Position numbers and translations under genes: made by a program. Below, one piece after another: positions 1-64,000 of a DNA stretch of 64,000 nt. How positions within the stretch are numbered: the first letter of the stretch is position 1; each line of letters begins with the position of its first letter. This stretch comes from Bacteroidota bacterium (GTDB lineage: Bacteria > Bacteroidota > Bacteroidia > Chitinophagales > Chitinophagaceae): positions 62,001-126,000 of the forward strand of contig VGGR01000004.1 in assembly GCA_016868585.1 (NCBI GenBank), given 5' to 3'. A model generated the notes under the pieces. That model was not told where the DNA came from, did no database searches, and saw only the letters and a program-made list of their open reading frames with translations.

Positions 1-1440
1 GAATTCACGACACATACGATCAATGATGATCTCCAGATGTAATTCTCCCATTCCGCGAAGAATAGTCTGCCCGGTTTCCTCATCGGTGTTCACGCGAAGC
101 GTTGGATCTTCTTCAACCAACTTTGCAATGGCCATACCCATTTTATCAACGTCTGCCTGTGTTTTTGGTTCCACAGCAATAGCAATTACAGGCTCAGGGA
201 TGAACATGTTTTCCAGGGTGATTGGATGATTTTCATCACAGAGCGTGTCTCCGGTTTTAATTTCCTTGAAACCAACAGCCGCGCCAATATCACCAGCTTC
301 AATAAAATCAATCGGGTTTTGTTTGTTAGCAAACATCTTCATGATACGACTGATACGCTCTTTTTTTCCACTGCGAACATTAAGTACGTATGAACCAGCG
401 TCCAAACGGCCAGAGTAAGCACGGAAGAAGGCCAGACGACCTACAAAGGGGTCAGTCATGATTTTAAATGCAAGAGCCGCAAAGGGTTCTTTAGGGTCTG
501 CTTTACGAAATAATTCTTCTCCTGTATCCGGATGTTTGCCTTTTGTATCTTGAATGTCAATCGGTGAAGGCAAATAATGACAAACAGCATCCAATGCCGT
601 TTGCACGCCTTTATTTTTAAAGGAAGAACCGCACATCATTGGAACGATGGACAGATCAATAGTTGCCTTACGGATTGCTCCGTGAATTTCACCTTCAGAT
701 ATACTATTAGGATCCTCGAAGAATTTTTCCATTAGGGTATCATCATATTCTGCAACAGCTTCAACCAGATTTGCTCTCCACTCCTTTGCCTCTTCTAACA
801 TGTCAGCAGGTACATCAATTTCGTCAAAGGTCATTCCTTCGCTTTCTGCATGCCAAATGATTCCTTTCATCTTGATCAAATCAACCACGCCTTTGAAATT
901 ATCTTCCGCACCAATGGGAAGCTGAAGTGGAACAGCTTTAGATCCCAACATTTCACGAACCTGCTTAATCACATTCAAAAAATCTGCACCGGCACGGTCC
1001 ATTTTATTCACGAACCCTATACGAGGAACGCCGTAACGGTTGGCCTGACGCCACACAGTCTCAGACTGAGGTTCTACCCCGTCTACCGCAGAGAACAAGG
1101 CAATCAATCCATCCAGTACACGCATAGAACGCTCCACCTCTACAGTAAAGTCAACGTGACCGGGGGTATCGATGATATTGAAGTAGTAAGGCTGGGTGTC
1201 AGCAGTATTTTTTCCCTTCTCGGTAGGGAAATTCCATTTACAACTAACCGCAGCAGACGTGATGGTAATCCCACGCTCTTTTTCCTGCTCCATCCAGTCA
1301 GTGGTAGCCGCACCCTCATGCACCTCCCCGATCCGGTGAATCATACCTGTGTAGCGGAGAATACGCTCCGTAGTTGTTGTTTTTCCGGCATCGATGTGAG
1401 CAGCAATACCGAAATTTCGTTGAAACTTTAAATCTGCCAT
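1..1440 (-). CDS. fusA: Elongation factor G, N-terminal 480 residues (cut by window edge)
   Basis: GTPase that drives ribosomal translocation and, with RRF, ribosome recycling; cytoplasmic. The reverse strand reads [17 protein letters not shown] and continues with a P-loop [12 protein letters not shown] (about residues 14-25), the G3 motif DTPGHVDF, and the G4 motif NKMD followed by RAGADF. The open frame runs without a stop to base 1, so the C-terminal third (about 220 residues in the family) lies outside the window. The ATG at 1440 is preceded 25 nt upstream by a TAnnTTTG box at 1466-1473. Domain content is that of canonical FusA rather than a TetM-like protein. Confidence 0.97.
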
Positions 1441-1465
1441 AGCAAACAAGTTGATTTTGAGGCCG

Positions 1466-1473
1466 CAAAGGTA
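1466..1473 (-). promoter_or_regulatory. Bacteroidota -7 box for fusA
   Basis: On the minus strand the sequence is TACCTTTG, an exact match to the TAnnTTTG consensus of the primary Bacteroidota sigma factor, 25 nt ahead of the fusA ATG. Confidence 0.6.
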
Positions 1474-1486
1474 AGAGAAAAAGCAT

Positions 1487-1513
1487 AAAAAAAGCCCCGT
1501 ATTGTTACGGGGC
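1487..1513 (-). terminator. Rho-independent terminator of the barrel protein gene
   Basis: Perfect 8-bp stem GCCCCGTA / TACGGGGC with a TTGT loop (1494-1513). On the minus strand it is followed by a run of seven T (1493-1487). It lies downstream of the gene ending at 1543 and upstream of the fusA promoter, so it separates the two minus-strand units. Confidence 0.85.
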
Positions 1514-1542
1514 CCTTCCATGCCTTCTATTGAAAATTCAGA

Positions 1543-2130
1543 TTATTTTTTCTTGCCAAGAGGAGCCGCAATACCAATCATGTGCTGAAAATGATAGCTT
1601 GCCGTTTCGTTAGTTACAGGCACCCGATAATTGGATGTGATAAACAGATTTGCCTCACTAAAAATGTTAAGCTTAAGTCCAAGACCAGCAGGGATGAAAA
1701 CCCCGTAGTGAGGTCCAAACTTATGTCCGCCTACGCCCAGGGTCAAGTAAGGCTGCACATAATAGTCTTCTGTTGTCATCATCTTGTTCAAGGTAGCAGT
1801 AAACTCAACTAATAACCCACGATTGGTAATGTTTCTACCTCGCATTGGGTAGCGAACTCCTGAAAATCCAAGGTAAGCGCCCATATTTAGTTTGGGTCCC
1901 ATTGATTTGAAATAGTTTACAGCAACCCCGGCGTTCATTTCACCCATTTCAGCAAAGGACTTATTGTTGACAACCGTATTCAAAGAGGTAGTGCGAATTC
2001 GCTCAGCAGTAGTAAAATCATTGAGAAAATAACTAAACCCTATAGATCGGGTACCCTGCCCGCTCACCTCCGAGTTTGAGAACCCAAAAGCCAATAGGCC
2101 CATTAGTAAAAAAACTAAACTTTTTTTCAT
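1543..2130 (-). CDS. Outer-membrane beta-barrel protein, porin-like, unknown role
   Basis: Exported protein of 195 residues. The N-terminus MKKSLVFLLMGLLAFGFS is a signal peptide. The remainder alternates hydrophobic and polar residues with many Gly and aromatic positions (for example LNMGAYLGFSGVRYP and NLFITSNYRVPV), as in small 8-strand outer-membrane barrels. A GTG lies in frame at 2151, but the ATG at 2130 starts exactly at the signal peptide and sits 25 nt after a TAnnTTTG box, so I prefer 2130. Monocistronic: own promoter at 2156-2163, terminator at 1494-1513. No ligand or function can be read from the sequence. Confidence 0.75.
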   Translation of the reverse strand: MKKSLVFLLMGLLAFGFSNSEVSGQGTRSIGFSYFLNDFTTAERIRTTSLNTVVNNKSFAEMGEMNAGVAVNYFKSMGPKLNMGAYLGFSGVRYPMRGRNITNRGLLVEFTATLNKMMTTEDYYVQPYLTLGVGGHKFGPHYGVFIPAGLGLKLNIFSEANLFITSNYRVPVTNETASYHFQHMIGIAAPLGKKK

Positions 2131-2155
2131 AACTGGTAGTTTGGTTGACACCCGG

Positions 2156-2163
2156 CAAATTTA
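2156..2163 (-). promoter_or_regulatory. -7 box for barrel protein gene
   Basis: Minus strand TAAATTTG matches TAnnTTTG, 25 nt ahead of the chosen ATG at 2130. Confidence 0.5.
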
Positions 2164-2236
2164 ATGGGTATCTGTCGAATACTAAAATTAAAAAATATTG
2201 AGAATGAGCCAAAATTTTTTAAATTCAATACTTACA

Positions 2237-2953
2237 ATGACCAAGTATAGCCATTTTACCCTCCTTGCACTGGTTCTGACCTTATGGCTGGCCAAAGTTA
2301 ACGCGCAACCTGCGGACAGGAATAGACTTCAAGTACTGGAAAAGAAGGCTTACCAGGTAGCTGTCAACTCCGATCCAACCAAAAGAATGGTAGATGCAAA
2401 CAAACTGATTCCTTCACTTATAATGGAGCTTAGGTATGCCACCCGAAATAATTTTACGGGTAAAAGGATGTATCCCTCTTTATCCAATAACTGCTATTTG
2501 CGCGAGGGAGTAGCCCTGGCACTAAAAGCAGTTAGCGATTCATTGCTTAAAAAAGGATTTCATTTAAAAATATTTGATGCCTACCGGCCTTATGCTGTTA
2601 CAGTAAGATTCTGGAATTTGATCAGGGATCCACGGTATGTAGCCAATCCCAATCTGGGCAGTGAGCACAACCGAGGCACTGCAGTAGATCTGACATTGGT
2701 TGATGGGCATTCGGGAAAAGAAATTGATATGGGAACCGATTTTGATGACTTTTCTGAAGCTGCGCATCACAGCTATGGGGGACATAAAGCTGAAGTGTTG
2801 GAAAACAGAAAAACATTAAAAGAAACAATGGAACACTTTGGATTCAAATCCCTGGAAACAGAATGGTGGCACTACAGCAGGCCCATTCCTGATCGGTACC
2901 CAGTATTGAATGTGTCCTTCAAAGCGTTGGCCGTATTAACGGCTAAGGATTAA
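2237..2953 (+). CDS. D-alanyl-D-alanine dipeptidase, VanX/DdpX-like (M15D)
   Basis: Zinc dipeptidase that cleaves D-Ala-D-Ala in the periplasm, for peptidoglycan recycling or as a nutrient source. The metal site is visible: SEHNRGTAVDLT (SxHxxGxAxD) and, nearer the C-terminus, EWWHY, giving His, Asp and His ligands with a catalytic Glu. An Arg-rich FDAYRPY motif typical of the family precedes it. The N-terminus MTKYSHFTLLALVLTLWLAK is a signal peptide. In-frame TTG (2198) and ATG (2204) starts would place residues ahead of the signal peptide, so the ATG at 2237 is preferred. The 3' end overlaps convergent aroC by 11 bp. No vanR/S/H/A neighbours, so a resistance role is not suggested. Confidence 0.88.
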   Translation: MTKYSHFTLLALVLTLWLAKVNAQPADRNRLQVLEKKAYQVAVNSDPTKRMVDANKLIPSLIMELRYATRNNFTGKRMYPSLSNNCYLREGVALALKAVSDSLLKKGFHLKIFDAYRPYAVTVRFWNLIRDPRYVANPNLGSEHNRGTAVDLTLVDGHSGKEIDMGTDFDDFSEAAHHSYGGHKAEVLENRKTLKETMEHFGFKSLETEWWHYSRPIPDRYPVLNVSFKALAVLTAKD

Positions 2954-3938
2954 CACGCAAAATCTTTTGTTCAAGCAGGAGTAAATCTGCTAACACCATT
3001 GCAGCAACAGCTTCCACAACAACAGGAACCCGTAGTGCAATACAGAGGTCGTGACGACCCTTCACGGTAAAAACCTCTTGTTTACCCGTAGTTGTATTTA
3101 AACTTTTTTGTTCCTGCGGGGTTGAAGAAGTGGGTTTAATGGCCACACGAAATAGTAATTCGTTCCCATTGGTAAGCCCGCCGACCACCCCTCCCGCATG
3201 ATTGGTTGCCGTGGTGCCATCCATTGACACTATGCTATCATTGTGTTCGCTTCCATACATACGCGCTGCTGCAAAACCTGACCCAAATTCAATTCCCCTA
3301 ACGGCAGGAATGGAAAAAATAGCATGTGCAATCAAGGATTCAACTGAATCAAAGAAGGGTTCACCCAAACCAATGGGCAATCCTTTTACCACACATTCAA
3401 CAATTCCACCCACACTATCTTGCTTGGAAATTGCTTTTTCAATTCCCGACGCACTATCAGGTTCGCCTGCCACTTCCTTGAGGGTAGCTCTAATTTCAAT
3501 TGATCCAAGTAGTTTTTTTGCAACTACACCGGCTGCAACTAAGCAAGTGGTTAATCTTCCGCTGAAATGCCCTCCGCCTCTGTAATCCTCATGCCCTCCA
3601 AATTTTTGATGCACCACAAAATCAGCATGCCCTGGACGAGGGATCTGTTTCATTTTCTCATAATCACCACTTCTTGTGTTCTTATTTTCAAACAAGATAG
3701 CTAGAGGAGCCCCTGTTGTTGTAGAGGCAAATACACCTGATTTTAGCAAGGGAATATCCTCTTCAGACCTGGGTGTTGTTCCTTTCTGCATCCCTCCCTT
3801 TCGCCGGGTCAGATCCTCTTGAAATATTGCTGGGCTTATCGGAATACCCGCTGGACATCCATCGATCAACACGCCTACCACTTCGCCGTGCGATTCGCCA
3901 AAAATTTGCACGCGAAAAATTCTTCCAAATGAATTCAA
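2943..3938 (-). CDS. aroC: Chorismate synthase
   Basis: Converts 5-enolpyruvylshikimate-3-phosphate to chorismate using reduced FMN; last step of the shikimate pathway. The N-terminus MNSFGRIFRVQIFGESHGE carries the first family signature (GESHG). RPGHADFV and the GGGHFSGRLT region form the FMN/substrate site. The length of 331 residues is slightly short against the usual 350-360. The start codon is TTG at 3938, because the well conserved N-terminus begins there and no ATG precedes it. It is the last gene of the aro operon, 15 nt downstream of aroA, and its end overlaps the convergent dipeptidase gene. Confidence 0.95.
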   Translation of the reverse strand: MNSFGRIFRVQIFGESHGEVVGVLIDGCPAGIPISPAIFQEDLTRRKGGMQKGTTPRSEEDIPLLKSGVFASTTTGAPLAILFENKNTRSGDYEKMKQIPRPGHADFVVHQKFGGHEDYRGGGHFSGRLTTCLVAAGVVAKKLLGSIEIRATLKEVAGEPDSASGIEKAISKQDSVGGIVECVVKGLPIGLGEPFFDSVESLIAHAIFSIPAVRGIEFGSGFAAARMYGSEHNDSIVSMDGTTATNHAGGVVGGLTNGNELLFRVAIKPTSSTPQEQKSLNTTTGKQEVFTVKGRHDLCIALRVPVVVEAVAAMVLADLLLLEQKILRVNP

Positions 3939-3953
3939 TATTTCAGTTTTTTG

Positions 3954-5234
3954 TTAGGATAAAGATACGGAGGCACCCAGACTTTGCAGGTGCGAGAAAA
4001 AGCTGGGATATGATTTACCAACCGCTTCTGCATTTTCAATGACCACAGGTTGAACGGATCGTAGCCCTGCAACGGCAAGTGCCATGGCAATGCGATGATC
4101 ATTACGGGAGGATACAATTCCGCCTTGCAATTGTTCTTGTCCTTTGATCACCAAGCAATCATCTTCAATTTCAAGCATGACCCCCAGTTTAGAAAACTCC
4201 TCTACGAGAGTTGATCCCCGATTACTTTCTTTATGCGTTAACCGACTCACTCCTTTTATACGGCTTGTACCCTTTGCAAATACAGCAAGTGCGGTGAGCG
4301 GGGGAAATAAATCCGGGCAATCGGATGCATCAAACTCAAAAGGAGTAATAGCGGAGTGATGAACCTTGACCCATTCCCCATTAACTATTATATTTAACTG
4401 GGCCAATCGGGCCACAGTTAGAATTTGTCGATCAGCTTGAAAGGAATTAGCATTGATTCCCTCTATAGTCACCTCTCCTGATAATGCTGCTGCAACTAGA
4501 AAAAAAGAAGCACCGCTCCAGTCCCCCTCCACCTTGTACGCTCTGGAGCCTGAATTATCGTTGACTTTGTTATTGGTGAACGTAAACATGCTGTAGTTAT
4601 GGTTAACCGGCACCGGTAAACCAAACTTTTCCATAACTGAAAGCGTTAAATCAATATAAGGCCTACTTACTAATCCATTTACATGAATGGAAACACCCGT
4701 AGCTCCCACGCCGACATATGCCATTAAAAGACCAGTCAGAAATTGAGAACTAAGCGAACCATCTATTGTGATTGTTTTTGGTCGGAGCGGCCCTTTCAAA
4801 CTAATCGGAAGGTAACCGTTGTTAGTTTTTACTTTTACATCCAGCAAAGGCAGCACTTCTTCAAAAAAATGTTGTGGTCTTTTTAGCAGACTCCCACGTC
4901 CATTTACGTTGGTGCTAGCCGCAGCCAGTGCCACGATCGGCACAAACATACGCAAGCTCAAACCCGACTCCCCACAATTAATATCTGCGGACTTAGTAAA
5001 ATTGATCCCCTGACTACTAATCAAAAGAGAGCCATCTTCCATTTTAGTTACAGCAGCTCCTAATGCTTGGATCACTGCCACCGCCGCCAAATCGTCTTCA
5101 GCTGTTCCCGGGTCAAGCAAACGCGTTTCACCGCCTGTCAATAAAGCGGCGGCACATGCGCGCTGCAATACGCTTTTTGAGCGTGGGGCTTTTATGGAAC
5201 CATGAAGTGATGATGCGCGAATGGTGGCAATCAA
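3954..5234 (-). CDS. aroA: 3-phosphoshikimate 1-carboxyvinyltransferase (EPSP synthase)
   Basis: Transfers enolpyruvyl from PEP to shikimate-3-phosphate. 426 residues in two inside-out alpha/beta domains. Visible landmarks: the N-terminal Lys motif KAPRSKSVLQR, the GDWSGASFFL segment, the catalytic SDCPDLFPPL motif and a C-terminal HRIAMALAVAGL region with the conserved DHR. The start is TTG at 5234: this codon overlaps the TGA of aroB (TTGA), which indicates translational coupling. The sequence around the PEP site (NCGESGLSLRMF, rather than the class I NAGTAMR motif) indicates a divergent Bacteroidota-type enzyme. Glyphosate sensitivity cannot be judged by eye. Confidence 0.94.
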   Translation of the reverse strand: MIATIRASSLHGSIKAPRSKSVLQRACAAALLTGGETRLLDPGTAEDDLAAVAVIQALGAAVTKMEDGSLLISSQGINFTKSADINCGESGLSLRMFVPIVALAAASTNVNGRGSLLKRPQHFFEEVLPLLDVKVKTNNGYLPISLKGPLRPKTITIDGSLSSQFLTGLLMAYVGVGATGVSIHVNGLVSRPYIDLTLSVMEKFGLPVPVNHNYSMFTFTNNKVNDNSGSRAYKVEGDWSGASFFLVAAALSGEVTIEGINANSFQADRQILTVARLAQLNIIVNGEWVKVHHSAITPFEFDASDCPDLFPPLTALAVFAKGTSRIKGVSRLTHKESNRGSTLVEEFSKLGVMLEIEDDCLVIKGQEQLQGGIVSSRNDHRIAMALAVAGLRSVQPVVIENAEAVGKSYPSFFSHLQSLGASVSLS

Positions 5235-6253
5235 GGCAGTTGATTTAGCAAATTCCTGATAACAGGGAAAGAAAGCAGCTGTGGTTGTGCACGGCCAATC
5301 TGTTCTAATAAAATGTAATGAACCAATTTTCCAGTCTTCTTTTTATCCATTTCCATAACCCGCATTAGCTTATCAAGATCAAAAGTAGCTTGTGTAGGCA
5401 AACCATATTTAGCTAATAATTGCTGTAAGCGAACAGTTGCCTTGAAACCGTTTAGTTGAGCAGAGAGCCTTGCTGCCGCGACCATTCCCAATGAAATTGC
5501 TTCTCCATGGGAAACCGTATAAATCATTTCGATCGCATGCCCCAGAGTATGACCAAAATTCAGTAACCTGCGCAACCCCTGCTCTGTTTCATCTTCTTGA
5601 ACAATGTTAAACTTAAGCAACGCATTTTTTTCGATCAACCTATTTAGCGCTCGCTTATTCCTTCTATAAAACCCTAAATTATTTTTTTCTAGTTCACGAA
5701 ACAGCGCTGGCTTGAAACAAACAGCGTGCTTGATAATTTCAGCTAATCCATTTTTCCATTCGCTATCCGGCAGCGTTTTTAAGAATGAAGTGTCATATAA
5801 TAGAAAAGAGGGTTGCCTGATGGTGCCCACCAAATTCTTATACGTTAGGTGATCGACACCATTTTTCCCACCAATAGCCGCATCTACCATGGCCAATAAG
5901 GTAGTGGGTACAAACCCCACATTGATCCCTCTCATATAAATAGAACCAATATATCCTGTTAGGTCGGTAATTACGCCACCCCCCACTCCAACCAGCCACA
6001 TATGCCGGTCCGCTTTCATGTTGACCAATTGCTCTATAACAGCATCAACGGTGGGTTGAATTTTATAAGCTTCACCTGCCTTTAATACAATGGTATTCCA
6101 CCCTTTAAATAGTGAAGCATGAGATTGATAGACATGTTGATCCGTAACAATAACCGTACGGTCAATGGGAACTAACTTCTTTAAGTAGGAAAATCGACAA
6201 GCAAAGTAACAAGTAGTGGTAGCTGCTGCAATACGAATTTTTTTCTGTTTCAT
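5231..6253 (-). CDS. aroB: 3-dehydroquinate synthase
   Basis: NAD- and metal-dependent cyclisation of DAHP to 3-dehydroquinate. About 340 residues from the ATG at 6253. Motifs: GVGGGVITDLTGYIG (NAD binding and metal site), FVPTTLLAMVDAAIGGKNGVD, KNGLAEIIKHA, and NFGHTLGHAIE supplying metal-binding His. An in-frame extension back to 6319 would overlap the upstream gene by more than 60 nt and adds no family sequence, so I reject it. The chosen start leaves a 4-nt gap to the DAHP synthase gene, and the end overlaps aroA by four bases. Confidence 0.95.
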   Translation of the reverse strand: MKQKKIRIAAATTTCYFACRFSYLKKLVPIDRTVIVTDQHVYQSHASLFKGWNTIVLKAGEAYKIQPTVDAVIEQLVNMKADRHMWLVGVGGGVITDLTGYIGSIYMRGINVGFVPTTLLAMVDAAIGGKNGVDHLTYKNLVGTIRQPSFLLYDTSFLKTLPDSEWKNGLAEIIKHAVCFKPALFRELEKNNLGFYRRNKRALNRLIEKNALLKFNIVQEDETEQGLRRLLNFGHTLGHAIEMIYTVSHGEAISLGMVAAARLSAQLNGFKATVRLQQLLAKYGLPTQATFDLDKLMRVMEMDKKKTGKLVHYILLEQIGRAQPQLLSFPVIRNLLNQLP

Positions 6254-6257
6254 CGTC

Positions 6258-7340
6258 CTACTTTTTCGTGGCATCCAATACCTGCTTCTGATGTGCAATA
6301 CTTTCCATGTGAATGGCATCCAAGAATTGTGTAAGAAATTCCTGACTCAGTCCCAACTCGCCAGACTTTTGAAGCACGCGTCGTGTAATTTCCTGCCAAC
6401 GACCGGGCTGGAGGATCGTAATTTGGTTTTCCCTTTTACACTGTGCAATCTTTTCCGCCACCTTCATCCGCCGGGAAAGCAATTGCAACAATTCTTCATC
6501 ATACTGATTTATTTCTTGACGCAAGCTATCCAGTGCCGCCTGATAGTCAGGTGAATTAATGTTTTCCTTGCGCCAAATAACCTGCAATAATATTTCCAAA
6601 AGCGCCGCAGGTGTTACCTGTTGTGCTGCATCACTCCAGGCATTCGCCGGATCACGATGACTCTCTATCATCAACCCATCACTATCTAAGTCAATGGCTC
6701 GTTGTATCACTTCAGGCAAAATATCACGCCTTCCACAAATATGAGAAGGGTCAGTGATAAATAGCAAGGAAGGATGTTTCAGTTTCATCTCCACCGCCAA
6801 ATGCCAAAGAGGAGCGTTTCTGTACACCGTTTCGCCAAACGTGCTAAAACCTCGATGAATCAGGCCAATGGTACCAACACCGGCACGATTGATACGCTCC
6901 ACTGCACCACTCCATAACTCCAGATCCGGATTAATTGGATTTTTTATCAATACGGGTATATTCACCCCTCGCAATGCATCGGCCACCTCTTGTAAGCTAA
7001 AAGGATTGACAGTGGTACGAGCCCCTATCCAAAACATAGAGACTTGATAGCGAAGTGCTTCCTCCACCTGTCTGGCTGTAGCCACTTCCACCGTAGTGGG
7101 TAACCCCGTTAGCTGAGAAGCTTCCTGCAACCAGAGAAGGCCCTTGCTACCCACTCCTTCAAACATACCGGGTTTGGTGCGGGGCTTCCAAATTCCTGCC
7201 CGCAAAATATCTACCCGTCCGGTTTCCTTCAATTGAACAGCTGTTTCTAATACCTGCTCTCTGGTTTCGGCACTGCAGGGACCACTAATAATAAGTGGCC
7301 TCTTCGTTAGTATATTTTCCAGATTGGTAGCCAAATTCAT
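6258..7340 (-). CDS. Bifunctional DAHP synthase / chorismate mutase
   Basis: First enzyme of the shikimate pathway fused to the enzyme that commits chorismate to Phe/Tyr. Residues about 1-255 are a type I-beta (KDO8PS-like) DAHP synthase: SGPCSAETREQ, RAGIWKPRTKPGMFEG, KNPINPD, and ITDPSHICGRR with the metal-binding His/Cys region. Residues about 270-350 are an AroQ-type helical chorismate mutase: LRQEINQYDEELLQLLSRRM with the RR/K active-site pattern, and IHMESIAHQ at the end. This domain order is usual in Bacteroidota, where the mutase domain can mediate prephenate feedback on the synthase. First gene of the four-gene operon; chorismate made by the last gene (aroC) is the substrate of this protein's second domain. 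Confidence 0.93.
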   Translation of the reverse strand: MNLATNLENILTKRPLIISGPCSAETREQVLETAVQLKETGRVDILRAGIWKPRTKPGMFEGVGSKGLLWLQEASQLTGLPTTVEVATARQVEEALRYQVSMFWIGARTTVNPFSLQEVADALRGVNIPVLIKNPINPDLELWSGAVERINRAGVGTIGLIHRGFSTFGETVYRNAPLWHLAVEMKLKHPSLLFITDPSHICGRRDILPEVIQRAIDLDSDGLMIESHRDPANAWSDAAQQVTPAALLEILLQVIWRKENINSPDYQAALDSLRQEINQYDEELLQLLSRRMKVAEKIAQCKRENQITILQPGRWQEITRRVLQKSGELGLSQEFLTQFLDAIHMESIAHQKQVLDATKK

Positions 7341-7391
7341 CTTTAATTAAACAAGATAAAAATATAGAATATAAAATGAGTGCCCGGCTTA

Positions 7392-9053
7392 TTACCCTTG
7401 ACGAGAATCGCCTCTTCCACCGGAATTGGCATCATTCATTCGTATACGTCGACCCTTGAAATTTTTTCCATCGATTGCTCTAATAAATTTCCCGGCCACT
7501 CTGGAATCAACTTCTACCCAGCTATTCATTTCCCGTAGATCAATGTTACCAAGCACTTCTTTTCGCTGCTCACTCATATCCAATAAGAACTGTAGAAAGC
7601 TGGCTTTGTAAAAACCATCCTTTGTGCCCAAATTAATAAACAAGCGTTGATAAGCAGCATCCTTCCGTGCAACGGCCCCTCGCACTTGTTTTCTTTTCTT
7701 CCCTGATTTACCATCCGTTGGCTGTTGTCGGAGGTTTAGATCAGCAGCATTTTCATAGTAACAAAGAAAGCGATCAAATTCCAATGCCGCCACTCGCTGT
7801 AAGATCTCTTCTTTGCTAACTGTAGAAAATTTTTCTGAGAGCATTGGAATATAGGTTTCATACTCCCCGTGACTGATATCTGCTTTCAACAGCCGATCAG
7901 TGAAGTGAAAAAACTGTTTGCGGCAAACATCCTTTCCGCTGGGTATATCCATCCGATGAAATCGGGTTTGCATTAATTTCTCAATATGCGTCAGTCGATA
8001 CGCCTCACGGGGTGTAACAATTGATACACACAAACCACTTTTGCCAGCACGTCCTGTTCTACCGCTACGGTGCGTATAAATTTCGGTATCATCAGGCAAT
8101 TCATAATTGATAACATGGGTTATACCTTGAACATCTATTCCCCGAGCTGCAACATCTGTAGCCACAAGTAATCTGATATTCCTAGTTCTGAATGCACCCA
8201 TTACACGGTCTCGCTGCGCTTGAGTGAGATCCCCATGAATAGCATCAATTTCATACCCTTCTCGAGTAAGTTTTTCTGCAATTTCCTGTGCATCCGCCTT
8301 TGTACGAGCAAATACAATACCAAATATCTCTGGGTTGAAATCGATAACTCGCTTTAACACCTCATATCTGTAAGGGTGCTGGCATTGGTAATATTGATGA
8401 TCTATATTACTATTAGCTGCATTCATTTTACCAATGGTGACTTCTGTAGGTTCATGCATATAGCGCTTGCTAACCTGCCTGATCTCAGCGGGCATGGTTG
8501 CGCTGAACAACCAGGTACTTTCTCGCTTGGGTGTATTTTGGAGAATAAACTCAATGTCCTCCTGAAATCCCATGTTGAGCATTTCGTCTGCCTCATCTAA
8601 TACTACATACTCAATTTGATCAAGGCGAATGGCCTTTCTTTCTATCAGGTCAATCAAACGTCCGGGAGTAGCTACCACTACATGGGTACCTCTTTTCAGA
8701 TCTTTGATTTGCGCTCCAATTGAAGCACCCCCATAAACAGGTGTGATCAGCGCCTGCGCGGCAATTCCCTGAAATTTTTTTATATCGGATGTGATCTGAA
8801 GACAAAGCTCGCGTGTGGGACAGATAATCAATGCCTGTGGATAGATACGAAACTTGTCCAACAAATCAAGTAAGGGAAGTCCAAAGGCGGCAGTTTTGCC
8901 GGTTCCGGTCTGAGCCAAACCTATAAAATCACGAGTGCCTTGTAATAAGATGGGAATTGCCTTTTGCTGGATGGGGGTGGGTTCAGTGAACCCTAGTTTT
9001 TCAATGGACTGCAGAAGATTGGAGCTAAGCCCCAGCGATTGAAAAGTATGCAT
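7392..9053 (-). CDS. DEAD-box RNA helicase with DbpA-type RNA-binding domain
   Basis: ATP-dependent RNA helicase of the CsdA/DeaD group, likely in ribosome assembly or cold adaptation. 553 residues. Q motif near the N-terminus (FTEPTPIQ), Walker A AQTGTGKT at residues 47-54, then PTRELC, TPGRL, DEAD within VLDEADEML, SAT within LFSATMP, ARGIDVQG and the HRSGRTGRAG motif. The last about 75 residues (from RLFINLG to VEVDSRVAGKFIRAIDG) fit the DbpA RRM-like domain, followed by a short Gly/Arg tail. A longer frame to 9107 would read through the terminator hairpin at 9079-9098, so the ATG at 9053 (MHTFQSLGL) is the start. Confidence 0.94.
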   Translation of the reverse strand: MHTFQSLGLSSNLLQSIEKLGFTEPTPIQQKAIPILLQGTRDFIGLAQTGTGKTAAFGLPLLDLLDKFRIYPQALIICPTRELCLQITSDIKKFQGIAAQALITPVYGGASIGAQIKDLKRGTHVVVATPGRLIDLIERKAIRLDQIEYVVLDEADEMLNMGFQEDIEFILQNTPKRESTWLFSATMPAEIRQVSKRYMHEPTEVTIGKMNAANSNIDHQYYQCQHPYRYEVLKRVIDFNPEIFGIVFARTKADAQEIAEKLTREGYEIDAIHGDLTQAQRDRVMGAFRTRNIRLLVATDVAARGIDVQGITHVINYELPDDTEIYTHRSGRTGRAGKSGLCVSIVTPREAYRLTHIEKLMQTRFHRMDIPSGKDVCRKQFFHFTDRLLKADISHGEYETYIPMLSEKFSTVSKEEILQRVAALEFDRFLCYYENAADLNLRQQPTDGKSGKKRKQVRGAVARKDAAYQRLFINLGTKDGFYKASFLQFLLDMSEQRKEVLGNIDLREMNSWVEVDSRVAGKFIRAIDGKNFKGRRIRMNDANSGGRGDSRQG

Positions 9054-9067
9054 GGATAATATTGAAT

Positions 9068-9098
9068 AAAAAAAGAAAGCCGTTCCCAGGGGAACGGC
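9068..9098 (-). terminator. Rho-independent terminator of the small lipoprotein gene
   Basis: GC-rich inverted repeat GCCGTTCCC / GGGAACGGC (9079-9087 with 9090-9098), followed on the minus strand by a T-rich tract (9078-9068). It ends the lipoprotein transcript before the helicase gene and helps fix the helicase start at 9053. Confidence 0.8.
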
Positions 9099-9122
9099 CT
9101 TTGGCAATTACTTGCACTTGAA

Positions 9123-9299
9123 TTACTTAGCTGGTTCAGCAGCAGGAGCTGTTGTGTCAGCAGCAGGAGCTGTTGTGTCAGTAGCAGGAGCTGTTGCTTC
9201 AGCAGCAGGAGTTGTTGCTTCAGTAGCAGGAGCTTCGCCACCACCATTACAAGCTACCAATGTAGCTGCGATGAAGGCAATTGCAAAAAACTTTTTCAT
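9123..9299 (-). CDS. Small Ala/Thr/Pro-rich repeat lipoprotein, 58 residues
   Basis: Short gene read directly from the minus strand: MKKFFAIAFIAATLVACNGG begins a classic lipoprotein signal with the lipobox LVAC (Cys17). The mature part is a 40-residue low-complexity chain of Ala, Thr, Pro and acidic residues made of heptads such as TTAPAAD and ATAPATD, ending EPAK. The coding DNA is a 21-bp tandem repeat. It has its own terminator downstream at 9079-9098. No function is known to me. A flexible lipid-anchored acidic spacer on the inner face of the outer membrane is the simplest reading. The divergent neighbour is an ECF sigma factor gene, and the two share a spacer with a 14-bp palindrome. 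Confidence 0.85.
   Translation of the reverse strand: MKKFFAIAFIAATLVACNGGGEAPATEATTPAAEATAPATDTTAPAADTTAPAAEPAK
9136..9234 (+). repeat. 21-bp tandem repeat, about 4.7 copies, inside a lipoprotein gene
   Basis: Units start at 9136, 9157, 9178, 9199 and 9220 (last one partial). The unit has the form TCAG[C/T]AGCAGGAG[C/T]TGTTG followed by TG or CT. The first two copies are identical. The period of 21 nt keeps the reading frame, so copy-number change would add or remove heptapeptides. Confidence 0.85.
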
Positions 9300-9319
9300 T
9301 GCTTTTGTTTTTTTGTTTT

Positions 9320-9333
9320 GTGAAATATTTCAC
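9320..9333. promoter_or_regulatory. 14-bp perfect palindrome between divergent genes
   Basis: GTGAAATATTTCAC is a perfect dyad lying 20 nt upstream of the lipoprotein start and about 100 nt upstream of the sigma factor start. It has the size and symmetry of an operator for a dimeric regulator. This is an inference; no regulator gene is adjacent apart from the sigma/anti-sigma pair. Confidence 0.4.
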
Positions 9334-9358
9334 GAATTTATACACTTTTTGGCAAAAG

Positions 9359-9402
9359 GTAACCCAAAGACAATTATTTTTTTAGAAATCGGTTCGGGTT
9401 AC
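9359..9402. promoter_or_regulatory. Spaced inverted repeat upstream of the sigma factor gene
   Basis: GTAACCC (9359-9365) and its complement GGGTTAC (9396-9402) are 30 nt apart, in the leader/promoter region of the sigma gene that starts at 9437. It could be an operator pair or an mRNA leader stem; evidence is symmetry only. Confidence 0.3.
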
Positions 9403-9436
9403 TATTTTTAAATTTCTGTATTAAACTACGAGGATA

Positions 9437-10012
9437 GTGAATAACAAACTTTTGGATGTTGATCTTTTAAAAGGGCTTGCAGCTGGTGACCGGAAGGTAA
9501 TTGGAAGGATCTACAAAGACCATTTCAATATGATTCAGTCATTGATTGTCAATAATAATGGCTCTACAGATGATGCTCGGGATATTTTTCAAGAAGCAAT
9601 GATTGTGCTCTATGATAAGACCAGGGCTGGATCTTTTGAGTTGAATTGCCAGTTAAAGACCTACCTCTACTCGGTAAGTAAAAGATTGTGGTTGAAGCGG
9701 TTACAACAAAATAACCGACTTTTATCACAGGAAATTGATCCGGACACCACCATTTTAGTGGAAGAGGAAATTGCCGGTTTTGAGAAAAGAGAGGCTGAAT
9801 TTGAATTAATGAATCAAGCTATTCAGCGACTAGGCGAACCTTGTGGAAGTTTGTTAGACGCCTACTATATAAGAAAAATGAACATGCAGGACATAGCGCT
9901 TCAATTTGGTTACACCAATGCTGATAACGCAAAAAACCAGAAGTACAAGTGCCTGATGCGGTTAAAGAAACTTTTCTTTTCGGAATATAAAAACGGAAAT
10001 CCAAATGGATGA
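9437..10012 (+). CDS. ECF-type RNA polymerase sigma factor
   Basis: 191 residues in the sigma-70 ECF size class. An N-terminal region 2-like segment (GLAAGDRKVIGRIYKDHF, then DDARDIFQEAMIVLY, the DxxQExF-like core of region 2) is followed by a linker and a region 4-like helix-turn-helix (NMQDIALQFGYTNADNAKNQKYKC) that would read a -35 element. The start is GTG at 9437. The stop overlaps the start of the downstream membrane protease by 8 bp, so the two are translationally coupled. The neighbour's cytoplasmic part resembles an anti-sigma factor, which suggests that this sigma is held at the membrane until a periplasmic signal arrives. Which genes it controls is not visible. Confidence 0.85.
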   Translation: MNNKLLDVDLLKGLAAGDRKVIGRIYKDHFNMIQSLIVNNNGSTDDARDIFQEAMIVLYDKTRAGSFELNCQLKTYLYSVSKRLWLKRLQQNNRLLSQEIDPDTTILVEEEIAGFEKREAEFELMNQAIQRLGEPCGSLLDAYYIRKMNMQDIALQFGYTNADNAKNQKYKCLMRLKKLFFSEYKNGNPNG

Positions 10013-11108
10013 TTTGCAGTTACTGAATGAGATAGAAAGATACATCAAAGGGGAAATGTACCCGGACGAACGCGTACATTTTGAACAATTGCGCAAATCC
10101 AATACAGAGGTTGACCAACTAGTGGTTGAACATACTTTTTTCCTGCAACAAATGAATCGTTTTGGAGAGTGGAAACGTTTCAAATCTTTGATGAAAGAGA
10201 TCCATGTTGACTTAGCCGAAAAAGGCCAAATAAATTCAACTCGATTGCAAGGCAAGTTAAAAGTAATATACCTCTGGAACCGATATAAGAGAATAAGCGC
10301 TATTGCAGCCTTAATAGCCGTAATCACCACGCTGGCAATTTCCTCTTTGGTTTGGATGATTGCGCCTAACGCTCCCCGTTCACAGTTTGAAGAGCTTAAT
10401 AATAGGTTTAGCCAACTGGAGGATAAGAATAGAAAACAAGCAAGAGAGATAGATCGGATAAAAAATAAAACTTTTTCTGCTCTTCAGGATATTCCATTTA
10501 CTACCGGAGGCACTGGATTTATTATTGATGCCAAAGGCTATTTGGTCACTAATGCCCACGTAATAGAAGAGGCCCGGCAAATTGTTATTCAGAATAACCG
10601 TGGCGAATACCTGGCACAAGTGATCTTTCAAGATCAAGAGAGAGATATTGCCATTTTAAAAATTGAAGACCCGAATTTTAAACCCTACTCCGGCCTGCCG
10701 TATGGCCTCAGCAAGCAGACCGCAAAACTGGCGGAACCTATTTTCACCTTAGGGTACCCCCGCAATGAAGTAGTGTACAGTCAGGGTTATTTAAGTGCAA
10801 AGACTGGATTCAACGGAGACACACTGAGTTGTCAAGTAGAAATCAATGCCAACAGAGGTAACAGTGGTAGCCCCATATTCAATCGCAAGGGAGAGGTAAT
10901 TGGCATTTTGAATGGCCGTCAGACTAACACACAAGGTTTTGCCTTTGCCGTACAAAGCAAATACATTTTTGATGTTATCGAATCGTTGAAAAAACAAGAT
11001 AATAGCCCCACCATTCGTGTCCCATCCCGATCATTACTGAATGGGTTGGACCGCACAGAACAGGTACGGAAGGTGCAAGACTATGTTTACATGGTCAAGG
11101 TAAATTAA
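10005..11108 (+). CDS. Membrane-anchored trypsin-like (HtrA-type) protease with anti-sigma-like cytoplasmic domain
   Basis: 367 residues in four parts. Residues 1-90 are cytoplasmic and resemble the N-terminal part of Bacteroidota anti-sigma factors (IERYIKGEMYPDERVHFEQL). One transmembrane helix spans about 98-119. A short coiled coil (about 127-155) precedes a periplasmic S1C-type chymotrypsin-fold domain with the full triad His185 (TNAHV), Asp214 (ERDIAIL) and Ser287 (RGNSGSP). No PDZ domain follows, unlike DegP/DegS. The gene overlaps the ECF sigma gene by 8 bp. My inference is that one protein both tethers the sigma factor and senses or processes envelope damage. The alternative is a plain DegS-like protease whose N-terminus only looks like an anti-sigma domain. 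Confidence 0.8.
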   Translation: MDDLQLLNEIERYIKGEMYPDERVHFEQLRKSNTEVDQLVVEHTFFLQQMNRFGEWKRFKSLMKEIHVDLAEKGQINSTRLQGKLKVIYLWNRYKRISAIAALIAVITTLAISSLVWMIAPNAPRSQFEELNNRFSQLEDKNRKQAREIDRIKNKTFSALQDIPFTTGGTGFIIDAKGYLVTNAHVIEEARQIVIQNNRGEYLAQVIFQDQERDIAILKIEDPNFKPYSGLPYGLSKQTAKLAEPIFTLGYPRNEVVYSQGYLSAKTGFNGDTLSCQVEINANRGNSGSPIFNRKGEVIGILNGRQTNTQGFAFAVQSKYIFDVIESLKKQDNSPTIRVPSRSLLNGLDRTEQVRKVQDYVYMVKVN

Positions 11109-12001
11109 TCCCAAAGTTTAACGGGATATTCCCCCTGCTGAATCAACTGTTGGAGCTGCTGCTGCACAAAGGGAGTATCCTCTTTGTAGGTAACCCCAAA
11201 CCAAGTTGAATTGATGGGAATTACTTTTACCCTCCCTCCTTGCTGTATAAATTGATCCACTACTAAGGGTATAAACAATTCGGATTTTAATTCTTTTCCG
11301 GCTTCCTGTAAAAAATCAGCAAACTGTTTTGCTGTCATTTCAAAGAAGACAGGATCGAAACACCAGAAATTCATAGACACCTGGGTATGCTCCGCTAAGG
11401 TTTGAGGAAACCAGCCATCCTCGCAGGTGATGGCCCCATTTACGCGAGCAATATTGATCCGCTCAGTAACATTTGCCAAATCGCCCTGGCTATTCAATTG
11501 ACACACGCCTCGATTTACTGGACCCTGCTCAGAAAGGGTAGCGGTGAGGTCGTATCCTATAATTCCAAAAGTGCGGCCATCACAACTTGTTTGCAGAAAA
11601 TTAACGGCCTGTTCAAATGCATTTCTTCCGTAAAAATCATCCGCATTGATAACGGCAAAAGGTTCTTTCACAACCTCTTTTGCGCAGAGCACTGCATGAG
11701 CCGTGCCCCAAGGCTTGGTGCGATCCGCTGCATAGTCATAGTCATTGGTAAATAAATCCAGTTCCTGAAAGACGTAATCGGTTTGAATGCGTCCATTAAG
11801 TTTTGGCTCAAATATGGACTGAAACTGTGAAGCAAACTGCGCTCGTATAATAAACACCACCTTTCCAAAACCCGCACGAATCGCATCATAAATCGAATAA
11901 TCCATAATGGTTTCACCTGAGGGGCCAAAAGATTGGACCTGTTTCATGCTTCCATAACGGGAAGCCATACCAGCTGCAAGAATCACCAGGGTTGGTTTCA
12001 T
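11105..12001 (-). CDS. Sugar-phosphate nucleotidyltransferase-like protein
   Basis: 298 residues. The N-terminal LVILAAGMASRYG.MKQ pattern is the glycine-rich nucleotide-binding signature of NTP transferases (Rossmann-like GT-A fold), followed by GETIMDYSIYDA and a metal-binding region INADDFYG (Asp-Asp). The likely reaction couples a sugar-1-phosphate to an NTP. The substrate is not identifiable, and the C-terminal left-handed helix domain of GlmU/GlgC is absent. The gene has its own TAnnTTTG box at 12020-12027, and its 3' end overlaps the convergent protease gene by 4 bp. Confidence 0.8.
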   Translation of the reverse strand: MKPTLVILAAGMASRYGSMKQVQSFGPSGETIMDYSIYDAIRAGFGKVVFIIRAQFASQFQSIFEPKLNGRIQTDYVFQELDLFTNDYDYAADRTKPWGTAHAVLCAKEVVKEPFAVINADDFYGRNAFEQAVNFLQTSCDGRTFGIIGYDLTATLSEQGPVNRGVCQLNSQGDLANVTERINIARVNGAITCEDGWFPQTLAEHTQVSMNFWCFDPVFFEMTAKQFADFLQEAGKELKSELFIPLVVDQFIQQGGRVKVIPINSTWFGVTYKEDTPFVQQQLQQLIQQGEYPVKLWD

Positions 12002-12019
12002 AGCTTAGATCTAGGGCGC

Positions 12020-12027
12020 CAAAATTA
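12020..12027 (-). promoter_or_regulatory. -7 box for nucleotidyltransferase gene
   Basis: Minus strand TAATTTTG matches TAnnTTTG, 18 nt before the ATG at 12001. Confidence 0.55.
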
Positions 12028-12031
12028 CACG

Positions 12032-12039
12032 TATTTTTG
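12032..12039 (+). promoter_or_regulatory. -7 box surviving in front of the ACC-deaminase-like pseudogene
   Basis: TATTTTTG matches TAnnTTTG, 10 nt before the ATG at 12050 that opens the broken gene. The promoter has outlived the reading frame. Confidence 0.45.
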
Positions 12040-12049
12040 ACAACACTTG

Positions 12050-12524
12050 ATGCAGTTTTATAACGCTGACCTCATCACCATAGACCCCGTAATTCGCCCG
12101 CTGAAAAAATAACAAAACCAATCAGCTTACAAACTCTGTTATTCCTGAGGGAGGATTTGGAGAACTAAACATGGGCGCTTCCACCATAACTAATTTTTTT
12201 AATGAAAAAGAGGCTTTGGAAAAAGCAGTAAAAAAAATAGTGCCAAATGCCGCTGATAGATGCACCATGCTGGAAGGCTTTGAGCGGGGTGGATATGCAA
12301 AACACCCAGCCAAGTTATTACACCACATGAACCAGTTATTTGAAACTACTTGAATACCTACTGATATTGTTTATACCGCAAAACTATGCTATGCCGCGGA
12401 GCAGCTCGCTGCCAAAAACTATTTCAAAGAAAATAGTCGATGGTTACTGATTCACAGTGGTGGGCTGCAAGGGAATCAATCCTTGAAAAAGGAGGACCTT
12501 TGCTTCCCGCCTACAGGGCTGTGA
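12050..12524 (+). pseudogene. Broken 1-aminocyclopropane-1-carboxylate deaminase / D-cysteine desulfhydrase family gene
   Basis: Remnant of a PLP-dependent fold-type II enzyme. An N-terminal piece opens at ATG 12050 (MQFYNADLITIDPVIRPLKK) and stops at 12112. From about 12129 another frame gives VIPEGGFGELNMGA (the family's PEGG(Y/F)G region). Then come GGYAKHPAKLLHHMN, an in-frame TGA at 12351-12353, and straight on IPTDIVYTAKLCYA and IHSGGLQGNQSL, which is the conserved C-terminal end of the family. About 475 nt remain of the about 900 expected: the middle, including the PLP lysine region, is deleted, and there is at least one frame change and one nonsense codon. Recognition is from remembered family motifs; no alignment was run. 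Confidence 0.8.
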
Positions 12525-12528
12525 ATAG

Positions 12529-12536
12529 TATATTTG
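12529..12536 (+). promoter_or_regulatory. -7 box for exported protein gene
   Basis: TATATTTG matches TAnnTTTG, 13 nt before the ATG at 12550, directly after the pseudogene's end. Confidence 0.6.
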
Positions 12537-12549
12537 TATTAGTACCGCT

Positions 12550-13512
12550 ATGATTGCCAAACGCCCACATTGCTTCTTGTTTTTATTGCTATGGCTAATT
12601 TCAGGCGTTTATTTTCAAACGCAAGCACAGGATATCTTACCTCAATTCAGTGTAAAAGATATCGGAAGCAATCGATATGTAATCAGTTGGATCAACAATT
12701 ATCCTCACACTGCACAACTTACAATACAGCGCTCCTTTGACAGTATTCAAGGCTTTAAAAGCATATTGACAGTACCTGACCCTAATGCAAAACAAAATGG
12801 CTATGCGGATACAAAAGCCGTCAATGACCATATGTTTTATCGGCTCTATATACAATTAGAAAAAGGGCGTTACTTGTTCACCACAGCAAAAAAACCAAGT
12901 CGTATCAATATTATTGAAGTTCCTCCTTCAAAACCCGTTGCCAATCCTGATCCAGTGATTTTGCAAAAGAAAGAGGAAGTTACCCAAACCAACAATTTGT
13001 CCGTAAACCCTACTGCCGCCTTAACAGCAAAAAACAAAGCAAACGAACCTGCCCTTATTTCGCGGCAAACAGCTACAGACACTACCCTTGCTGTTCCTGC
13101 GACCCCCGTTCCTCCTCCCATTATATCAAAACCGGTGGCTATTGAAATTCCCGTAGTAAAAAGACTGGAGCCAGTTGTTTACAAATTACAAAATATACGA
13201 TTGGGCGATTCTGCCAAAACGCCATTGGCCGTTACCACAAAAGAAGATCCTAACGCCTACGCCCCTTCTTTATTTGTATATGCGCACGCCGATGGAAATA
13301 TACGCGTGCAAGTGCCAAACAGAACCAGGCTCTCCCGATACAGAATTAAATTTTTTGAAACTGATAAACGCTTTTTATTTGAATTAAAAAACTTGCCTGC
13401 TCCCAGCTTTCAACTGGATAAAACCAATTTCTTGCATGGAGGATGGTTTCTATTTGAGCTTTATGAGGATAGTCGTTTAATCGAAAAACACAAATTGTAC
13501 CTGGATAGATAA
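12550..13512 (+). CDS. Exported protein of unknown function
   Basis: 320 residues. The signal peptide MIAKRPHCFLFLLLWLISG ends near QTQAQ. Residues about 28-115 have a beta-rich, fibronectin-III-like look (YVISWINNYPHTAQLTIQRS, then YADTKAVNDHMFYRLYIQLE). About 120-225 is a Pro/Ala/Thr/Lys-rich linker. The C-terminal about 80 residues form a second compact beta domain (SLFVYAHADGNIRVQVPN through RRIKFFETD-like text to HKLYLDR). The layout suggests a periplasmic or surface protein with two beta-sandwich domains. It has its own promoter box and ends 14 nt from convergent lipB. I do not recognise a named family. Confidence 0.7.
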   Translation: MIAKRPHCFLFLLLWLISGVYFQTQAQDILPQFSVKDIGSNRYVISWINNYPHTAQLTIQRSFDSIQGFKSILTVPDPNAKQNGYADTKAVNDHMFYRLYIQLEKGRYLFTTAKKPSRINIIEVPPSKPVANPDPVILQKKEEVTQTNNLSVNPTAALTAKNKANEPALISRQTATDTTLAVPATPVPPPIISKPVAIEIPVVKRLEPVVYKLQNIRLGDSAKTPLAVTTKEDPNAYAPSLFVYAHADGNIRVQVPNRTRLSRYRIKFFETDKRFLFELKNLPAPSFQLDKTNFLHGGWFLFELYEDSRLIEKHKLYLDR

Positions 13513-13526
13513 CCAATACCCGCTGC

Positions 13527-14207
13527 TTAAGCCCATTCCACTCCAAATATTTTCTTAAAATTAGATCGCACTAATTCCTTTACTGCAGCCAATTCTATTG
13601 GATACTGTAGTTCATGTTGAAGTGAGGTAACAGATTTGTCAGGAATTCCGCAGGGTACAATATGATCAAAATAAGAAAGATCATTGCAAACATTTAAGGC
13701 AAAGCCATGCATGGTGATCCATCGGCTGCAACGTACCCCCATTGCACATATTTTACGTGCTTTTTCCGGAAGAAGCGGGTCTAACCAAACTCCTGTTTCA
13801 CCCTTTGATCGCTCTCCTTTAAGTCCATAATGTGCAAGTGTCAGTATAATCACCTCTTCAAGTTCGCGGAGGTACCGACCAATATCAGTGTAAAATTGCT
13901 CGAGATCAAGAATAGGATACCCTACTAACTGACCCGGACCATGATAAGTTATATCCCCACCCCTGTTGGTGTGAAAAAAATCAATCTGCCGGTCAATCAT
14001 TTCCTGTTCTCCAATCAACACATGTTCTCTTTTACCACTTTTTCCCAAGGTAAAAACAGGGGGATGTTCTACAAACAACAAGTGATGGACTGCCGGCTTG
14101 CCATTGGTCTTTTGTTCTAAATTTTTTTTTAACAACTGTTCTTGCAGATCCCAAACGGGTTGATAAGCCGCTAGCCCCAGATCCTGAAAATGCACTTTGT
14201 TATTCAT
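13527..14207 (-). CDS. lipB: Octanoyl-ACP:protein N-octanoyltransferase
   Basis: Transfers octanoate from ACP to lipoyl domains (for example the GcvH and 2-oxoacid dehydrogenase complexes) in lipoate synthesis. The family signature RGGDITYHGPGQLVGYPI is present. The catalytic Lys lies in ARKICAMGVR, and the catalytic Cys in HIVPCGIPDKSVTSL. About 226 residues from the ATG at 14207, which sits 6 nt after a TACCTTTG box. An in-frame upstream codon at 14228 would lie inside the divergent promoter. It makes functional sense with gcvP in the same window, though they are not linked. Confidence 0.95.
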   Translation of the reverse strand: MNNKVHFQDLGLAAYQPVWDLQEQLLKKNLEQKTNGKPAVHHLLFVEHPPVFTLGKSGKREHVLIGEQEMIDRQIDFFHTNRGGDITYHGPGQLVGYPILDLEQFYTDIGRYLRELEEVIILTLAHYGLKGERSKGETGVWLDPLLPEKARKICAMGVRCSRWITMHGFALNVCNDLSYFDHIVPCGIPDKSVTSLQHELQYPIELAAVKELVRSNFKKIFGVEWA

Positions 14208-14213
14208 TGCTGG

Positions 14214-14221
14214 CAAAGGTA
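14214..14221 (-). promoter_or_regulatory. -7 box for lipB (mirror of the rluD-like promoter)
   Basis: Minus strand TACCTTTG, 6 nt before the lipB ATG. The transcript would be leaderless or nearly so. A copy of the same octamer faces the other way 20 nt off, at 14241-14248. Confidence 0.6.
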
Positions 14222-14240
14222 CCCACAATCCCTGAAGCTT

Positions 14241-14248
14241 TACCTTTG
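14241..14248 (+). promoter_or_regulatory. -7 box for the RluD-like gene
   Basis: TACCTTTG, only 5 nt before the ATG at 14254, which implies a leaderless or near-leaderless mRNA. Confidence 0.6.
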
Positions 14249-14253
14249 CAAAA

Positions 14254-15303
14254 ATGAACCAAGAACCTCCCCCACAGCCACAAGAGCTGAGCGATGAGTT
14301 GTATGAACGGTTTCAGCTCCAAGTTGACAAAGGACAAGAGCCTGTTCGTATTGATAAATTTCTTACAAGTCGCATAGAAGGAGCCAGCCGCAATAAATTG
14401 CAACAAGCTATGAATCTGGGTATGGTTCAGGTAAATGGCCAGCCAATAAAAGCCAATTATAAAATAAAACCACTAGACCAGATCATTATTTATTCAGATA
14501 TCAGTCCGGAGCAAGCCGCCATTATTCCAGAGCCCATGGAATTATCGATTTTTTATGAGGATGCAGACGTAATGATCATCAACAAACCGGCCGGCATGGT
14601 TGTACATCCGGGAAGTGGTAATTACACAGGCACTTTGTTGAATGGTGTAGCCTGGCACTTGCAACAACATTATCCCGGAATATCGGAGGAAACATTACCC
14701 CGATTTGGGATGGTTCATCGGATCGACAAGAACACCAGCGGACTTTTGGTGCTGGCAAAATCAGATTTGGCCATGCGCCAATTGGCCAAGCAATTTTTTG
14801 ATCATACGGTCAAACGTGAATATGTTGCCTTGGTGTGGGATGATGTTCAGGAAAACAAAGGAACCATTCGTGCGCATGTGGGCAGACACTTACGATTTCG
14901 TAAACTTTTTGAAGCCTACCCCGACGGCGAACACGGAAAAGAAGCCATCACTCATTATGAGGTCATAGAACGGTTTGGCTATACCACTTTGATTAGGTGC
15001 AAATTGGAAACAGGGCGAACGCATCAAATCCGCGTGCACATGAATCATTTGGGTCACCCGCTATTCAATGATGACTTTTATGGAGGTGATAAAATAGTCA
15101 AGGGAACGGTTTATCCACGTTACAAACAATTTGTAGATAATTGTTTTAGTATTTGCCAAAGACAGGCTTTGCATGCGCGTACGCTTGGTTTTGTTCATCC
15201 CTCCACAGGACAATCAGTAGATTTTGAATGTCCTATTCCAACAGATATGGAAGAGGTGATCCAAAAATGGCGTAGCTATTCAACTATCTATAAAAATAGT
15301 TAG
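14254..15303 (+). CDS. RluA/RluD-family 23S rRNA pseudouridine synthase
   Basis: Isomerises uridines in large-subunit rRNA. 349 residues. An N-terminal S4 RNA-binding domain (about 25-95: RIDKFLTSRIEGASRNKLQQ) is followed by the catalytic domain with NKPAGMVVHPGSGNYTGTL and the active-site motif HRIDKNTSGLLVLAK containing the catalytic Asp. RTHQIRVHMNHLGHPL is the conserved C-terminal motif. This architecture is that of RluD. The N-terminal about 20 residues (Pro/Gln rich) are extra. It is divergent from lipB with a 46-nt shared promoter region, and its stop abuts the end of the convergent gene at 15304. Confidence 0.92.
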   Translation: MNQEPPPQPQELSDELYERFQLQVDKGQEPVRIDKFLTSRIEGASRNKLQQAMNLGMVQVNGQPIKANYKIKPLDQIIIYSDISPEQAAIIPEPMELSIFYEDADVMIINKPAGMVVHPGSGNYTGTLLNGVAWHLQQHYPGISEETLPRFGMVHRIDKNTSGLLVLAKSDLAMRQLAKQFFDHTVKREYVALVWDDVQENKGTIRAHVGRHLRFRKLFEAYPDGEHGKEAITHYEVIERFGYTTLIRCKLETGRTHQIRVHMNHLGHPLFNDDFYGGDKIVKGTVYPRYKQFVDNCFSICQRQALHARTLGFVHPSTGQSVDFECPIPTDMEEVIQKWRSYSTIYKNS

Positions 15304-16245
15304 CTAGCGAAAATCATAAAGTGTAGCCGTAAAAACACCACGCTCTCTTTCTTTTAAAAGAATATCCCAATTGCCCACATAGCGAAGCACCGTTGGTACC
15401 ACCCAGTTTTTATAACGCATCAGTTCCGCTTCAATCTGTACATTAAAATCATAGAAGCCCGCCTGGTAACTCATCGCGTAATTTCTGGCCAATACCTCTC
15501 CCGTGCGAACACTAAACCAGGTAGTCATGTTATCAATTACAATTTTACTACGTTGACCATTGCTTAGGTTTGGCTTTGCTTCTATTGTAAATAAATAACA
15601 GTCCTCTCCCCGATACAGGACACGATCAATAGCATAAGTATAAAGAGCCCGTCGTTCAGGACTAAACACATCAACCTTGTCTCCGATGAATGGGATTCCG
15701 GGAATTTTTTTACCTGGATCAAAAAGCAACATTTTCAACTGTTCCCGGTGACGGGCCATACCCTTGGTAGCGCGGGCTTGAAAATTTCGATCGCGAACAA
15801 TATTAGTTTCCCCGCAAATTTTTACAGGTGCAAGGAACAAAGAAGCGTATAGCGCAGCGGTGTAATACCGATAAGATCGGCCAGTTTTGAAAAAATTACC
15901 CTGCACTTTCTCCTCAATTACCGCTGTGCTTCTACATCCTGACTCTCTCACTTGCTTGGTTTTACTGATCATGCTAGCCAGCGGAGTCCCTTTTTTGTCT
16001 CGCAAAAGAATATCATTGCTTGCTGTAAATTCCAATACCCGGAGGTTACGAAATGCTTTGTAAAACGTAGTGTCATCACGCACTTGTTGGATAAATCGAT
16101 CCACGTCAAGATTGCTACGCAATACCACTTCAGAAAGGTTAATGAGTTGTTTCAACCGCACAGCATCCAAACTGTCAGCGTGTATTGATTGCCCATGGGC
16201 CCTTGCAAAAATTAACAAGAGGACAGTGGCAAGAAAACGGCTCAT
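15304..16245 (-). CDS. Exported protein of unknown function, downstream of def
   Basis: 313 residues with a signal peptide (MSRFLATVLLLIFARAHG). No cysteine pair, enzyme motif or transmembrane segment stands out. The body alternates short beta stretches with charged turns (for example VDVFSPERRALYTYAIDRVLYRG and MTTWFSVRTGEVLARNYAMS), and the end is rich in aromatic beta strands (VQIEAELMRYKNWVVP). This layout resembles periplasmic or outer-membrane-associated proteins with an outer-membrane-lipoprotein-sorting-like curved sheet, but that is only an impression. Its start overlaps the def stop by four bases, so it is cotranslated with peptide deformylase. Confidence 0.65.
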   Translation of the reverse strand: MSRFLATVLLLIFARAHGQSIHADSLDAVRLKQLINLSEVVLRSNLDVDRFIQQVRDDTTFYKAFRNLRVLEFTASNDILLRDKKGTPLASMISKTKQVRESGCRSTAVIEEKVQGNFFKTGRSYRYYTAALYASLFLAPVKICGETNIVRDRNFQARATKGMARHREQLKMLLFDPGKKIPGIPFIGDKVDVFSPERRALYTYAIDRVLYRGEDCYLFTIEAKPNLSNGQRSKIVIDNMTTWFSVRTGEVLARNYAMSYQAGFYDFNVQIEAELMRYKNWVVPTVLRYVGNWDILLKERERGVFTATLYDFR

Positions 16246-16820
16246 ACAGCAAATTTTATCTTGTAGTCAACGGCTACCTTTCCCGTGGCTATATCAGCGA
16301 GTTTACCTTTGAGAAGTTTGCGCTTTAATGGAGTTAGATGATCAATAAATAACTTTCCTTCAAGGTGATCATATTCATGCTGGATTACCCGGGCGGTAAG
16401 TCCGCTAAAAACTTCTTCTTTGACTTCCCATTGTTCAGTGGTATACCGCATACGAATGGTATCGGGGCGAAACACCTCTTCATGAATCTTAGGAATACTT
16501 AAACAACCCTCGCTATAACCCCAGGGTTGACCACTTTGGTCTAAAATTGTTGCGTTAATAAAAACAGTCTTGATACCCGGAACATCCGGGTAAGTAGTAC
16601 GTTCATTTTCATCCATTGAATTAAACAGCTGCAAGGTATCTACTGCAAACAGCCGAATGGAATGATTGACCTGAGGGGCAGCAAGCCCAACCCCACTACT
16701 TGCATACATGGTTTCCCACATTGATGAAATGAAAGCGGCAATTTCAAATTGTCCTTGTTGAATAGGTTTTGCAACCTCTCTTAGTACTGGGTTTCCATAC
16801 GCAATAATGGGAAGAATCAT
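16242..16820 (-). CDS. def: Peptide deformylase
   Basis: Fe/Zn hydrolase that removes the N-formyl group from new proteins. 192 residues. All three signatures are present: GVGLAAPQV, EGCLSIP (metal-ligand Cys) and QHEYDHLEG (HExxH-type metal site, two His and the catalytic Glu). It sits in a minus-strand run with ubiA-like, ruvX and the exported protein gene, 9 nt after ruvX. Confidence 0.97.
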   Translation of the reverse strand: MILPIIAYGNPVLREVAKPIQQGQFEIAAFISSMWETMYASSGVGLAAPQVNHSIRLFAVDTLQLFNSMDENERTTYPDVPGIKTVFINATILDQSGQPWGYSEGCLSIPKIHEEVFRPDTIRMRYTTEQWEVKEEVFSGLTARVIQHEYDHLEGKLFIDHLTPLKRKLLKGKLADIATGKVAVDYKIKFAV

Positions 16821-16829
16821 AGGTCAAAG

Positions 16830-17249
16830 TTACGGCCCCTGGACAGAACGCAAATACTCCTGCAACAAGATGGTAGCCGCTACTTTGTCAACTAATTTTT
16901 TATCCCTGCGATCTTTTTTCTTGAGCCCCATCTCAAAAATAGCGTCCTTAGCCATTTTAGAGGTGTAGCGCTCATCAACTTTTTCGACCGGGATTGTAGG
17001 AAAATTTTTTTGCAAAAGTTGAATCGTTTTTGCCGCGTGGGGTGTTCCATGGATAGGAGTGCCATTCCAGTTGGTTGGCCACCCTACTACAAATCGGTCT
17101 ACTTGTTCTGATTTAATATACTCCTTAATAAACTCAATCAAGGTATGGGCCTCAATGGTGCCCAGCCCGGTGGCAATGATCTGTAAAGGGTCGGTGACGG
17201 CAAGCCCCGTACGTTTTCCCCCCACATCTATTGCCATTATTCTTCCCAT
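16830..17249 (-). CDS. ruvX: Putative pre-16S rRNA nuclease / Holliday-junction resolvase-like (YqgF)
   Basis: 139 residues, RNase H-like fold. IMAIDVGGKRTGLAV carries the first catalytic Asp and the family GxKRxGlAV pattern. VVGWPTNWNGTP is the second strand motif. VDERYTSKMAKDAI supplies the DERxTS motif with a further acidic residue. The ATG at 17249 shares one base with the TGA of the upstream ubiA-like gene (TGATG). A GTG one codon earlier is possible. Role in this family: 16S rRNA 5' end maturation. Confidence 0.92.
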   Translation of the reverse strand: MGRIMAIDVGGKRTGLAVTDPLQIIATGLGTIEAHTLIEFIKEYIKSEQVDRFVVGWPTNWNGTPIHGTPHAAKTIQLLQKNFPTIPVEKVDERYTSKMAKDAIFEMGLKKKDRRDKKLVDKVAATILLQEYLRSVQGP

Positions 17250-18124
17250 CACACAACTAAATAAAGGTCTGAAATAACAAAAATTGAAAACAGGATCGAT
17301 GCTCCCCCATTCACCGTCATAAAAGCAAGATTGACACGACTAAGATCATGGGGGCTCACCAGCCATTGTTGATAGAATAATAAGGAACCATAAAGAATGG
17401 CACCACCCCAATACAACCACCCAAATGGACCATACCATCCTGCCAACCCAATAAAAATAAAACTGATCGCATGCAAGAATCTTGAAACGGTTAAGGCCTT
17501 TTTGATACCAAGCCAAACGGGGATTGAAAACAAATGCTGCCTTCGGTCAAAATCCTCGTCTTGTAACGCATAAATGATGTCAAATCCACTTACCCATGTC
17601 AATAAAGCAAAGGAGAAAAATAAAGGAACCCATGCAAAATGACTGGTTACGGCTAAATAAGCTCCAATTGGGGCCAATGAAAGTCCGGCACCCAAAACAA
17701 TATGGCAGAGTGGAGTAAACCGTTTTGTATAACTGTAACCAAGAATAATGAATAATGCAACAGGAGATAGAAAAAAACAAAGCGTATTGATCATCCAGGC
17801 ACAGCCTATAAACAATACAGCCATCCCCACCGTAAACCACAAAGCCTGTTGAGGGGCTATTAACCCAACAGGTATTTCTCGTAATTCAGTACGGGGATTC
17901 AGCGCATCAAAATAACGATCCAGGTACCGGTTAAATGCCATGGCCGCACTTCTGGCAAAAACCATACACCCAACAACCAGTAAAAGTAACGGCATCGCCT
18001 CTATCTCTACTCCAGCAGGAAAAGCCTGTAATCCCAGAAAAAAACCAATGAACGCAAATGGCATGGCAAACACCGTGTGCGAGAACTTGATGAGTTTAAA
18101 ATAATTTACAACTCCGATCTTCAT
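17249..18124 (-). CDS. UbiA-family prenyltransferase, menaquinone-type pathway likely
   Basis: Integral membrane prenyltransferase with about 8-9 helices, 291 residues. The first Asp-rich motif is NRYLDRYFDALNPRT (NDxxDxxxD type), and the second is YALQDEDFDRRQHLFSIP. Proteins of this size and motif set are annotated as 4-hydroxybenzoate octaprenyltransferase (UbiA). In Bacteroidota without ubiquinone they may instead be MqnP of the futalosine menaquinone pathway. The sequence alone does not separate the two, and no other quinone gene is in the window. It overlaps trmH-like by 4 bp upstream and ruvX by 1 bp downstream. Confidence 0.85.
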   Translation of the reverse strand: MKIGVVNYFKLIKFSHTVFAMPFAFIGFFLGLQAFPAGVEIEAMPLLLLVVGCMVFARSAAMAFNRYLDRYFDALNPRTELREIPVGLIAPQQALWFTVGMAVLFIGCAWMINTLCFFLSPVALFIILGYSYTKRFTPLCHIVLGAGLSLAPIGAYLAVTSHFAWVPLFFSFALLTWVSGFDIIYALQDEDFDRRQHLFSIPVWLGIKKALTVSRFLHAISFIFIGLAGWYGPFGWLYWGGAILYGSLLFYQQWLVSPHDLSRVNLAFMTVNGGASILFSIFVISDLYLVV

Positions 18125-18660
18125 GCCTTATTGATAATTTTTTTTCTAACCAATTCCCAAAGTACTACTCCTGCGGCGGTGGCAATATTGAGGGAATGCT
18201 TCATTCCTAGTTGCGGAATTTCCAAAATATGTTCACAGGCTTCAAGCGTTCCCTGTTCAACCCCTGTTACCTCATTCCCCATAATTAATGCCAAACCAGG
18301 CCCAACCGGTTCCACCCATTGATGAAGCGCTACACTCCTATCGGTTTGTTCTGCTGCAACAAGTGTGTAACCCAGCTGACGGATAAGCTCAATGGCTTCC
18401 GCCATAGTCTTAAAATGTTTCCAGCTTACTGACTCCTCCGCACCCAACGCAGTTTTACGAATTTCCTTATGCGGCGGAAAAACGGTGTAGCCCACTAAAA
18501 AAACCCCCTCCAACAAAAAGGCATCAGCAGTCCTGAATACGCTTCCCACATTATAGGCACTTCTTATATTTTCCAGTACCACAATTACGGGAATTTTGTT
18601 GGCCCCTTTGACCTCGGCCACTGTTTTACGGCCTAATTCGTCCACGCGTAATTTTCGCAT
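18121..18660 (-). CDS. TrmH/SpoU-family RNA 2'-O-methyltransferase
   Basis: SPOUT-fold methyltransferase of about 179 residues. Motif 1 is NIRSAYNVGSVFRTADAF, motif 2 IMGNEVTGVEQ, and motif 3 IPQLGMKHSLNIATAAGV, the knotted AdoMet-binding region. The short length, with only a brief N-terminal extension, points to a tRNA-type enzyme rather than RlmB, but the target base is not determinable. The longer frame to 18702 would run into the mutS promoter on the other strand, so the ATG at 18660 (MRKLRVDEL) is used. Confidence 0.88.
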   Translation of the reverse strand: MRKLRVDELGRKTVAEVKGANKIPVIVVLENIRSAYNVGSVFRTADAFLLEGVFLVGYTVFPPHKEIRKTALGAEESVSWKHFKTMAEAIELIRQLGYTLVAAEQTDRSVALHQWVEPVGPGLALIMGNEVTGVEQGTLEACEHILEIPQLGMKHSLNIATAAGVVLWELVRKKIINKA

Positions 18661-18684
18661 GCGGCGAAGGTACGCAGGGTTCCT

Positions 18685-18692
18685 TATTTTTG
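18685..18692 (+). promoter_or_regulatory. -7 box for mutS
   Basis: TATTTTTG, 18 nt before the ATG at 18711. It overlaps an in-frame TTG at 18690, which therefore cannot be the start. Confidence 0.55.
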
Positions 18693-18710
18693 TCCTCCTC
18701 ACCTAATCGT

Positions 18711-21320
18711 ATGGTAAAAAGCGCTTCTACCGATACCCCAATGATGCAACAACATCGGGCAATTAAACAAAAGTATCCTGATGCCATGCTGTTGTTTCGC
18801 GTGGGGGACTTTTACGAAACCTTTGGTCAGGACGCAGTGCTTGCCTCTCAAATTCTTGGAATTACACTTACCAAAAGAAATAACGGGGCAGCAGCAGATG
18901 CCGCCTTGGCTGGTTTTCCGCATCATTCCTTGGATACCTATCTGCATAAATTAGTTAAGGCGGGCCATCGAGTTGCCGTTTGTGATCAATTGGAAGACCC
19001 TAAGCAGGCTAAAGGATTAGTTAAACGTGGCGTAACTGAAATGCTAACCCCAGGCACCACCATTAACGACAAAATACTTGACCAACGCAGCAATAACTTT
19101 TTATTGGCCTTACATGTGGATGCTACGGGAAAACTGGGGCTTGCCTTTTTGGATATATCAACCGGAGAGCTATATGTTACTGAAGGAGATCGTGATTTTG
19201 CAGATAAACTAATACAAGGGTTACCCACTGCTGAGTTAGTTGTGCAAAGACAATATCAACATCGTCTTAAAGAACAACTGGGGCTTAAAACCTATACCTA
19301 TCCCCTGGATGAGTGGATTTTTGACAAGAATTATTCACGTGATTTATTACTAAAGCATTTTCAGGTTCAATCCCTGAAAGGATTTGGTGTTGAAGAACTT
19401 CCGCTTGGCTGCATTGCAGCTGGCGCCATATTCCATTATCTCAAGGAAACCGACCATCCACAACTTCAGCATATTGTTCGTATGCAGCGGATCGATCGTC
19501 AATCCTTCCTATGGATGGATCGTTTCACCATCCGCAACTTAGAATTGTTAACCCCTTCGCGGGAAGGCAACCCCACTTTGCTTAACATCTTGGATCATAC
19601 GCAAACACCCATGGGGGGAAGGCGATTGAAAAGATGGATGCTTTTTCCACTGATCGATATCGCGCAGATCCAAGAAAGATTAGATGCGGTTGACTATTTA
19701 ATAAAAGAAACCACCACTCGAAATGAAATTGGGACCGAACTGGATGGATGTGGTGATTTGGAGCGCCTTGCCGCAAGGCTTTCACTCAGAAAAACCGGGC
19801 CCAGAGAAATTAGGGCCCTGGCAGCGTATTTGCGTAGGTTGGAAAAAATAAAGACCCATCTAAAAAGCACCTCACCTCCCTTGCTTTTGCAAATCGCAAA
19901 TCAAATTACATTACTTGAAAGCTGCATCCTTGACATTGAAAAAACTTTAGTCGGCGACCCTCCCGCTCTTATACAAAAAGGAGAGGCTATTGCAACGGGA
20001 GTACATGCAGAATTAGATCAGCTTCGTTCACTTGCCTACAGTGGAAAACAGTTTTTACAATCAATACAAGAACGTGAAGCCTTACAAACCGGTATTTCCT
20101 CATTAAAAATTGGTTTCACTACTGTCTTTGGGTATTATTTAGAAGTTACTCATGCGCACAAAGCAAAAGTTCCTCCAGATTGGATACGAAAACAAACACT
20201 TACTAATGCAGAACGTTACATAACACCTGAATTAAAAGAATACGAGGAAAAAATCATAGGCGCAGAAGACCGCATTCATGCCCTGGAAATTTCCATTTTT
20301 GAAGAACTGATCAATAGGCTTCAATCGGCTGTACCTGTTTTACAGACCAATGCAGATGCGGTTGCCAACTTGGATTGCCTTTGTTGTTTTGCCAATAATG
20401 CGCTGCAATACAATTATCGCAAACCCAGCATACATACTGGCCTGGAACTGGAGATCGAAGAGGGCCGTCACCCTGTGATTGAAAGATGTCTTCCTAAAGG
20501 AGAATCTTATATAGGCAATGACCTATTGTTGGATCCAAGCGTTCAACAACTCCTCATATTGACTGGCCCCAACATGAGTGGCAAGTCTGCACTGTTGCGC
20601 CAAACAGCGTTGATCTGTCTGCTGACCCATATGGGGCATTATGTGCCAGCCAAACAGGCCAGGGTACCCCTCACTGATAAAATATTTACCCGTGTAGGAG
20701 CTGCTGATAATTTGGCTGGGGGAGAATCTACTTTCATGGTTGAAATGAATGAAACCGCCTCTATCATTAATAACATCAGCGAAAAAAGTTTAATTATTTT
20801 GGACGAAATAGGCAGAGGCACCTCCACTTACGATGGCGTTTCTATTGCCTGGAGTATTGCAGTCTATTTACATGAGTCACCAGCAAAACCAAAAACACTT
20901 TTTGCCACACATTACCATGAACTTAATGAGTTGGAAGAAAAGTATAGACGAGTTAGGAATTTTCATATCACGTACGAGGAGTCAGGAAATAAGGTGATTT
21001 TTTTGCGTAAACTTTCCCCGGGCGGCTCCCTGCACAGCTTTGGTCTGCATGTGGCACGAATGGCGGGTATGCCTGCTCCTTTATTAGAACAAGCTGCTAA
21101 GAAACTGATAGAGCTTGAATCGGGGACTCCAGCCCCAAACCATAAATCTCAAAAAACGTCCAAAAAAGGCCCCCCCCCTCAACTACAATTGTCCATTTTT
21201 GGAAATGAAGATGCCTCCCTTATGGAAATCAAAAAGGAACTTGAAGAAATTGATATTGAGCAGCTAAGCCCCCTTGATGCCCTGTTAAAATTACTGGCCC
21301 TAAAAAAGAAATTGGGCTAG
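18711..21320 (+). CDS. mutS: DNA mismatch repair protein MutS
   Basis: Mismatch sensor and ABC-type ATPase, 869 residues from the ATG at 18711. The N-terminal mismatch-binding domain shows VGDFYETFGQDA (the Phe-x-Glu wedge region: GDFYE). The connector, lever and clamp regions follow. The ATPase carries Walker A GPNMSGKSALLRQ, then the GAADNLAGGESTFMVEM signature, DEIGRGTSTYDG and ATHYHEL. The C-terminal segment with Lys-rich linker and helix-turn-helix end (LDALLKLLALKKKLG) is usual. Monocistronic. Confidence 0.97.
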   Translation: MVKSASTDTPMMQQHRAIKQKYPDAMLLFRVGDFYETFGQDAVLASQILGITLTKRNNGAAADAALAGFPHHSLDTYLHKLVKAGHRVAVCDQLEDPKQAKGLVKRGVTEMLTPGTTINDKILDQRSNNFLLALHVDATGKLGLAFLDISTGELYVTEGDRDFADKLIQGLPTAELVVQRQYQHRLKEQLGLKTYTYPLDEWIFDKNYSRDLLLKHFQVQSLKGFGVEELPLGCIAAGAIFHYLKETDHPQLQHIVRMQRIDRQSFLWMDRFTIRNLELLTPSREGNPTLLNILDHTQTPMGGRRLKRWMLFPLIDIAQIQERLDAVDYLIKETTTRNEIGTELDGCGDLERLAARLSLRKTGPREIRALAAYLRRLEKIKTHLKSTSPPLLLQIANQITLLESCILDIEKTLVGDPPALIQKGEAIATGVHAELDQLRSLAYSGKQFLQSIQEREALQTGISSLKIGFTTVFGYYLEVTHAHKAKVPPDWIRKQTLTNAERYITPELKEYEEKIIGAEDRIHALEISIFEELINRLQSAVPVLQTNADAVANLDCLCCFANNALQYNYRKPSIHTGLELEIEEGRHPVIERCLPKGESYIGNDLLLDPSVQQLLILTGPNMSGKSALLRQTALICLLTHMGHYVPAKQARVPLTDKIFTRVGAADNLAGGESTFMVEMNETASIINNISEKSLIILDEIGRGTSTYDGVSIAWSIAVYLHESPAKPKTLFATHYHELNELEEKYRRVRNFHITYEESGNKVIFLRKLSPGGSLHSFGLHVARMAGMPAPLLEQAAKKLIELESGTPAPNHKSQKTSKKGPPPQLQLSIFGNEDASLMEIKKELEEIDIEQLSPLDALLKLLALKKKLG

Positions 21321-21399
21321 TTTTCCCCAACCCCTGAACCAAATCCCCAAAAATGGGGCCAATTAAAAAATTGTATTACTTTTACCAAAATATGTTTCA

Positions 21400-21909
21400 A
21401 TGAAACTGATCCAAACTACTGCTCGCTTTTTATTTGCTGCTACCCTTTTGCTATCCTTGGGAGCCTGCAATCGTGATGACGATCTTTTTGTTAAAAAAGA
21501 GTACAGTCGCCTAGATATTCCTCTAACAGGAGCTCAAAATTTTCCTCCAAGCCCAACCAGTGCATTGGGTGCAATGAATATTCACTACAACAAAGCCACT
21601 AAATTATTATCCTATACCATCCGTTGGTCTGGATTGAGCGGCCCTGTTGCCACAGTTCCAATTCCTGGCATGTCCATTCATGGTATGGCACCGGCTGGCT
21701 ACCCTGCTAACCCCATACAAATTTTTTCTTTGTCAGGCATCACCATGTGTGCTACAGTGTCCAATACAAGTTGCGGAACCTACAGTGGTCGTTTATTTGT
21801 TGATGGCGTGCTTATCACAGAGGATAACTTGCTAAACGGAGTTTATTATGTTAGTATTCGCACCGCAGCATTTCCAATGGGCGAGCTGAGAGCACAAATA
21901 AGATTCTAA
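21400..21909 (+). CDS. CHRD-domain lipoprotein
   Basis: 169 residues. The signal peptide ends in the lipobox LGAC (Cys23), followed by NRDDD. An acidic residue right after the Cys is common for Bacteroidota surface-exposed lipoproteins. The body fits the CHRD domain: IPLTGAQNFPP near the start, LSYTIRWSGLSGPV, the SIHGMA (H-x-H-G-like) segment, and GVYYVSIRTAAFPMGELRAQI at the end (the YvnvHT...P.GEIRGQ motif with His replaced). The function of the domain in bacteria is unknown. Followed by a strong terminator. Confidence 0.88.
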   Translation: MKLIQTTARFLFAATLLLSLGACNRDDDLFVKKEYSRLDIPLTGAQNFPPSPTSALGAMNIHYNKATKLLSYTIRWSGLSGPVATVPIPGMSIHGMAPAGYPANPIQIFSLSGITMCATVSNTSCGTYSGRLFVDGVLITEDNLLNGVYYVSIRTAAFPMGELRAQIRF

Positions 21910-21927
21910 TAAATTATATTGAATAGT

Positions 21928-21954
21928 AACCCCGCCAGCGAGCGGGGTTTTTTT
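21928..21954 (+). terminator. Rho-independent terminator after the CHRD lipoprotein gene
   Basis: Stem AACCCCGC / GCGGGGTT (21928-21935 with 21942-21949), loop CAGCGA, followed by seven T. Confidence 0.9.
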
Positions 21955-21960
21955 ATTGAG

Positions 21961-22016
21961 CATCAACAGAAAACCACAGGGGTGATAGATTGTCAAAATC
22001 CCCATGATAGTTGATG
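21961..22016. repeat. Nested inverted repeats in the mgtE upstream spacer
   Basis: Outer arms CATCAAC (21961-21967) and GTTGATG (22010-22016) enclose a second hairpin, GGG-T-GAT (21980-21986) with ATCCCC (21998-22003). The element lies between the lipoprotein terminator and the mgtE -7 box, so it is upstream of the predicted transcription start and would act as DNA rather than as a leader riboswitch. Confidence 0.35.
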
Positions 22017-22083
22017 AACAACATAAAGAGGCAAGGTAACAGCATGGTAAATTTGTTAACTACGAACTACGCATTTTCCTTTG

Positions 22084-22091
22084 TACTTTTG
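22084..22091 (+). promoter_or_regulatory. -7 box for mgtE
   Basis: TACTTTTG, 5 nt before the ATG at 22097. It predicts a leaderless mRNA and argues against a long Mg-sensing leader. Confidence 0.6.
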
Positions 22092-22096
22092 CACAG

Positions 22097-23485
22097 ATGT
22101 CCATGGAGCAATCACAAGCAGTGTTAGCAGCTGAATTTGAGACAATGTTGGCTGAAAAGGATGTAGCAAGGCTGCGTGTTTTCCTGGACAACCAAAACAT
22201 CAGCGAGGTTGCAAAATTAGTGGAACGCAACCCAGAGGAAGATGCAACAATTATTGCCAGTATATCCACTCACCGGGCTGCCAGTGTTTTTAAGATCCTG
22301 GATCTTTCGAGCCAAAAGAGTATTATCAAAAAATTACCTGCCAACACTACCGCAGTATTGCTCAATGAGCTTTCTGCCGACGACCGAACTGACTTTTTGG
22401 AAGAATTGCACAGCAATGTGGTAAGAGAATTAATCAAATTGCTTGAGCCGGAAGAAAGAAAAGTTACTTTATCCCTTTTGGGGTACCCGGAAAATAGTAT
22501 CGGCAGGTTAATGACACCTGACTATGTATATGTTTATGCGAGTGATACAGTAGAGGAAGTCCTTACAACCATACGCAAGTATGGGAAGAACAGTGAGACC
22601 ATTAACGTGATCTATGTTATAAATGGAGATGGGGAACTCATCGATGATATTCGTATTAGTGACATTATACTGAGTGCTCCCCATAAAAAAGTAGAGGAAA
22701 TTATTGATGGCAGGTTCATTGCCCTTCACCCGGAAGATGACCAGGAAACAGCTAGTGAGGCATTCAAGATGAATAACAGAGTGGCATTACCCGTGGTAAG
22801 CCAGAGCAATAAATTATTAGGCATCGTAACCATTGATGATATTCTTTGGGTGGCTGGGGAAGAATTTAGCGAAGACATGCAAAAAATGGGAGGTACGGAA
22901 GCCCTCGAAGAACCGTATTTGGATATTCCACTTTTAAAATTGTACAAAAAGAGAATTATATGGTTGTTGATCCTTTTTATCGGTGAAACACTAACTATTG
23001 CAGCAATGTCTGGTTTTCAAAAAACATTGGAGCATGTGTTGGTGCTATCCGCGTTCATTCCCCTGATCATTTCTAGTGGGGGAAATAGCGGTTCTCAAGC
23101 GGCAACGCTGATTATTCAGGCAATGGCGCTGGGCGAGATTACCGTTAAGGATTGGTGGAAAATTGCACGGAGAGAAATTCAATCTGGCCTGTTCATGGGC
23201 CTTACATTGGGATTAATAGGCTTTGGAATAGTGATTTGCGGACATCAGTTTCTCTCACTCTTTGGTCAGCATTATTACCAGGTAGGTTTGGCCATTGGAG
23301 TGGCCTTGATTGGTATTGTACTATGGGGAACATTGATGGGATCCATGCTTCCCCTGCTACTAAAAAGGTTAGGTGCAGATCCTGCTGCTTCCTCCACGCC
23401 ATTTATTGCAACACTGGTAGACGTAACAGGTTTACTTATTTATTTTGGCACTGCTTATCTATTACTTCAAGACATCCTACTTTGA
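22097..23485 (+). CDS. mgtE: Magnesium transporter MgtE
   Basis: Mg2+ channel of 462 residues. An N-terminal superhelical domain (about 10-140, rich in acidic helices such as LSADDRTDFLEELHSNVV) is followed by a CBS pair (about 140-265: GRLMTPDYVYVYAS, then DPDDxETA-like text HPEDDQETASEAFKMNNRVALPV). A C-terminal membrane domain with five helices begins near residue 290 and contains the pore motif PLIISSGGNSGSQAATLII. The CBS/N domain closes the pore at high cytoplasmic Mg2+ in characterised members. Close to its own promoter; no operon partner. Confidence 0.95.
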   Translation: MSMEQSQAVLAAEFETMLAEKDVARLRVFLDNQNISEVAKLVERNPEEDATIIASISTHRAASVFKILDLSSQKSIIKKLPANTTAVLLNELSADDRTDFLEELHSNVVRELIKLLEPEERKVTLSLLGYPENSIGRLMTPDYVYVYASDTVEEVLTTIRKYGKNSETINVIYVINGDGELIDDIRISDIILSAPHKKVEEIIDGRFIALHPEDDQETASEAFKMNNRVALPVVSQSNKLLGIVTIDDILWVAGEEFSEDMQKMGGTEALEEPYLDIPLLKLYKKRIIWLLILFIGETLTIAAMSGFQKTLEHVLVLSAFIPLIISSGGNSGSQAATLIIQAMALGEITVKDWWKIARREIQSGLFMGLTLGLIGFGIVICGHQFLSLFGQHYYQVGLAIGVALIGIVLWGTLMGSMLPLLLKRLGADPAASSTPFIATLVDVTGLLIYFGTAYLLLQDILL

Positions 23486-23559
23486 TAGTAGTTTTTCTCA
23501 TACATGGGGTTCCCCTTTTAATTAGCGCACCAATCAACGTGCCCTATTGAGTCTATCAA

Positions 23560-23567
23560 TATATTTG
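23560..23567 (+). promoter_or_regulatory. -7 box for glmS
   Basis: TATATTTG, 19 nt before the glmS ATG. The leader is far too short for a glmS ribozyme. Confidence 0.6.
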
Positions 23568-23586
23568 CACCACTAAACAGCTATCT

Positions 23587-25422
23587 ATGTGCGGGATTGT
23601 GGGTTACACCGGTTATCGAGATGCCTTTCCAGTAGTAATTAAGGGACTAAAAAGATTAGAGTATCGAGGATATGACAGTGCAGGAATTGCCTTGCACAAT
23701 AAGGGATTGCATGTTTACAAAAACATGGGGAAGATTGAACGTCTTATAGAAAATATAGATGGGAAAGACCTTGCCGGGCACACCGGTATAGGTCACACTC
23801 GTTGGGCTACGCATGGGGAACCTAACGACAAAAACGCACACCCACATCTCTCGGCAAGCGGAAAGCTGGCCATGATACACAACGGTATCATTGAAAATTA
23901 TAGCCAACTAAAACAGGAATTACTCCAAAAAGGGTATCTGTTCAAAAGCGACACCGATACAGAAGTGTTGCTCAATTTTATTGATGAAATCAAAGAAAAC
24001 AATCATTGCTCGCTGGAGGAGGCCGTTCGTATTGCATTAAAACGTGTTACAGGCGCCTATGTAATTTTGCTGATTGATCAAGACGCTCCAGATACTATTC
24101 TGGCAGCACGAAAAGGAAGTCCGCTTGTGATTGGTGTGGGCAAAGGCGAACACTTCCTTGGCTCCGACGCCTCTCCTATGCTTGAGTTTACTAAAGATGT
24201 GGTCTATGTCAACGACTACGAACTGGCCATTATTTCTCCTGACAAATTAGTCTTAAAGAACTTGGGTAACGAAATACTTACCCCATATGTGCAAAAGTTG
24301 GACCTTGAATTATCTGCTATTGAAAAGGGAGGATTTGACCACTTTATGCTCAAAGAGATTTTTGAACAGCCCCACACTATTTATGACTGTTTACGTGGCC
24401 GGTTAAATACCCAGAAAAATAAAATTACACTTAGCGGCATAGAACAATACGCAAAGGAAATCTGCAATGCCAATAGGATTATTATGGTTGCTTGTGGAAC
24501 CAGTTGGCACGCCGGACTTACAGCGGAGTATTTTTTTGAGGAGTGTTGCCGTACCAATGTTGAAGTGGAATATGCGTCAGAGTTTAGATACAGAAATCCC
24601 ATTATCACACCGGGTGATGTAATTATTGCCATTTCCCAAAGTGGGGAAACCGCTGACACCTTGGTGGCCATTGAAAATGCCAAAGCTAAAGGGGCTATTA
24701 TTCTTGGCGTTGTCAATGTAGTAGGATCCTCTATTGCAAGGATAAGTCATGCCGGAGCTTATACTCATGCTGGCCCAGAGATTGGCGTAGCATCCACCAA
24801 GGCTTTTACTGCGCAATTAACAGTTTTGAGCATGATCGCCCTAAAAATTGCTCAGCTAAAAGGAACCCTTTCAAGTGATAGAATTAACCGCTTATTGGTT
24901 GAACTGGAAGATATCCCAGGCAAAGTGCAGCAAATACTAAATAACACATCTACTATTCAGTCGATTGCAAAAAAATATGCTAACACTCGAGACTTTTTAT
25001 ACCTAGGCCGAGGCATTAACTTTCCAGTGGCACTTGAAGGAGCACTTAAGCTCAAGGAAGTTTCTTATATCCATGCAGAGGGCTATCCCGCAGCAGAAAT
25101 GAAGCACGGGCCAATCGCATTGGTTGACGATCAACTTCCGGTAGTGTTTATAGCCACCAAGGATAGCTATTTTGAGAAAGTAATCAGCAATATGCAGGAG
25201 GTTAAAGCAAGAAAAGGTAAAGTGATTGCCGTGGTATCGGAGGGAGATCAAAGGGCAGTAACCCTAAGCGAATCTGTTATAACAGTACCTGTTTGTGACG
25301 AAATGCTGGCCCCCTTATTAACCGTTGTTCCCCTACAGCTTTTCGCCTATTATATAGGAGTAGAAAGAGGATGCGATGTTGATAAACCACGAAACCTGGC
25401 CAAGTCCGTAACGGTGGAATAA
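23587..25422 (+). CDS. glmS: Glutamine:fructose-6-phosphate aminotransferase (isomerising)
   Basis: Makes glucosamine-6-phosphate for peptidoglycan and LPS. 611 residues. The N-terminal class II glutamine amidotransferase starts MCGIVGYTGYRDA with the nucleophile Cys2, and shows TRWATHGEP and the NHNGII-like segment MIHNGIIENY. Two SIS sugar isomerase domains follow (ACGTSWHAG, ISQSGETADT and ARGxxxP-like LGRGINFPVALEGALKLKEVSYI). The end DKPRNLAKSVTVE is the family C-terminus. Precedes a DUF4954 gene by 16 nt, probably as one transcript. Confidence 0.98.
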   Translation: MCGIVGYTGYRDAFPVVIKGLKRLEYRGYDSAGIALHNKGLHVYKNMGKIERLIENIDGKDLAGHTGIGHTRWATHGEPNDKNAHPHLSASGKLAMIHNGIIENYSQLKQELLQKGYLFKSDTDTEVLLNFIDEIKENNHCSLEEAVRIALKRVTGAYVILLIDQDAPDTILAARKGSPLVIGVGKGEHFLGSDASPMLEFTKDVVYVNDYELAIISPDKLVLKNLGNEILTPYVQKLDLELSAIEKGGFDHFMLKEIFEQPHTIYDCLRGRLNTQKNKITLSGIEQYAKEICNANRIIMVACGTSWHAGLTAEYFFEECCRTNVEVEYASEFRYRNPIITPGDVIIAISQSGETADTLVAIENAKAKGAIILGVVNVVGSSIARISHAGAYTHAGPEIGVASTKAFTAQLTVLSMIALKIAQLKGTLSSDRINRLLVELEDIPGKVQQILNNTSTIQSIAKKYANTRDFLYLGRGINFPVALEGALKLKEVSYIHAEGYPAAEMKHGPIALVDDQLPVVFIATKDSYFEKVISNMQEVKARKGKVIAVVSEGDQRAVTLSESVITVPVCDEMLAPLLTVVPLQLFAYYIGVERGCDVDKPRNLAKSVTVE

Positions 25423-25438
25423 CCCTCATTAATACCCA

Positions 25439-27652
25439 ATGAATAAAATCAACAAACAACCCCTTTCTTCCATGGGCTTTGGATTTATTGACCCCGCGTT
25501 TATTCCCAAGGGAAAAGATGAATTCTATCTGCGCAATAGACAACATAGGTCAAAAACACAGTACCGTAAACTAAGGGCAAAAGAGATTCAAACACTGGTG
25601 CGCAACAATAATAGCGCAGACAACTGGAACAATCTTGAAGTTGCATTCACATTTGATCCAAAGCTTATCAAACGCTGCAGCTTTTTTGGAAAAATAAGAA
25701 TAGGCAAGTTGGAGCCATTCATTCACGAGTTTAATGATTTACGAAAGCCCGTAGGCATTTATAACAGTACCATCATTAGTTGTGATATTGGAGACCATGC
25801 AGTTATCGATCAGGTTAGATTTATGAGTCATATTATTACGGGCAATAATGTGATATTGGTCAATATAAAGGAACTATCCAGTACCGATCATGCAAAATTT
25901 GGAAATGGAATAGTAAAAGTTGGGGAGGACCCTTCCGTCAGGATATGGATGGAGTTGGCAAATGAAAATGGAGGAAGGAAAGTCTTACCCTTTAGTGGCA
26001 TGCTGCCCGGTGATGCTTGGATTTGGTCAAAATACAGAGACAATACCCGCCTACTAGAAAAACTACAGGAATTTACCGATAATAAGTTTGATCGGGAAAG
26101 GGGTTATTATGGAAAAATCGGAGATCGTACGGTTATTAAAAATTGTGCCATCATCAAAGATGCTTGGATTGGAACCGATGCTTATATCAAGGGCGCTAAC
26201 AAACTGAAGAACATTACGATTCTCTCCTCAGCAGAGGCCTCTACACAAATTGGGGAAGGATGTGAAATGGTAAATGGAATAGTAGGAAATGGATGCCGGA
26301 TTTTTTATGGGGTAAAAGCCGTCCGATTTGTAATGGGCACTAACGCACAATTAAAATATGGAGCCCGATTGATTAATTCCTATCTCGGAGACAACTCTAC
26401 TATTTCCTGTTGCGAGGTATTAAACTCATTACTTTTCCCAGGACACGAACAGCATCATAACAATTCTTTTCTATGCGCAGCTGTAATTCAGGGACAAAGC
26501 AATTTGGCTGCAGGCGCAACCATAGGATCTAATCATAATTCGCGCGCAGCGGATGGAGAGCTGGTTGCTTCCCGTGGTTTTTGGCCAGGTTTATGTGTTA
26601 GCCTAAAACACAACTCCTATTTTGCATCCTTCAGCATGCTTGCCAAAGGAGATTTTCAATCAGAAATAAATAACAGACTCCCTTTCTCATTGATCAGCAA
26701 CGACACAGCTAAAAATGAGCTGGTGATCATGCCAGGCTATTGGTTTGAATACAATTTCTATGCGTTAGCACGCAACAGTGAAAAATACGCAGTAAGGGAT
26801 GGAAGAACAGATAAAAGGATCTACTTGGAATATGACTACCTCGCACCTGACACGATCAATGAAATGTTAGAAGCGATCACCCTTTTATCCTCCAGCACTG
26901 GCCAAGCCTATGCAAAAAAGAAACGCCTAAAAGATAATCAGTCATTTACAGCAATAGGCAGCGCATTGTTACAAAACAACCCTGCTATAGTAGAACAACT
27001 TACCCTTTTATTGAATGATGCAGAGAACAGTCGTAGGCCTGTGCGCCTGACCAAAGTGAATGCAGCCTATCGCAACTATCATCGTTTAATCCGTTATTAT
27101 TGCGTGAAAGCGTTGTTTTCTATTAAACCCAAAGGCACCGATTGGATGCAATATGTAAAAACCCGTTGTCAAAAAGTCCCACAGCAACCCGCAGCCTGGG
27201 TCAATGTGGGGGGGCAATTATTGCCAGCACAAGCACTCGATCAATTAATGAAAAAAATCTGTACCGGTAAAATAGATAGCTGGGATCAAATTCATGACTG
27301 GTATCGTAAACAAAGTAATCGATATCAAACAGACAGAATTGAGCACGCCCTATCCGTGCTGCTCCTGATAACGGATACCAGACCCAATCGACTGAGCCGC
27401 AAAAAAATAATTTCCTTAGTGGATGAGGCGGAGGAAACAGAGGCCTGGATCATGTCCCAGATCAAAAAATCAAGAGAGAAAGATTATCATAATCCATTTC
27501 GAAAAATGCTCTATACCAATGAAAAAGAAATGGAGCAGGTTATGGGTAAATTGGACCACAATCCATTTATCAAAAGCCTGGAGGCCAAACAAGCCCTGTT
27601 CTTTCAGCAAGCGGCACAGTTAAGGCTTGTCTTAGCAAGAAAGAAAAATTAA
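25439..27652 (+). CDS. DUF4954-family protein with left-handed beta-helix (hexapeptide) region
   Basis: 737 residues. From about residue 95 to 360 the chain shows many imperfect hexapeptide-type turns (IISCDIGDHAVIDQV, IGTDAYIKGANKLKN, IGEGCEMVNGIVGNGC), as in acyl/sugar-nucleotide transferases. These are followed by GHEQHHNNSFLCAAV, which has a His-rich loop, and a mostly helical C-terminal part. The MLPGDAWIWSKYRD segment is typical of DUF4954, a family I know mainly from Bacteroidota and that has no assigned reaction. No signal peptide, so cytoplasmic. It lies 16 nt behind glmS, so a link to amino-sugar metabolism is a reasonable guess but only a guess. Confidence 0.8.
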   Translation: MNKINKQPLSSMGFGFIDPAFIPKGKDEFYLRNRQHRSKTQYRKLRAKEIQTLVRNNNSADNWNNLEVAFTFDPKLIKRCSFFGKIRIGKLEPFIHEFNDLRKPVGIYNSTIISCDIGDHAVIDQVRFMSHIITGNNVILVNIKELSSTDHAKFGNGIVKVGEDPSVRIWMELANENGGRKVLPFSGMLPGDAWIWSKYRDNTRLLEKLQEFTDNKFDRERGYYGKIGDRTVIKNCAIIKDAWIGTDAYIKGANKLKNITILSSAEASTQIGEGCEMVNGIVGNGCRIFYGVKAVRFVMGTNAQLKYGARLINSYLGDNSTISCCEVLNSLLFPGHEQHHNNSFLCAAVIQGQSNLAAGATIGSNHNSRAADGELVASRGFWPGLCVSLKHNSYFASFSMLAKGDFQSEINNRLPFSLISNDTAKNELVIMPGYWFEYNFYALARNSEKYAVRDGRTDKRIYLEYDYLAPDTINEMLEAITLLSSSTGQAYAKKKRLKDNQSFTAIGSALLQNNPAIVEQLTLLLNDAENSRRPVRLTKVNAAYRNYHRLIRYYCVKALFSIKPKGTDWMQYVKTRCQKVPQQPAAWVNVGGQLLPAQALDQLMKKICTGKIDSWDQIHDWYRKQSNRYQTDRIEHALSVLLLITDTRPNRLSRKKIISLVDEAEETEAWIMSQIKKSREKDYHNPFRKMLYTNEKEMEQVMGKLDHNPFIKSLEAKQALFFQQAAQLRLVLARKKN

Positions 27653-27795
27653 CTTATCTGTCTTCTAACTGACCCCGGGATACAGGCAGGGATGGTGTAG
27701 TCGGTTTTTTGATTGACCTCGAAAACCGTCATTAGCAAATGTGACAAGAATTACTCAACAAGAAATTCGAATTCCGCAATTTGCAATACAAACAA

Positions 27796-27996
27796 TTAAA
27801 AATTATATATGAAAGTTGAACAAATCTCACCGGTAGGTTTGGCCAAATGCATTTCTGCCGGTCCTACGGCATTTCCAACCCCATCCTCCGCATGACAGGT
27901 TGCACATTTACCGCTGTGGTTACCTCTTGCACCCATAAGTTCCCCTGACTTAATAAAGTAGCTCCCATAAAAAGCAATAAGGATTTTGCATTGACC
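27796..27996 (-). pseudogene. Fragment of a c-type cytochrome domain
   Basis: The minus strand encodes an open frame of about 66 codons without a proper start. It contains GKCATCHAEDGVGN, a CxxCH haem-attachment motif (27892-27906) in the usual C-x-x-C-H-x-x-D-G-x-G-N context, then AVGPAEMHLAKPTGEIC and a stop at 27796-27798. The first ATG (27936) lies 10 codons before the haem motif, and there is no signal peptide, so no exportable cytochrome could be made. The C-terminal methionine-ligand part is absent. Best read as the relic of a deleted cytochrome gene in the spacer before the carotenoid operon. Confidence 0.6.
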
Positions 27997-28041
27997 TTAC
28001 TCTTTTTATATTTCAGTTCAACACATTCCTAACTTTAGGCC

Positions 28042-29541
28042 GTGCCTCAATCCACTGTCCTTGTTATCGGATCGGGTTTTGCCGGTCTGTCTGCTGCCTC
28101 CTTTTTAGCCAAAGCGGGTTATACCGTAATGGTCCTTGAAAAAAATGCTGGGCCCGGTGGCCGTGCGGCCCAATTAAAAGACCAGGGGTATGTGTTTGAC
28201 AGGGGTCCTAGTTTTTATTGGATGCCAGAGGTGTTTGACAGCTACTTTGCCGAATTTGGAAAAAAGGTTTCTGATTATTATCAGCTCACCCGTTTAGATC
28301 CTTCGTATCGGGTGTATTGGAAAGATGGGTTTACAGATATGCCTGCAGATTATACGGCTTTGCAAAAAGTGTTTGAGGAGTTAGAACCCGGAAGCGCTGC
28401 CAAGCTCGACCAATTTTTAAAAGAAGCACAGATCAAATACGAAGTAGGCATGGGCCGCTTTGTACATAAACCTGGCCTTTCCATTACTGAGTTCATGAAT
28501 TGGGAGACTATTAGTGGCGCCCTCAAATTGCAACTGCTTACCTCTATTAGCAAACATATTGCGCATCACTTTACACATCCTAAGCTCCGTCAATTGATGG
28601 AGTTCCCCGTGTTGTTCTTAGGTGCTTTACCACAGGAAACGCCTGCATTATATAGCCTCATGAACTATGCCGACATCAAAGGAGGAACCTGGTATCCAGA
28701 AGGAGGGATGTACGCCGTGGTGGATGCCATGTATAAATTGGCAGTGCAATTAGGAGTGACTTTCAAATTTAATGAAGCAGTGCAGTCTTTGGAAATTGGT
28801 TTATCCCCCAAGGGAAAATCAATTATAACAGGCGCTAAAACAGCTACTAATACATTTTACGCGGATGTGGTGGTAAGTGGAGCAGATTATGTATTTACTG
28901 AAACAAAACTCCTGCCACCGGCCTTTCGTTCGTACTCCGATAAATACTGGGACACCCGCGTGATGGCGCCTTCCTGTCTACTCTATTATGTGGGACTGAG
29001 TAAAAAACTAAAAAATCCTATTCATCACTGTTTATTTTTTGACGAACCTTTATCTGTGCATGGGCAGGAGATCTATAAGGATCCTAAATGGCCCACGACA
29101 CCACTTTTTTATGTGAGTATCCCTTCTGCTACCGATACAGCCGTGGCTCCCCCGGGTCATGAAAATTTGGTGTTGTTAATTCCCATCGCTTCGGGGTTAA
29201 CCGGGGATACGGAAGAATTGCGGTTGCAATATCTGGATATGATTCTGGCAAGGATGGAGCATCATATTGGAGAATCGGTTCGTGAGTCGGTGGTCTATGC
29301 AAAAACAGTAGCGGTCCAGGATTTTATCAATGAGTATAATTCTTTTAAGGGCAATGCCTACGGACTGGCGAATACACTGTGGCAAACGGCATTATTCCGT
29401 CCGGCATGCAGAAGTAAAAAATTAGCCAATCTTTTTTACACCGGACAGTTAACGGTTCCGGGACCGGGCGTCCCGCCTTCGCTGATCAGCGGACAGGTGG
29501 TGGCTAAACAGGTTATCGGGTCTTTCCCGCAAAAATCCTAA
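28042..29541 (+). CDS. crtI: Phytoene desaturase
   Basis: FAD-dependent desaturase converting phytoene to lycopene. 499 residues. N-terminal dinucleotide fold GSGFAGLSAASFLAKAGYTV followed by EKNAGPGGRA and the substrate-region motif DRGPSFYWMPEVF. C-terminal TGQLTVPGPGVPPSLISGQ corresponds to the TGASTHPGGGVP-like bacterial CrtI signature. The start codon is GTG at 28042, from which the FAD-binding strand begins at once (VPQSTVLVIGSG). First gene of crtI-crtB-idi-crtZ-crtY, with 8 nt to crtB. A weak TAnnTTTA box lies upstream (about 28030). Confidence 0.94.
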   Translation: MPQSTVLVIGSGFAGLSAASFLAKAGYTVMVLEKNAGPGGRAAQLKDQGYVFDRGPSFYWMPEVFDSYFAEFGKKVSDYYQLTRLDPSYRVYWKDGFTDMPADYTALQKVFEELEPGSAAKLDQFLKEAQIKYEVGMGRFVHKPGLSITEFMNWETISGALKLQLLTSISKHIAHHFTHPKLRQLMEFPVLFLGALPQETPALYSLMNYADIKGGTWYPEGGMYAVVDAMYKLAVQLGVTFKFNEAVQSLEIGLSPKGKSIITGAKTATNTFYADVVVSGADYVFTETKLLPPAFRSYSDKYWDTRVMAPSCLLYYVGLSKKLKNPIHHCLFFDEPLSVHGQEIYKDPKWPTTPLFYVSIPSATDTAVAPPGHENLVLLIPIASGLTGDTEELRLQYLDMILARMEHHIGESVRESVVYAKTVAVQDFINEYNSFKGNAYGLANTLWQTALFRPACRSKKLANLFYTGQLTVPGPGVPPSLISGQVVAKQVIGSFPQKS

Positions 29542-29549
29542 CTTGCGGC

Positions 29550-30386
29550 ATGATTGACCTCTTTCACAAATCCAGTGAACAGTGTAGTGCGGTGTTTACC
29601 CGGCGATACAGCACTTCGTTTGCTTCGGCTATTCGTTTATTACATGAGGATCTCCGCGTGCCCATTTGCAATATTTACGGTTTTGTCCGACTGGCCGATG
29701 AGATTGTGGATACTTTTCATGAACATAACAAGGCGCAGTTGCTGGCTGATTTTAAAAGTGAGACTTATGCGGCTATTGAACAGGGGATAAGTCTCAATCC
29801 CATTTTACATAGTTTTCAAAGGACGGTGAATCAATTCGGCATTGATCTGGCGCTGGTGGATGCGTTTTTTCATAGTATGGAAATGGATCTGTCCCGCACC
29901 AATTACGATGAACGAGGCTATCAGGAATATATCTATGGTTCTGCCGAGGTGGTGGGGCTCTTGTGTCTATATGTTTTTTGTGAGGGTGATAAAACGCGTT
30001 ATGCGCAGTTAGCAGCACCGGCCCGTGCACTGGGAGCGGCGTTTCAAAAGGTGAATTTTTTACGCGATATCCGCGCCGATTTTCAGAGGCTTTCCCGGGT
30101 TTATTTTCCGGGATGTGACTTTTCTAATTTCACACAGGCTGATAAACGGGCTATTGAAAATGATATCGAGGAGGATTTTCGTGCGGCTTTCAAAGGAATT
30201 CAAGAGCTACCTCTCAAAGCCCGCTTTGGGGTCTATGTAGCGTATAAATACTATCTATCGCTGTTTAAAAAGATTCGTGGCTTGGAGCCGGCTTCGGTTT
30301 TACAGGCACGCGTTCGTATTCCCAATATCCAAAAAGCGTATATCGTTTTTCGGGCTGGCGTTAAAAATCAATTGCGTCTGGTCTAA
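29550..30386 (+). CDS. crtB: Phytoene synthase
   Basis: Condenses two geranylgeranyl diphosphates to phytoene. 278 residues, all-helical prenyl synthase fold. First Asp-rich motif VRLADEIVDTF (DxxxD), second NFLRDIRADFQR (DxxxD), the YCYxVAGxVG-like segment replaced by YIYGSAEVVGLLCLYVF, and RVYFPGCD. The stop TAA shares its last A with the idi ATG (TAATG), indicating coupling. No GGPP synthase gene is in the window, so the substrate must come from elsewhere. Confidence 0.93.
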   Translation: MIDLFHKSSEQCSAVFTRRYSTSFASAIRLLHEDLRVPICNIYGFVRLADEIVDTFHEHNKAQLLADFKSETYAAIEQGISLNPILHSFQRTVNQFGIDLALVDAFFHSMEMDLSRTNYDERGYQEYIYGSAEVVGLLCLYVFCEGDKTRYAQLAAPARALGAAFQKVNFLRDIRADFQRLSRVYFPGCDFSNFTQADKRAIENDIEEDFRAAFKGIQELPLKARFGVYVAYKYYLSLFKKIRGLEPASVLQARVRIPNIQKAYIVFRAGVKNQLRLV

Positions 30387-30943
30387 TGGTTTCCACGGCA
30401 GCTATAACAGATCAGTTAATACTGGTCGATGAACAGGACAATCCAATCGGCACCTGTGAAAAAATGGAAGCTCACCGACAGGGGTTACTCCACCGCGCGT
30501 TTAGCGTATTTATTTTTGATGTCCAAGGGCGAATGTTATTACAACAGCGGGCGCTTTCTAAATATCATAGTGGAGGCCTCTGGACCAATGCTTGTTGTAG
30601 TCATCCTTTTCCTGAAGAGGACAATTTAAGGGCGGCTAGTAGACGTTTACGGGAAGAATTGGGATTGACTACTTCTTTGAGCAAAGCGTTTGATTTTTAT
30701 TACCGCGCCGAGTTTGACAATGGTTTAACGGAGCACGAGTTTGATCATGTATTTGTTGGACAATACGAAGGAGAGCTGGCCGTGAATCCACAAGAAGTGA
30801 TGGATTATTGTTTTCTTCCCTTGGATCAAATCGAAAATCAATTAAACACCCGACCTGATCGATACACTGCTTGGTTCAAAATTGCTTTTCCTCGACTTAA
30901 AAGTTGGAAACAGGAGCAGCAACTAACGAATACTGCCAACTAA
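30386..30943 (+). CDS. idi: Isopentenyl-diphosphate delta-isomerase, type I
   Basis: Interconverts IPP and DMAPP to supply prenyl starter units. 185 residues, Nudix fold. Motifs: LHRAFSVFIFD, the catalytic Cys in TNACCSHPFP, and REELG plus the C-terminal Glu-rich ExExD-type region LTEHEFDHVFVG containing the second catalytic acid (Glu in EHEFDH). Its placement inside the crt operon boosts isoprenoid flux to carotenoid. It overlaps crtB by one base. Confidence 0.95.
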   Translation: MVSTAAITDQLILVDEQDNPIGTCEKMEAHRQGLLHRAFSVFIFDVQGRMLLQQRALSKYHSGGLWTNACCSHPFPEEDNLRAASRRLREELGLTTSLSKAFDFYYRAEFDNGLTEHEFDHVFVGQYEGELAVNPQEVMDYCFLPLDQIENQLNTRPDRYTAWFKIAFPRLKSWKQEQQLTNTAN

Positions 30944-30959
30944 ATCTGCTGTTTGTTGT

Positions 30960-30967
30960 TACTTTTG
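30960..30967 (+). promoter_or_regulatory. Internal -7 box in front of crtZ
   Basis: TACTTTTG, 6 nt before the crtZ ATG at 30974, in the 30-nt gap after idi. It implies that crtZ-crtY can be transcribed separately from crtI-crtB-idi. Confidence 0.5.
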
Positions 30968-30973
30968 CATCGT

Positions 30974-31483
30974 ATGGAAGTACTTTTTTACATAGCTGTT
31001 TTGCTCGGAACCTTCTTGTTGATGGAGGGGATAACTTGGTGCACGCATAGATATGTGATGCATGGTTTTTTGTGGGTCCTGCACCGCGATCATCATCAGG
31101 TAGAACCTTGTTTTTTTGAAAAGAACGATGCCTTTTTTGTAATTTTTGCAGTGCCCAGTATGCTACTCATTGGATTTGGCACTTACGATGGTGTTTGGTG
31201 GATGCAAGCGATTGGTTTTGGAATCATGGCCTACGGCTTTGCTTATTTTATGGTGCATGATGTAATTATTCACCAGCGTTTTAAATGGTTCACCCGTAGT
31301 AATAGCACCTATGTACGAGCCATCCGTTGGGCACATAAAATGCACCACAAACATTTAGGCAAGGAAGACGGTGAAAGTTTTGGGATGCTCTATGTCCACA
31401 AAATCTATTGGGACAAAATCCGCCGCGATAAAAAACTCATGGCCGGAAATTCAAGAGTGGCCTACGCTCCACAACAAGATTAA
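30974..31483 (+). CDS. crtZ: Beta-carotene 3-hydroxylase
   Basis: Membrane di-iron hydroxylase that turns beta-carotene into zeaxanthin via cryptoxanthin. About 169 residues with four hydrophobic segments and the four His clusters of the fatty-acid-hydroxylase superfamily: THRYVMHG, HRDHHQ, VHDVIIHQR and AHKMHHKHL. An in-frame TTG at 30953 would place the start inside the promoter box, so the ATG at 30974 (MEVLFYIAV) is used. It lies between idi and crtY. Confidence 0.95.
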   Translation: MEVLFYIAVLLGTFLLMEGITWCTHRYVMHGFLWVLHRDHHQVEPCFFEKNDAFFVIFAVPSMLLIGFGTYDGVWWMQAIGFGIMAYGFAYFMVHDVIIHQRFKWFTRSNSTYVRAIRWAHKMHHKHLGKEDGESFGMLYVHKIYWDKIRRDKKLMAGNSRVAYAPQQD

Positions 31484-31500
31484 TCTATTAATTTTTCTGC

Positions 31501-32691
31501 ATGCCCCAGCCCCGTTATGACCTGGTTTTTTTAGGAGGGGGTTGCGCTACACTTAGTTTGCTCACAAGACTCATTGAATCGGGGGCTTGTAATGGCAAAC
31601 GATTTTTAATCATTGACCCTTTGGATAAAAAATCAAACGACCGAACCTGGTGTTTTTGGGAAAAGGGCTCTGGTTATTTTGAAAACATAGTGCATCATGA
31701 GTGGACTTCGCTGGACTTTAAACAGTCTGGGTTCTCTGGCAGCCTTGACATGGGCCGTTACCGCTACAAAATGATTCGGGGGATTGATTTTTATGAATAC
31801 TGCCTTCAGGTTCTGCATGCCAGCGGCCAAGTGGACTTTTTGCAGGATGAAATAGCGGGTTGGGGTGGTGAAAAACCGGATTCGCAGGGTGAAATACTCC
31901 ATCTCACCGGGAAAAAAACGGGAAAAATCGGGGTAAAAACCGACTTACTCTTCAATTCCATACCTCCCGATCTGGGAAAAAAACAGCCGGGCATCGTTAG
32001 TTTACTACAGCATTTTAAAGGCATTGTAGCAGAGTCCGATCAATTCAATTTTGATCCCAACCGCGCCACATTAATGGACTTTAGGGTGAGCCATGAGGCA
32101 GGTACCACCTTTATCTATGTATTACCCCTATCAAATAACAGGGCCCTTTTTGAGTACACGCTATTTACCGCTTCACTATTAACGCCGGAGCAGTACAACC
32201 AAGGTATAGCATATTACATTGGGAAATTTCTTGGCGTCACTAACTACAAAATAATCGAGGAGGAATTTGGGATTATTCCCATGACCACCCAGCGATTCCC
32301 CTGGTATAACAATGGTGCTTTCAATATTGGAACGGCAGGTGGACAAACCAAAGGTTCGAGCGGCTACACCTTTCAGTTCATTCAAAAAAGATCTGCGCAG
32401 CTAACCACATTATTGCAAAACAATTCCGATTGGTCCCAGCTTAAACCAACCCTTACACAATTACGAGGCGACGCGGAACGATTCCATTTTTATGATCGCG
32501 TACTCCTGCAAGTTTTAGCATCTAATTATTGCCCTGGCGATCAGGTCTTTGCCACACTTTTTGAAAAAAATCCCGCACATCGCGTATTCCAGTTTTTGGA
32601 TAATGAAACTAATCTCCTGCAAGAGTTACAAATCATCTCATCCTTACCTACCTGGCCTTTCTTAAAAGCAGCAATCAAGTCTTGGCGCTAG
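31501..32691 (+). CDS. crtY: Lycopene beta-cyclase, CrtY-type
   Basis: Cyclises lycopene to beta-carotene. 396 residues. N-terminal nucleotide-binding FLGGGCATLSLLTRLIE and DRTWCFWEKG, which corresponds to the D-x-T-W-x-F motif of CrtY. FDPNRATLMDFRV, YVLPLSNNRALFEYTLF and PMTTQRFPWYNNGAFNIGTAGG with the GxAGGxTKxSSGYTF-like end follow. Last gene of the pigment operon. The product set (CrtI, B, Z, Y) predicts zeaxanthin. No ketolase (CrtW) or 2-hydroxylase is present here. Confidence 0.92.
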   Translation: MPQPRYDLVFLGGGCATLSLLTRLIESGACNGKRFLIIDPLDKKSNDRTWCFWEKGSGYFENIVHHEWTSLDFKQSGFSGSLDMGRYRYKMIRGIDFYEYCLQVLHASGQVDFLQDEIAGWGGEKPDSQGEILHLTGKKTGKIGVKTDLLFNSIPPDLGKKQPGIVSLLQHFKGIVAESDQFNFDPNRATLMDFRVSHEAGTTFIYVLPLSNNRALFEYTLFTASLLTPEQYNQGIAYYIGKFLGVTNYKIIEEEFGIIPMTTQRFPWYNNGAFNIGTAGGQTKGSSGYTFQFIQKRSAQLTTLLQNNSDWSQLKPTLTQLRGDAERFHFYDRVLLQVLASNYCPGDQVFATLFEKNPAHRVFQFLDNETNLLQELQIISSLPTWPFLKAAIKSWR

Positions 32692-33095
32692 CATTCCCCT
32701 TTTATTCTTCTTCCCCCCTAGTAAAATTCAAATCGGTCGGATCAAATAATAAAGCCTATGTAAAAAACAAGGTAGCGGATTCCTGGCCAAAATGGCCGAG
32801 ATTTATTTTCCATGCATAGCGGAACTACGTAATAAAATGTTTCCCCATTGCATAGGCTATTGCAGGCACAATTTGACTACACAAGGTCTGGTCTTCTTTA
32901 CACCATCTGAAAAAAACAATGTCGATTGTTTTTGCTTCAAAAGCTTTTTCCTTTAACTCCGATGAGGGGGCTTATCTGCTTATCCCCGACAAAAACCAGC
33001 CACCCTTGATTGAGGCATTATATGTTCACAACTGTTGATAAGTAATTATTGGAATTGCTCCCTATCCATGTTAATATTGGATTAAATCGTACGAT
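32692..33095. other. Spacer of about 400 bp between crtY and phoH, no recognised gene
   Basis: The spacer contains a small open frame at 32920-33039 (+, 39 residues, starting MSIVFASKAF and ending ALYVHNC) that I do not recognise, and a short GGCCA/TGGCC dyad near 32786-32798. No terminator, tRNA or promoter consensus was identified. Since other spacers of this size in the window hold broken genes, it may be another relic too worn to name. Confidence 0.4.
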
Positions 33096-34064
33096 TTGAC
33101 AGAAGCCATCATCAACCTCGAAACCGTTAATCCGATTGAATTTTTCGGAGTCAACAACGGAAAACTTGATCTTCTTAAAAAGAAATTCCCACTGCTAAAA
33201 ATCCTTTCTCGTGGCACACAGTTAAAACTGAGTGGCGCTCCCGAGCAAATAGAACCGGCATGTGATAAAATTTCACTTATTGTCTCTTACCTGGAGCGTA
33301 ATGGACATATGAGTCAGCAATATTTTGAACAAGTGCTGGGCGGGGATGATGCCGAAATAATTGACAATTTCCAGGAGAAAAATCCATCGGAAGTACTTGT
33401 ATTTGGCCCTAACGGAAAATCAGTTCGTGCTCGAACAGTCAATCAAAAAAAATTAGTTCAAGAAACTGATCGTAACGATATAGTATTTGCCATTGGCCCA
33501 GCCGGAACGGGCAAAACTTATACAGCGGTAGCTTTAGCAGTTCGGGCGCTTAAGAACAAACAAGTAAAGAAAATTATCCTTACCCGACCTGCTGTTGAAG
33601 CCGGAGAAAGTCTTGGTTTTTTACCCGGAGATTTGAAAGAAAAGATTGATCCCTACTTACGACCACTTTATGACGCATTAGATGACATGATACCTGCCGA
33701 TAAACTTGGTTATTATATGACCACCCGCACCATCGAAATTGCTCCACTGGCCTATATGAGGGGACGAACTCTTGACAATGCGTTTATTATTTTGGATGAG
33801 TCACAAAATGCCACTGACTTACAATTGAAAATGTTCCTTACCCGGATAGGGGCCAATGCAAAGGCTATCATCACCGGAGACATAACACAGGTGGACCTTC
33901 CGCGTAACCAACGCAGTGGTCTTCATACGGCTGTACGCATCTTAAATAACATTGACGGAATTGGACACATTGAATTGAACGAAGAAGACGTTGTTCGTCA
34001 TCGATTAGTTAAACATATCCTTCGCGCTTACAACCACGAACAGGAACGAGAAAACCCCAAATAG
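33096..34064 (+). CDS. phoH: PhoH-like ATPase
   Basis: Cytoplasmic P-loop protein of 322 residues. An N-terminal KH-like RNA-associated segment precedes the PhoH domain with Walker A GPAGTGKTYTAVALAV, RPAVEAGESLGFLPGD, Walker B FIILDESQNAT and TGDITQVDLPRNQRSGL. The exact role is unsettled; RNA metabolism and phosphate or stress response have been proposed for the family. The start is TTG at 33096 because a TAA lies upstream in frame and no ATG is available before the conserved region. It leads into a small lipoprotein gene 9 nt downstream. Confidence 0.92.
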   Translation: MTEAIINLETVNPIEFFGVNNGKLDLLKKKFPLLKILSRGTQLKLSGAPEQIEPACDKISLIVSYLERNGHMSQQYFEQVLGGDDAEIIDNFQEKNPSEVLVFGPNGKSVRARTVNQKKLVQETDRNDIVFAIGPAGTGKTYTAVALAVRALKNKQVKKIILTRPAVEAGESLGFLPGDLKEKIDPYLRPLYDALDDMIPADKLGYYMTTRTIEIAPLAYMRGRTLDNAFIILDESQNATDLQLKMFLTRIGANAKAIITGDITQVDLPRNQRSGLHTAVRILNNIDGIGHIELNEEDVVRHRLVKHILRAYNHEQERENPK

Positions 34065-34073
34065 CGCTTATTC

Positions 34074-34496
34074 ATGCAGCAACTACTCACGTTGTTTTTT
34101 TTGCTTACCCTTAGCACAGCTTGTCAGCAAAAAGAAAAATCATCCCTAACCGCCTCCAACGAAATTGATGCTGCTCGTAATTTTTTGAGAGCAGCCCTTG
34201 ATGGAAAATTTGATATTGCCAAGGAATATTTATTGCAAGACTCACTGAATTTAAGTTACCTGAATATAGCGGCAAGAGGGTACGAGAAATTGACACAGGA
34301 CGATAAAGACAGCTATAGAAGCTCTTCTATCATCATTCATGAAATTCAAGCCCAGAACGATTCAACTTCGCTGTTTATCTTTTCTAACTCTTTTAAGAAT
34401 GACCAGGATACCTTGCGGATTATCAAAAAGATCGAAAAATGGGTTGTGGACTTGAGTTATTTATACATTCACCCTACTTCATCGAATAAACCATGA
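34074..34496 (+). CDS. Small lipoprotein of unknown function (DUF4878-like)
   Basis: 140 residues. The signal MQQLLTLFFLLTLSTAC ends at a lipobox Cys (residue 17). The mature part has a helix-rich N-terminal half (AARNFLRAALDGKFDIAKEYLL) and a beta-rich end (DSTSLFIFSNSFKND, KWVVDLSYLYIHP), as in NTF2-like/DUF4878 lipoproteins that pair 'X residues moved' helices with a curved sheet. Assignment to that fold is tentative. Its last four bases overlap the start of the crcB remnant. Confidence 0.75.
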   Translation: MQQLLTLFFLLTLSTACQQKEKSSLTASNEIDAARNFLRAALDGKFDIAKEYLLQDSLNLSYLNIAARGYEKLTQDDKDSYRSSSIIIHEIQAQNDSTSLFIFSNSFKNDQDTLRIIKKIEKWVVDLSYLYIHPTSSNKP

Positions 34497-34737
34497 ACTA
34501 CTCTACCCTGTTTGTTTTTTTGGGTGGGGGTATGGGTTCCGTTTTACGCTACTATGTGGGCAGAGAACTTAACCCGTCATTGGGGGAGGGGTCACCACCC
34601 ACTCAGCACTTTCGCAAGAAACATTCTACTTTATTAAAACCGGGAACTTGGCCTATGCAATTGGTTATAGTTGCACTACAGTTTTGGGGGGAGTTTTACT
34701 TACTGCCCTCAGCCACAAAACAGCTGTTTCCCTATAA
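34493..34737 (+). pseudogene. Broken fluoride channel gene (crcB/fluC remnant)
   Basis: The first frame starts like a FluC/CrcB: MNYSTLFVFLGGGMGSVLRY then YVGRE (first helix with the GxxxxRY motif). The middle (second helix, NxxGSFxxG region) is missing. After a one-base frame change the other frame reads GGGVTTHSALSQETF, matching the GG(F)TTFSTFSxE motif, then FIKTGNLAYAIGYSC and TTVLGGVLLTALSH, the third/fourth helices, ending at TAA 34735-34737. About 245 nt remain of about 375. The in-frame continuation of the first frame runs antisense through the neighbouring Mur ligase gene and is not real. Confidence 0.8.
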
Positions 34738-36120
34738 CTGGCTAAAGAGTTCTTTGGCAAATTGCTCAAGCGAGGGATCTCGGGCTCCCATCAATAATAA
34801 TACGCAATCGGGTTGCAGTGAAGCCCTGACCGCTGATAAAAATGAATTTCGATCTTCCACAAAATTTGCCTCCACCCCTAAAGCCTTTAAATCAGCTACC
34901 AAATCCGCTGCAGAAATGTCTTTTACTGCTGTACCACCGGCATAGTAGATTTCACTCATCCAGATCTCATCTTTTGCACGCAGAGAAGCAGCAATGGCCT
35001 GCACAAAATCATGTCGTAAAAATCGAGTTGGCTTGTATCCATGGGGTTGAAACCAAGCAACAACTTTTGAAGCAATAGGCTGACAAGCCGTGATGGCAGC
35101 CGCACATTTTGCTGGATTATGTGCATAATCATCAATCACCCAGACTCCATTTTTTTGCCCGAGGATCTGATGCCTTCTGTAAATGCCTTGATATTTTTTT
35201 AAGGCCAGCGCTGCCGTAGCTAGTGAGATCCCTATTTGATGCGCCACTGCCGCTGCAGCCAACGCATTCTCCATACTGTGTTTTCCAACCTGTTCTAACT
35301 CAAATTGCTCTCCATTGATCTCAAATTGAATTTGTAGTCCCTTTTGTGAAAATCCCTTTGCTATATATCCCACATCAGAAGTTTCGGCGCAGGCTTGTTC
35401 CACTTTAAAATCCTTTGCACGATCAACGGATAATGTAGCTGCCAGGGGGTTTGTTTGATTAATTACAAAATGCTTGCTTTGAGAGCAAAATTGCTTGAAT
35501 AGACCAAGTAAGGTATCGACCTCGTCATGGTCCTTGTCGATATTTAATAATAGTCCTATTTCAGGGTGATATTGCACAATTGATCCATCACTTTCATCGG
35601 CTTCGATCACCAGCCATACTCCTTTTCCCACCACAGCGTTTCCCAGTTTTCCCTGCTGTATAATACGTGTTAAACCTGCACCACTAATAATGCTGGGCGC
35701 AAATCCGGCCTGTTCCAATATATCAAATAACATGGCAGCAGTAGTGCTTTTTCCGCTGGTGCCTGCCACCGCAATTGTTTTTTTGCTTGCAGCAATAATC
35801 GCAAGTAGTGAGGCCCGGTGAATAATGGGAATTCCTCTTTCCTGTGCAATTTTTACTTCCGAAACAGAAGATTCAATGGCGGTCGAAACCACTACCAGAT
35901 CAATGGTGTTGTCAATGCCCGAACCATCTTGAGGAAAACATCGAATACCTTCTTTCTCTAATTGAGACCGAACGGCTTGTCCGCAGCCAGCATTGAATTG
36001 CCGATCACTGCCTGCTACTTGCATACCAATACCTTTAAGGTATTGTGCTACAGCGCTCATACCGCTACCAGCAACGCCGATAAAGTAGGGACGTGAAAAA
36101 TCCTGCAATCTTGTAATCAT
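34732..36120 (-). CDS. Mur ligase family protein, MurC/Mpl-like
   Basis: 462 residues with the three Mur domains. N-terminal Rossmann-like FIGVAGSGMSAVAQYLKGIG then GSDR, as in MurC/Mpl. The central ATPase has P-loop AGTSGKSTTAAM, EADESDGSI and HNxxN-like text with HSMENALAA. The C-terminal domain has DDYAHNPAKCAAAI and FQPHGYKPTRFLRHDF. MurC and Mpl normally read GTHGKTTT; here His is Ser and the first Thr after Lys is Ser, so this may be a paralogue with another amino acid or muropeptide substrate. No mur/fts cluster surrounds it; the DsbA-like gene is 6 nt upstream. Assignment to UDP-MurNAc:L-alanine ligase itself is uncertain. Confidence 0.75.
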   Translation of the reverse strand: MITRLQDFSRPYFIGVAGSGMSAVAQYLKGIGMQVAGSDRQFNAGCGQAVRSQLEKEGIRCFPQDGSGIDNTIDLVVVSTAIESSVSEVKIAQERGIPIIHRASLLAIIAASKKTIAVAGTSGKSTTAAMLFDILEQAGFAPSIISGAGLTRIIQQGKLGNAVVGKGVWLVIEADESDGSIVQYHPEIGLLLNIDKDHDEVDTLLGLFKQFCSQSKHFVINQTNPLAATLSVDRAKDFKVEQACAETSDVGYIAKGFSQKGLQIQFEINGEQFELEQVGKHSMENALAAAAVAHQIGISLATAALALKKYQGIYRRHQILGQKNGVWVIDDYAHNPAKCAAAITACQPIASKVVAWFQPHGYKPTRFLRHDFVQAIAASLRAKDEIWMSEIYYAGGTAVKDISAADLVADLKALGVEANFVEDRNSFLSAVRASLQPDCVLLLMGARDPSLEQFAKELFSQL

Positions 36121-36126
36121 GAGACC

Positions 36127-36744
36127 TTAGGCTCTTTGCTTCTGTCGGGGGGCAGGTTTATTAGCTGGCGCAGAGACCTTTGCTTTTTTAGTTGGCGTCT
36201 TTGATTTTGTTCTACGCAAGGCACTCTTTATTGCCGTGCTTAGATTAGCAAATGTTGGTTTACCACTAAATGGAGTATCATTAATAAAAAAAGCAGGCAA
36301 TTCCTTTACTCCTCGGTTGTGCCCCTCTTTTATATCATCTTGCACTTGCCAACCATAGACGCCATTTACTAAATCATCTAAGAATTTTTTATTCTTGACA
36401 CCTGCTTCCTTGCTGTAAAGCTTCAAACTAGTAGTACCCAGATTTCTTCTGTTATTGAATAACACGTTATGCATTTCCCAAAACTTACCCTCTTGAGCAG
36501 CTGCAATGGCTGACTCGCTGGCCTTTAGACTACGTTGGTGAATTAGGGTTAGTGGAAAATGACGAAATTGAAAGTTGATCTTACCCTCAAACTCTTCCAA
36601 AAGTTGTTTTACTATTTCATTCACCTTTGCGCATTCCTCATTCTCATATTCCCCAAATTCCATTAAGGTAACAGGCGCATCCTTTTTCCCAACAAACACT
36701 TCACGAGGTTCAATAATAACAATATCTTCTTTTTTGAAAGCCAT
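36127..36744 (-). CDS. DsbA-fold thioredoxin-like protein lacking the CxxC motif
   Basis: 205 residues. PVTLMEFGEYENEECAKVNE aligns with the family text in which EY-E-CPYC is the active site; here the first Cys is Asn and only the second Cys remains. The helical insertion (FWEMHNVLFNNRR, as in FWxxHDxLF) and the cis-Pro region VKELPAFFINDTPFSG are intact. There is no signal peptide, so it is cytoplasmic. The last about 35 residues are a Lys/Ala/Pro-rich basic tail. Redox activity is unlikely; binding or chaperone-like function is my guess. First gene of a two-gene unit with the Mur ligase paralogue. Confidence 0.8.
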   Translation of the reverse strand: MAFKKEDIVIIEPREVFVGKKDAPVTLMEFGEYENEECAKVNEIVKQLLEEFEGKINFQFRHFPLTLIHQRSLKASESAIAAAQEGKFWEMHNVLFNNRRNLGTTSLKLYSKEAGVKNKKFLDDLVNGVYGWQVQDDIKEGHNRGVKELPAFFINDTPFSGKPTFANLSTAIKSALRRTKSKTPTKKAKVSAPANKPAPRQKQRA

Positions 36745-36962
36745 ATTCTTTTATTTTAAAGACCCGATTCTGCCCTACAAAAAGTATAGCAAGAATTGGC
36801 CCAATGCGTTGACGCTTATACTATTAATATGAATAGCCAACCGGCTGAAGGTAGGATATTTTACCCTCAGGCCTACAGCCATTTTTATTTTTTAACAATA
36901 ATTATATAACTAACTTAATATCAATTAATTAGATAATGTTCTTTTAAAAATTATTGAAACAT
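36745..36962. other. AT-rich spacer between clpB end and the DsbA-like gene
   Basis: Contains an imperfect hairpin at about 36842-36872 (GGCTGAAGGTA against TACCCTCAGGCC, one bulge and one mismatch) with no T-run after it on either strand, followed by about 90 bp of very AT-rich sequence up to the clpB stop. No gene seen. Confidence 0.4.
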
Positions 36963-39554
36963 TTACGCATACCTAAAGACCAAAGTATTGTCAAAAGCAT
37001 CCACTAATATGGGTTTTCCTTTTTCAATTTTGCCCGCCACAATTTTTTTACTGAGCGAATTGACTATTTCTTTCTGTATCAGCCTTTTTAGCGGTCTTGC
37101 GCCCATTTGAATATCATGCCCTTGTTCAGCAAGGTATTGCAAGGCATAGTTGCTAAACCGAAGCTCTATTCCAGTTTTAGCCAATAATTGTTTTAATCCA
37201 TTTAGCTGGATCTCCAATATCCCAACCAGATCCTTAGGGAGAAGCGGCTGAAACAAAATGATCTCATCTACTCGATTCAAAAACTCAGGCCTCACTGTAC
37301 TTCTAAGTAATTGCATCACCTGTCCTTTTGCTCGTTCAGTTGCCGATGAAAGTGTTTTTTCTGTCACTCCTTCAAATGCATCCATGATCAACTCACTACC
37401 CAAATTACTGGTCATGATTACAACAGTGTTCCTGAAATTAACAACCCTTCCCTTATTATCGGTCAGGCGACCTTCATCAAGTACTTGCAGCAAGATATTC
37501 CATACATCAGGGTGCGCTTTTTCAATTTCATCAAGCAATACCACACTATAGGGTTTGCGTCTTATGGCCTCAGTCAGTTGGCCTCCTTCTTCGTACCCCA
37601 CATAGCCAGGAGGCGCCCCTACTAATCTGCTTACCGAATGCTTCTCTTGGTACTCACTCATGTCAATCCTGGTCAGCATGGTTTCATCATCGAATAAGAA
37701 ATGAGCAATTGCCTTGGCTAATTCAGTTTTACCCACCCCCGTTGTTCCTAAGAAAATAAAGGAACCAATAGGTCTTTTTGGATCTTGCAAGCCGGTACGA
37801 CTTCTACGAATAGCATCAGAAACAGCAATAACAGCCTCCTCTTGCCCCACCACTCTTTCATGCAAATGATCCTCCAGAAAAAGTAACCGCTCTTTTTCAG
37901 ATTGCAGCATTTTTGAAACAGGTATCCCCGTTGCTTTAGCAACGGCCTCTGCAATATCTTCCGCATCCACTTCTTCTTTTAGTAAGCGCTGTTCTGACTC
38001 TTGGGATAATTGATTACTCAGAGAGGCTACCAAATTTTCCTGTTCCTTTATCTTACCATATCGGATCTCGGCTACTTTGCCATAATTTCCCTCACGCTCA
38101 GCTTGCTCTGCTTCCAACTTTAGTTGCTCGATTGAAAGTTTTGCTTTCTGTAGTTGATCTACCAATTCTTTCTCCGCCACCCACTTTGCTTTTAAAGTAT
38201 CCCGCTGCACGGCCAGGTTAGCTATATCGGTATTCAACTCCTGCAACTTGGGTTCATCGTTTTCTCGTTTGATGGCCTCTCTTTCTATTTCAAGTTGTCG
38301 AATTTGACGCTCCAAAGAATCTAACTCTTCAGGCATGGAATTCATCTCTAAACGCAGCTTAGCAGCACTTTCATCAATCAGGTCGATAGCTTTATCCGGT
38401 AGAAACCGGTCGGTAATGTACCGATGAGATAATTCGACGGCAGCAGCAATAGCTTCATCTTTTATTCGAACATGGTGGTGTGTTTCATAACGATCTTTCA
38501 AACCACGCAATATAGAAACGGCATCTTCTGCATTGGGTTCTTCAATAAATACTTTCTGAAACCTCCGTTCCAATGCTTTATCTTTCTCAAAATATTTTTG
38601 ATACTCATTGAGCGTGGTAGCGCCCACGGCGCGAAGTTCTCCACGAGAAAGAGCAGGCTTTAGAATATTAGCCGCATCCATAGCACCCTCTCCTCCACCA
38701 GCCCCTATCAGGGTGTGTATCTCGTCAATAAATAAGATAATGTCTCCATTCGAATCGCTCACTTCTTTTACCACCGCCTTCAATCTTTCCTCAAATTCTC
38801 CTTTGTACTTGGCCCCTGCAATCAACAAGCCCATATCCAGCGCGTAAATGACTTTTGTTTTCAAGTTTTCGGGCACATCCCCATTGATTATACGATGAGC
38901 GATCCCCTCTGCAATAGCAGTTTTTCCAACGCCTGGTTCACCCACCAGGATGGGATTGTTCTTGGTGCGACGAGACAGTATATGTAATGTTCTTCTGATC
39001 TCCTCATCGCGTCCAATCACCGGGTCTAATTTTCCCTGCCGAGCCAGATCATTTAAGTTTTTTGCATACTTGGACAAGGCATTGTATTGCTGCGACTGTG
39101 TGGATGAAGTGATCTTCTCACCTTTTCGCAACTCTTTTATGGCTGCAATAAGGCCCGATTCGGTTAATCCTGCGTTTTTCAAAAGCTTTCCAACCGCATC
39201 ATCACCTTGAACTAATGCAAGCAACAAGTGTTCTGGAGTAACAAATTGATCATTAAAAACGCTTAGGCAAGCACCCACCCGAAGCAATAAAGTGTTAGCC
39301 TCCCTGCTTAATTGTTGAGCTGCCTCTCCTTTTACCCGAGGTAAGGCAGCCAATAACTCCTCTGCTTTAGTGGCCACAATAGTAGTGGTGACATTGTTTT
39401 TCTTTAGTAGATACTCAACGGGTGTATCGGTTGCCTCTATCAATGCCTTCAAAATGTGGGATGGTTCGATAGCAGGCGATTGCGCATTAAATGCCAATTG
39501 TTGTGCTTGCTGAATTATTTCGGCAGCCTTGATAGTGTAATTTCCAAGATTCAT
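36963..39554 (-). CDS. clpB: ATP-dependent disaggregase ClpB
   Basis: Hsp100 chaperone that works with DnaK to dissolve aggregates. 863 residues, the normal length. Two N-terminal Clp repeats (about 1-145), AAA-1 with Walker A GEPGVGKTAIAEG, the long coiled-coil M domain (about 410-530, LDSLERQIRQLEIEREAIKR and following), then AAA-2 with GTTGVGKTELAKA and arginine-finger region, and the C-terminal domain. The M domain separates it from ClpA/ClpC. Upstream (39573-39596) is a 7-bp inverted repeat that could be a heat-shock operator. Confidence 0.97.
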   Translation of the reverse strand: MNLGNYTIKAAEIIQQAQQLAFNAQSPAIEPSHILKALIEATDTPVEYLLKKNNVTTTIVATKAEELLAALPRVKGEAAQQLSREANTLLLRVGACLSVFNDQFVTPEHLLLALVQGDDAVGKLLKNAGLTESGLIAAIKELRKGEKITSSTQSQQYNALSKYAKNLNDLARQGKLDPVIGRDEEIRRTLHILSRRTKNNPILVGEPGVGKTAIAEGIAHRIINGDVPENLKTKVIYALDMGLLIAGAKYKGEFEERLKAVVKEVSDSNGDIILFIDEIHTLIGAGGGEGAMDAANILKPALSRGELRAVGATTLNEYQKYFEKDKALERRFQKVFIEEPNAEDAVSILRGLKDRYETHHHVRIKDEAIAAAVELSHRYITDRFLPDKAIDLIDESAAKLRLEMNSMPEELDSLERQIRQLEIEREAIKRENDEPKLQELNTDIANLAVQRDTLKAKWVAEKELVDQLQKAKLSIEQLKLEAEQAEREGNYGKVAEIRYGKIKEQENLVASLSNQLSQESEQRLLKEEVDAEDIAEAVAKATGIPVSKMLQSEKERLLFLEDHLHERVVGQEEAVIAVSDAIRRSRTGLQDPKRPIGSFIFLGTTGVGKTELAKAIAHFLFDDETMLTRIDMSEYQEKHSVSRLVGAPPGYVGYEEGGQLTEAIRRKPYSVVLLDEIEKAHPDVWNILLQVLDEGRLTDNKGRVVNFRNTVVIMTSNLGSELIMDAFEGVTEKTLSSATERAKGQVMQLLRSTVRPEFLNRVDEIILFQPLLPKDLVGILEIQLNGLKQLLAKTGIELRFSNYALQYLAEQGHDIQMGARPLKRLIQKEIVNSLSKKIVAGKIEKGKPILVDAFDNTLVFRYA

Positions 39555-39572
39555 AGTAGATTATTTAGTTCC

Positions 39573-39596
39573 ATAAGCGACACTGTTCACGCTTAT
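39573..39596. promoter_or_regulatory. Inverted repeat in the clpB promoter region
   Basis: ATAAGCG (39573-39579), 10-nt spacer, CGCTTAT (39590-39596): a perfect 7-bp dyad 19 nt upstream of the clpB ATG. It is not the CIRCE sequence. The position fits an operator for clpB; the regulator is unknown. Confidence 0.4.
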
Positions 39597-39650
39597 ATAA
39601 CATATGCGCATCAAAAATCATTCAGATCTTAAATTACAGTACAAGAAGAG

Positions 39651-39658
39651 TAACTTTG
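39651..39658 (+). promoter_or_regulatory. -7 box for the beta-lactamase-fold gene
   Basis: TAACTTTG, 24 nt before the ATG at 39683. Confidence 0.55.
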
Positions 39659-39682
39659 TCATAGCATTCAACAAAAATCTGC

Positions 39683-40720
39683 ATGAAAGTCAGTGTATTT
39701 CTTCTAAGCCTGCTATTATTACAGCTGCAAATCACCGGATATGGTCAACCCAATTGGGCATCTGTTGTCGCAAAAGTTGAATCAAATCGACGATACTGGG
39801 GAGAAAACTATCTGGTAACAATAGCCTCTGCAGACAGTATATTATTACAAAAGGATAACAAAGTTTTCAATGCCAAAACTCCAATTCCAATTGGAGCTAT
39901 CAGCCAGTGGCTGACTGCCACTTTGTTGGTAAAATTAGCCGAAGAGGGAAAGCTATCGCTTGATGATCCTGTAGCCATGTATTTACCCACGTTCGAAAAA
40001 TACTTCAAGGGCTATATCACTATTCGGCACTGCTTAAGCCAGGGCACTGGCTTAGAAGATAAAAATGGATTACGAATAGGTCATCGTACAAAATTTATTT
40101 CACTACAGGAAGAAGTGGAACAACTGGCCACAAGACCCATAGTAGCAAAACCCGGAGAACTTTTTTTGTATGGCGAACTCGGGTGCAAAATAGCTGGCAG
40201 AGTAGCTGAAGTAGTTTGCAAAAAAAAGTTTGACCTGTTGATTCGAACAAAAGTGTTGACGCCATTAGGAATGCGAAGAACCAATTTTACCAATCTCTCG
40301 GGAGGTCCCTTGGATCCAGCAGCTGGTGCGGTATCCACCGGTGAGGATTTAATTCGGTTTTTACAATTTTTGTTAAACAAAGGGCAGCTGCCACAGCGCA
40401 GTTTCCTCACTACTGATGCAATGGATCAGTTAATGCAACTGCAATTTGGTGCTGCACCAACACAAAATGCCCCCTTATTATTTCAAAAATATGGTTATGC
40501 CCTGGGCGCGTGGGCGTTGGGCACACCCGCTGAAGGAGCACAGACCCTGGTAGCCTCAAGCAGGGCCGGGAGCTGGATTGCCATAGATCTTTGTCGCAGA
40601 TACCTCTACGTGGCCATTATCAAAGAAAAAATAAGTGAAGAAAAGGATATGCTTCACCAAGAACTGCTGGATATCATCAACAGGCAACTAGCTAAAAATT
40701 GTGCAGAAAATCCTTCGTGA
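39683..40720 (+). CDS. Beta-lactamase/PBP-fold protein with degenerate active site
   Basis: 345 residues with a signal peptide (MKVSVFLLSLLLLQLQITGYG). The class C beta-lactamase fold is clear: IPIGAISQWLTATLLVKL then AEEGKLSLDDPVAMYLP, HCLSQGTG, and LGMRRTNF. The catalytic motifs are lost: the usual S-x-x-K (G-S-I-S-K) reads G-A-I-S-Q, so the nucleophile Ser is Ala and the Lys is Gln, and the Y-x-N motif reads Y-G-E (FLYGELG). No clear HxG/KTG is seen. It is therefore probably a binding protein or pseudo-enzyme in the periplasm. Its TGA overlaps the GTG start of queG (GTGA), so the two are cotranslated. Confidence 0.85.
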   Translation: MKVSVFLLSLLLLQLQITGYGQPNWASVVAKVESNRRYWGENYLVTIASADSILLQKDNKVFNAKTPIPIGAISQWLTATLLVKLAEEGKLSLDDPVAMYLPTFEKYFKGYITIRHCLSQGTGLEDKNGLRIGHRTKFISLQEEVEQLATRPIVAKPGELFLYGELGCKIAGRVAEVVCKKKFDLLIRTKVLTPLGMRRTNFTNLSGGPLDPAAGAVSTGEDLIRFLQFLLNKGQLPQRSFLTTDAMDQLMQLQFGAAPTQNAPLLFQKYGYALGAWALGTPAEGAQTLVASSRAGSWIAIDLCRRYLYVAIIKEKISEEKDMLHQELLDIINRQLAKNCAENPS

Positions 40721-41652
40721 GTTTAGTCGAGCAACATACCACTATCGTAAAAAAAGCCGCCAGTCAATTTGGATTTGATTTTTGTGGAATTGCGCAAGCA
40801 AGGAGATTAGAAGAGGATGAACGCCGGCTTACCAACTGGCTTCAAAAAGGAATGCAGGGAGAAATGCATTACATGGAAAATTATTTTGACCTCCGTGTAG
40901 ACCCAACCCGACTAGTCCCCGGAGCTCGCTCAGTAATTACACTACTCCTGAATTACTACCCCAATCAGGAACAGGCTGTTTCAGCCCCCCGCATTTCAAA
41001 ATATGCATTCGGTAAAGATTACCATCTAGTTATAAAGGAAAAATTGCATGCGTTGTTAGCCGAGCTTAAAGAAAAAATTGGCGCCATTGATGGAAGAGGG
41101 TTTGTGGATTCTGCACCCATACTTGAGCGTGCATGGGCAAGAGAAGCTGGCTTAGGCTGGGTAGGGAAAAATGGAAATCTGATTCATAAAAAAGCGGGTT
41201 CTTTTTATTTTATTGCTACCCTGATCACCGATTTAACGCTTACGCCGGACAATCCCTTTACAAAAGACTTTTGCGGATCCTGCACTCGTTGCATAGACGC
41301 CTGTCCTACCTCAGCCATATTACCTGGAAAAGTAATTGATGGCAGTAGTTGCATTTCCTATTATACAATTGAACTAAAGGCTCATCTAAGACCCTCCTTA
41401 GAAAAAGGACATATGGAGGGATGGTTGTTTGGTTGTGATACCTGTCAGGATGTTTGTCCTTGGAATCGTTTCCGCAAACCTCATGCAACCATCGCATTCA
41501 AACCCATTCCAGCGATTTTACAACTCAACACTGCTGAATGGGAGGAAATGACGGAAAAAACCTTCAAAGAGGTATTTAGCAATTCACCTTTAAAAAGGAC
41601 AGGTTTTAGTGGGATAAGAAGAAATCTCCAACTACTAAGAGAATCTCGGTGA
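40717..41652 (+). CDS. queG: Epoxyqueuosine reductase
   Basis: Last step of queuosine synthesis: cobalamin- and 4Fe-4S-dependent reduction of epoxyqueuosine in tRNA. About 311 residues from GTG 40717. An N-terminal cobalamin/DUF1730 domain (GFDFCGIAQARRL, MHYMENYFDLRVDPTRLVPGARS) is followed by two ferredoxin-type clusters CGSCTRCIDACP and CDTCQDVCPWN. The C-terminal HEAT-like repeats of longer homologues are absent. The GTG overlaps the preceding TGA. An in-frame TTG at 40699 would extend further into the upstream gene. Confidence 0.95.
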   Translation: MSLVEQHTTIVKKAASQFGFDFCGIAQARRLEEDERRLTNWLQKGMQGEMHYMENYFDLRVDPTRLVPGARSVITLLLNYYPNQEQAVSAPRISKYAFGKDYHLVIKEKLHALLAELKEKIGAIDGRGFVDSAPILERAWAREAGLGWVGKNGNLIHKKAGSFYFIATLITDLTLTPDNPFTKDFCGSCTRCIDACPTSAILPGKVIDGSSCISYYTIELKAHLRPSLEKGHMEGWLFGCDTCQDVCPWNRFRKPHATIAFKPIPAILQLNTAEWEEMTEKTFKEVFSNSPLKRTGFSGIRRNLQLLRESR

Positions 41653-41676
41653 TCCAGTTAGCAAACACCCTGCAAC

Positions 41677-42117
41677 CTATTGTGTAGTCTTGATTTTCAG
41701 CTGCGCTAATTCCTTCTCTAAAACAAGACCAAACTTAGTCTCCACCAATAAGCTGGAAAATTTCTCCCAAGGGTACCAATCAAAATAAATATCATAGTAG
41801 CGCTGAACAGAGCAAACAGGCCCATTGACAATGGAAAACACTTGATAGCCTGTAGCCATCTGTATGGCAGCATTATTGTTAATGCGAATATGGCCTGAAC
41901 TATCCGTATGTTCCTGAATGCTAAATAAAGTGCCTTCAGGCAGCACCGTTTTCCAATAAGTGGTTTGCGCCAACATACTTTTTACTACTTCAGGTTGGCA
42001 CTGAATGTCAATTGCTCTTGAAACGCGCACATGGTTGGGGAAAAAGGAGGAAATAAGCGTAACTAATAAAAATAGTGCCCCCACACTCAACACCATCAAG
42101 GATATGAACCGTTTCAT
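41677..42117 (-). CDS. Membrane-anchored SRPBCC/START-like protein
   Basis: 146 residues. One N-terminal hydrophobic helix (ISLMVLSVGALFLLVTLISSFF) is followed by SNHVRVSRAIDI-type text (FPNHVRVSRAIDIQCQPEVVK), the start common to polyketide cyclase/SRPBCC domains in Bacteroidota, then beta strands (GHIRINNNAAIQMATGYQVFS) and a last amphipathic helix (FSSLLVETKFGLVLEKELAQL). It is shorter than usual membrane-anchored SRPBCC proteins. Likely a ligand-binding periplasmic domain; ligand unknown. Confidence 0.6.
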   Translation of the reverse strand: MKRFISLMVLSVGALFLLVTLISSFFPNHVRVSRAIDIQCQPEVVKSMLAQTTYWKTVLPEGTLFSIQEHTDSSGHIRINNNAAIQMATGYQVFSIVNGPVCSVQRYYDIYFDWYPWEKFSSLLVETKFGLVLEKELAQLKIKTTQ

Positions 42118-42153
42118 GGGTATGTAGTTATTCCCAGCGTATGAATCGTCTGG

Positions 42154-42294
42154 TTAAAAGATAACAAATAAAACAGGCAATACAACACTAAATACTACCG
42201 CACTTGGATTTGCCATTATCGCCTGAAAACTTGCTTTTATTATAGCCAGCATGGCGCGCGATTGGCTATACGCAACAGGACCTTTTGAAACCAT
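42154..42294 (-). pseudogene. N-terminal stump of an ABC-2 type transporter permease
   Basis: 46-codon frame starting at ATG 42294. After a short lead (MVSKGPVAYSQSRA) it reads MLAIIKASFQAIMANPSAVV then FSVVLPVLFVIF and stops. The K-A-S-x-x-A-I-x-x-x-P-S-A-V-V-F-S pattern followed by the first transmembrane helix is how ABC-2 permeases of this phylum begin, but the remaining about 330 residues are missing. A TACATTTG promoter box lies 5 nt upstream. An 8-bp inverted repeat (TATAGCCA/TGGCTATA, 42241-42270) falls within it. Identification is from the motif pattern only. Confidence 0.6.
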
Positions 42295-42299
42295 GGCAA

Positions 42300-42307
42300 C
42301 AAATGTA
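42300..42307 (-). promoter_or_regulatory. -7 box in front of the ABC permease stump
   Basis: Minus strand TACATTTG matches TAnnTTTG, 5 nt before the ATG at 42294. Possibly still active. Confidence 0.4.
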
Positions 42308-42334
42308 TTTCAATTTTAAGGATATTTGATGATC

Positions 42335-42817
42335 ATGAATCTTGTCTATTTACTCACCGGTTCTAATCTTGGAGATCGAATTGAAAACCTTAATAAAGCG
42401 GCTCAACTAATCAATGAAAAAGCAGGAAAGCTGGTTGTTTTTTCCAAGTTTTATCAAACCAGCCCCTGGGGACCTTTGGAACAGCCCGACTATATCAACC
42501 AGGCATTATTAATTGAAACACCGCTGAGTCCTTCCTCTTTAATGGAGCTGTTACTTTGCATAGAGGAGGGAATGGGCAGAATACGTACCCTAAAATATGG
42601 GCCCAGAATTATTGATATCGATATTCTTTTCTTTGGCAACAAGGTGATAAACACTCCCTTGGTACAAGTTCCGCACCCAGCAGTGCAAAATCGTCGTTTT
42701 GCTTTAATCCCTCTTGAGGAAATAGCGGCAAGCTACTTAGATCCAATCACAGGAAAAACCATCAGCCAACTTCTCTCTGCTTGCCAAGACATGGGAACAG
42801 TGTTGCAATTGAATTAA
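42335..42817 (+). CDS. folK: 2-amino-4-hydroxy-6-hydroxymethyldihydropteridine pyrophosphokinase (HPPK)
   Basis: Folate pathway pyrophosphoryl transfer from ATP to hydroxymethyldihydropterin. About 160 residues. N-terminal YLLTGSNLGDRIENL, then the substrate/ATP region SPWGPLEQPDYINQALLIET and the signature GPRIIDIDILFFGN with the two Mg-binding Asp, and VPHPAVQNRRFALIPLEEIA. In-frame ATGs at 42329 and 42335 and a TTG at 42326 are all possible; 42335 gives the usual family N-terminus. The frame is followed 14 nt on by the kinase gene. Confidence 0.95.
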   Translation: MNLVYLLTGSNLGDRIENLNKAAQLINEKAGKLVVFSKFYQTSPWGPLEQPDYINQALLIETPLSPSSLMELLLCIEEGMGRIRTLKYGPRIIDIDILFFGNKVINTPLVQVPHPAVQNRRFALIPLEEIAASYLDPITGKTISQLLSACQDMGTVLQLN

Positions 42818-42831
42818 ATTGCAGGCAATTA

Positions 42832-43464
42832 ATGAAGTACCAATTTATAGCCATAGAAGGGAATATCGGAGCTGGTAAAACTACCCTTGCTCAACTACTA
42901 AGCAGGCATTATAAAGCGCGTTTGATCCTGGAAGAATTTGCCGACAACCCCTTCCTGCCCAAATTTTATGAGAACCCAGATCAGTATGCATTCCCCGTAG
43001 AGCTTTTTTTCATGGCAGAACGATACAAACAACTAAAAGAATTGCGCCAACAACAAGACCTCTTTCAACAAGTCACCATTTCAGATTATTTATTCACTAA
43101 ATGTCTGTTGTTTGCCAAAGTAACCTTGCCTGCCGATGAATATCGACTTTATCAGCAGCTTTTTAACATCCTCCACCAACAACTTATTCAACCTGATTTA
43201 CTGGTATACTTGCATGCGCCTGTTGAAAAGTTGCAAGAAAATATTAAAAAGAGAAATCGAGCCTACGAACAAAACATTTCCAATAATTATTTGCATCAGC
43301 TACAAGACACCTACACAAATTACCTTCGTCAGCAAACCTCCCGCACACTTTTTGTGGATGTTAGTAACGCAGACTTTCTTTATAATGACGCTCATTTGCA
43401 ATCGCTGATTAATGCGCTTGACAAAACATACGAGCCCGGGGTACATTATATTGAACTCTCATGA
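42832..43464 (+). CDS. Deoxynucleoside kinase
   Basis: Salvage kinase phosphorylating deoxyribonucleosides. About 210 residues. P-loop IEGNIGAGKTTLAQLL, the EEFADNPFLPKFYENP segment, the catalytic-region text ISDYLFTKCLLFAKVTLP (corresponding to the family's (D/E)RS motif, here SDY), and LVYLHAPVEKLQENIKKRNRAYEQNI as the LID Arg region. Substrate (dAdo/dGuo or dThd) is not clear. The ATG at 42832 begins right at the P-loop strand; a longer frame overlaps folK. It overlaps the next gene by four bases (ATGA). Confidence 0.9.
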   Translation: MKYQFIAIEGNIGAGKTTLAQLLSRHYKARLILEEFADNPFLPKFYENPDQYAFPVELFFMAERYKQLKELRQQQDLFQQVTISDYLFTKCLLFAKVTLPADEYRLYQQLFNILHQQLIQPDLLVYLHAPVEKLQENIKKRNRAYEQNISNNYLHQLQDTYTNYLRQQTSRTLFVDVSNADFLYNDAHLQSLINALDKTYEPGVHYIELS

Positions 43465-44705
43465 AGCGTTGGTATCAAATACCGTTCTTATCTCAGTTTG
43501 CAATAAACACTGAGTTTACCACCTATATTGTAGCCCGTATTTTATTCATTGCCGGGTTACGCATGACGCCCGTGCTCTTAGGATGGCGCCTTTACCAGAT
43601 TACCGGAAGTAAACTAGCCTTGGGGATACTTGGATTATCCGAAGTGATCCCCGCCATTGCACTAGCCCTGCCTGCAGGGGTAAGGGTAGACAGAAGTGAT
43701 AAACGAAAACTGCTTATCACTTGCATGGGGTTGTATTTAGTTTTGATGGCCGGGCTAACGGTGGCAACTTCTGATTGGTACACTAAGCAATATTCCAACA
43801 ATATAGCCGCGTGGACTATTTATTTTTTAATAGCAGGTACCGGGGCCGTGCGTGCCTACTCAGGTGCTGCATTTAATGCATTCTTAGCACAATTAGTACC
43901 CACTGGATCCTTAGTAAAAGCCGCCTCGATCAATAGCATCGCCTGGTTGATTGCTGCGGTAATTGGTCCTGCATTTGCCGGATTGCTGATGGGTTACACT
44001 AATATCACCGTTGCTTTTATTCCCGTGTTGTTGCTTCCTGCTGTGGCTATAATACTGTTTAAGCGTATTACTCCCAAGCCCATTAGCTGGCAAGGCAATG
44101 CTAAAACATGGGAAGGAGTCAAAGAGGGCCTGCACTTTGTGTGGAATCAGAAGGCTTTATTGAGCGTAATGACCTTGGATATGTTTGCCGTGCTTTTTGG
44201 GGGAGCCGTAGCCCTTCTTCCCGCATTTGCCAATGATATACTGAAAGTTGGTCCGCAGGGATTAGGCTGGCTGGTGGCGGCTACTTATATCGGGAACTTT
44301 ATTGCATTAGTGTGGTTCACCAAGAGACCCTTAAAAAAGAAACAAGGCAAAGCACTGTTGATTGTAGTAGCAGGCTTTGGCCTTTGCATCCTGGTTTTTG
44401 CGTTGTCGAAAAGTTACTGGCTCAGCTTCTTTGCCTTGTTAGCATCCGGGCTTTTTGATGGGGTGAGTATAATCATACGATCAACAATTGTACAGCTTTT
44501 TGTTCCTGATGAAATGCGAGGCCGGGTATCGGCAGTGAATTCCATGTTCATCAACTCCTCAAATGAATTAGGACAGTTTGAAAGTGGTGTAGCAGCTGCA
44601 GCCATGGGCTTAGTTCCTTCTGTTATTTTTGGAGGATGTATGACATTATTGGTAGCGATCGTCACCTGGGTTAAACATCCTACTATTCGAAAATTTGAGT
44701 ATTAA
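43461..44705 (+). CDS. MFS transporter
   Basis: 414 residues, about 11-12 transmembrane helices. The loop 2-3 motif is seen as PAGVRVDRSDKRKLLI (G-x-x-x-D-R-x-x-R-R type). The second half has GRVSAVNSMFINSSNELGQF, as in the enterobactin-exporter/DHA-like group of 'MFS_3' permeases. Substrate cannot be read from sequence. The start overlaps the kinase stop (ATGA), so the two are coexpressed, and the end overlaps the convergent cysteine-cluster gene. Confidence 0.88.
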   Translation: MKRWYQIPFLSQFAINTEFTTYIVARILFIAGLRMTPVLLGWRLYQITGSKLALGILGLSEVIPAIALALPAGVRVDRSDKRKLLITCMGLYLVLMAGLTVATSDWYTKQYSNNIAAWTIYFLIAGTGAVRAYSGAAFNAFLAQLVPTGSLVKAASINSIAWLIAAVIGPAFAGLLMGYTNITVAFIPVLLLPAVAIILFKRITPKPISWQGNAKTWEGVKEGLHFVWNQKALLSVMTLDMFAVLFGGAVALLPAFANDILKVGPQGLGWLVAATYIGNFIALVWFTKRPLKKKQGKALLIVVAGFGLCILVFALSKSYWLSFFALLASGLFDGVSIIIRSTIVQLFVPDEMRGRVSAVNSMFINSSNELGQFESGVAAAAMGLVPSVIFGGCMTLLVAIVTWVKHPTIRKFEY

Positions 44706-45193
44706 GGTTTAGGGATAGTCTCCATCAATCGTTCGATTACGAGGTAGGTAATTGGACAGAAAGTAGTATTCTTTAAGGTTAGGGGCACCCTTTGCACCAA
44801 TACATCCTCATCGGTGTAGGGAAACCGTTTACAATCGGAAGGCCTGTCCTCGTAGATGCTGCAATAGTTGTCGTTGCCCAGAAATGGACAGGGCGTTTGT
44901 TGCAACACGAAATCCCCATCCTGATCCTCCTGTAGAAAATTTTCTATGAACTGCCCCGCTTTCATTCCCAACAATTTGCTGATCCTTTTAATATCAGGTG
45001 TTTTAAATCTTGGAGAATACCTTTTACAGCAGTTGGCACAGCTGAGGCAGTTCACCTGATTAAACGCTTCCTCATGAAATGCCCCTTGCCGCTTCAACAC
45101 TTGGTTTTTTTGCACACGTTGAAGAAATTGTTTATAGAGTTTTTGACGTTCCTTGGCTTTCTTTTCCCAGTTTACTAACAAGGGCTTTTTCAT
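44702..45193 (-). CDS. YkgJ-family cysteine cluster protein
   Basis: About 163 residues, cytoplasmic. A basic helical N-terminus (WEKKAKERQKLYKQFLQRVQ) is followed by the Cys cluster: CLSCANCCKRY, then QTPCPFLGNDNYCSIYEDRP and SDCKRFPY, giving the CxxCxxCC...CPxL...C.IY..RP..C..FP pattern that binds zinc or an Fe-S cluster. The biochemical role is unknown. The ATG at 45193 (MKKPLLVNW) is preferred; an in-frame codon at 45232 lies in the divergent gcvP promoter. Confidence 0.88.
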   Translation of the reverse strand: MKKPLLVNWEKKAKERQKLYKQFLQRVQKNQVLKRQGAFHEEAFNQVNCLSCANCCKRYSPRFKTPDIKRISKLLGMKAGQFIENFLQEDQDGDFVLQQTPCPFLGNDNYCSIYEDRPSDCKRFPYTDEDVLVQRVPLTLKNTTFCPITYLVIERLMETIPKP

Positions 45194-45217
45194 CTGGCAA
45201 AGAAAGGAACTTACCCG

Positions 45218-45225
45218 TAATTTTG
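45218..45225 (+). promoter_or_regulatory. -7 box for gcvP
   Basis: TAATTTTG, 27 nt before the gcvP ATG. The leader is too short for a glycine riboswitch. Confidence 0.55.
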
Positions 45226-45252
45226 CACACAAATTGAACGCCCTACCCTACT

Positions 45253-48117
45253 ATGGATATTCTTCATAAGCAATCAACAGAATTCAGTAGTCGACACGTT
45301 GGTTCTATCAACCAAACGCAGGAGATGCTCTCCGTAATCGGTGAAAAAGATATCGCATCGCTGATCAATAAGAGTGTGCCTGACACCATTCGAATGGATC
45401 GCCAATTGAATGTTCCAGCGGCCATGACAGAACACGCCTATTTACAACATATACGAACTATTGCTCAACAAAATCAAGTTTGGAAAACCTATATCGGACA
45501 GGGCTATTACAATACCATCACACCTGCCGTAATACTTCGAAATATTTTTGAAAATCCAGGTTGGTACACACAGTATACCCCTTACCAAGCAGAAATTTCA
45601 CAAGGACGTTTGGAGAGTTTACTCAACTTCCAGACTATGGTCGCTGACTTAACGGGACTTCCTATAGCCAATGCTTCTTTGTTGGATGAAGCAACAGCTG
45701 CTGCGGAAGCCATGACCATGTTTTTCAATACACTGAACAAACAGGAGCCTATTGAACGGCCCCGTTTTTTTGTTGATCAGGATGTGTTTCCCCAAACAAA
45801 AGACCTATTACGTACCCGGGCCTTACCCATACAGATTGAATTAGTGGAGGGCGACTATAAAACTGCAACTATAGACGAAACCTTTTTTGGTGCCATACTG
45901 CAATATCCAAATGACAAAGGTGCCGTAGTAGATTATCAAGCATTTATACAAACAGCACATACCCAAGGCGCTTTTGTAGTTATGGCTACTGATTTACTTG
46001 CGCTTACTTTACTGACTTCTCCTGGAGAATTAGGTGCCGATGCAGCAGTGGGTTCTGCCCAACGATTGGGTGTGCCTTTAGGGTTTGGTGGACCACATGC
46101 CGCTTTCTTTGCTACCCGAGACGAGTTCAAAAGAAATATACCCGGACGAATCATTGGAGTTAGTATTGATGCAAAGGGAAAGCGCGCACTTCGTATGGCG
46201 CTCCAGACCAGAGAGCAACATATCAAGCGTGAAAAAGCCACTTCCAATATTTGCACTGCACAAGCATTGCTGGCAAATATGGCCGCCATGTATGCAGTAT
46301 ACCATGGACCGGATGGGTTGAAAAATATTGCCAACCGCATCACTACATTAACACGGCTAGTTGCGGAGGCACTAAAAGAAAGAGGCTACAATCTTATTTC
46401 TGCATATTACTTCGATACTATCACAGTTCAAACAGACCGCGTAGCGGCAATTCGTACTAAAGCCGAAGCACAACACATCAATCTTCGTTATCCAGGCCAT
46501 GACCTGATTGCACTCTCCATCGACGAAACCACAAATTTGGAAGACTTGTATGATTTGATCAATTGTTTTGAAGATGATAAGCAACCCGTCAGTTTTTCTT
46601 TCGACAAATCCCAAACGGTTAGTAACTGGCCTGATGCATTAAATCGAATCAGCGCTTACTTAACACAAGCCGTATTTAATACGCACAGAAGTGAAAGTCA
46701 GTTGATGCGTTATATAAAACAGCTGGAGAACAAAGATCTTTCACTGAACACTTCAATGATCTCATTGGGAAGTTGTACCATGAAGTTAAATGCCGCCAGC
46801 GAAATAATCCCGCTCAGCTGGCCTGAGTGGAACAGCCTGCACCCATTCATCCCTAAGGAACAAGCCAAAGGATATCATCTGGTGATGGAAGAATTAAGTC
46901 AGCACCTGTGTGATATAACGGCTTTTGATGCATGTAGTTTACAACCTAACAGTGGTGCACAGGGTGAATATGCTGGTCTATTAACCATACGCGCTTACCA
47001 CGCGGCACAAGGTAATCCTCATCGTGATGTGATGCTGATACCGATATCTGCCCATGGTACTAATCCAGCCTCTGCAGTAATGGCGGGTATGAAAGTAGTG
47101 GTGGTAAAAGCATTGGCTAATGGTTATATCGATTTGGATGATCTACGTCAAAAGGCGGAGGGGCACAGTAATCAGCTAGCCGGAATCATGATCACCTATC
47201 CCAGTACCTATGGAGTGTATGAAGAAACCGTAAAAGAAATTACCAGCATTGTACACCTACATGGAGGACAGGTATATATGGATGGCGCCAATATGAATGC
47301 CCAAGTGGGCCTAACGGCGCCAGGGCTGATTGGTGCGGATGTTTGCCATTTGAACCTACATAAAACATTTGCGATTCCACATGGCGGTGGAGGTCCTGGC
47401 ATGGGTCCGATCTGTGTAAAAGAGCATTTAAAGCCATATCTACCCGGCCATATCACACAGGGTACCGCAGACGCTGTATCGGGAGCACCCTATGGCTCAG
47501 CCATGATTCTTTTAATCCCCTATGCCTATATCAGGATGTTGGGTGCAGCCGGCCTTAAAGAAGCAACCGAATACGCAATTTTGAATGCCAATTATATGCG
47601 GGCCCGATTGGCCTCTCATTACGACATTCTTTTTACCAATCAAAACGGGCAGTGCGCACACGAGTTCATTGTCGATTTACGCCCATTCAAAAAATCAGCA
47701 GAAATCGAAGCGGAGGATGTAGCCAAAAGACTGATGGATTACGGGTTCCATTCTCCTACTATGAGCTTTCCTGTGGCTGGAACTATTATGATTGAACCAA
47801 CTGAAAGTGAGGATAAGGCCGAAATGGATCGTTTCTGTGATGCCATGATTGCCATTCGTGAGGAGATCAGAGCTATTGAAGAGGGGAAGTCAGACAAGAA
47901 AGATAACCCACTAAAAAATGCTCCGCACACCCAAGCAACGGTGCTGGCTGATCGGTGGCCCCACGCATATACCCGCACGGAAGCCGCCTTTCCGCTCTAC
48001 TATGTTACACATAACAAGTTTTGGCCATCCGTATCACGGGTAAATAACACCCATGGGGATCGTAATTTGATTTGTACCTGTGAGCCAATGGAAAGCTACC
48101 TACAGGAAAAAGCCTAA
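45253..48117 (+). CDS. gcvP: Glycine dehydrogenase (decarboxylating), P protein, full-length
   Basis: PLP enzyme of the glycine cleavage system; releases CO2 from glycine and passes the aminomethyl group to lipoyl-GcvH. 954 residues, the fused form in one chain. The N-terminal half has YIGQGYYNTITPAVILRN and TPYQAEISQGRLESLLNFQT. The C-terminal half has the PLP lysine in HLNLHKTFAIPHGGGGPGMG, preceded by MDGANMNAQVGL. LipB, needed to lipoylate GcvH, is in the same window at 13527. gcvT/gcvH are not adjacent. The end overlaps the convergent SOD gene by 4 bp. Confidence 0.97.
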   Translation: MDILHKQSTEFSSRHVGSINQTQEMLSVIGEKDIASLINKSVPDTIRMDRQLNVPAAMTEHAYLQHIRTIAQQNQVWKTYIGQGYYNTITPAVILRNIFENPGWYTQYTPYQAEISQGRLESLLNFQTMVADLTGLPIANASLLDEATAAAEAMTMFFNTLNKQEPIERPRFFVDQDVFPQTKDLLRTRALPIQIELVEGDYKTATIDETFFGAILQYPNDKGAVVDYQAFIQTAHTQGAFVVMATDLLALTLLTSPGELGADAAVGSAQRLGVPLGFGGPHAAFFATRDEFKRNIPGRIIGVSIDAKGKRALRMALQTREQHIKREKATSNICTAQALLANMAAMYAVYHGPDGLKNIANRITTLTRLVAEALKERGYNLISAYYFDTITVQTDRVAAIRTKAEAQHINLRYPGHDLIALSIDETTNLEDLYDLINCFEDDKQPVSFSFDKSQTVSNWPDALNRISAYLTQAVFNTHRSESQLMRYIKQLENKDLSLNTSMISLGSCTMKLNAASEIIPLSWPEWNSLHPFIPKEQAKGYHLVMEELSQHLCDITAFDACSLQPNSGAQGEYAGLLTIRAYHAAQGNPHRDVMLIPISAHGTNPASAVMAGMKVVVVKALANGYIDLDDLRQKAEGHSNQLAGIMITYPSTYGVYEETVKEITSIVHLHGGQVYMDGANMNAQVGLTAPGLIGADVCHLNLHKTFAIPHGGGGPGMGPICVKEHLKPYLPGHITQGTADAVSGAPYGSAMILLIPYAYIRMLGAAGLKEATEYAILNANYMRARLASHYDILFTNQNGQCAHEFIVDLRPFKKSAEIEAEDVAKRLMDYGFHSPTMSFPVAGTIMIEPTESEDKAEMDRFCDAMIAIREEIRAIEEGKSDKKDNPLKNAPHTQATVLADRWPHAYTRTEAAFPLYYVTHNKFWPSVSRVNNTHGDRNLICTCEPMESYLQEKA

Positions 48118-48860
48118 GCGTTTTTAAATCTTCTTTCAATAATCTCCCAATTGAATAAAGACCAGCATGCAGCAATGTAATCTGGTCTTTTATTTTGATA
48201 CTTTAAATAATAAGCGTGTTCCCACACATCCAATCCAAGCAGTGGAGTACCTTTTAGCTCACTCAGATCCATAAGCGGATTATCTTGATTAGGTGTAGCA
48301 CCTACTTTTAGTTTTCCATCGGCCGTTTTAATTAACCAAGCCCAGCCACTTCCAAAACGATTCTTTGCTGCTTCATTGAATTGTGTCTGAAAATTTTCAA
48401 ATGAACCAAATTGGGTACCCATTGCCTCCATTAAATCACCCGAGGGTTTGTTGGCCTGCCCATCATGTACCGGGGCAAGCGAATGCCAGAAAAACTCATG
48501 ATTATAATGCCCCCCCGCATTATTACGCATCTTAGTAGAATAGGTTGAAATCTTGGCAAGAAGCTCCGTTAATTTTGCTTTTGCAATATCCACCTGCTCC
48601 GCCGAACAAGCATCTGCAAGATTTTTTGTGTATCCAGCAGCATGTTTTGTAAAATGAATCTCCATAGTAAGGGAGTCTATAACTGGCTCGAGTGCTGCGT
48701 ATGTGTAAGAAAGGGGTTGCTGCACAAATCCAATTTCCTCAGCTCCCCACACAGGAATTTGAGAGTCAGCTGCTATAACAGATTGAGCAAGCGCAGGCGG
48801 AATAGTACCCCAAACACTAACCAAGCCTGCGGCTTTAATAAAAGTTCTTCTGGATTTCAT
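48114..48860 (-). CDS. Superoxide dismutase (Mn/Fe type) with Tat-type signal peptide
   Basis: Dismutes superoxide. 248 residues. The N-terminus MKSRRTFIKAAGLVSVWGTI has the twin-arginine motif SRRTFIK and a hydrophobic stretch ending near ALAQ, so the enzyme is exported folded with metal, unlike the usual cytoplasmic SodA/SodB. Metal ligands: His in EIHFTKHAAGY, His in NNAGGHYNHEFFW, and Asp/His in LDVWEHAYYLKYQ. The GGHYNH text and the Gln in PNQDNPLM are closer to the Mn form. Divergent from a transporter-like barrel gene. Confidence 0.93.
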   Translation of the reverse strand: MKSRRTFIKAAGLVSVWGTIPPALAQSVIAADSQIPVWGAEEIGFVQQPLSYTYAALEPVIDSLTMEIHFTKHAAGYTKNLADACSAEQVDIAKAKLTELLAKISTYSTKMRNNAGGHYNHEFFWHSLAPVHDGQANKPSGDLMEAMGTQFGSFENFQTQFNEAAKNRFGSGWAWLIKTADGKLKVGATPNQDNPLMDLSELKGTPLLGLDVWEHAYYLKYQNKRPDYIAACWSLFNWEIIERRFKNA

Positions 48861-48889
48861 ACGGGAGAAATTTGCAACAAGTTACTGCA

Positions 48890-48897
48890 TAAATTTG
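48890..48897 (+). promoter_or_regulatory. -7 box for the barrel protein gene
   Basis: TAAATTTG, 3 nt before ATG 48901 (9 nt before ATG 48907). The in-frame TTG at 48895 is inside the box and is not the start. Confidence 0.5.
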
Positions 48898-48900
48898 GAG

Positions 48901-49689
48901 ATGCGAATGATCAGCAAAGCAATAAGTATTCCAAAAAAAACTATCCTACTTTTTTCTTTTGTGGCCCTTTTGCTGCAAACAAAAGGGCAGCAAACAGGAA
49001 GAATGGACACGGATCGTCCGGATCAAACAGAGTCCGTGTCAATAACAAAAAAAGGGTATCTCCAAGCAGAGATTGGATTTAATAAAGAAAAATATGGAAG
49101 TGGGTATGTATGGGTTCATCCCACTGCACTATGGAAATTAGGATTGAACTCCCAAATTGAACTACGATTGATTACTGAGTCCAACACGCTGGAGTCAGGT
49201 GGATCAAAAGTTAGCGGACTTGTGCCAATCCAAATTGGTGGTAAGATTGCACTTTGGAAAGAAAAGGGGATCAGACCCCAAACCTCGCTTATTTTTCACA
49301 CAGGCATACCTGCTTTGGGTTCTGCAAATTTTAAAACCCCCCACCTTTCTCCAAACTTTCGATTCACGCTGCAACACACGCTAACAGACCGAATAGCCTT
49401 GGGTTATAATCTTGGTGCAGAGTGGGATGGCAACGGAGGTTCTCCAGATTGGATTTATACGCTTGCACCTGGAATTAATTTGGGCGAACGTTGGTATGCC
49501 TATGCTGAAATATTTGGAAGTATTCGATCCTTGGGTACGCCATTACACGCAGTAGACGGGGGCTTTGCCTACTATTTAAGCGATAATTGTAAAATTGATT
49601 TTTCAGGCGGTAAAGGACTCAACAATGAACCAGCCAACTACTATATAGCACTAGGGTTTTCCTTCCGAATAAACGTCCTCAACCCTTAA
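48901..49689 (+). CDS. Outer-membrane transporter-like beta-barrel (phenol meta-pathway type)
   Basis: About 262 residues. A basic N-terminus and hydrophobic stretch (ILLFSFVALLLQTKG) form the signal peptide. Then comes RMDTDRPDQTESVSITKKGY, the T-D-R-P-D-x-T-E-S signature of the 'MetA-pathway of phenol degradation' outer-membrane family, followed by repeated beta strands ending in an aromatic (YYIALGFSFRINV). Such proteins are thought to form small hydrophobic-compound channels, but the substrate is unknown. The last 11 bp overlap the convergent metal-operon gene. Confidence 0.8.
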   Translation: MRMISKAISIPKKTILLFSFVALLLQTKGQQTGRMDTDRPDQTESVSITKKGYLQAEIGFNKEKYGSGYVWVHPTALWKLGLNSQIELRLITESNTLESGGSKVSGLVPIQIGGKIALWKEKGIRPQTSLIFHTGIPALGSANFKTPHLSPNFRFTLQHTLTDRIALGYNLGAEWDGNGGSPDWIYTLAPGINLGERWYAYAEIFGSIRSLGTPLHAVDGGFAYYLSDNCKIDFSGGKGLNNEPANYYIALGFSFRINVLNP

Positions 49690-50530
49690 CCCTTTTTTTC
49701 AACACGCCCAGAAAACTTGTTTCCATACTAAGCAACCAGCTTTCTTGCATCATTCGCTTCATATCTCCTTTGACCTGGAATCGATAACCCACATTTAGCT
49801 TTGTTTTGCTGGCAAAGATTAATTGAAAAGCTGGGGCCAAATCAACAAAGTATAACCCACGATCCAGTGCCCGCTGTGTAAGCAGTTCCAGATACAAATT
49901 AAGATTGGTTTGCTTGTAGCTGGTGTAAGTCCGAGGAAACACTAAATACCCCGCAGAAATAGTAAACTGAGCTGAGGTAAAAGGGTGTAATACCCTATGT
50001 CTTACTTTATCCCATCGATAGTAATGAAATACCTGTGTTTGACTGATGGTACTAGCAAGTGCAAACTTGTTCCAAAGCTGTGTGAGAATAAGACCAGCTT
50101 CCATCCCTGAACGATCACCACCCAAATTTATCTCGTCATTCATGAAAGGGGCGTTGGTGCGAGCCGCCTCCAAGTAACCGGCCACTCGAAAATGCCGATG
50201 AATGGCATCACGGGAGAGGAACCGATATTTAGCATATACATGGAATGACTCCAACTTAGGCTGGGTAGCATACATGGAAGAAACAGTGCCGCCCAGGCGA
50301 ACAGTCAAATTTTTATATACGCCCATAAACACCTGAGGAGCACTTCGAAATGAAAACTGATTTAACAAATATGTTTTTTGAACCAGATGGTTTTTTAATT
50401 TAAAACTAACGGAGCGCGCAGGTAAGGTAGAAGCAGATTCATTGTAAACATAGAGCTCCTGACCAAAAAGTGGCATTACAAAAAGTACCCTACAAAATAA
50501 AAGCACTAAGTAAGATTTTAAACCTTTCAC
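49679..50530 (-). CDS. Putative outer-membrane protein ending the metal operon
   Basis: 283 residues with a signal peptide (KSYLVLLFCRVLFVMPLFG). The mature chain looks like a beta barrel (VRLGGTVSSMYATQP, FALASTISQTQVFHYYR, AQFTISAGYLVFPRTY, NLYLELLTQ), with no Cys or His cluster. It overlaps the TlpA-like gene by four bases (ATGA), so it belongs to the HMA/TlpA operon and is a candidate outer-membrane component for metal handling. I do not recognise a named family. Confidence 0.65.
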   Translation of the reverse strand: MKGLKSYLVLLFCRVLFVMPLFGQELYVYNESASTLPARSVSFKLKNHLVQKTYLLNQFSFRSAPQVFMGVYKNLTVRLGGTVSSMYATQPKLESFHVYAKYRFLSRDAIHRHFRVAGYLEAARTNAPFMNDEINLGGDRSGMEAGLILTQLWNKFALASTISQTQVFHYYRWDKVRHRVLHPFTSAQFTISAGYLVFPRTYTSYKQTNLNLYLELLTQRALDRGLYFVDLAPAFQLIFASKTKLNVGYRFQVKGDMKRMMQESWLLSMETSFLGVLKKRVKG

Positions 50531-51009
50531 TGCTTTAATAATTTATCGATCTCTGACTCTACTGCTGAACCCATCAGGTTTCTGGCCATCACATTTCCCT
50601 CTTGATCAATTAAGAAAGTGGATGGAAGTGAATCAACATCCCAGGCAGCTGCTACGGATGAATTCCATGCCTTTTTATCTATCAATTGAACCCATGACAA
50701 TTTATCTTTTTTTACCGCATTGAGCCAATCAATTGGCTTCTCGTCTAATGAAACACTTAAGAAAATAATATTCTTATTCCTGTAATTAGGATAAATTTTC
50801 ACTAAGTGCTTATTAGCCACTCTACAGGGACCACACCAAGAAGCCCAGAAGTCAAGAAGCACTACTTTACCACGAAATTGACTAAGTGCAATGCTATCCC
50901 CTTTTCCATTGGGGAGCTTGAAATCAGACGCAGGCTCTTGCCTAAGGGCTTGAGCAAAAACGCCAAGAGTGGTAATTAGCAAAAATAATACCAGGATACT
51001 TTTGCGCAT
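50527..51009 (-). CDS. TlpA-like thiol-disulfide oxidoreductase
   Basis: 160 residues, exported (signal MRKSILVLFLLITTLGVFAQ). Thioredoxin fold with the active site FWASWCGPCRVANKHL, the cis-Pro region VDSLPSTFLIDQEGNV, and a peroxiredoxin-like N-terminal ASDFKLPNGKGDSIALSQFRG. It reduces or exchanges disulfides in the periplasm. In this operon its natural partners are the CxxC-rich HMA proteins encoded upstream, which need reduced thiols to bind metal. A GTG lies two codons before the ATG at 51009. Confidence 0.92.
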   Translation of the reverse strand: MRKSILVLFLLITTLGVFAQALRQEPASDFKLPNGKGDSIALSQFRGKVVLLDFWASWCGPCRVANKHLVKIYPNYRNKNIIFLSVSLDEKPIDWLNAVKKDKLSWVQLIDKKAWNSSVAAAWDVDSLPSTFLIDQEGNVMARNLMGSAVESEIDKLLKQ

Positions 51010-51015
51010 GAGCAC

Positions 51016-51531
51016 TTATTTAACAAATAATAATTGAAAAATCTCTACATCGGTTTTAAAAAACTCGTTATAATCCGTCCTTATCTTCTTCATACTTTTT
51101 TCTGTCAAATACCCTTTTCCTATCACTACGCAATTAAATGTTTTTGATGTAGCAGGAGTCTTTAAAGAAATGAACTCAAAAGTCTGTTCGCCCCACACAA
51201 AAGGAACGCCCCGTTCAATTGGACCCTGATTCCAGTTGCCTGTCAATTGTAATTCACCTATAAAAAATCCAGCATCCTCAACAGCAGCTTTAAGCTTTGC
51301 GGGACTAACAATACCATTACCTCCAAAGGTCAAGGTAAAAGAAGAGGACTTGATATCAGCATCCACTTTTGTAACAAAGGGGAGTTGTTCCAAAGATTGA
51401 TGAATAGCTTTATTACAAAGTGCACAAGTTAGTCCGGTTGCTTGTAGTCTTCCCCCACTAAATTGGGCGAAAGTATACTGCTGCCCACCAAAAAAAAGGA
51501 GCAGCAGTATTACTAAAATTAACTTCGGCAT
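51016..51531 (-). CDS. Exported heavy-metal-associated (HMA) domain protein
   Basis: About 171 residues. Signal peptide from MPKLILVILLLLFFGG. An HMA ferredoxin-like domain (about 30-95) with the metal motif GLTCALCNKAI (CxxC) and the second-helix text LKAAVEDAGFF follows. A second part (about 100-171) has GVPFVWGEQTFEFISL and a Lys-rich YLTEKSMKKIRTDY and no Cys pair. The export signal sets it apart from cytoplasmic CopZ chaperones and suggests periplasmic Cu+ or similar metal binding. A longer frame to 51552 overlaps the upstream gene and adds residues ahead of the signal. Confidence 0.85.
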   Translation of the reverse strand: MPKLILVILLLLFFGGQQYTFAQFSGGRLQATGLTCALCNKAIHQSLEQLPFVTKVDADIKSSSFTLTFGGNGIVSPAKLKAAVEDAGFFIGELQLTGNWNQGPIERGVPFVWGEQTFEFISLKTPATSKTFNCVVIGKGYLTEKSMKKIRTDYNEFFKTDVEIFQLLFVK

Positions 51532-51536
51532 AAAAC

Positions 51537-52022
51537 CTAAGCCTTTGCGCAATTAGCGCAACAAGATTTTCCCTTTTTCCCTTTCTCACCACACTGTCCA
51601 TTCTTGCAGCAGTCCTTGCTGGTGTCCTTGCAAGAACCATCTTTGCATTTTCCATCTTTGCAGCAGGAGTCGACTGCAGTTGCAGCAGCAGTTGTACGAT
51701 CATACTTGCAACATCCATGTAATTTTGCATAGGCTTCATCTGAAGCTTTTGCACCTGCATTATCATGGCCCACCATTGCTACCTGCTCTTGAATTATAGA
51801 AAGTGACGTAGTGGTCGCATCATAGGTTACAGCCAGTTTTTTACTATCAGCATCCCAGGAAGCTTGTGTAGCACCCGCTTCTTTAGCCGCATTTTCAATA
51901 CGCCCTTTACACATTCCACAGTTTCCAGCAACTTGAAAAACTTCTTTTTTGTTTTGTGCTTGTGCGCCAAACAGGCTACTCATAATAAAAGCAGCTACTA
52001 CAAATAAATTTTTTATTGTCAT
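51537..52022 (-). CDS. Exported HMA domain protein with metallothionein-like Cys-rich tail
   Basis: About 161 residues. Signal peptide MTIKNLFVVAAFIMSSLFGA then QAQ. An HMA domain (about 25-95) with the CxxC motif AGNCGMCKGRIE follows. HGCCKYD is followed by a tail of about 45 residues containing some ten Cys in CC, CxxxC and CxxC spacing (DSCCKDGKCKDGSCK, DCCKNGQCG, SCCANC) separated by Lys, Gly and Asp. HMA-to-metallothionein-like fusion in one exported protein is unusual. The ATG at 52022 starts exactly at the signal peptide; an extension to 52106 is mostly hydrophobic AT-rich leader. Confidence 0.85.
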   Translation of the reverse strand: MTIKNLFVVAAFIMSSLFGAQAQNKKEVFQVAGNCGMCKGRIENAAKEAGATQASWDADSKKLAVTYDATTTSLSIIQEQVAMVGHDNAGAKASDEAYAKLHGCCKYDRTTAAATAVDSCCKDGKCKDGSCKDTSKDCCKNGQCGEKGKKGKSCCANCAKA

Positions 52023-52102
52023 AAAATCAAAATTAATTTTTAAAATAATAAATAAAATAATAGAAAAGAAAACCCAGTATTTTGGGCAACAGAAATTTAA
52101 AA

Positions 52103-52492
52103 TCAAATCCTAAACACGCTATACTGTATGAATAGAGGAGTCTGTTCTCCAGGGGGGGCATTTGAGAAAGTTGCAATAGAGGCATACAAGAAAAAACCAG
52201 GTAGCATTCCTTGAAAGCTGGTTGATGGCAAAGTAAAAACAGCAGGCTGCATATTAAAATGCAGTGTCACCGGTGGCTTTTGATCTTGAATCAGTTTCAC
52301 AAAAGCTGCCTCATCATGGCAACATCCCTCCGACTCATTGGCAGACATCCCACAAGCACCGCAGGAAGACTTTTCTTTTTCAAACAAATGAACTGCATCA
52401 ACTTTTCCCATGCAGTAATGAATATCCAGCACCCAGCCTATGGAGCTGAGCACGTAAACCATTACTGCTGTGGCAAAAAATAAACGACGCAT
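52103..52492 (-). CDS. HYC_CC_PP family protein (small Cys/His-rich membrane protein)
   Basis: About 129 residues. N-terminal hydrophobic helix (RRLFFATAVMVYVLSSIGW) is followed by the family hallmark DIHYCMGK, then SSCGACGM and GCCHDE, and a C-terminal half with Pro-rich APPGEQTPLF. The Cys/His spacing suggests a metal site on the periplasmic side. The family is found in Bacteroidota beside copper and TonB-related genes, without assigned function. First gene of the metal operon; a TACCTTTG box lies 6 nt before the ATG at 52492. Confidence 0.8.
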   Translation of the reverse strand: MRRLFFATAVMVYVLSSIGWVLDIHYCMGKVDAVHLFEKEKSSCGACGMSANESEGCCHDEAAFVKLIQDQKPPVTLHFNMQPAVFTLPSTSFQGMLPGFFLYASIATFSNAPPGEQTPLFIQYSVFRI

Positions 52493-52498
52493 ACAGCG

Positions 52499-52506
52499 CA
52501 AAGGTA
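52499..52506 (-). promoter_or_regulatory. -7 box of the metal operon
   Basis: Minus strand TACCTTTG, 6 nt before the first ATG of the HYC/HMA operon; near-leaderless. Confidence 0.6.
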
Positions 52507-52524
52507 AATGAAAAGAGAGCACAA

Positions 52525-54579
52525 TTAGTTAACAAACTGCCAATAAATACCTACCCTGATATGAAGTCCGTTTAGTGCATATCCGTTTGCTACTAAATTA
52601 TTACGCGTAAACCCAAATCCCTGTAAATCACGGGCTGTATTCAGGTTTTCAGCTCTTACAAAAGCAGTAAAGGACCGAATTTTAAAATTGGCATACGCGG
52701 CGATGTCTGGCAACTGATTTTCTATGGTTAGACTGTCCTGATAAAAAAACTGTCCCAGTAACGGAGAGTATGCATCTCCTTTATAGGGGGGGCGATATCG
52801 TAGCTCAACTCCCGTAGCTAATTTTAAATTTTTAAACCCAAGATTACCCTCATAAGCAAACCGGTTTCGTAAATAAAAAGGAATGGTGTTTACCTGAGCA
52901 GCCCCAACTCGCAGTTGCCAATATGCTTCAGCATGCCAACGCCAACGTTGGGCTATACGGAATGTTTTCAACATAGAAAGCTGCAATAAAGTAAATAAAC
53001 TGGATTCCTGTTGTGGTTGGTAAAAGTCAGTGAAATAGGTGTAATTGTTCAGTAATAAATAATTACCAGTAAGTCTGGTTCCGATGGCCTGGAAATCCAG
53101 GACCACGCCTACCTGCGTACGATTTTCCTTGTTGAACTCCAGTAAACGTTTAGAAAGATAAAAACTGCTCCGCTTGTCGAACACAAAAGAAGGGCGTCGG
53201 TTGGTATTAGAAGCATTGACTTCAATTGTATTCTTCTTGCTTCCGAAAATTCGCTGCATGCGAGCAGTGGCCTGGTAATCTCCTGCGTTAAACCCAGCAA
53301 AATACAATACGCCATCTAAGGCCAAGTCCCATTTTTTATTCCGGGTAATATTGCGATAGGAAACATTTCCGGATGTGTTAAAAAATGAGTTGGCTCGTAA
53401 AGAAGTGGTGCCCCAAATTAATTGCAGCGAGGCCCCCACTTTAAAGTATTGCTTTAAATTTTTTTCATCAGGAAACTGATAAATAGAAAAATCGTTAGTC
53501 AACAGCTGCCACTGATCACGTAAGTCAATCGTATCGCCCAGCCGGAGAGGGATTTGATAAAAACGATTATAATAGGATGCCCTTGGAAACTTATCGATGA
53601 AGGCATATTGCTCTTTATCAAAACGGAGCTGGTGTTCTACCCGTACACGAGGAAAAAAGAGGGGAACAACGGTTGAATCAGTAACTAAGGAATCCTTTCT
53701 TCCGATATCGTATTGATTTCTCCAAAGCAAAACACGGTTATTGTATTGATTGCCGGTCTTAATTCGTGTGTTGAAGAAATTGGAAGTAAAGTTGTCCGCC
53801 CCCCCCAACCAGACGGGAATATTGAAGCGATCCACGAATATGGGATCGTTTAAGATATCCGTGGAGTCAATAATACCCCCGTTTTCTTCCGATTGTAATT
53901 TATTTCGTAGCCACAGCGCCCAGGATTGATAGCGAAGATTTTTGGATTGATACCGTGTTGAAAAAACAAAGTTGGAATGGTTGGAACGTTGATGTTGAAA
54001 AATACCAGGAGAGTTGATCATTCGGTAGCGGAAGAAAAAATTCCATCCCGCATTGATATTTTGTGTATGCTGCAAGCCAATAATTTGCTCCACTCGTGAC
54101 CCCAACGAATATTCAAGCTCCGTGTAAGGACGGGTAGTTTGAAAAAATGGAACTTCATTAGGAATAAGCCGGTAGGGATCATACGCGTGAAATCCTGCAT
54201 CAAATCCAGGTTGTCCGTAAGGGGAAAAAAGCAACGGACGCGTAGCACCACCCAAATTACCCAACTGTAAAGTGGTTGCTTTTAACGGAAACCGGGTCGT
54301 AAAATCATCAACTGTTGAATCTAATAGATAGCTTAGGGGCTGATTCAACAAGCGGTAGGAGATGGTAATAGAGTCTGCTAATTTATCTCTACGCTTCATG
54401 CTATCCTGCGTTGCCCCCGTCGAAGTCATATTCCCCAACCTACCCAAACCAGTGGGAACGCCCTGCATAAGGTTTCGAGAGCGACTCGGATTACGCAATA
54501 CAGGCATTTCTTGACTGGCCACCCAAGTAGTAGAAGCCAGCGATAGCAGTAGAAGTATATAATTTCTGATTACAGCCAA
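52525..54579 (-). CDS. Putative porin (Porin_10-like), large outer-membrane protein
   Basis: About 684 residues. Signal peptide in NYILLLLSLASTTWVAS. The long beta-rich body is typical of the Bacteroidota 'putative porin' family: FSPYGQPGFDAGFHAYDPYR, YTELEYSLGSRVEQIIGLQH and NINAGWNFFFRYRMI appear early, and the chain ends RVGIYWQFVN with a terminal aromatic/Asn suited to BAM targeting. The frame extends to 54615, but a TATTTTTG box at 54588-54595 lies inside that extension, so a TTG at 54579 (or GTG at 54588) is more likely the start. It is 32 nt upstream of the metal operon's own promoter. Confidence 0.82.
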   Translation of the reverse strand: MAVIRNYILLLLSLASTTWVASQEMPVLRNPSRSRNLMQGVPTGLGRLGNMTSTGATQDSMKRRDKLADSITISYRLLNQPLSYLLDSTVDDFTTRFPLKATTLQLGNLGGATRPLLFSPYGQPGFDAGFHAYDPYRLIPNEVPFFQTTRPYTELEYSLGSRVEQIIGLQHTQNINAGWNFFFRYRMINSPGIFQHQRSNHSNFVFSTRYQSKNLRYQSWALWLRNKLQSEENGGIIDSTDILNDPIFVDRFNIPVWLGGADNFTSNFFNTRIKTGNQYNNRVLLWRNQYDIGRKDSLVTDSTVVPLFFPRVRVEHQLRFDKEQYAFIDKFPRASYYNRFYQIPLRLGDTIDLRDQWQLLTNDFSIYQFPDEKNLKQYFKVGASLQLIWGTTSLRANSFFNTSGNVSYRNITRNKKWDLALDGVLYFAGFNAGDYQATARMQRIFGSKKNTIEVNASNTNRRPSFVFDKRSSFYLSKRLLEFNKENRTQVGVVLDFQAIGTRLTGNYLLLNNYTYFTDFYQPQQESSLFTLLQLSMLKTFRIAQRWRWHAEAYWQLRVGAAQVNTIPFYLRNRFAYEGNLGFKNLKLATGVELRYRPPYKGDAYSPLLGQFFYQDSLTIENQLPDIAAYANFKIRSFTAFVRAENLNTARDLQGFGFTRNNLVANGYALNGLHIRVGIYWQFVN

Positions 54580-54587
54580 GGTGGCCA

Positions 54588-54595
54588 CAAAAATA
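54588..54595 (-). promoter_or_regulatory. -7 box for the porin gene
   Basis: Minus strand TATTTTTG, 8 nt ahead of the TTG at 54579. It decides against the longest possible start. Confidence 0.45.
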
Positions 54596-54651
54596 GCCGG
54601 TCCTTTCGAAAGCAATCGTTAAAAGAAGGTTTTATCCACTCACTTTTGCCC

Positions 54652-54659
54652 TATCTTTG
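54652..54659 (+). promoter_or_regulatory. -7 box for sucC
   Basis: TATCTTTG, 14 nt before the sucC ATG. Confidence 0.6.
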
Positions 54660-54673
54660 CGAAAATTTTTCCT

Positions 54674-55885
54674 ATGAACCTGCATGAATATCAGGCCAAG
54701 GAATTGCTAAAAAAATATAATGTCCCCGTACAGGAAGGCGTAGCTTGTTCAACCGTTCAGGAAGCACAGGATGCTTATAAAACAATCCAGGAGGAATCCG
54801 GCAGCAAGTTTGCCGTAATTAAAGCACAAATTCATGCGGGTGGTCGAGGAAAAGGCGCCATCAAAGAGAATGGGATCAATGGTGTCAAGGTCGGAAAGAG
54901 CCTGGAGGACATTGCTGATTTTGCAGGAAAAATTTTAGGCGGCACACTTGTTACCTTACAAACCGGACCAACTGGAAAAGTGGTCAACAAAGTGCTGGTG
55001 GCACAGGATATGTATTATGATGGCCCTAGCGAAAGGAAAGAGTTTTATCTATCCATTTTGCTGGATCGTTCAAAAGGGCAAAACGTGATCATGTACAGCA
55101 CAGAAGGTGGCATGAACATTGAGGAAGTGGCCCTTCACACCCCTGAAAAAATATTTAAGGAGTGGGTATACCCCGGTGGCGGACCGCAACCCTTCCAAGC
55201 TCGTAAAATTGCATTTAACCTGGGACTGAACGGGGTGGCCTTCAACAACTGTGTTCGTTTTGTAACTAATCTCTATAATGCGTTTATAGGATTGGATTGC
55301 TCCATGCTAGAGATCAATCCACTTTTCAAAGCAGCGGATGATAAGATCTTGGCAGTAGATTGTAAAATGAATCTGGACGACAATGCCCTGATGCGTCATC
55401 CTGATCTGGCTGCACTTCGGGATCTATCTGAAGAGGATCCCACTGAGGTAGAAGCAGGTGAGTTCAATCTGAATTTTGTAAAGCTGGAGGGTAATGTGGG
55501 ATGTATGGTGAACGGTGCTGGTTTGGCAATGGCTACCATGGATATGATTAAGCTCAGTGGAGGCGAGCCCGCCAACTTTTTGGACATTGGTGGAACTGCC
55601 AACGCACAAACGGTGGAAACCGGATTTAAAATCATTCTGAAAGATCCAGCAGTAAAAGCAATATTGATAAATATTTTTGGAGGAATCGTACGGTGTGATC
55701 GGGTTGCACAGGGAGTGATTGACGCTTATAAGAACCTGGGCAACATCAATATCCCTATCATCGTTAGACTACAAGGCACTAATGCCGTGGAAGCCAAAAA
55801 ACTGATTGATGAAAGTGGCCTGAAGGTACAGTCAGCAATCCTGCTGAGTGAAGCAGCTGCCCTTGTAAAAAAAGCAGTGGCTTAG
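54674..55885 (+). CDS. sucC: Succinyl-CoA ligase, beta subunit
   Basis: TCA-cycle enzyme making ATP or GTP from succinyl-CoA. 403 residues. ATP-grasp N-terminal half beginning MNLHEYQAKELLKKYNVPV, KAQIHAGGRGKGAIKENG, and the C-terminal CoA-ligase-like half with NGAGLAMATMDMI then LSGGEPANFLDIGG, and NIFGGIVRCDRVAQGVIDA. The alpha subunit gene sucD is not adjacent, which is common in this phylum. Convergent with the SprT-like gene (13 nt). Confidence 0.96.
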   Translation: MNLHEYQAKELLKKYNVPVQEGVACSTVQEAQDAYKTIQEESGSKFAVIKAQIHAGGRGKGAIKENGINGVKVGKSLEDIADFAGKILGGTLVTLQTGPTGKVVNKVLVAQDMYYDGPSERKEFYLSILLDRSKGQNVIMYSTEGGMNIEEVALHTPEKIFKEWVYPGGGPQPFQARKIAFNLGLNGVAFNNCVRFVTNLYNAFIGLDCSMLEINPLFKAADDKILAVDCKMNLDDNALMRHPDLAALRDLSEEDPTEVEAGEFNLNFVKLEGNVGCMVNGAGLAMATMDMIKLSGGEPANFLDIGGTANAQTVETGFKIILKDPAVKAILINIFGGIVRCDRVAQGVIDAYKNLGNINIPIIVRLQGTNAVEAKKLIDESGLKVQSAILLSEAAALVKKAVA

Positions 55886-55898
55886 GTTATCATTGAAG

Positions 55899-56522
55899 CT
55901 ACTCCCTTAATTTTTCTACTTCATATACAGGAGAAAAGAGATAGTAATTTCCTGTTTTTAAATCCCTGCATTTAAACCGTTTTCGAAGCAACGCCTCTTT
56001 ACGAAAAACTCGACCATCCTTGATTCTAAACGATGCCCCCGCGGGTAATTCCTCCAAGAAATGAAAATTTTCCTTGGGCGGATCATATTGTCGCAGTACC
56101 CGCATTAATCCATCTTCTGCACAACGACTGGCCGCAGGGCTAACTAATACTTCTTGCAATGCCTGTTGAAGCGGCGATGGCAAAAGCTCCTCGGTTAAAA
56201 AGGCGTGCAGCAAATTAGCATAGCAATATTTCCACTCTTCCCCATGCGCTTGCACGCGGTGGCTAAATTGTTCATAGGCTAATAAGTGAGCCAATTCGTG
56301 TAAAAGGGTCACTAAAAACGCATAGGGATTTAGGTTTCCATTTACAGTAATTCGATGTTGAAGATCTCCGGTACGATGTCGGTAATTTCCCAGTATTGTT
56401 TTTCGTTCGCTTGTGATGGTTAGATGAACACGGTGTTGTTGTAAAAGAGAAAGTACTTGCTGGTCGGTACCCTCCGGTAAAAAGTGAGTTAAAAAATCAA
56501 TCGGAACTTCCTTTTTGGGCAT
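55899..56522 (-). CDS. SprT-like zinc metallopeptidase-fold protein
   Basis: 207 residues. The HExxH motif is in TLLHELAHLLAYEQ, followed by AHGEEWKYCYANLL, which carries the third ligand His typical of SprT/Spartan (HGxxW). The C-terminal part (about 130-207) has FRIKDGRVFRKEALLRKRFKC with no zinc-ribbon CxxC pairs. Cytoplasmic; the role in bacteria is unknown. Last gene of a minus-strand run with AtpI-like, AtpZ-like and bactofilin genes, 3 nt from its upstream neighbour. Confidence 0.85.
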   Translation of the reverse strand: MPKKEVPIDFLTHFLPEGTDQQVLSLLQQHRVHLTITSERKTILGNYRHRTGDLQHRITVNGNLNPYAFLVTLLHELAHLLAYEQFSHRVQAHGEEWKYCYANLLHAFLTEELLPSPLQQALQEVLVSPAASRCAEDGLMRVLRQYDPPKENFHFLEELPAGASFRIKDGRVFRKEALLRKRFKCRDLKTGNYYLFSPVYEVEKLRE

Positions 56523-56525
56523 ACA

Positions 56526-56912
56526 TCATTTTTTCAATACCCCAAGAAGTAGTTTCACTTCCACCCCAGCATACATTACGTATAGTAATGCAGCGCCATA
56601 AAGCGCAGGAAGGTTCAACGACTGACGTTGCGCGTAGATGTAAATAAATGCAGCAAAGGCCAGCACAAAGAATTTAATAATAAAAGAGAGCATCACCGCA
56701 CGTATGGAAGCCTGTGGATTTGGATTGATAAAACTTTTTGCAATGAGGTTTGCAGAAAAAATAGCAACTAAAAATAGCAGAAAATTAGTTGCCCAGATCA
56801 TGGAGACATCTACCTGATGCGTCTTTAACCATGAGCTTGATAATAATAAAATAGTAGAGCTGCCCAACAGCATCCAAATAAATACGGAAGAAGTTTTAGT
56901 GAAAACTTTCAT
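56526..56912 (-). CDS. Small four-helix membrane protein, AtpI-like
   Basis: 128 residues with four hydrophobic helices (SVFIWMLLGSSTILLLSSSW, IWATNFLLFLVAIFSA, AVMLSFIIKFFVLAFAAFIYIY, LYGAALLYVMYAGVEVKLLLG). Such a gene follows AtpZ and precedes atpB in many Bacteroidota ATP synthase operons, where the AtpI role is c-ring or Mg2+ related. Here no ATP synthase gene follows. Identification rests on topology and position. Confidence 0.6.
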   Translation of the reverse strand: MKVFTKTSSVFIWMLLGSSTILLLSSSWLKTHQVDVSMIWATNFLLFLVAIFSANLIAKSFINPNPQASIRAVMLSFIIKFFVLAFAAFIYIYAQRQSLNLPALYGAALLYVMYAGVEVKLLLGVLKK

Positions 56913-56918
56913 TTGCAG

Positions 56919-57143
56919 CTATTTTGAACCACCTGTTTCTTTAAAAAGTTTATAAAAAAGCGCTGCTAATGTGAGCAGTGGAAACAAAATGGTCAACAAA
57001 GGGAAAATACCTGCCCAACGGTCAATTTTCATGCCTGCAGCCACAGCGATGGCAAGATATACCAACAACTGCGAAGCAAGACCTGCATACCTAAGCAAAT
57101 CCGACTTTGCTTTATCGTGCAAGGACCTGGGACTGTTGTTCAT
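56919..57143 (-). CDS. AtpZ-like small membrane protein
   Basis: 74 residues, two helices. RYAGLASQLLVYLAIAVAAG then KIDRWAGIFPLLTILFPLL, as in AtpZ (ATP synthase gene 1, G-x-x-x-D-x-x-x-G-x-x-P pattern). Proposed family role: with AtpI, Mg2+/Ca2+ handling near the ATP synthase. The ATG lies 32 nt inside the end of the bactofilin gene, a long overlap that ties their translation. Confidence 0.82.
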   Translation of the reverse strand: MNNSPRSLHDKAKSDLLRYAGLASQLLVYLAIAVAAGMKIDRWAGIFPLLTILFPLLTLAALFYKLFKETGGSK

Positions 57144-57504
57144 CTTTAGTCATGTCCACCACATTGGCCCCCATATGGCATTGTCCATTAAAGGTTGCGG
57201 AAGGCTCCACTTGTAATTTGCCTGCGTAGAGATTGCCAGACACCACACATTCGCCACGCAATTGAAGCAATTCGTTAGCACGAATATTCCCACTTACTTT
57301 GCCGGTAACATCGGCCTGATTACCGATAATATCTCCCTCTACAACTCCGGTGTTGCCAATAATGATCTTGGAAGATGTTTTAACGTTACCTATCACGGTG
57401 CCATCAATGCGCAGGTCGCCGTTACTGCTGATATCCCCCTTTAGAACAGTGCCTGCACTAATTAAAGTAGCAGCGCTGCCAGGTTGAGGTAGGTTAGTTT
57501 GCAT
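57112..57504 (-). CDS. Bactofilin (polymer-forming cytoskeletal protein)
   Basis: About 130 residues. A short disordered N-terminus (MQTNLPQPGSAATLISAGT) is followed by the DUF583 right-handed beta-helix made of short repeats: LKGDISSNGDLRIDGTVIGN, SKIIIGNTGVVEGDIIG and LLQLRGECVVSGNLYAG. It self-assembles into filaments on the membrane and localises cell-wall enzymes in characterised species. The upstream gene encodes the anchor part of an M23 peptidase-type protein, the usual partner. In-frame ATGs at 57504 and 57531 are possible. Confidence 0.93.
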   Translation of the reverse strand: MQTNLPQPGSAATLISAGTVLKGDISSNGDLRIDGTVIGNVKTSSKIIIGNTGVVEGDIIGNQADVTGKVSGNIRANELLQLRGECVVSGNLYAGKLQVEPSATFNGQCHMGANVVDMTKDEQQSQVLAR

Positions 57505-57546
57505 GTTTGTTTTTGTTTTTGTTGTAAACATAATTTTATAATTGAT

Positions 57547-57945
57547 TCAATCACTGATTACCGAAACTGGAGGAATGTCAAGCTGCGTAGTATCCAAAGA
57601 AATAACCGCTTCGCCAGACAAGGCTTTTTTCAGACCGAGAATATACTGATTTTTTATGGCATCTTCCCTGGCAACTGAATCCACCCTGTATTGTAGTCTT
57701 TTTAGAGCCGCCACAGCAGTATAATCCGAACCCGCTCCTGGAATGTAATATTTGAGGGGAGTAAATACGATCAATGCAGTAGTTAGTCCAACCAACACCA
57801 CAAACACTGTGCTAAGCACCATATAAACACTAAGGCGCGACAAACGAAAAGTCACTACCTCTTCATAGGTGTCATCATTCATGACAACCAGGCGGTATCG
57901 ACTTCTCAATCGCTTTAATCCTGCTGGTAATTCTAATTTTGCCAT
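57547..57945 (-). CDS. Membrane-anchor stub of an M23-peptidase-type protein, no peptidase domain
   Basis: About 132 residues. RSRYRLVVMNDDTYEEVVTF then RLSRLSVYMVLSTVF and a transmembrane helix, followed by FTPLKYYIPG and a short coiled coil ending ILGLKKALSGEAVISLDTT. This is the N-terminal third of the M23 (LytM-type) metallopeptidases that neighbour bactofilin in this phylum, but the chain stops (57547) before any HxxxD/HxH zinc motif, and bactofilin follows 42 nt later. It may be a genuine short anchor or a truncated gene. The ATG at 57945 is preferred over 57993. Confidence 0.7.
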   Translation of the reverse strand: MAKLELPAGLKRLRSRYRLVVMNDDTYEEVVTFRLSRLSVYMVLSTVFVVLVGLTTALIVFTPLKYYIPGAGSDYTAVAALKRLQYRVDSVAREDAIKNQYILGLKKALSGEAVISLDTTQLDIPPVSVISD

Positions 57946-58085
57946 TACTGGTGCGAAGGTATGAAGGTAAGGTACAGCAATGGCAAAACCCATTGAATCT
58001 CAATCAAGATAATCGCAAAAAATCAAGGTCCGACACACTAAATAATTTGAAAATCAGTTATTAAGGAGTTAGATTGCAAGAAGAT

Positions 58086-60890
58086 ATGAGGAAGGCGTAT
58101 TCCCTATTTCGGCTTTTAATTCTACTGTTGCTTGGATGGCCAGTTGCCACCCTTTCGCAACAGGGTTTTCGCATTGACCTGCCCAAAGAGGAGGAATACA
58201 AGGACAGGCTGCTCCGTTCTGAAAAAACAAAAGAAGGTAAGCTAGGGTACCCCTCTCGCCTTGTTCAAAACACGGTTACCCATTACAACTTTACATATAA
58301 TGCCGCAAGAAAACTAAATGAAGTACTGCAAAATGCAAAAGCAGCTCATCGGGATGATTACAGCACACTGCTTCCTTTTTACAATTTTAGTTTGCAAACT
58401 ACCCGTAAAGATTCAACTCACCTGGATAGCGTTATTCAAAAAGCATCATCCGGGATTGCATTGCATGACCTAAGGAATGATTGGAATGATAATCTCTATT
58501 TGTTATGGGGGATGGCCTATTATCTGCAAGAAAAATTTGACTCAGCATTTCAGGTTTTTCAATTCATCAATTACTATTATGCCCCTCATGAAAAAGATGG
58601 TTATTTCAAATCGATAGGGAGTAGAAGAGGGGGAAATCGTGCCAATAGCATAGCCAGTGAGGAAAAAAGCGGGCTCTTATATAAAATGGCGGTTGCCCCT
58701 CCCAAAAGAAATGAAGCACTGCTATGGATGATCCGAACTCAACTGGCACAGGAACAACTGCCGGAAGCAGCCGGTTTAATCGAAATGCTACGGAACGACC
58801 CTGTCTTTCCAAAAAGACTGAAAACAGAATTAGAAGAATTGATTGCTTTATCATTTTACCAACAAAAACGCTGGGATAGTGCAGCGGTTCATCTATCGAA
58901 AGCCCTTGAAGGAACTTCAACGTTAAATGAAAAAGCAAGGTGGGAATTTTTAACAGGTCAATTATTTGAAAGAGCAGGAAACTACATAGCAGCCAATCAA
59001 TATTACAGCAGAGCCGTACCCCACTCTGCTGATTTGATCTTGGAAATACAAGCACGAATTGCCGCCATACGGGCTAATAGAGCTGACTTGAACTATGCCA
59101 ATAGCAATGTGCTTAGATTGCTTGAAATGAGTACAAAAGAAAAGTACAGCGCTTATCAAGACATCATTTACTATACGGCTGCTCAAATGGATTTGAACCT
59201 GGGAAATAAAAGCCGTGCCATCGAATCATTGAATCAAAGCACAAAAGCCACTACTAATAATACACTGCAAAGAAATAAAGCATTTCTGCAGCTGGCAGAG
59301 ATCTCCTACGAATCAGGCTCCTATGCACTGGCGGCCCAATATTACGATAGTCTGAAAACTCTCGATAGTTTGCCCATTGACCCGGATAGGTTAGCCATAA
59401 AAAAAAGAGCGCTAAAATCATTGGTCAGCAAACTGGCAATTGTTGAAAATCAAGACAGCCTGTTGCTGTTGGCCTCCTTGCCGGAGGAAGAAAGAAAAGA
59501 TGCGGTGAAAAAGATTATCAAACAATTGCGTAAACAAGAAGGCTTACAAGAGGATCCTGCGTTAGCTGTTTCTCGTCCCACACCAACCATCCTACAAGCA
59601 CCCTCTTTATTTGGCAATGAAACAGAAAAAGGCGAATGGTACTTCTATAATGCCTCCAGCCGAAGCAGAGGTCAGGCAGCTTTTATCGCCCGGTGGGGAA
59701 ACCGTCCCAACATGGATAATTGGAGGAGAGCGGCCAGCATGCAAGCCACACTTGCTTTAGTACAAGCAAGCGGGAAGGATTCGTCGGGAACAAAACTCAA
59801 TGCGACAGGTTCGGCAATTGACTTTGAAACACTCTACGCAGGCTTGCCATTAACGGCTGAGAAAAAGAAAGCATGTACGGATTCATTGGCCACAGCGTTA
59901 CTTGACGCGGGTAGAATTCTGATCGAGGAAATAGAAGATTGCGCAGCAGGACTAAAATTGCTGAACCGCATTAATACCGAATTTTCCAGCTATGAAAAAA
60001 TGGATGAAGTACTGTTTCATCAGCACAACTGCACATGGCGAGGTGGAAATCGGGATAAAGCAGCAGTCATTCTAAAAGAATTGAATGATCGCTTTGCACA
60101 AAGTCAATTTACAGCCCTGCTCAATGGGCGAGAATCAACAGCAGCACAACAACAATCAAAGAAGTATGACAGTATTTACGCCCCCATCTATGCTCTTTTT
60201 GCAGAAGGAGCATATGAGGAAGCCGTAAAACTGAAAAAAGAAGCTGAACAAACTGCTGGAGAAAGTCATTGGACTTCACAACTCCTCTATATAGAAGCAG
60301 TCTACTATGTGCAACAAAAAAAAGACAGTACGGCTATCCGATTACTTACAGCATTACAATTGCGCTATCCCAACTCTCCACTTTATTTACGTGCAGCTGA
60401 TCTACTGGATGCCATAAGTAAACGTGCAAGGACGTTGGAGGCCGAAAAACCAATGATGGCGCCTGTCATTCCAAGCGCAACCCCCGACACATCCAGTCAG
60501 CACTCTCTTTCCAACCCTTACACATGGGAGGAACAAACAATCCACCTGGCATTATTTGTCTTGAAAGAGGTAGATCCGGTACTTGCAGCTGAGGCCATGC
60601 GATCTATCGATAATTACAACCGTTCCGTTTTTAATACCCGAAGTTTTCATAAAGAATTAGTGAATTTAGACAACCAGTTTCGTGTGATCGTGATAAGCAG
60701 TTTTGAAAACCACCAAGAAGTTGCTAATTACCTGGCAAGCATCAAACCTCAATCCGCCAGTGAGGTAGTGCCCTGGCTGCCTGCAGGAAAGTACTTCTGG
60801 ATGCCCATTTCTGCTGCTAACCTTACAGTACTCCTGCAGCGTAAGGACCTGGATGTCTATCAACGTTTCCTTAACAGCAGGAGACCCTAA
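58086..60890 (+). CDS. Large exported TPR protein, PorW/SprE-like (type IX secretion)
   Basis: About 934 residues. Signal sequence (RKAYSLFRLLILLLLGWPVA), then tetratricopeptide helices over most of the length (NLYLLWGMAYYLQEKFDSAFQ, LLYIEAVYYVQQKKDSTAIR). A C-terminal domain of about 110 residues (FVLKEVDPVLAAEAMRSID through VIVISSFEN to VYQRFLNS) resembles the end of SprE/PorW, the T9SS/gliding lipoprotein. Unlike SprE, I see no lipobox Cys, so this is a family-level call. The first ATG after the TTG at 58074 is 58086. It is 9 nt upstream of the PBP gene. Confidence 0.65.
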   Translation: MRKAYSLFRLLILLLLGWPVATLSQQGFRIDLPKEEEYKDRLLRSEKTKEGKLGYPSRLVQNTVTHYNFTYNAARKLNEVLQNAKAAHRDDYSTLLPFYNFSLQTTRKDSTHLDSVIQKASSGIALHDLRNDWNDNLYLLWGMAYYLQEKFDSAFQVFQFINYYYAPHEKDGYFKSIGSRRGGNRANSIASEEKSGLLYKMAVAPPKRNEALLWMIRTQLAQEQLPEAAGLIEMLRNDPVFPKRLKTELEELIALSFYQQKRWDSAAVHLSKALEGTSTLNEKARWEFLTGQLFERAGNYIAANQYYSRAVPHSADLILEIQARIAAIRANRADLNYANSNVLRLLEMSTKEKYSAYQDIIYYTAAQMDLNLGNKSRAIESLNQSTKATTNNTLQRNKAFLQLAEISYESGSYALAAQYYDSLKTLDSLPIDPDRLAIKKRALKSLVSKLAIVENQDSLLLLASLPEEERKDAVKKIIKQLRKQEGLQEDPALAVSRPTPTILQAPSLFGNETEKGEWYFYNASSRSRGQAAFIARWGNRPNMDNWRRAASMQATLALVQASGKDSSGTKLNATGSAIDFETLYAGLPLTAEKKKACTDSLATALLDAGRILIEEIEDCAAGLKLLNRINTEFSSYEKMDEVLFHQHNCTWRGGNRDKAAVILKELNDRFAQSQFTALLNGRESTAAQQQSKKYDSIYAPIYALFAEGAYEEAVKLKKEAEQTAGESHWTSQLLYIEAVYYVQQKKDSTAIRLLTALQLRYPNSPLYLRAADLLDAISKRARTLEAEKPMMAPVIPSATPDTSSQHSLSNPYTWEEQTIHLALFVLKEVDPVLAAEAMRSIDNYNRSVFNTRSFHKELVNLDNQFRVIVISSFENHQEVANYLASIKPQSASEVVPWLPAGKYFWMPISAANLTVLLQRKDLDVYQRFLNSRRP

Positions 60891-60899
60891 CTTAGCAGC

Positions 60900-63302
60900 A
60901 TGAAACCAACTGTTCGTTTATTTTGGAAGTTTTTTTGCTGGGGATTGGTGGTTTTTTTGTTACTGATCTTATTCGCCAGTCTTGGGCTTTTTGGAAAAAT
61001 GCCTTCGCTCAATGAGTTGCAAAATCCCTCTATCCTGCAAGCTTCCGAAGTTTACGCAATTGATGGAACACTGATGGGCAAATACTATACTGAACGAGGC
61101 AACAGAAGCAACGTAAAATATAGAGACCTTTCCCGCCATGCAATCGATGCACTAATTGCTACTGAGGACGAACGCTTTTATTCGCACAGCGGCATTGATT
61201 TCAAATCAACGCTTCGTGCTGTAGTTGTTTTGGGATCTGCAGGAGGTGGTAGTACCATCACACAACAATTGGCCAAAGCATTGCTGGCACAAGGAAGCAG
61301 AAACAAGGCATGGCGAGTAATAGAAAAACTAAAAGAGTGGATAATTGCAGTTAAACTAGAAAAGAATTTAACCAAAGAAGAGATCATTACACTTTATTTA
61401 AACGCAGTGCCTTTTGGCAATAATATTTATGGGATCAGAAATGCCTCTCGCACCTTTTTTCAAAAAGAACCAGATCGTCTCAATATAGAGGAAGCCGCCC
61501 TTTTAATTGGAATGCTCAAGGGAAATAGTATTTATAACCCTGTGCGTAATCCCAAGGCCGCCTTAGATCGCAGAAACGTGGTCATTGGGCAGATGGAGGC
61601 CAATAGTAAAATTACCAGCGAAAAAGCCACTCAACTTAAAGCATTACCCATCCAGTTGAATTACAAAAAAATGGATGAGAATACTGGTTATGCCCCTTAT
61701 TTCAGAGAAATACTAAAAGAGGAAATCAAGGAAGCATTAAAGGGGCTCACTAACCCTGACGGAGAACCGTATAGCATCTATAATGATGGGCTAAAAATTT
61801 ATACCACCGTCAATGTTCAATTGCAACAATATGCCGAAGAAGCGCTGGCCATGCATATGTCACAACTTCAAAAAAATGTAAACAATCGTAACGCTATCAA
61901 ATCGGGAAAGATCTGGCTTGGCAAAGAACCAATACTGGAGAGAGCCATGAAAGAATCAGACCGCTGGCGCAATTTGGAGGAAGATGGGTGGAGTGAAAAA
62001 GAGATTCGAGCCAGCTTCAAAGAGCATGTTCGGATGAAAGTATTTGCCTGGAACATACGTCGGGAAACAGACACGATGATGACTCCATTGGATTCTATCA
62101 AGTATCACCGACAAATGGAACAGGCTTCATTCATGGCTATGGATCCTGTGACCGGAGAAATTCGTGCTTGGGTAGGAGGTATACATTTTAAAACGTATAA
62201 GTACGATCACGTTAATATTAAAACCAAAAGACAAGTAGGTTCTACCATTAAGCCTTTGCTTTATACGCAAGCAGTGGAAGAAAGAGGCTTCACACCGGAA
62301 ACAGAACTTCCCAATGAGCCACAGTATTTTGAAGGCAACGGATGGGTGCCAGCCAGTAAGGAATGTAAAGGGGGGCCTGGGTCTATGTCGGCTGCACTGG
62401 CTTTTTCAAAAAATTGTGCTTCTGCTTATATCATGAAACAAATAGGAGCCCAGCAGTTCGCAGAATTCATGGGTCGCTTAAATATCCCAACTCCAATTGG
62501 CCCCTACCCCTCGGTTGCCCTGGGGTCATGTGATCTTTCATTATTTGAAATGATGTGGGCCTATACCATTTTTCCCGGAAGAGGCTTTTCTACAAAACCG
62601 TTTGCCATTAGCCGTATTGAGGATAGAAATGGAAATGTGATTAAGCGATTTGATTTCAGTGCCAATAGAAAAGAAGTAATAAGTGAATCCACTGCTTTCA
62701 CCATGGCGCGTATGATGCAAGGAGTCGTAGATGTTGGAACGGCTGCGGGTATGCGTAGCCGGGTGGGTGCAGCAGAGATGGGAGGAAAAACCGGAACCAC
62801 CAATGAAAATGCAGATGCTTGGTTTCTTGGATTCACCCCTCAAATATTAGCAGGTGCCTGGGTTGGATTTGATGACCGGTTTATTAAAAACGAAGGTGAG
62901 GCATCCAGAATGGCCCGACCCATTTGCGAATATTTCTTTGGAAAAGCCTTAGCAAATAGCCGTTCCGGACTTGAGCGCGAAGCCAGATTTGTTGTTCCTG
63001 TTGAAATGGGCAACTTGATGAACAGTGCCGATATCCTTTTAAGTGACCACGAATTAAGACCAGGCGCCGAAGGGGAAGATATGGGTGTGGGTTCAGAAGA
63101 AGACTATAAGCTTGAGGCCGCTCCTTATATTGGACCCGAATCCACTCCAGTTCATGAAGAGGACTCAAAGCCCGTTCCGCTACCTAAAAAAGATACTCTT
63201 CCCAAGAAAGAAACAGATCTTTCTCATAACAAGCCGGCATCTTCTAAAAAAGAAGAAAAGAAAAAAGGGTTGATAAACCGAATTCTTAAAAAGAATGAAT
63301 GA
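60900..63302 (+). CDS. Class A penicillin-binding protein (PBP1a-type)
   Basis: Bifunctional peptidoglycan synthase, 800 residues. One N-terminal transmembrane helix (about 8-32). GT51 glycosyltransferase with ATEDERFYSHSGIDFKSTLR (catalytic Glu), GGSTITQQLAK and NAVPFGNNIYGI. Transpeptidase with the SxxK motif in VGSTIKPLLYTQ, SKNCASAYI (SxN) and GGKTGTTNENADAW (KTG). A Lys/Pro/Glu-rich tail (about 740-800) is cytoplasm-like in composition but periplasmic by topology. It overlaps the GNAT gene by four bases (ATGA). Confidence 0.95.
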   Translation: MKPTVRLFWKFFCWGLVVFLLLILFASLGLFGKMPSLNELQNPSILQASEVYAIDGTLMGKYYTERGNRSNVKYRDLSRHAIDALIATEDERFYSHSGIDFKSTLRAVVVLGSAGGGSTITQQLAKALLAQGSRNKAWRVIEKLKEWIIAVKLEKNLTKEEIITLYLNAVPFGNNIYGIRNASRTFFQKEPDRLNIEEAALLIGMLKGNSIYNPVRNPKAALDRRNVVIGQMEANSKITSEKATQLKALPIQLNYKKMDENTGYAPYFREILKEEIKEALKGLTNPDGEPYSIYNDGLKIYTTVNVQLQQYAEEALAMHMSQLQKNVNNRNAIKSGKIWLGKEPILERAMKESDRWRNLEEDGWSEKEIRASFKEHVRMKVFAWNIRRETDTMMTPLDSIKYHRQMEQASFMAMDPVTGEIRAWVGGIHFKTYKYDHVNIKTKRQVGSTIKPLLYTQAVEERGFTPETELPNEPQYFEGNGWVPASKECKGGPGSMSAALAFSKNCASAYIMKQIGAQQFAEFMGRLNIPTPIGPYPSVALGSCDLSLFEMMWAYTIFPGRGFSTKPFAISRIEDRNGNVIKRFDFSANRKEVISESTAFTMARMMQGVVDVGTAAGMRSRVGAAEMGGKTGTTNENADAWFLGFTPQILAGAWVGFDDRFIKNEGEASRMARPICEYFFGKALANSRSGLEREARFVVPVEMGNLMNSADILLSDHELRPGAEGEDMGVGSEEDYKLEAAPYIGPESTPVHEEDSKPVPLPKKDTLPKKETDLSHNKPASSKKEEKKKGLINRILKKNE

Positions 63303-63805
63303 CCAGCCAACCTAACTCTTATTTAGTACAAGCAGCATCAGTCAAAGACATTGAATTAATACGAACCTTATGTATGCAGGTTTGGCCGCAAACCTATTCA
63401 TCCATTCTTTCAGAAGAACAATTAGACTACATGTTAGAGTTGATGTACAGTCCTTCCTCTCTTGCCCAACAAATGAGGGAAGGTGCCACTTTTTTATTAC
63501 TCTATCAAGCGCTTATACCAATAGGTTATTCTTCGTATCAAGAGCTGTATGCCGGTCAGTTTAAGTTGCACAAATTGTACGTTTTACCCTCCGCTCAAGG
63601 AAAGGGAGCAGGGCGTTATTTTTTAGCTAACCTCATGGAGCATATCAAAGGACTGGGTGCACATACCCTTGAGTTGCAGGTAAATCGATACAATAAAGCC
63701 GTAGGATTTTATCAGCAGTTTGGATTTTCTATACGTGAAACGATAGACGTAGAGATCGGTAAAGGTTTTTATATGAATGATTATGTTATGCAAATAGCCC
63801 TTTGA
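63299..63805 (+). CDS. GNAT-family N-acetyltransferase
   Basis: 168 residues. The acetyl-CoA site is in KLYVLPSAQGKGAGRYFLAN (V-x-P-x-x-Q-G-x-G-x-G/A), followed by the motif B region LELQVNRYNKAVGFYQQFGF. Acceptor unknown. The ATG overlaps the PBP TGA, so it is cotranslated with the PBP. The stop is covered by a small hairpin (63796-63816). Confidence 0.9.
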   Translation: MTSQPNSYLVQAASVKDIELIRTLCMQVWPQTYSSILSEEQLDYMLELMYSPSSLAQQMREGATFLLLYQALIPIGYSSYQELYAGQFKLHKLYVLPSAQGKGAGRYFLANLMEHIKGLGAHTLELQVNRYNKAVGFYQQFGFSIRETIDVEIGKGFYMNDYVMQIAL

Positions 63806-63820
63806 TAAGTAGGGCTTTAT
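63796..63820 (+). terminator. Weak terminator overlapping the GNAT stop codon
   Basis: AGCCCT / AGGGCT 6-bp stem with a 9-nt loop (63796-63816) followed by TTATT. The stem includes the last codons of the GNAT gene. Confidence 0.55.
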
Positions 63821-63832
63821 TGATTAATAATG

Positions 63833-63840
63833 TAACTTTG
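63833..63840 (+). promoter_or_regulatory. -7 box for ahcY
   Basis: TAACTTTG, 22 nt before the ATG at 63863. Confidence 0.6.
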
Positions 63841-63862
63841 CGCCATATTACAACCAAGTAGT

Positions 63863-64000
63863 ATGTCAACCATGACCAAATTCATTGATTTTAGCTTACC
63901 CAACAAAGTAGCTGATATTTCGCTGGCCGAATGGGGCCGCAAGGAAATTCGCTTAGCAGAAGCAGAAATGCCGGGACTAATGGCCATTCGTTCCGAGTAC
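63863..64000 (+). CDS. ahcY: Adenosylhomocysteinase, N-terminal 46 residues (cut by window edge)
   Basis: Hydrolyses S-adenosylhomocysteine to adenosine and homocysteine. The start [20 protein letters not shown] followed by [20 protein letters not shown] matches the N-terminal ADI-S-LA-x-WGR-K-E-I-x-x-AE-x-EMPGLM pattern of the family. The rest lies outside the window. Has its own promoter box. Confidence 0.92.

Follow-up and report, generated by a model that had tools for sequence, protein, structure and literature searches.

An ECF sigma factor gene paired with the gene of a membrane-spanning HtrA-type protease in Chitinophagaceae: a candidate envelope-response module

Layout of the locus

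The window analysed here is a stretch of 64,000 nucleotides from a Chitinophagaceae genome whose assembly comprises 1.77 Mb with a completeness of 99.39%. Within this window, an ECF sigma factor gene overlaps the gene of a membrane-spanning HtrA-type protein, and a small lipoprotein gene is encoded divergently upstream of the pair. The features of the locus are as follows:

9123..9299, minus strand: small lipoprotein gene (58 aa; signal peptide, lipobox and Cys)
9337..9365, minus strand: promoter motif towards the lipoprotein gene, GGGTTAC-N15-GTATAAA
9396..9424, plus strand: promoter motif towards the sigma gene, GGGTTAC-N15-GTATTAA
9437..10012, plus strand: ECF sigma factor gene (191 aa, GTG start)
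10005..11108, plus strand: gene of an anti-sigma-type membrane protein with an HtrA-type protease domain (367 aa, ATG start)

A first-pass annotation of the window had described the sigma factor as fused by overlap to the protease. The two reading frames do overlap, by 8 bp (9437-10012 and 10005-11108), but the sigma factor is not fused to the protease chain. At its other end, the protease gene overlaps by 4 bp (11105-11108) a convergent minus-strand gene at 11105-12001, which by eye resembles a nucleotidyltransferase gene.

The sigma factor passes the cut-offs of the NCBIfam sigma70-ECF model (TIGR02937; 61.3 bits against 42.9, residues 25-178) and of Pfam Sigma70_r2 (27.2 against 24). Its start codon is GTG in 206 of 235 loci. 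Twelve nucleotides separate the end of the sigma -10 motif from the GTG in the window (region 9418-9439), and the distance from the motif to the chosen start is 9-13 nt in 169 of 203 cases. Because the -10 motif lies so close to a start that is mostly GTG, the sigma transcript probably has little or no leader, and this property appears to be conserved.

Conservation of the sigma/protease pairing

The first-pass annotation had named homologous proteases occurring mostly without an adjacent sigma gene as the outcome that would count against its proposal. The survey returned the opposite: of 240 homologous loci, a set in which some genomes occur twice (220 of the 230 pairs kept for alignment are distinct), 235 have a sigma gene immediately upstream, so the gene arrangement is not due to chance. 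The remaining five loci have no adjacent sigma gene and differ at the N-terminus.

All 29 of the best homologues within the family have a sigma homologue upstream, one being cut by a contig end (L010) and one apparently frameshifted (L007). Among relatives with named genomes, whose titles include Chitinophagaceae bacterium, Niabella, Lacibacter, Flavisolibacter, Flavihumibacter and Niastella, the sigma gene is upstream in 80 of 80 loci, two of these sigma genes being cut by contig ends. The spacing there ranges from -14 to +13 bp, and the overlap of exactly 8 bp is found in 25 loci; spacings were taken from loci analysed without the nearest-start rule, since choosing the start nearest the sigma stop biases the spacing towards zero. 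The pair is present in 109 of 109 further family loci.

Across the phylum, a survey of 296 genomes gave protease matches at 1e-25 in 26, with the pair present in 21 (families f1, f3, f9 and f10) and absent in five, which have another N-terminus. A sigma search within the order added a sigma/trypsin pair in a fifth family (L191, f67). Within the family, protease matches at 1e-10 were obtained in 192 of 195 genomes, and the pair was checked in 145 of these 192 (the source genome, L003-L035 without duplicates, L046, L047 and L201-L309); genomes with a weaker best match may contain only other HtrA proteins. Loci L048-L052 encode the protease domain and C-terminal tail behind other N-termini, several of them lipoprotein-like, with no sigma gene nearby.

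Architecture of the membrane protease protein

The 367-residue protein can be divided into five parts:

10005..10244, plus strand: N-domain, residues 1-80 (three helices predicted; proposed to bind sigma)
10293..10364, plus strand: membrane helix, residues about 97-120 (hydrophobicity, AlphaFold2)
10365..10499, plus strand: stalk helix region, residues 121-165 (conservation, AlphaFold2; the least conserved part)
10500..10994, plus strand: trypsin/HtrA-type domain, residues 166-330 (Pfam, conservation, Foldseek; H185, D214, S287)
10995..11105, plus strand: C-terminal region, residues 331-367 (predicted helix and strand where a PDZ domain would sit)

One transmembrane helix, a trypsin-fold domain with intact His185, Asp214 and Ser287, and the lack of a PDZ domain had all been read from the sequence in the first pass, and each of these readings was borne out. 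The protease domain matches Pfam Trypsin_2 at residues 169-301 (E 2.8e-23), and its trypsin fold with a His-Asp-Ser triad is that of the HtrA/DegS proteins; the triad, encoded at 10557-10559 (H185), 10644-10646 (D214) and 10863-10865 (S287), is kept in 126 of 126 sigma-paired homologues. The NCBIfam HtrA and DegS models match below their cut-offs, the DegS model scoring 74.1 bits against the required 422.95, and a Pfam search found no PDZ family at E<=1. DegS without PDZ ranks among the best Foldseek matches of the protease.

The segment at about 97-120 is the single hydrophobic one, no further 19-residue window exceeding 1.3, and the positive residues ahead of it fit an N-in, C-out orientation. 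AlphaFold2 (mean pLDDT 81, pTM 0.55) predicts helices at 3-15, 20-32, 34-72, 85-119 and 126-158, followed by the trypsin fold and a conserved C-terminal tail made of a helix (350-360) and a strand (361-366). Conservation is lowest in the stalk (0.38), and the membrane helix (0.65) nearly equals the protease (0.67), a pattern that would agree with a stalk loose enough to be cleaved and a membrane helix that has to be recognised; the alignment of homologues shows no evident conserved cleavage site in this stalk. The earlier proposal that tether and protease sit in one chain is upheld: the anti-sigma-type domain and the intact protease, joined by a membrane helix, are paired with a sigma gene in at least five families.

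The N-terminal domain as an anti-sigma module

The anti-sigma-like character attributed to the N-domain in the first pass gained support from its genomic neighbourhood but found none in significant family matches. Profile searches gave no significant match in Pfam, NCBIfam or PDB sequences, and neither ASDI nor zf-HC2 matched significantly: zf-HC2 matches the N-domain in 8 of 39 members (best E 0.039) and the related protein L195 (E 0.01), and the NCBIfam antisigma model matches in 2 of 39 members, all below significance. In the PDB profile search, no anti-sigma chain is found among the matches listed (60 of 133), and these were discarded as spurious, all but one of the 60 being PPAR receptors. 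Foldseek with the N-domain alone returned 11 matches, five of which are anti-sigma chains (four RslA, 3hug, and one SigK partner, 4nqw), all with E >5. The layout of ASDI proteins, a helical N-domain followed by a membrane helix in a gene adjoining that of the sigma factor, is present.

The neighbourhood evidence comes from an HMM of the N-domain built solely from the protease family (209 sequences), with which 470 ORFs of the window and of selected loci were searched. Ranked below the window protein are ORFs directly downstream of more distant sigma relatives, with E-values of 2e-11 (L191), 3e-11 (L195), 4e-10 (L194), 2e-4 (L196) and 3e-3 (L197); the next match has 0.78. By Pfam, L191 continues into a trypsin domain, L195 into TPR over the cut-off and L197 into weak TPR matches only, while L194 and L196 have no family over its cut-off. 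At one of the nine sigma-relative loci (L198), no such N-domain protein lies downstream. Since the same N-domain recurs beside this sigma clade with a changing C-terminal part, it behaves, as far as sequence comparison can tell, as expected of an anti-sigma module. At L194-L197, the ORF after a related sigma gene joins this N-domain to a different C-terminal part; together they resemble a wider and mostly unnamed anti-sigma family.

We analysed coevolution in 220 distinct sigma/protease pairs (Neff 168-180) with mean-field DCA and MI-APC, and couplings between sigma factor and N-domain are modestly enriched. With APC applied inside the inter-protein block, enrichment of the N-domain block is 1.57, 1.61, 1.41 and 1.38 at the top 50, 100, 200 and 500 couplings, where 55, 1, 0 and 9 of 287 sliding blocks, respectively, exceed it. 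When the sigmas of near relatives are exchanged (10 repeats), the enrichment is still 1.40, 1.37, 1.36 and 1.31. Because the enrichment is nearly unchanged after swapping (1.61 against a mean of 1.37 at the top 100), we attribute it mostly to phylogeny or column variability.

Twin promoters and the divergent lipoprotein

The gap between the sigma and lipoprotein genes holds two back-to-back copies of a promoter motif, GGGTTAC-N15/16-GTATWAA. With spacers of 14-17 nt, the source genome contains three exact matches: the divergent pair, which are the two with a 15-nt spacer, and one with a 17-nt spacer on contig C14. In homologous loci, the strict motif lies upstream of sigma in 202 of 231. Of the 202 distinct intergenic regions, 136 carry it in both directions, 40 have only a copy facing sigma, 14 only a copy facing the lipoprotein and 12 have neither; a looser motif is found in both directions in 171, in one only in 28 and in neither in 3, and after shuffling it occurs in both directions in none of the 202. 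The 117 family genomes searched yield 232 exact matches against 39 for a reversed control, and 103 of these genomes have at least one.

A divergent small lipoprotein ORF is present in 223 of 231 loci (119 of 122 in an earlier set), most often about 140 bp from sigma. Under a fixed definition, such an ORF occurs at 109 of 112 loci against 95 of 1883 random positions. The mature lipoproteins have a median length of 50 residues, consist to 76% of A/T/D/K/S/V and are almost without aromatic residues; the window protein has a low-complexity mature part and ends in Lys, as do 154 of 223. Lpp is not among the Pfam matches at E<=1 for four of these sequences, and the source genome has two YkuD matches, one with an internal stop. 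The lipoprotein gene and the twin promoters, which the first pass had not described, make the module look like a closed loop.

A perfect palindrome, GTGAAATATTTCAC, is located at 9320-9333 in the lipoprotein leader, just beyond its -10 motif. The sequence TGAAATATTTC occurs at similar positions in 30 of 202 distinct intergenic regions, and the palindrome is a possible operator.

Further targets in relatives

A wider regulon could not be extracted from the source genome, where allowing up to two mismatches gives 25 matches against 44 for the reversed control. Queries there with two kinds of protein described below returned nothing at E<=0.01 (CBM48-like) and one marginal match (an exported protein of ~140 aa).

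In relatives, copies of the motif stand ahead of lipoprotein genes in tandem (L177, L182), of one located about 6.4 kb away from sigma (L186, L322) and of others at further places in the genome (L314, L323, L324). We hand-picked 40 extra-module sites among the matches listed and classed them by BLAST or lipoprotein pattern: seven precede lipoprotein ORFs, seven CBM48-like proteins (found also at L167 and L188), five exported proteins of ~140 aa, three sigma genes, which are not truly outside the module, and 18 are unclassified. Two of the CBM48-like proteins score at the AMPK1_CBM cut-off in Pfam. For the ~140-aa protein, the five cases found by BLAST become seven by eye (L311, L312, L318, L326, L332, L337 and L339), and the one member scanned has no Pfam match; it is a recurrent exported protein with the same promoter motif. 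Single extra-module sites prove nothing, because the reversed control predicts about 39 chance matches in 117 genomes. One such site, possibly due to chance, lies upstream of an apparent primary sigma gene, rpoD, judged by eye in one genome (L319).

Proposed mechanism and alternatives

We lean towards reading the locus as a self-contained ECF envelope-response module that combines a leash, a fused protease, self-amplifying twin promoters and a lipoprotein output. Without a signal, residues 1-80 of the membrane protein would keep the sigma factor tethered to the inner membrane. The periplasmic HtrA-type domain would sense the state of the envelope, in the form of proteins that are unfolded or in the wrong place, the lipoprotein of the module possibly among them. 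Engagement of the protease would lead to loss of the anti-sigma domain, in the simplest case by clipping its own stalk or that of a neighbour (residues 121-165), after which a site-2 protease, of which the source genome has a homologue, would cleave the membrane helix. The freed sigma factor would use the GGGTTAC-N15-GTATWAA promoters, increasing expression of its own operon and of the divergent lipoprotein. We infer, in short, that the state of the protease controls sigma release.

The main alternative, which we consider rather unlikely, retains the anti-sigma factor and makes the protease an output: an enzyme of quality control that is produced along with its regulator, sigma being freed either by a substrate-loaded protease altering the stalk or membrane helix, or by a separate protease. 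Protease and sigma do share one self-amplified operon, the source genome encodes one other HtrA-like protein (query match at E<=0.01), and related anti-sigma-type proteins carry other C-terminal parts such as TPR, so sigma could be released without a fused protease; this account leaves unexplained why tether and protease are joined in all paired homologues instead of being encoded apart. A more specific version of the self-cleaving switch, which we hold to be somewhat less probable again, is that the one-chain anti-sigma factor and site-1 protease monitors lipoprotein traffic, with the small disordered lipoprotein as main output and reporter. If so, a lipoprotein stuck in the inner membrane, or not anchored via its C-terminal Lys, would engage the HtrA-type domain, which would cut its own leash, free sigma and reset the lipoprotein supply.

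The sense of sigma binding cannot be read from sequence, and no family significantly names the N-domain an inhibitor. Some FecR-type proteins act as co-activators or recruiters of sigma factors, and the N-domain might do likewise; we nevertheless regard this as improbable given the repeated, if sub-significant, likeness to inhibitors (zf-HC2, antisigma and five of 11 Foldseek matches). Least probable of all, in our judgement, is that the lipoprotein is an unrelated divergent neighbour outside the circuit. Synteny can preserve such neighbours, and lipoprotein-pattern ORFs do turn up at random positions at the rate given above, but this one has its own copy of the motif, and the motif is kept at tandem, distant and dispersed lipoproteins in relatives.

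Regulated proteolysis of anti-sigma factors usually relies on a separate site-1 protease that must find its substrate. Here the proposed leash and the protease share one chain, so cause and effect become testable by a single S287A mutation. The module is frequent in one large family and occurs in at least four others; it would supply one missing type of Bacteroidetes anti-sigma factor and, with it, the promoter motif, a lipoprotein output that is conserved and a few additional targets. A published survey reports that class I anti-sigma domains adjoin only 6% of Bacteroidetes ECFs, and the words "protease" and "peptidase" occur there in the reference list only (PMC7406223). We found no description of the module in the literature searched; the 2021 ECF classification may already include this sigma factor in an unnamed group.

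Comparison with known systems

The module lipoprotein recalls Braun lipoprotein Lpp in being small, poor in aromatics and frequently ended by Lys. In Lpp this residue is joined to peptidoglycan; the module lipoprotein differs in having no Lpp family match (four sequences) and in its low-complexity A/T/D/S repeats of variable length.

The class I anti-sigma factors RslA, RskA and RseA likewise place a helical N-domain ahead of a membrane helix and are encoded beside an ECF sigma gene, but here there is no significant sequence match and a protease is fused on the periplasmic side. The RsgI anti-sigma factors of Clostridium are not known to have a trypsin domain, and they belong to the SigI type, other than this sigma clade. 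Their release is reported to proceed via RseP after an upstream cut (PMC12203970), which parallels the route proposed here.

In RseA/DegS-type pathways, anti-sigma factor and periplasmic protease are separate proteins. The E. coli sigmaE/RseA/DegS/RseP envelope stress system shares with the module an ECF sigma factor, a membrane anti-sigma factor, an HtrA-type protease and a site-2 protease homologue (PMC8103513); the module differs in its anti-sigma-type domain and protease forming one chain, in the lack of PDZ and in the divergent small-lipoprotein gene. With DegS itself, the 367-residue protein shares an N-terminal membrane anchor and a trypsin domain, but it has no PDZ, an extra N-domain, a C-terminal helix-strand tail and a model score of 74 against 423 bits. 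By analogy, it would work like RseA and DegS in one chain, while being neither DegS nor a recognised ASDI member.
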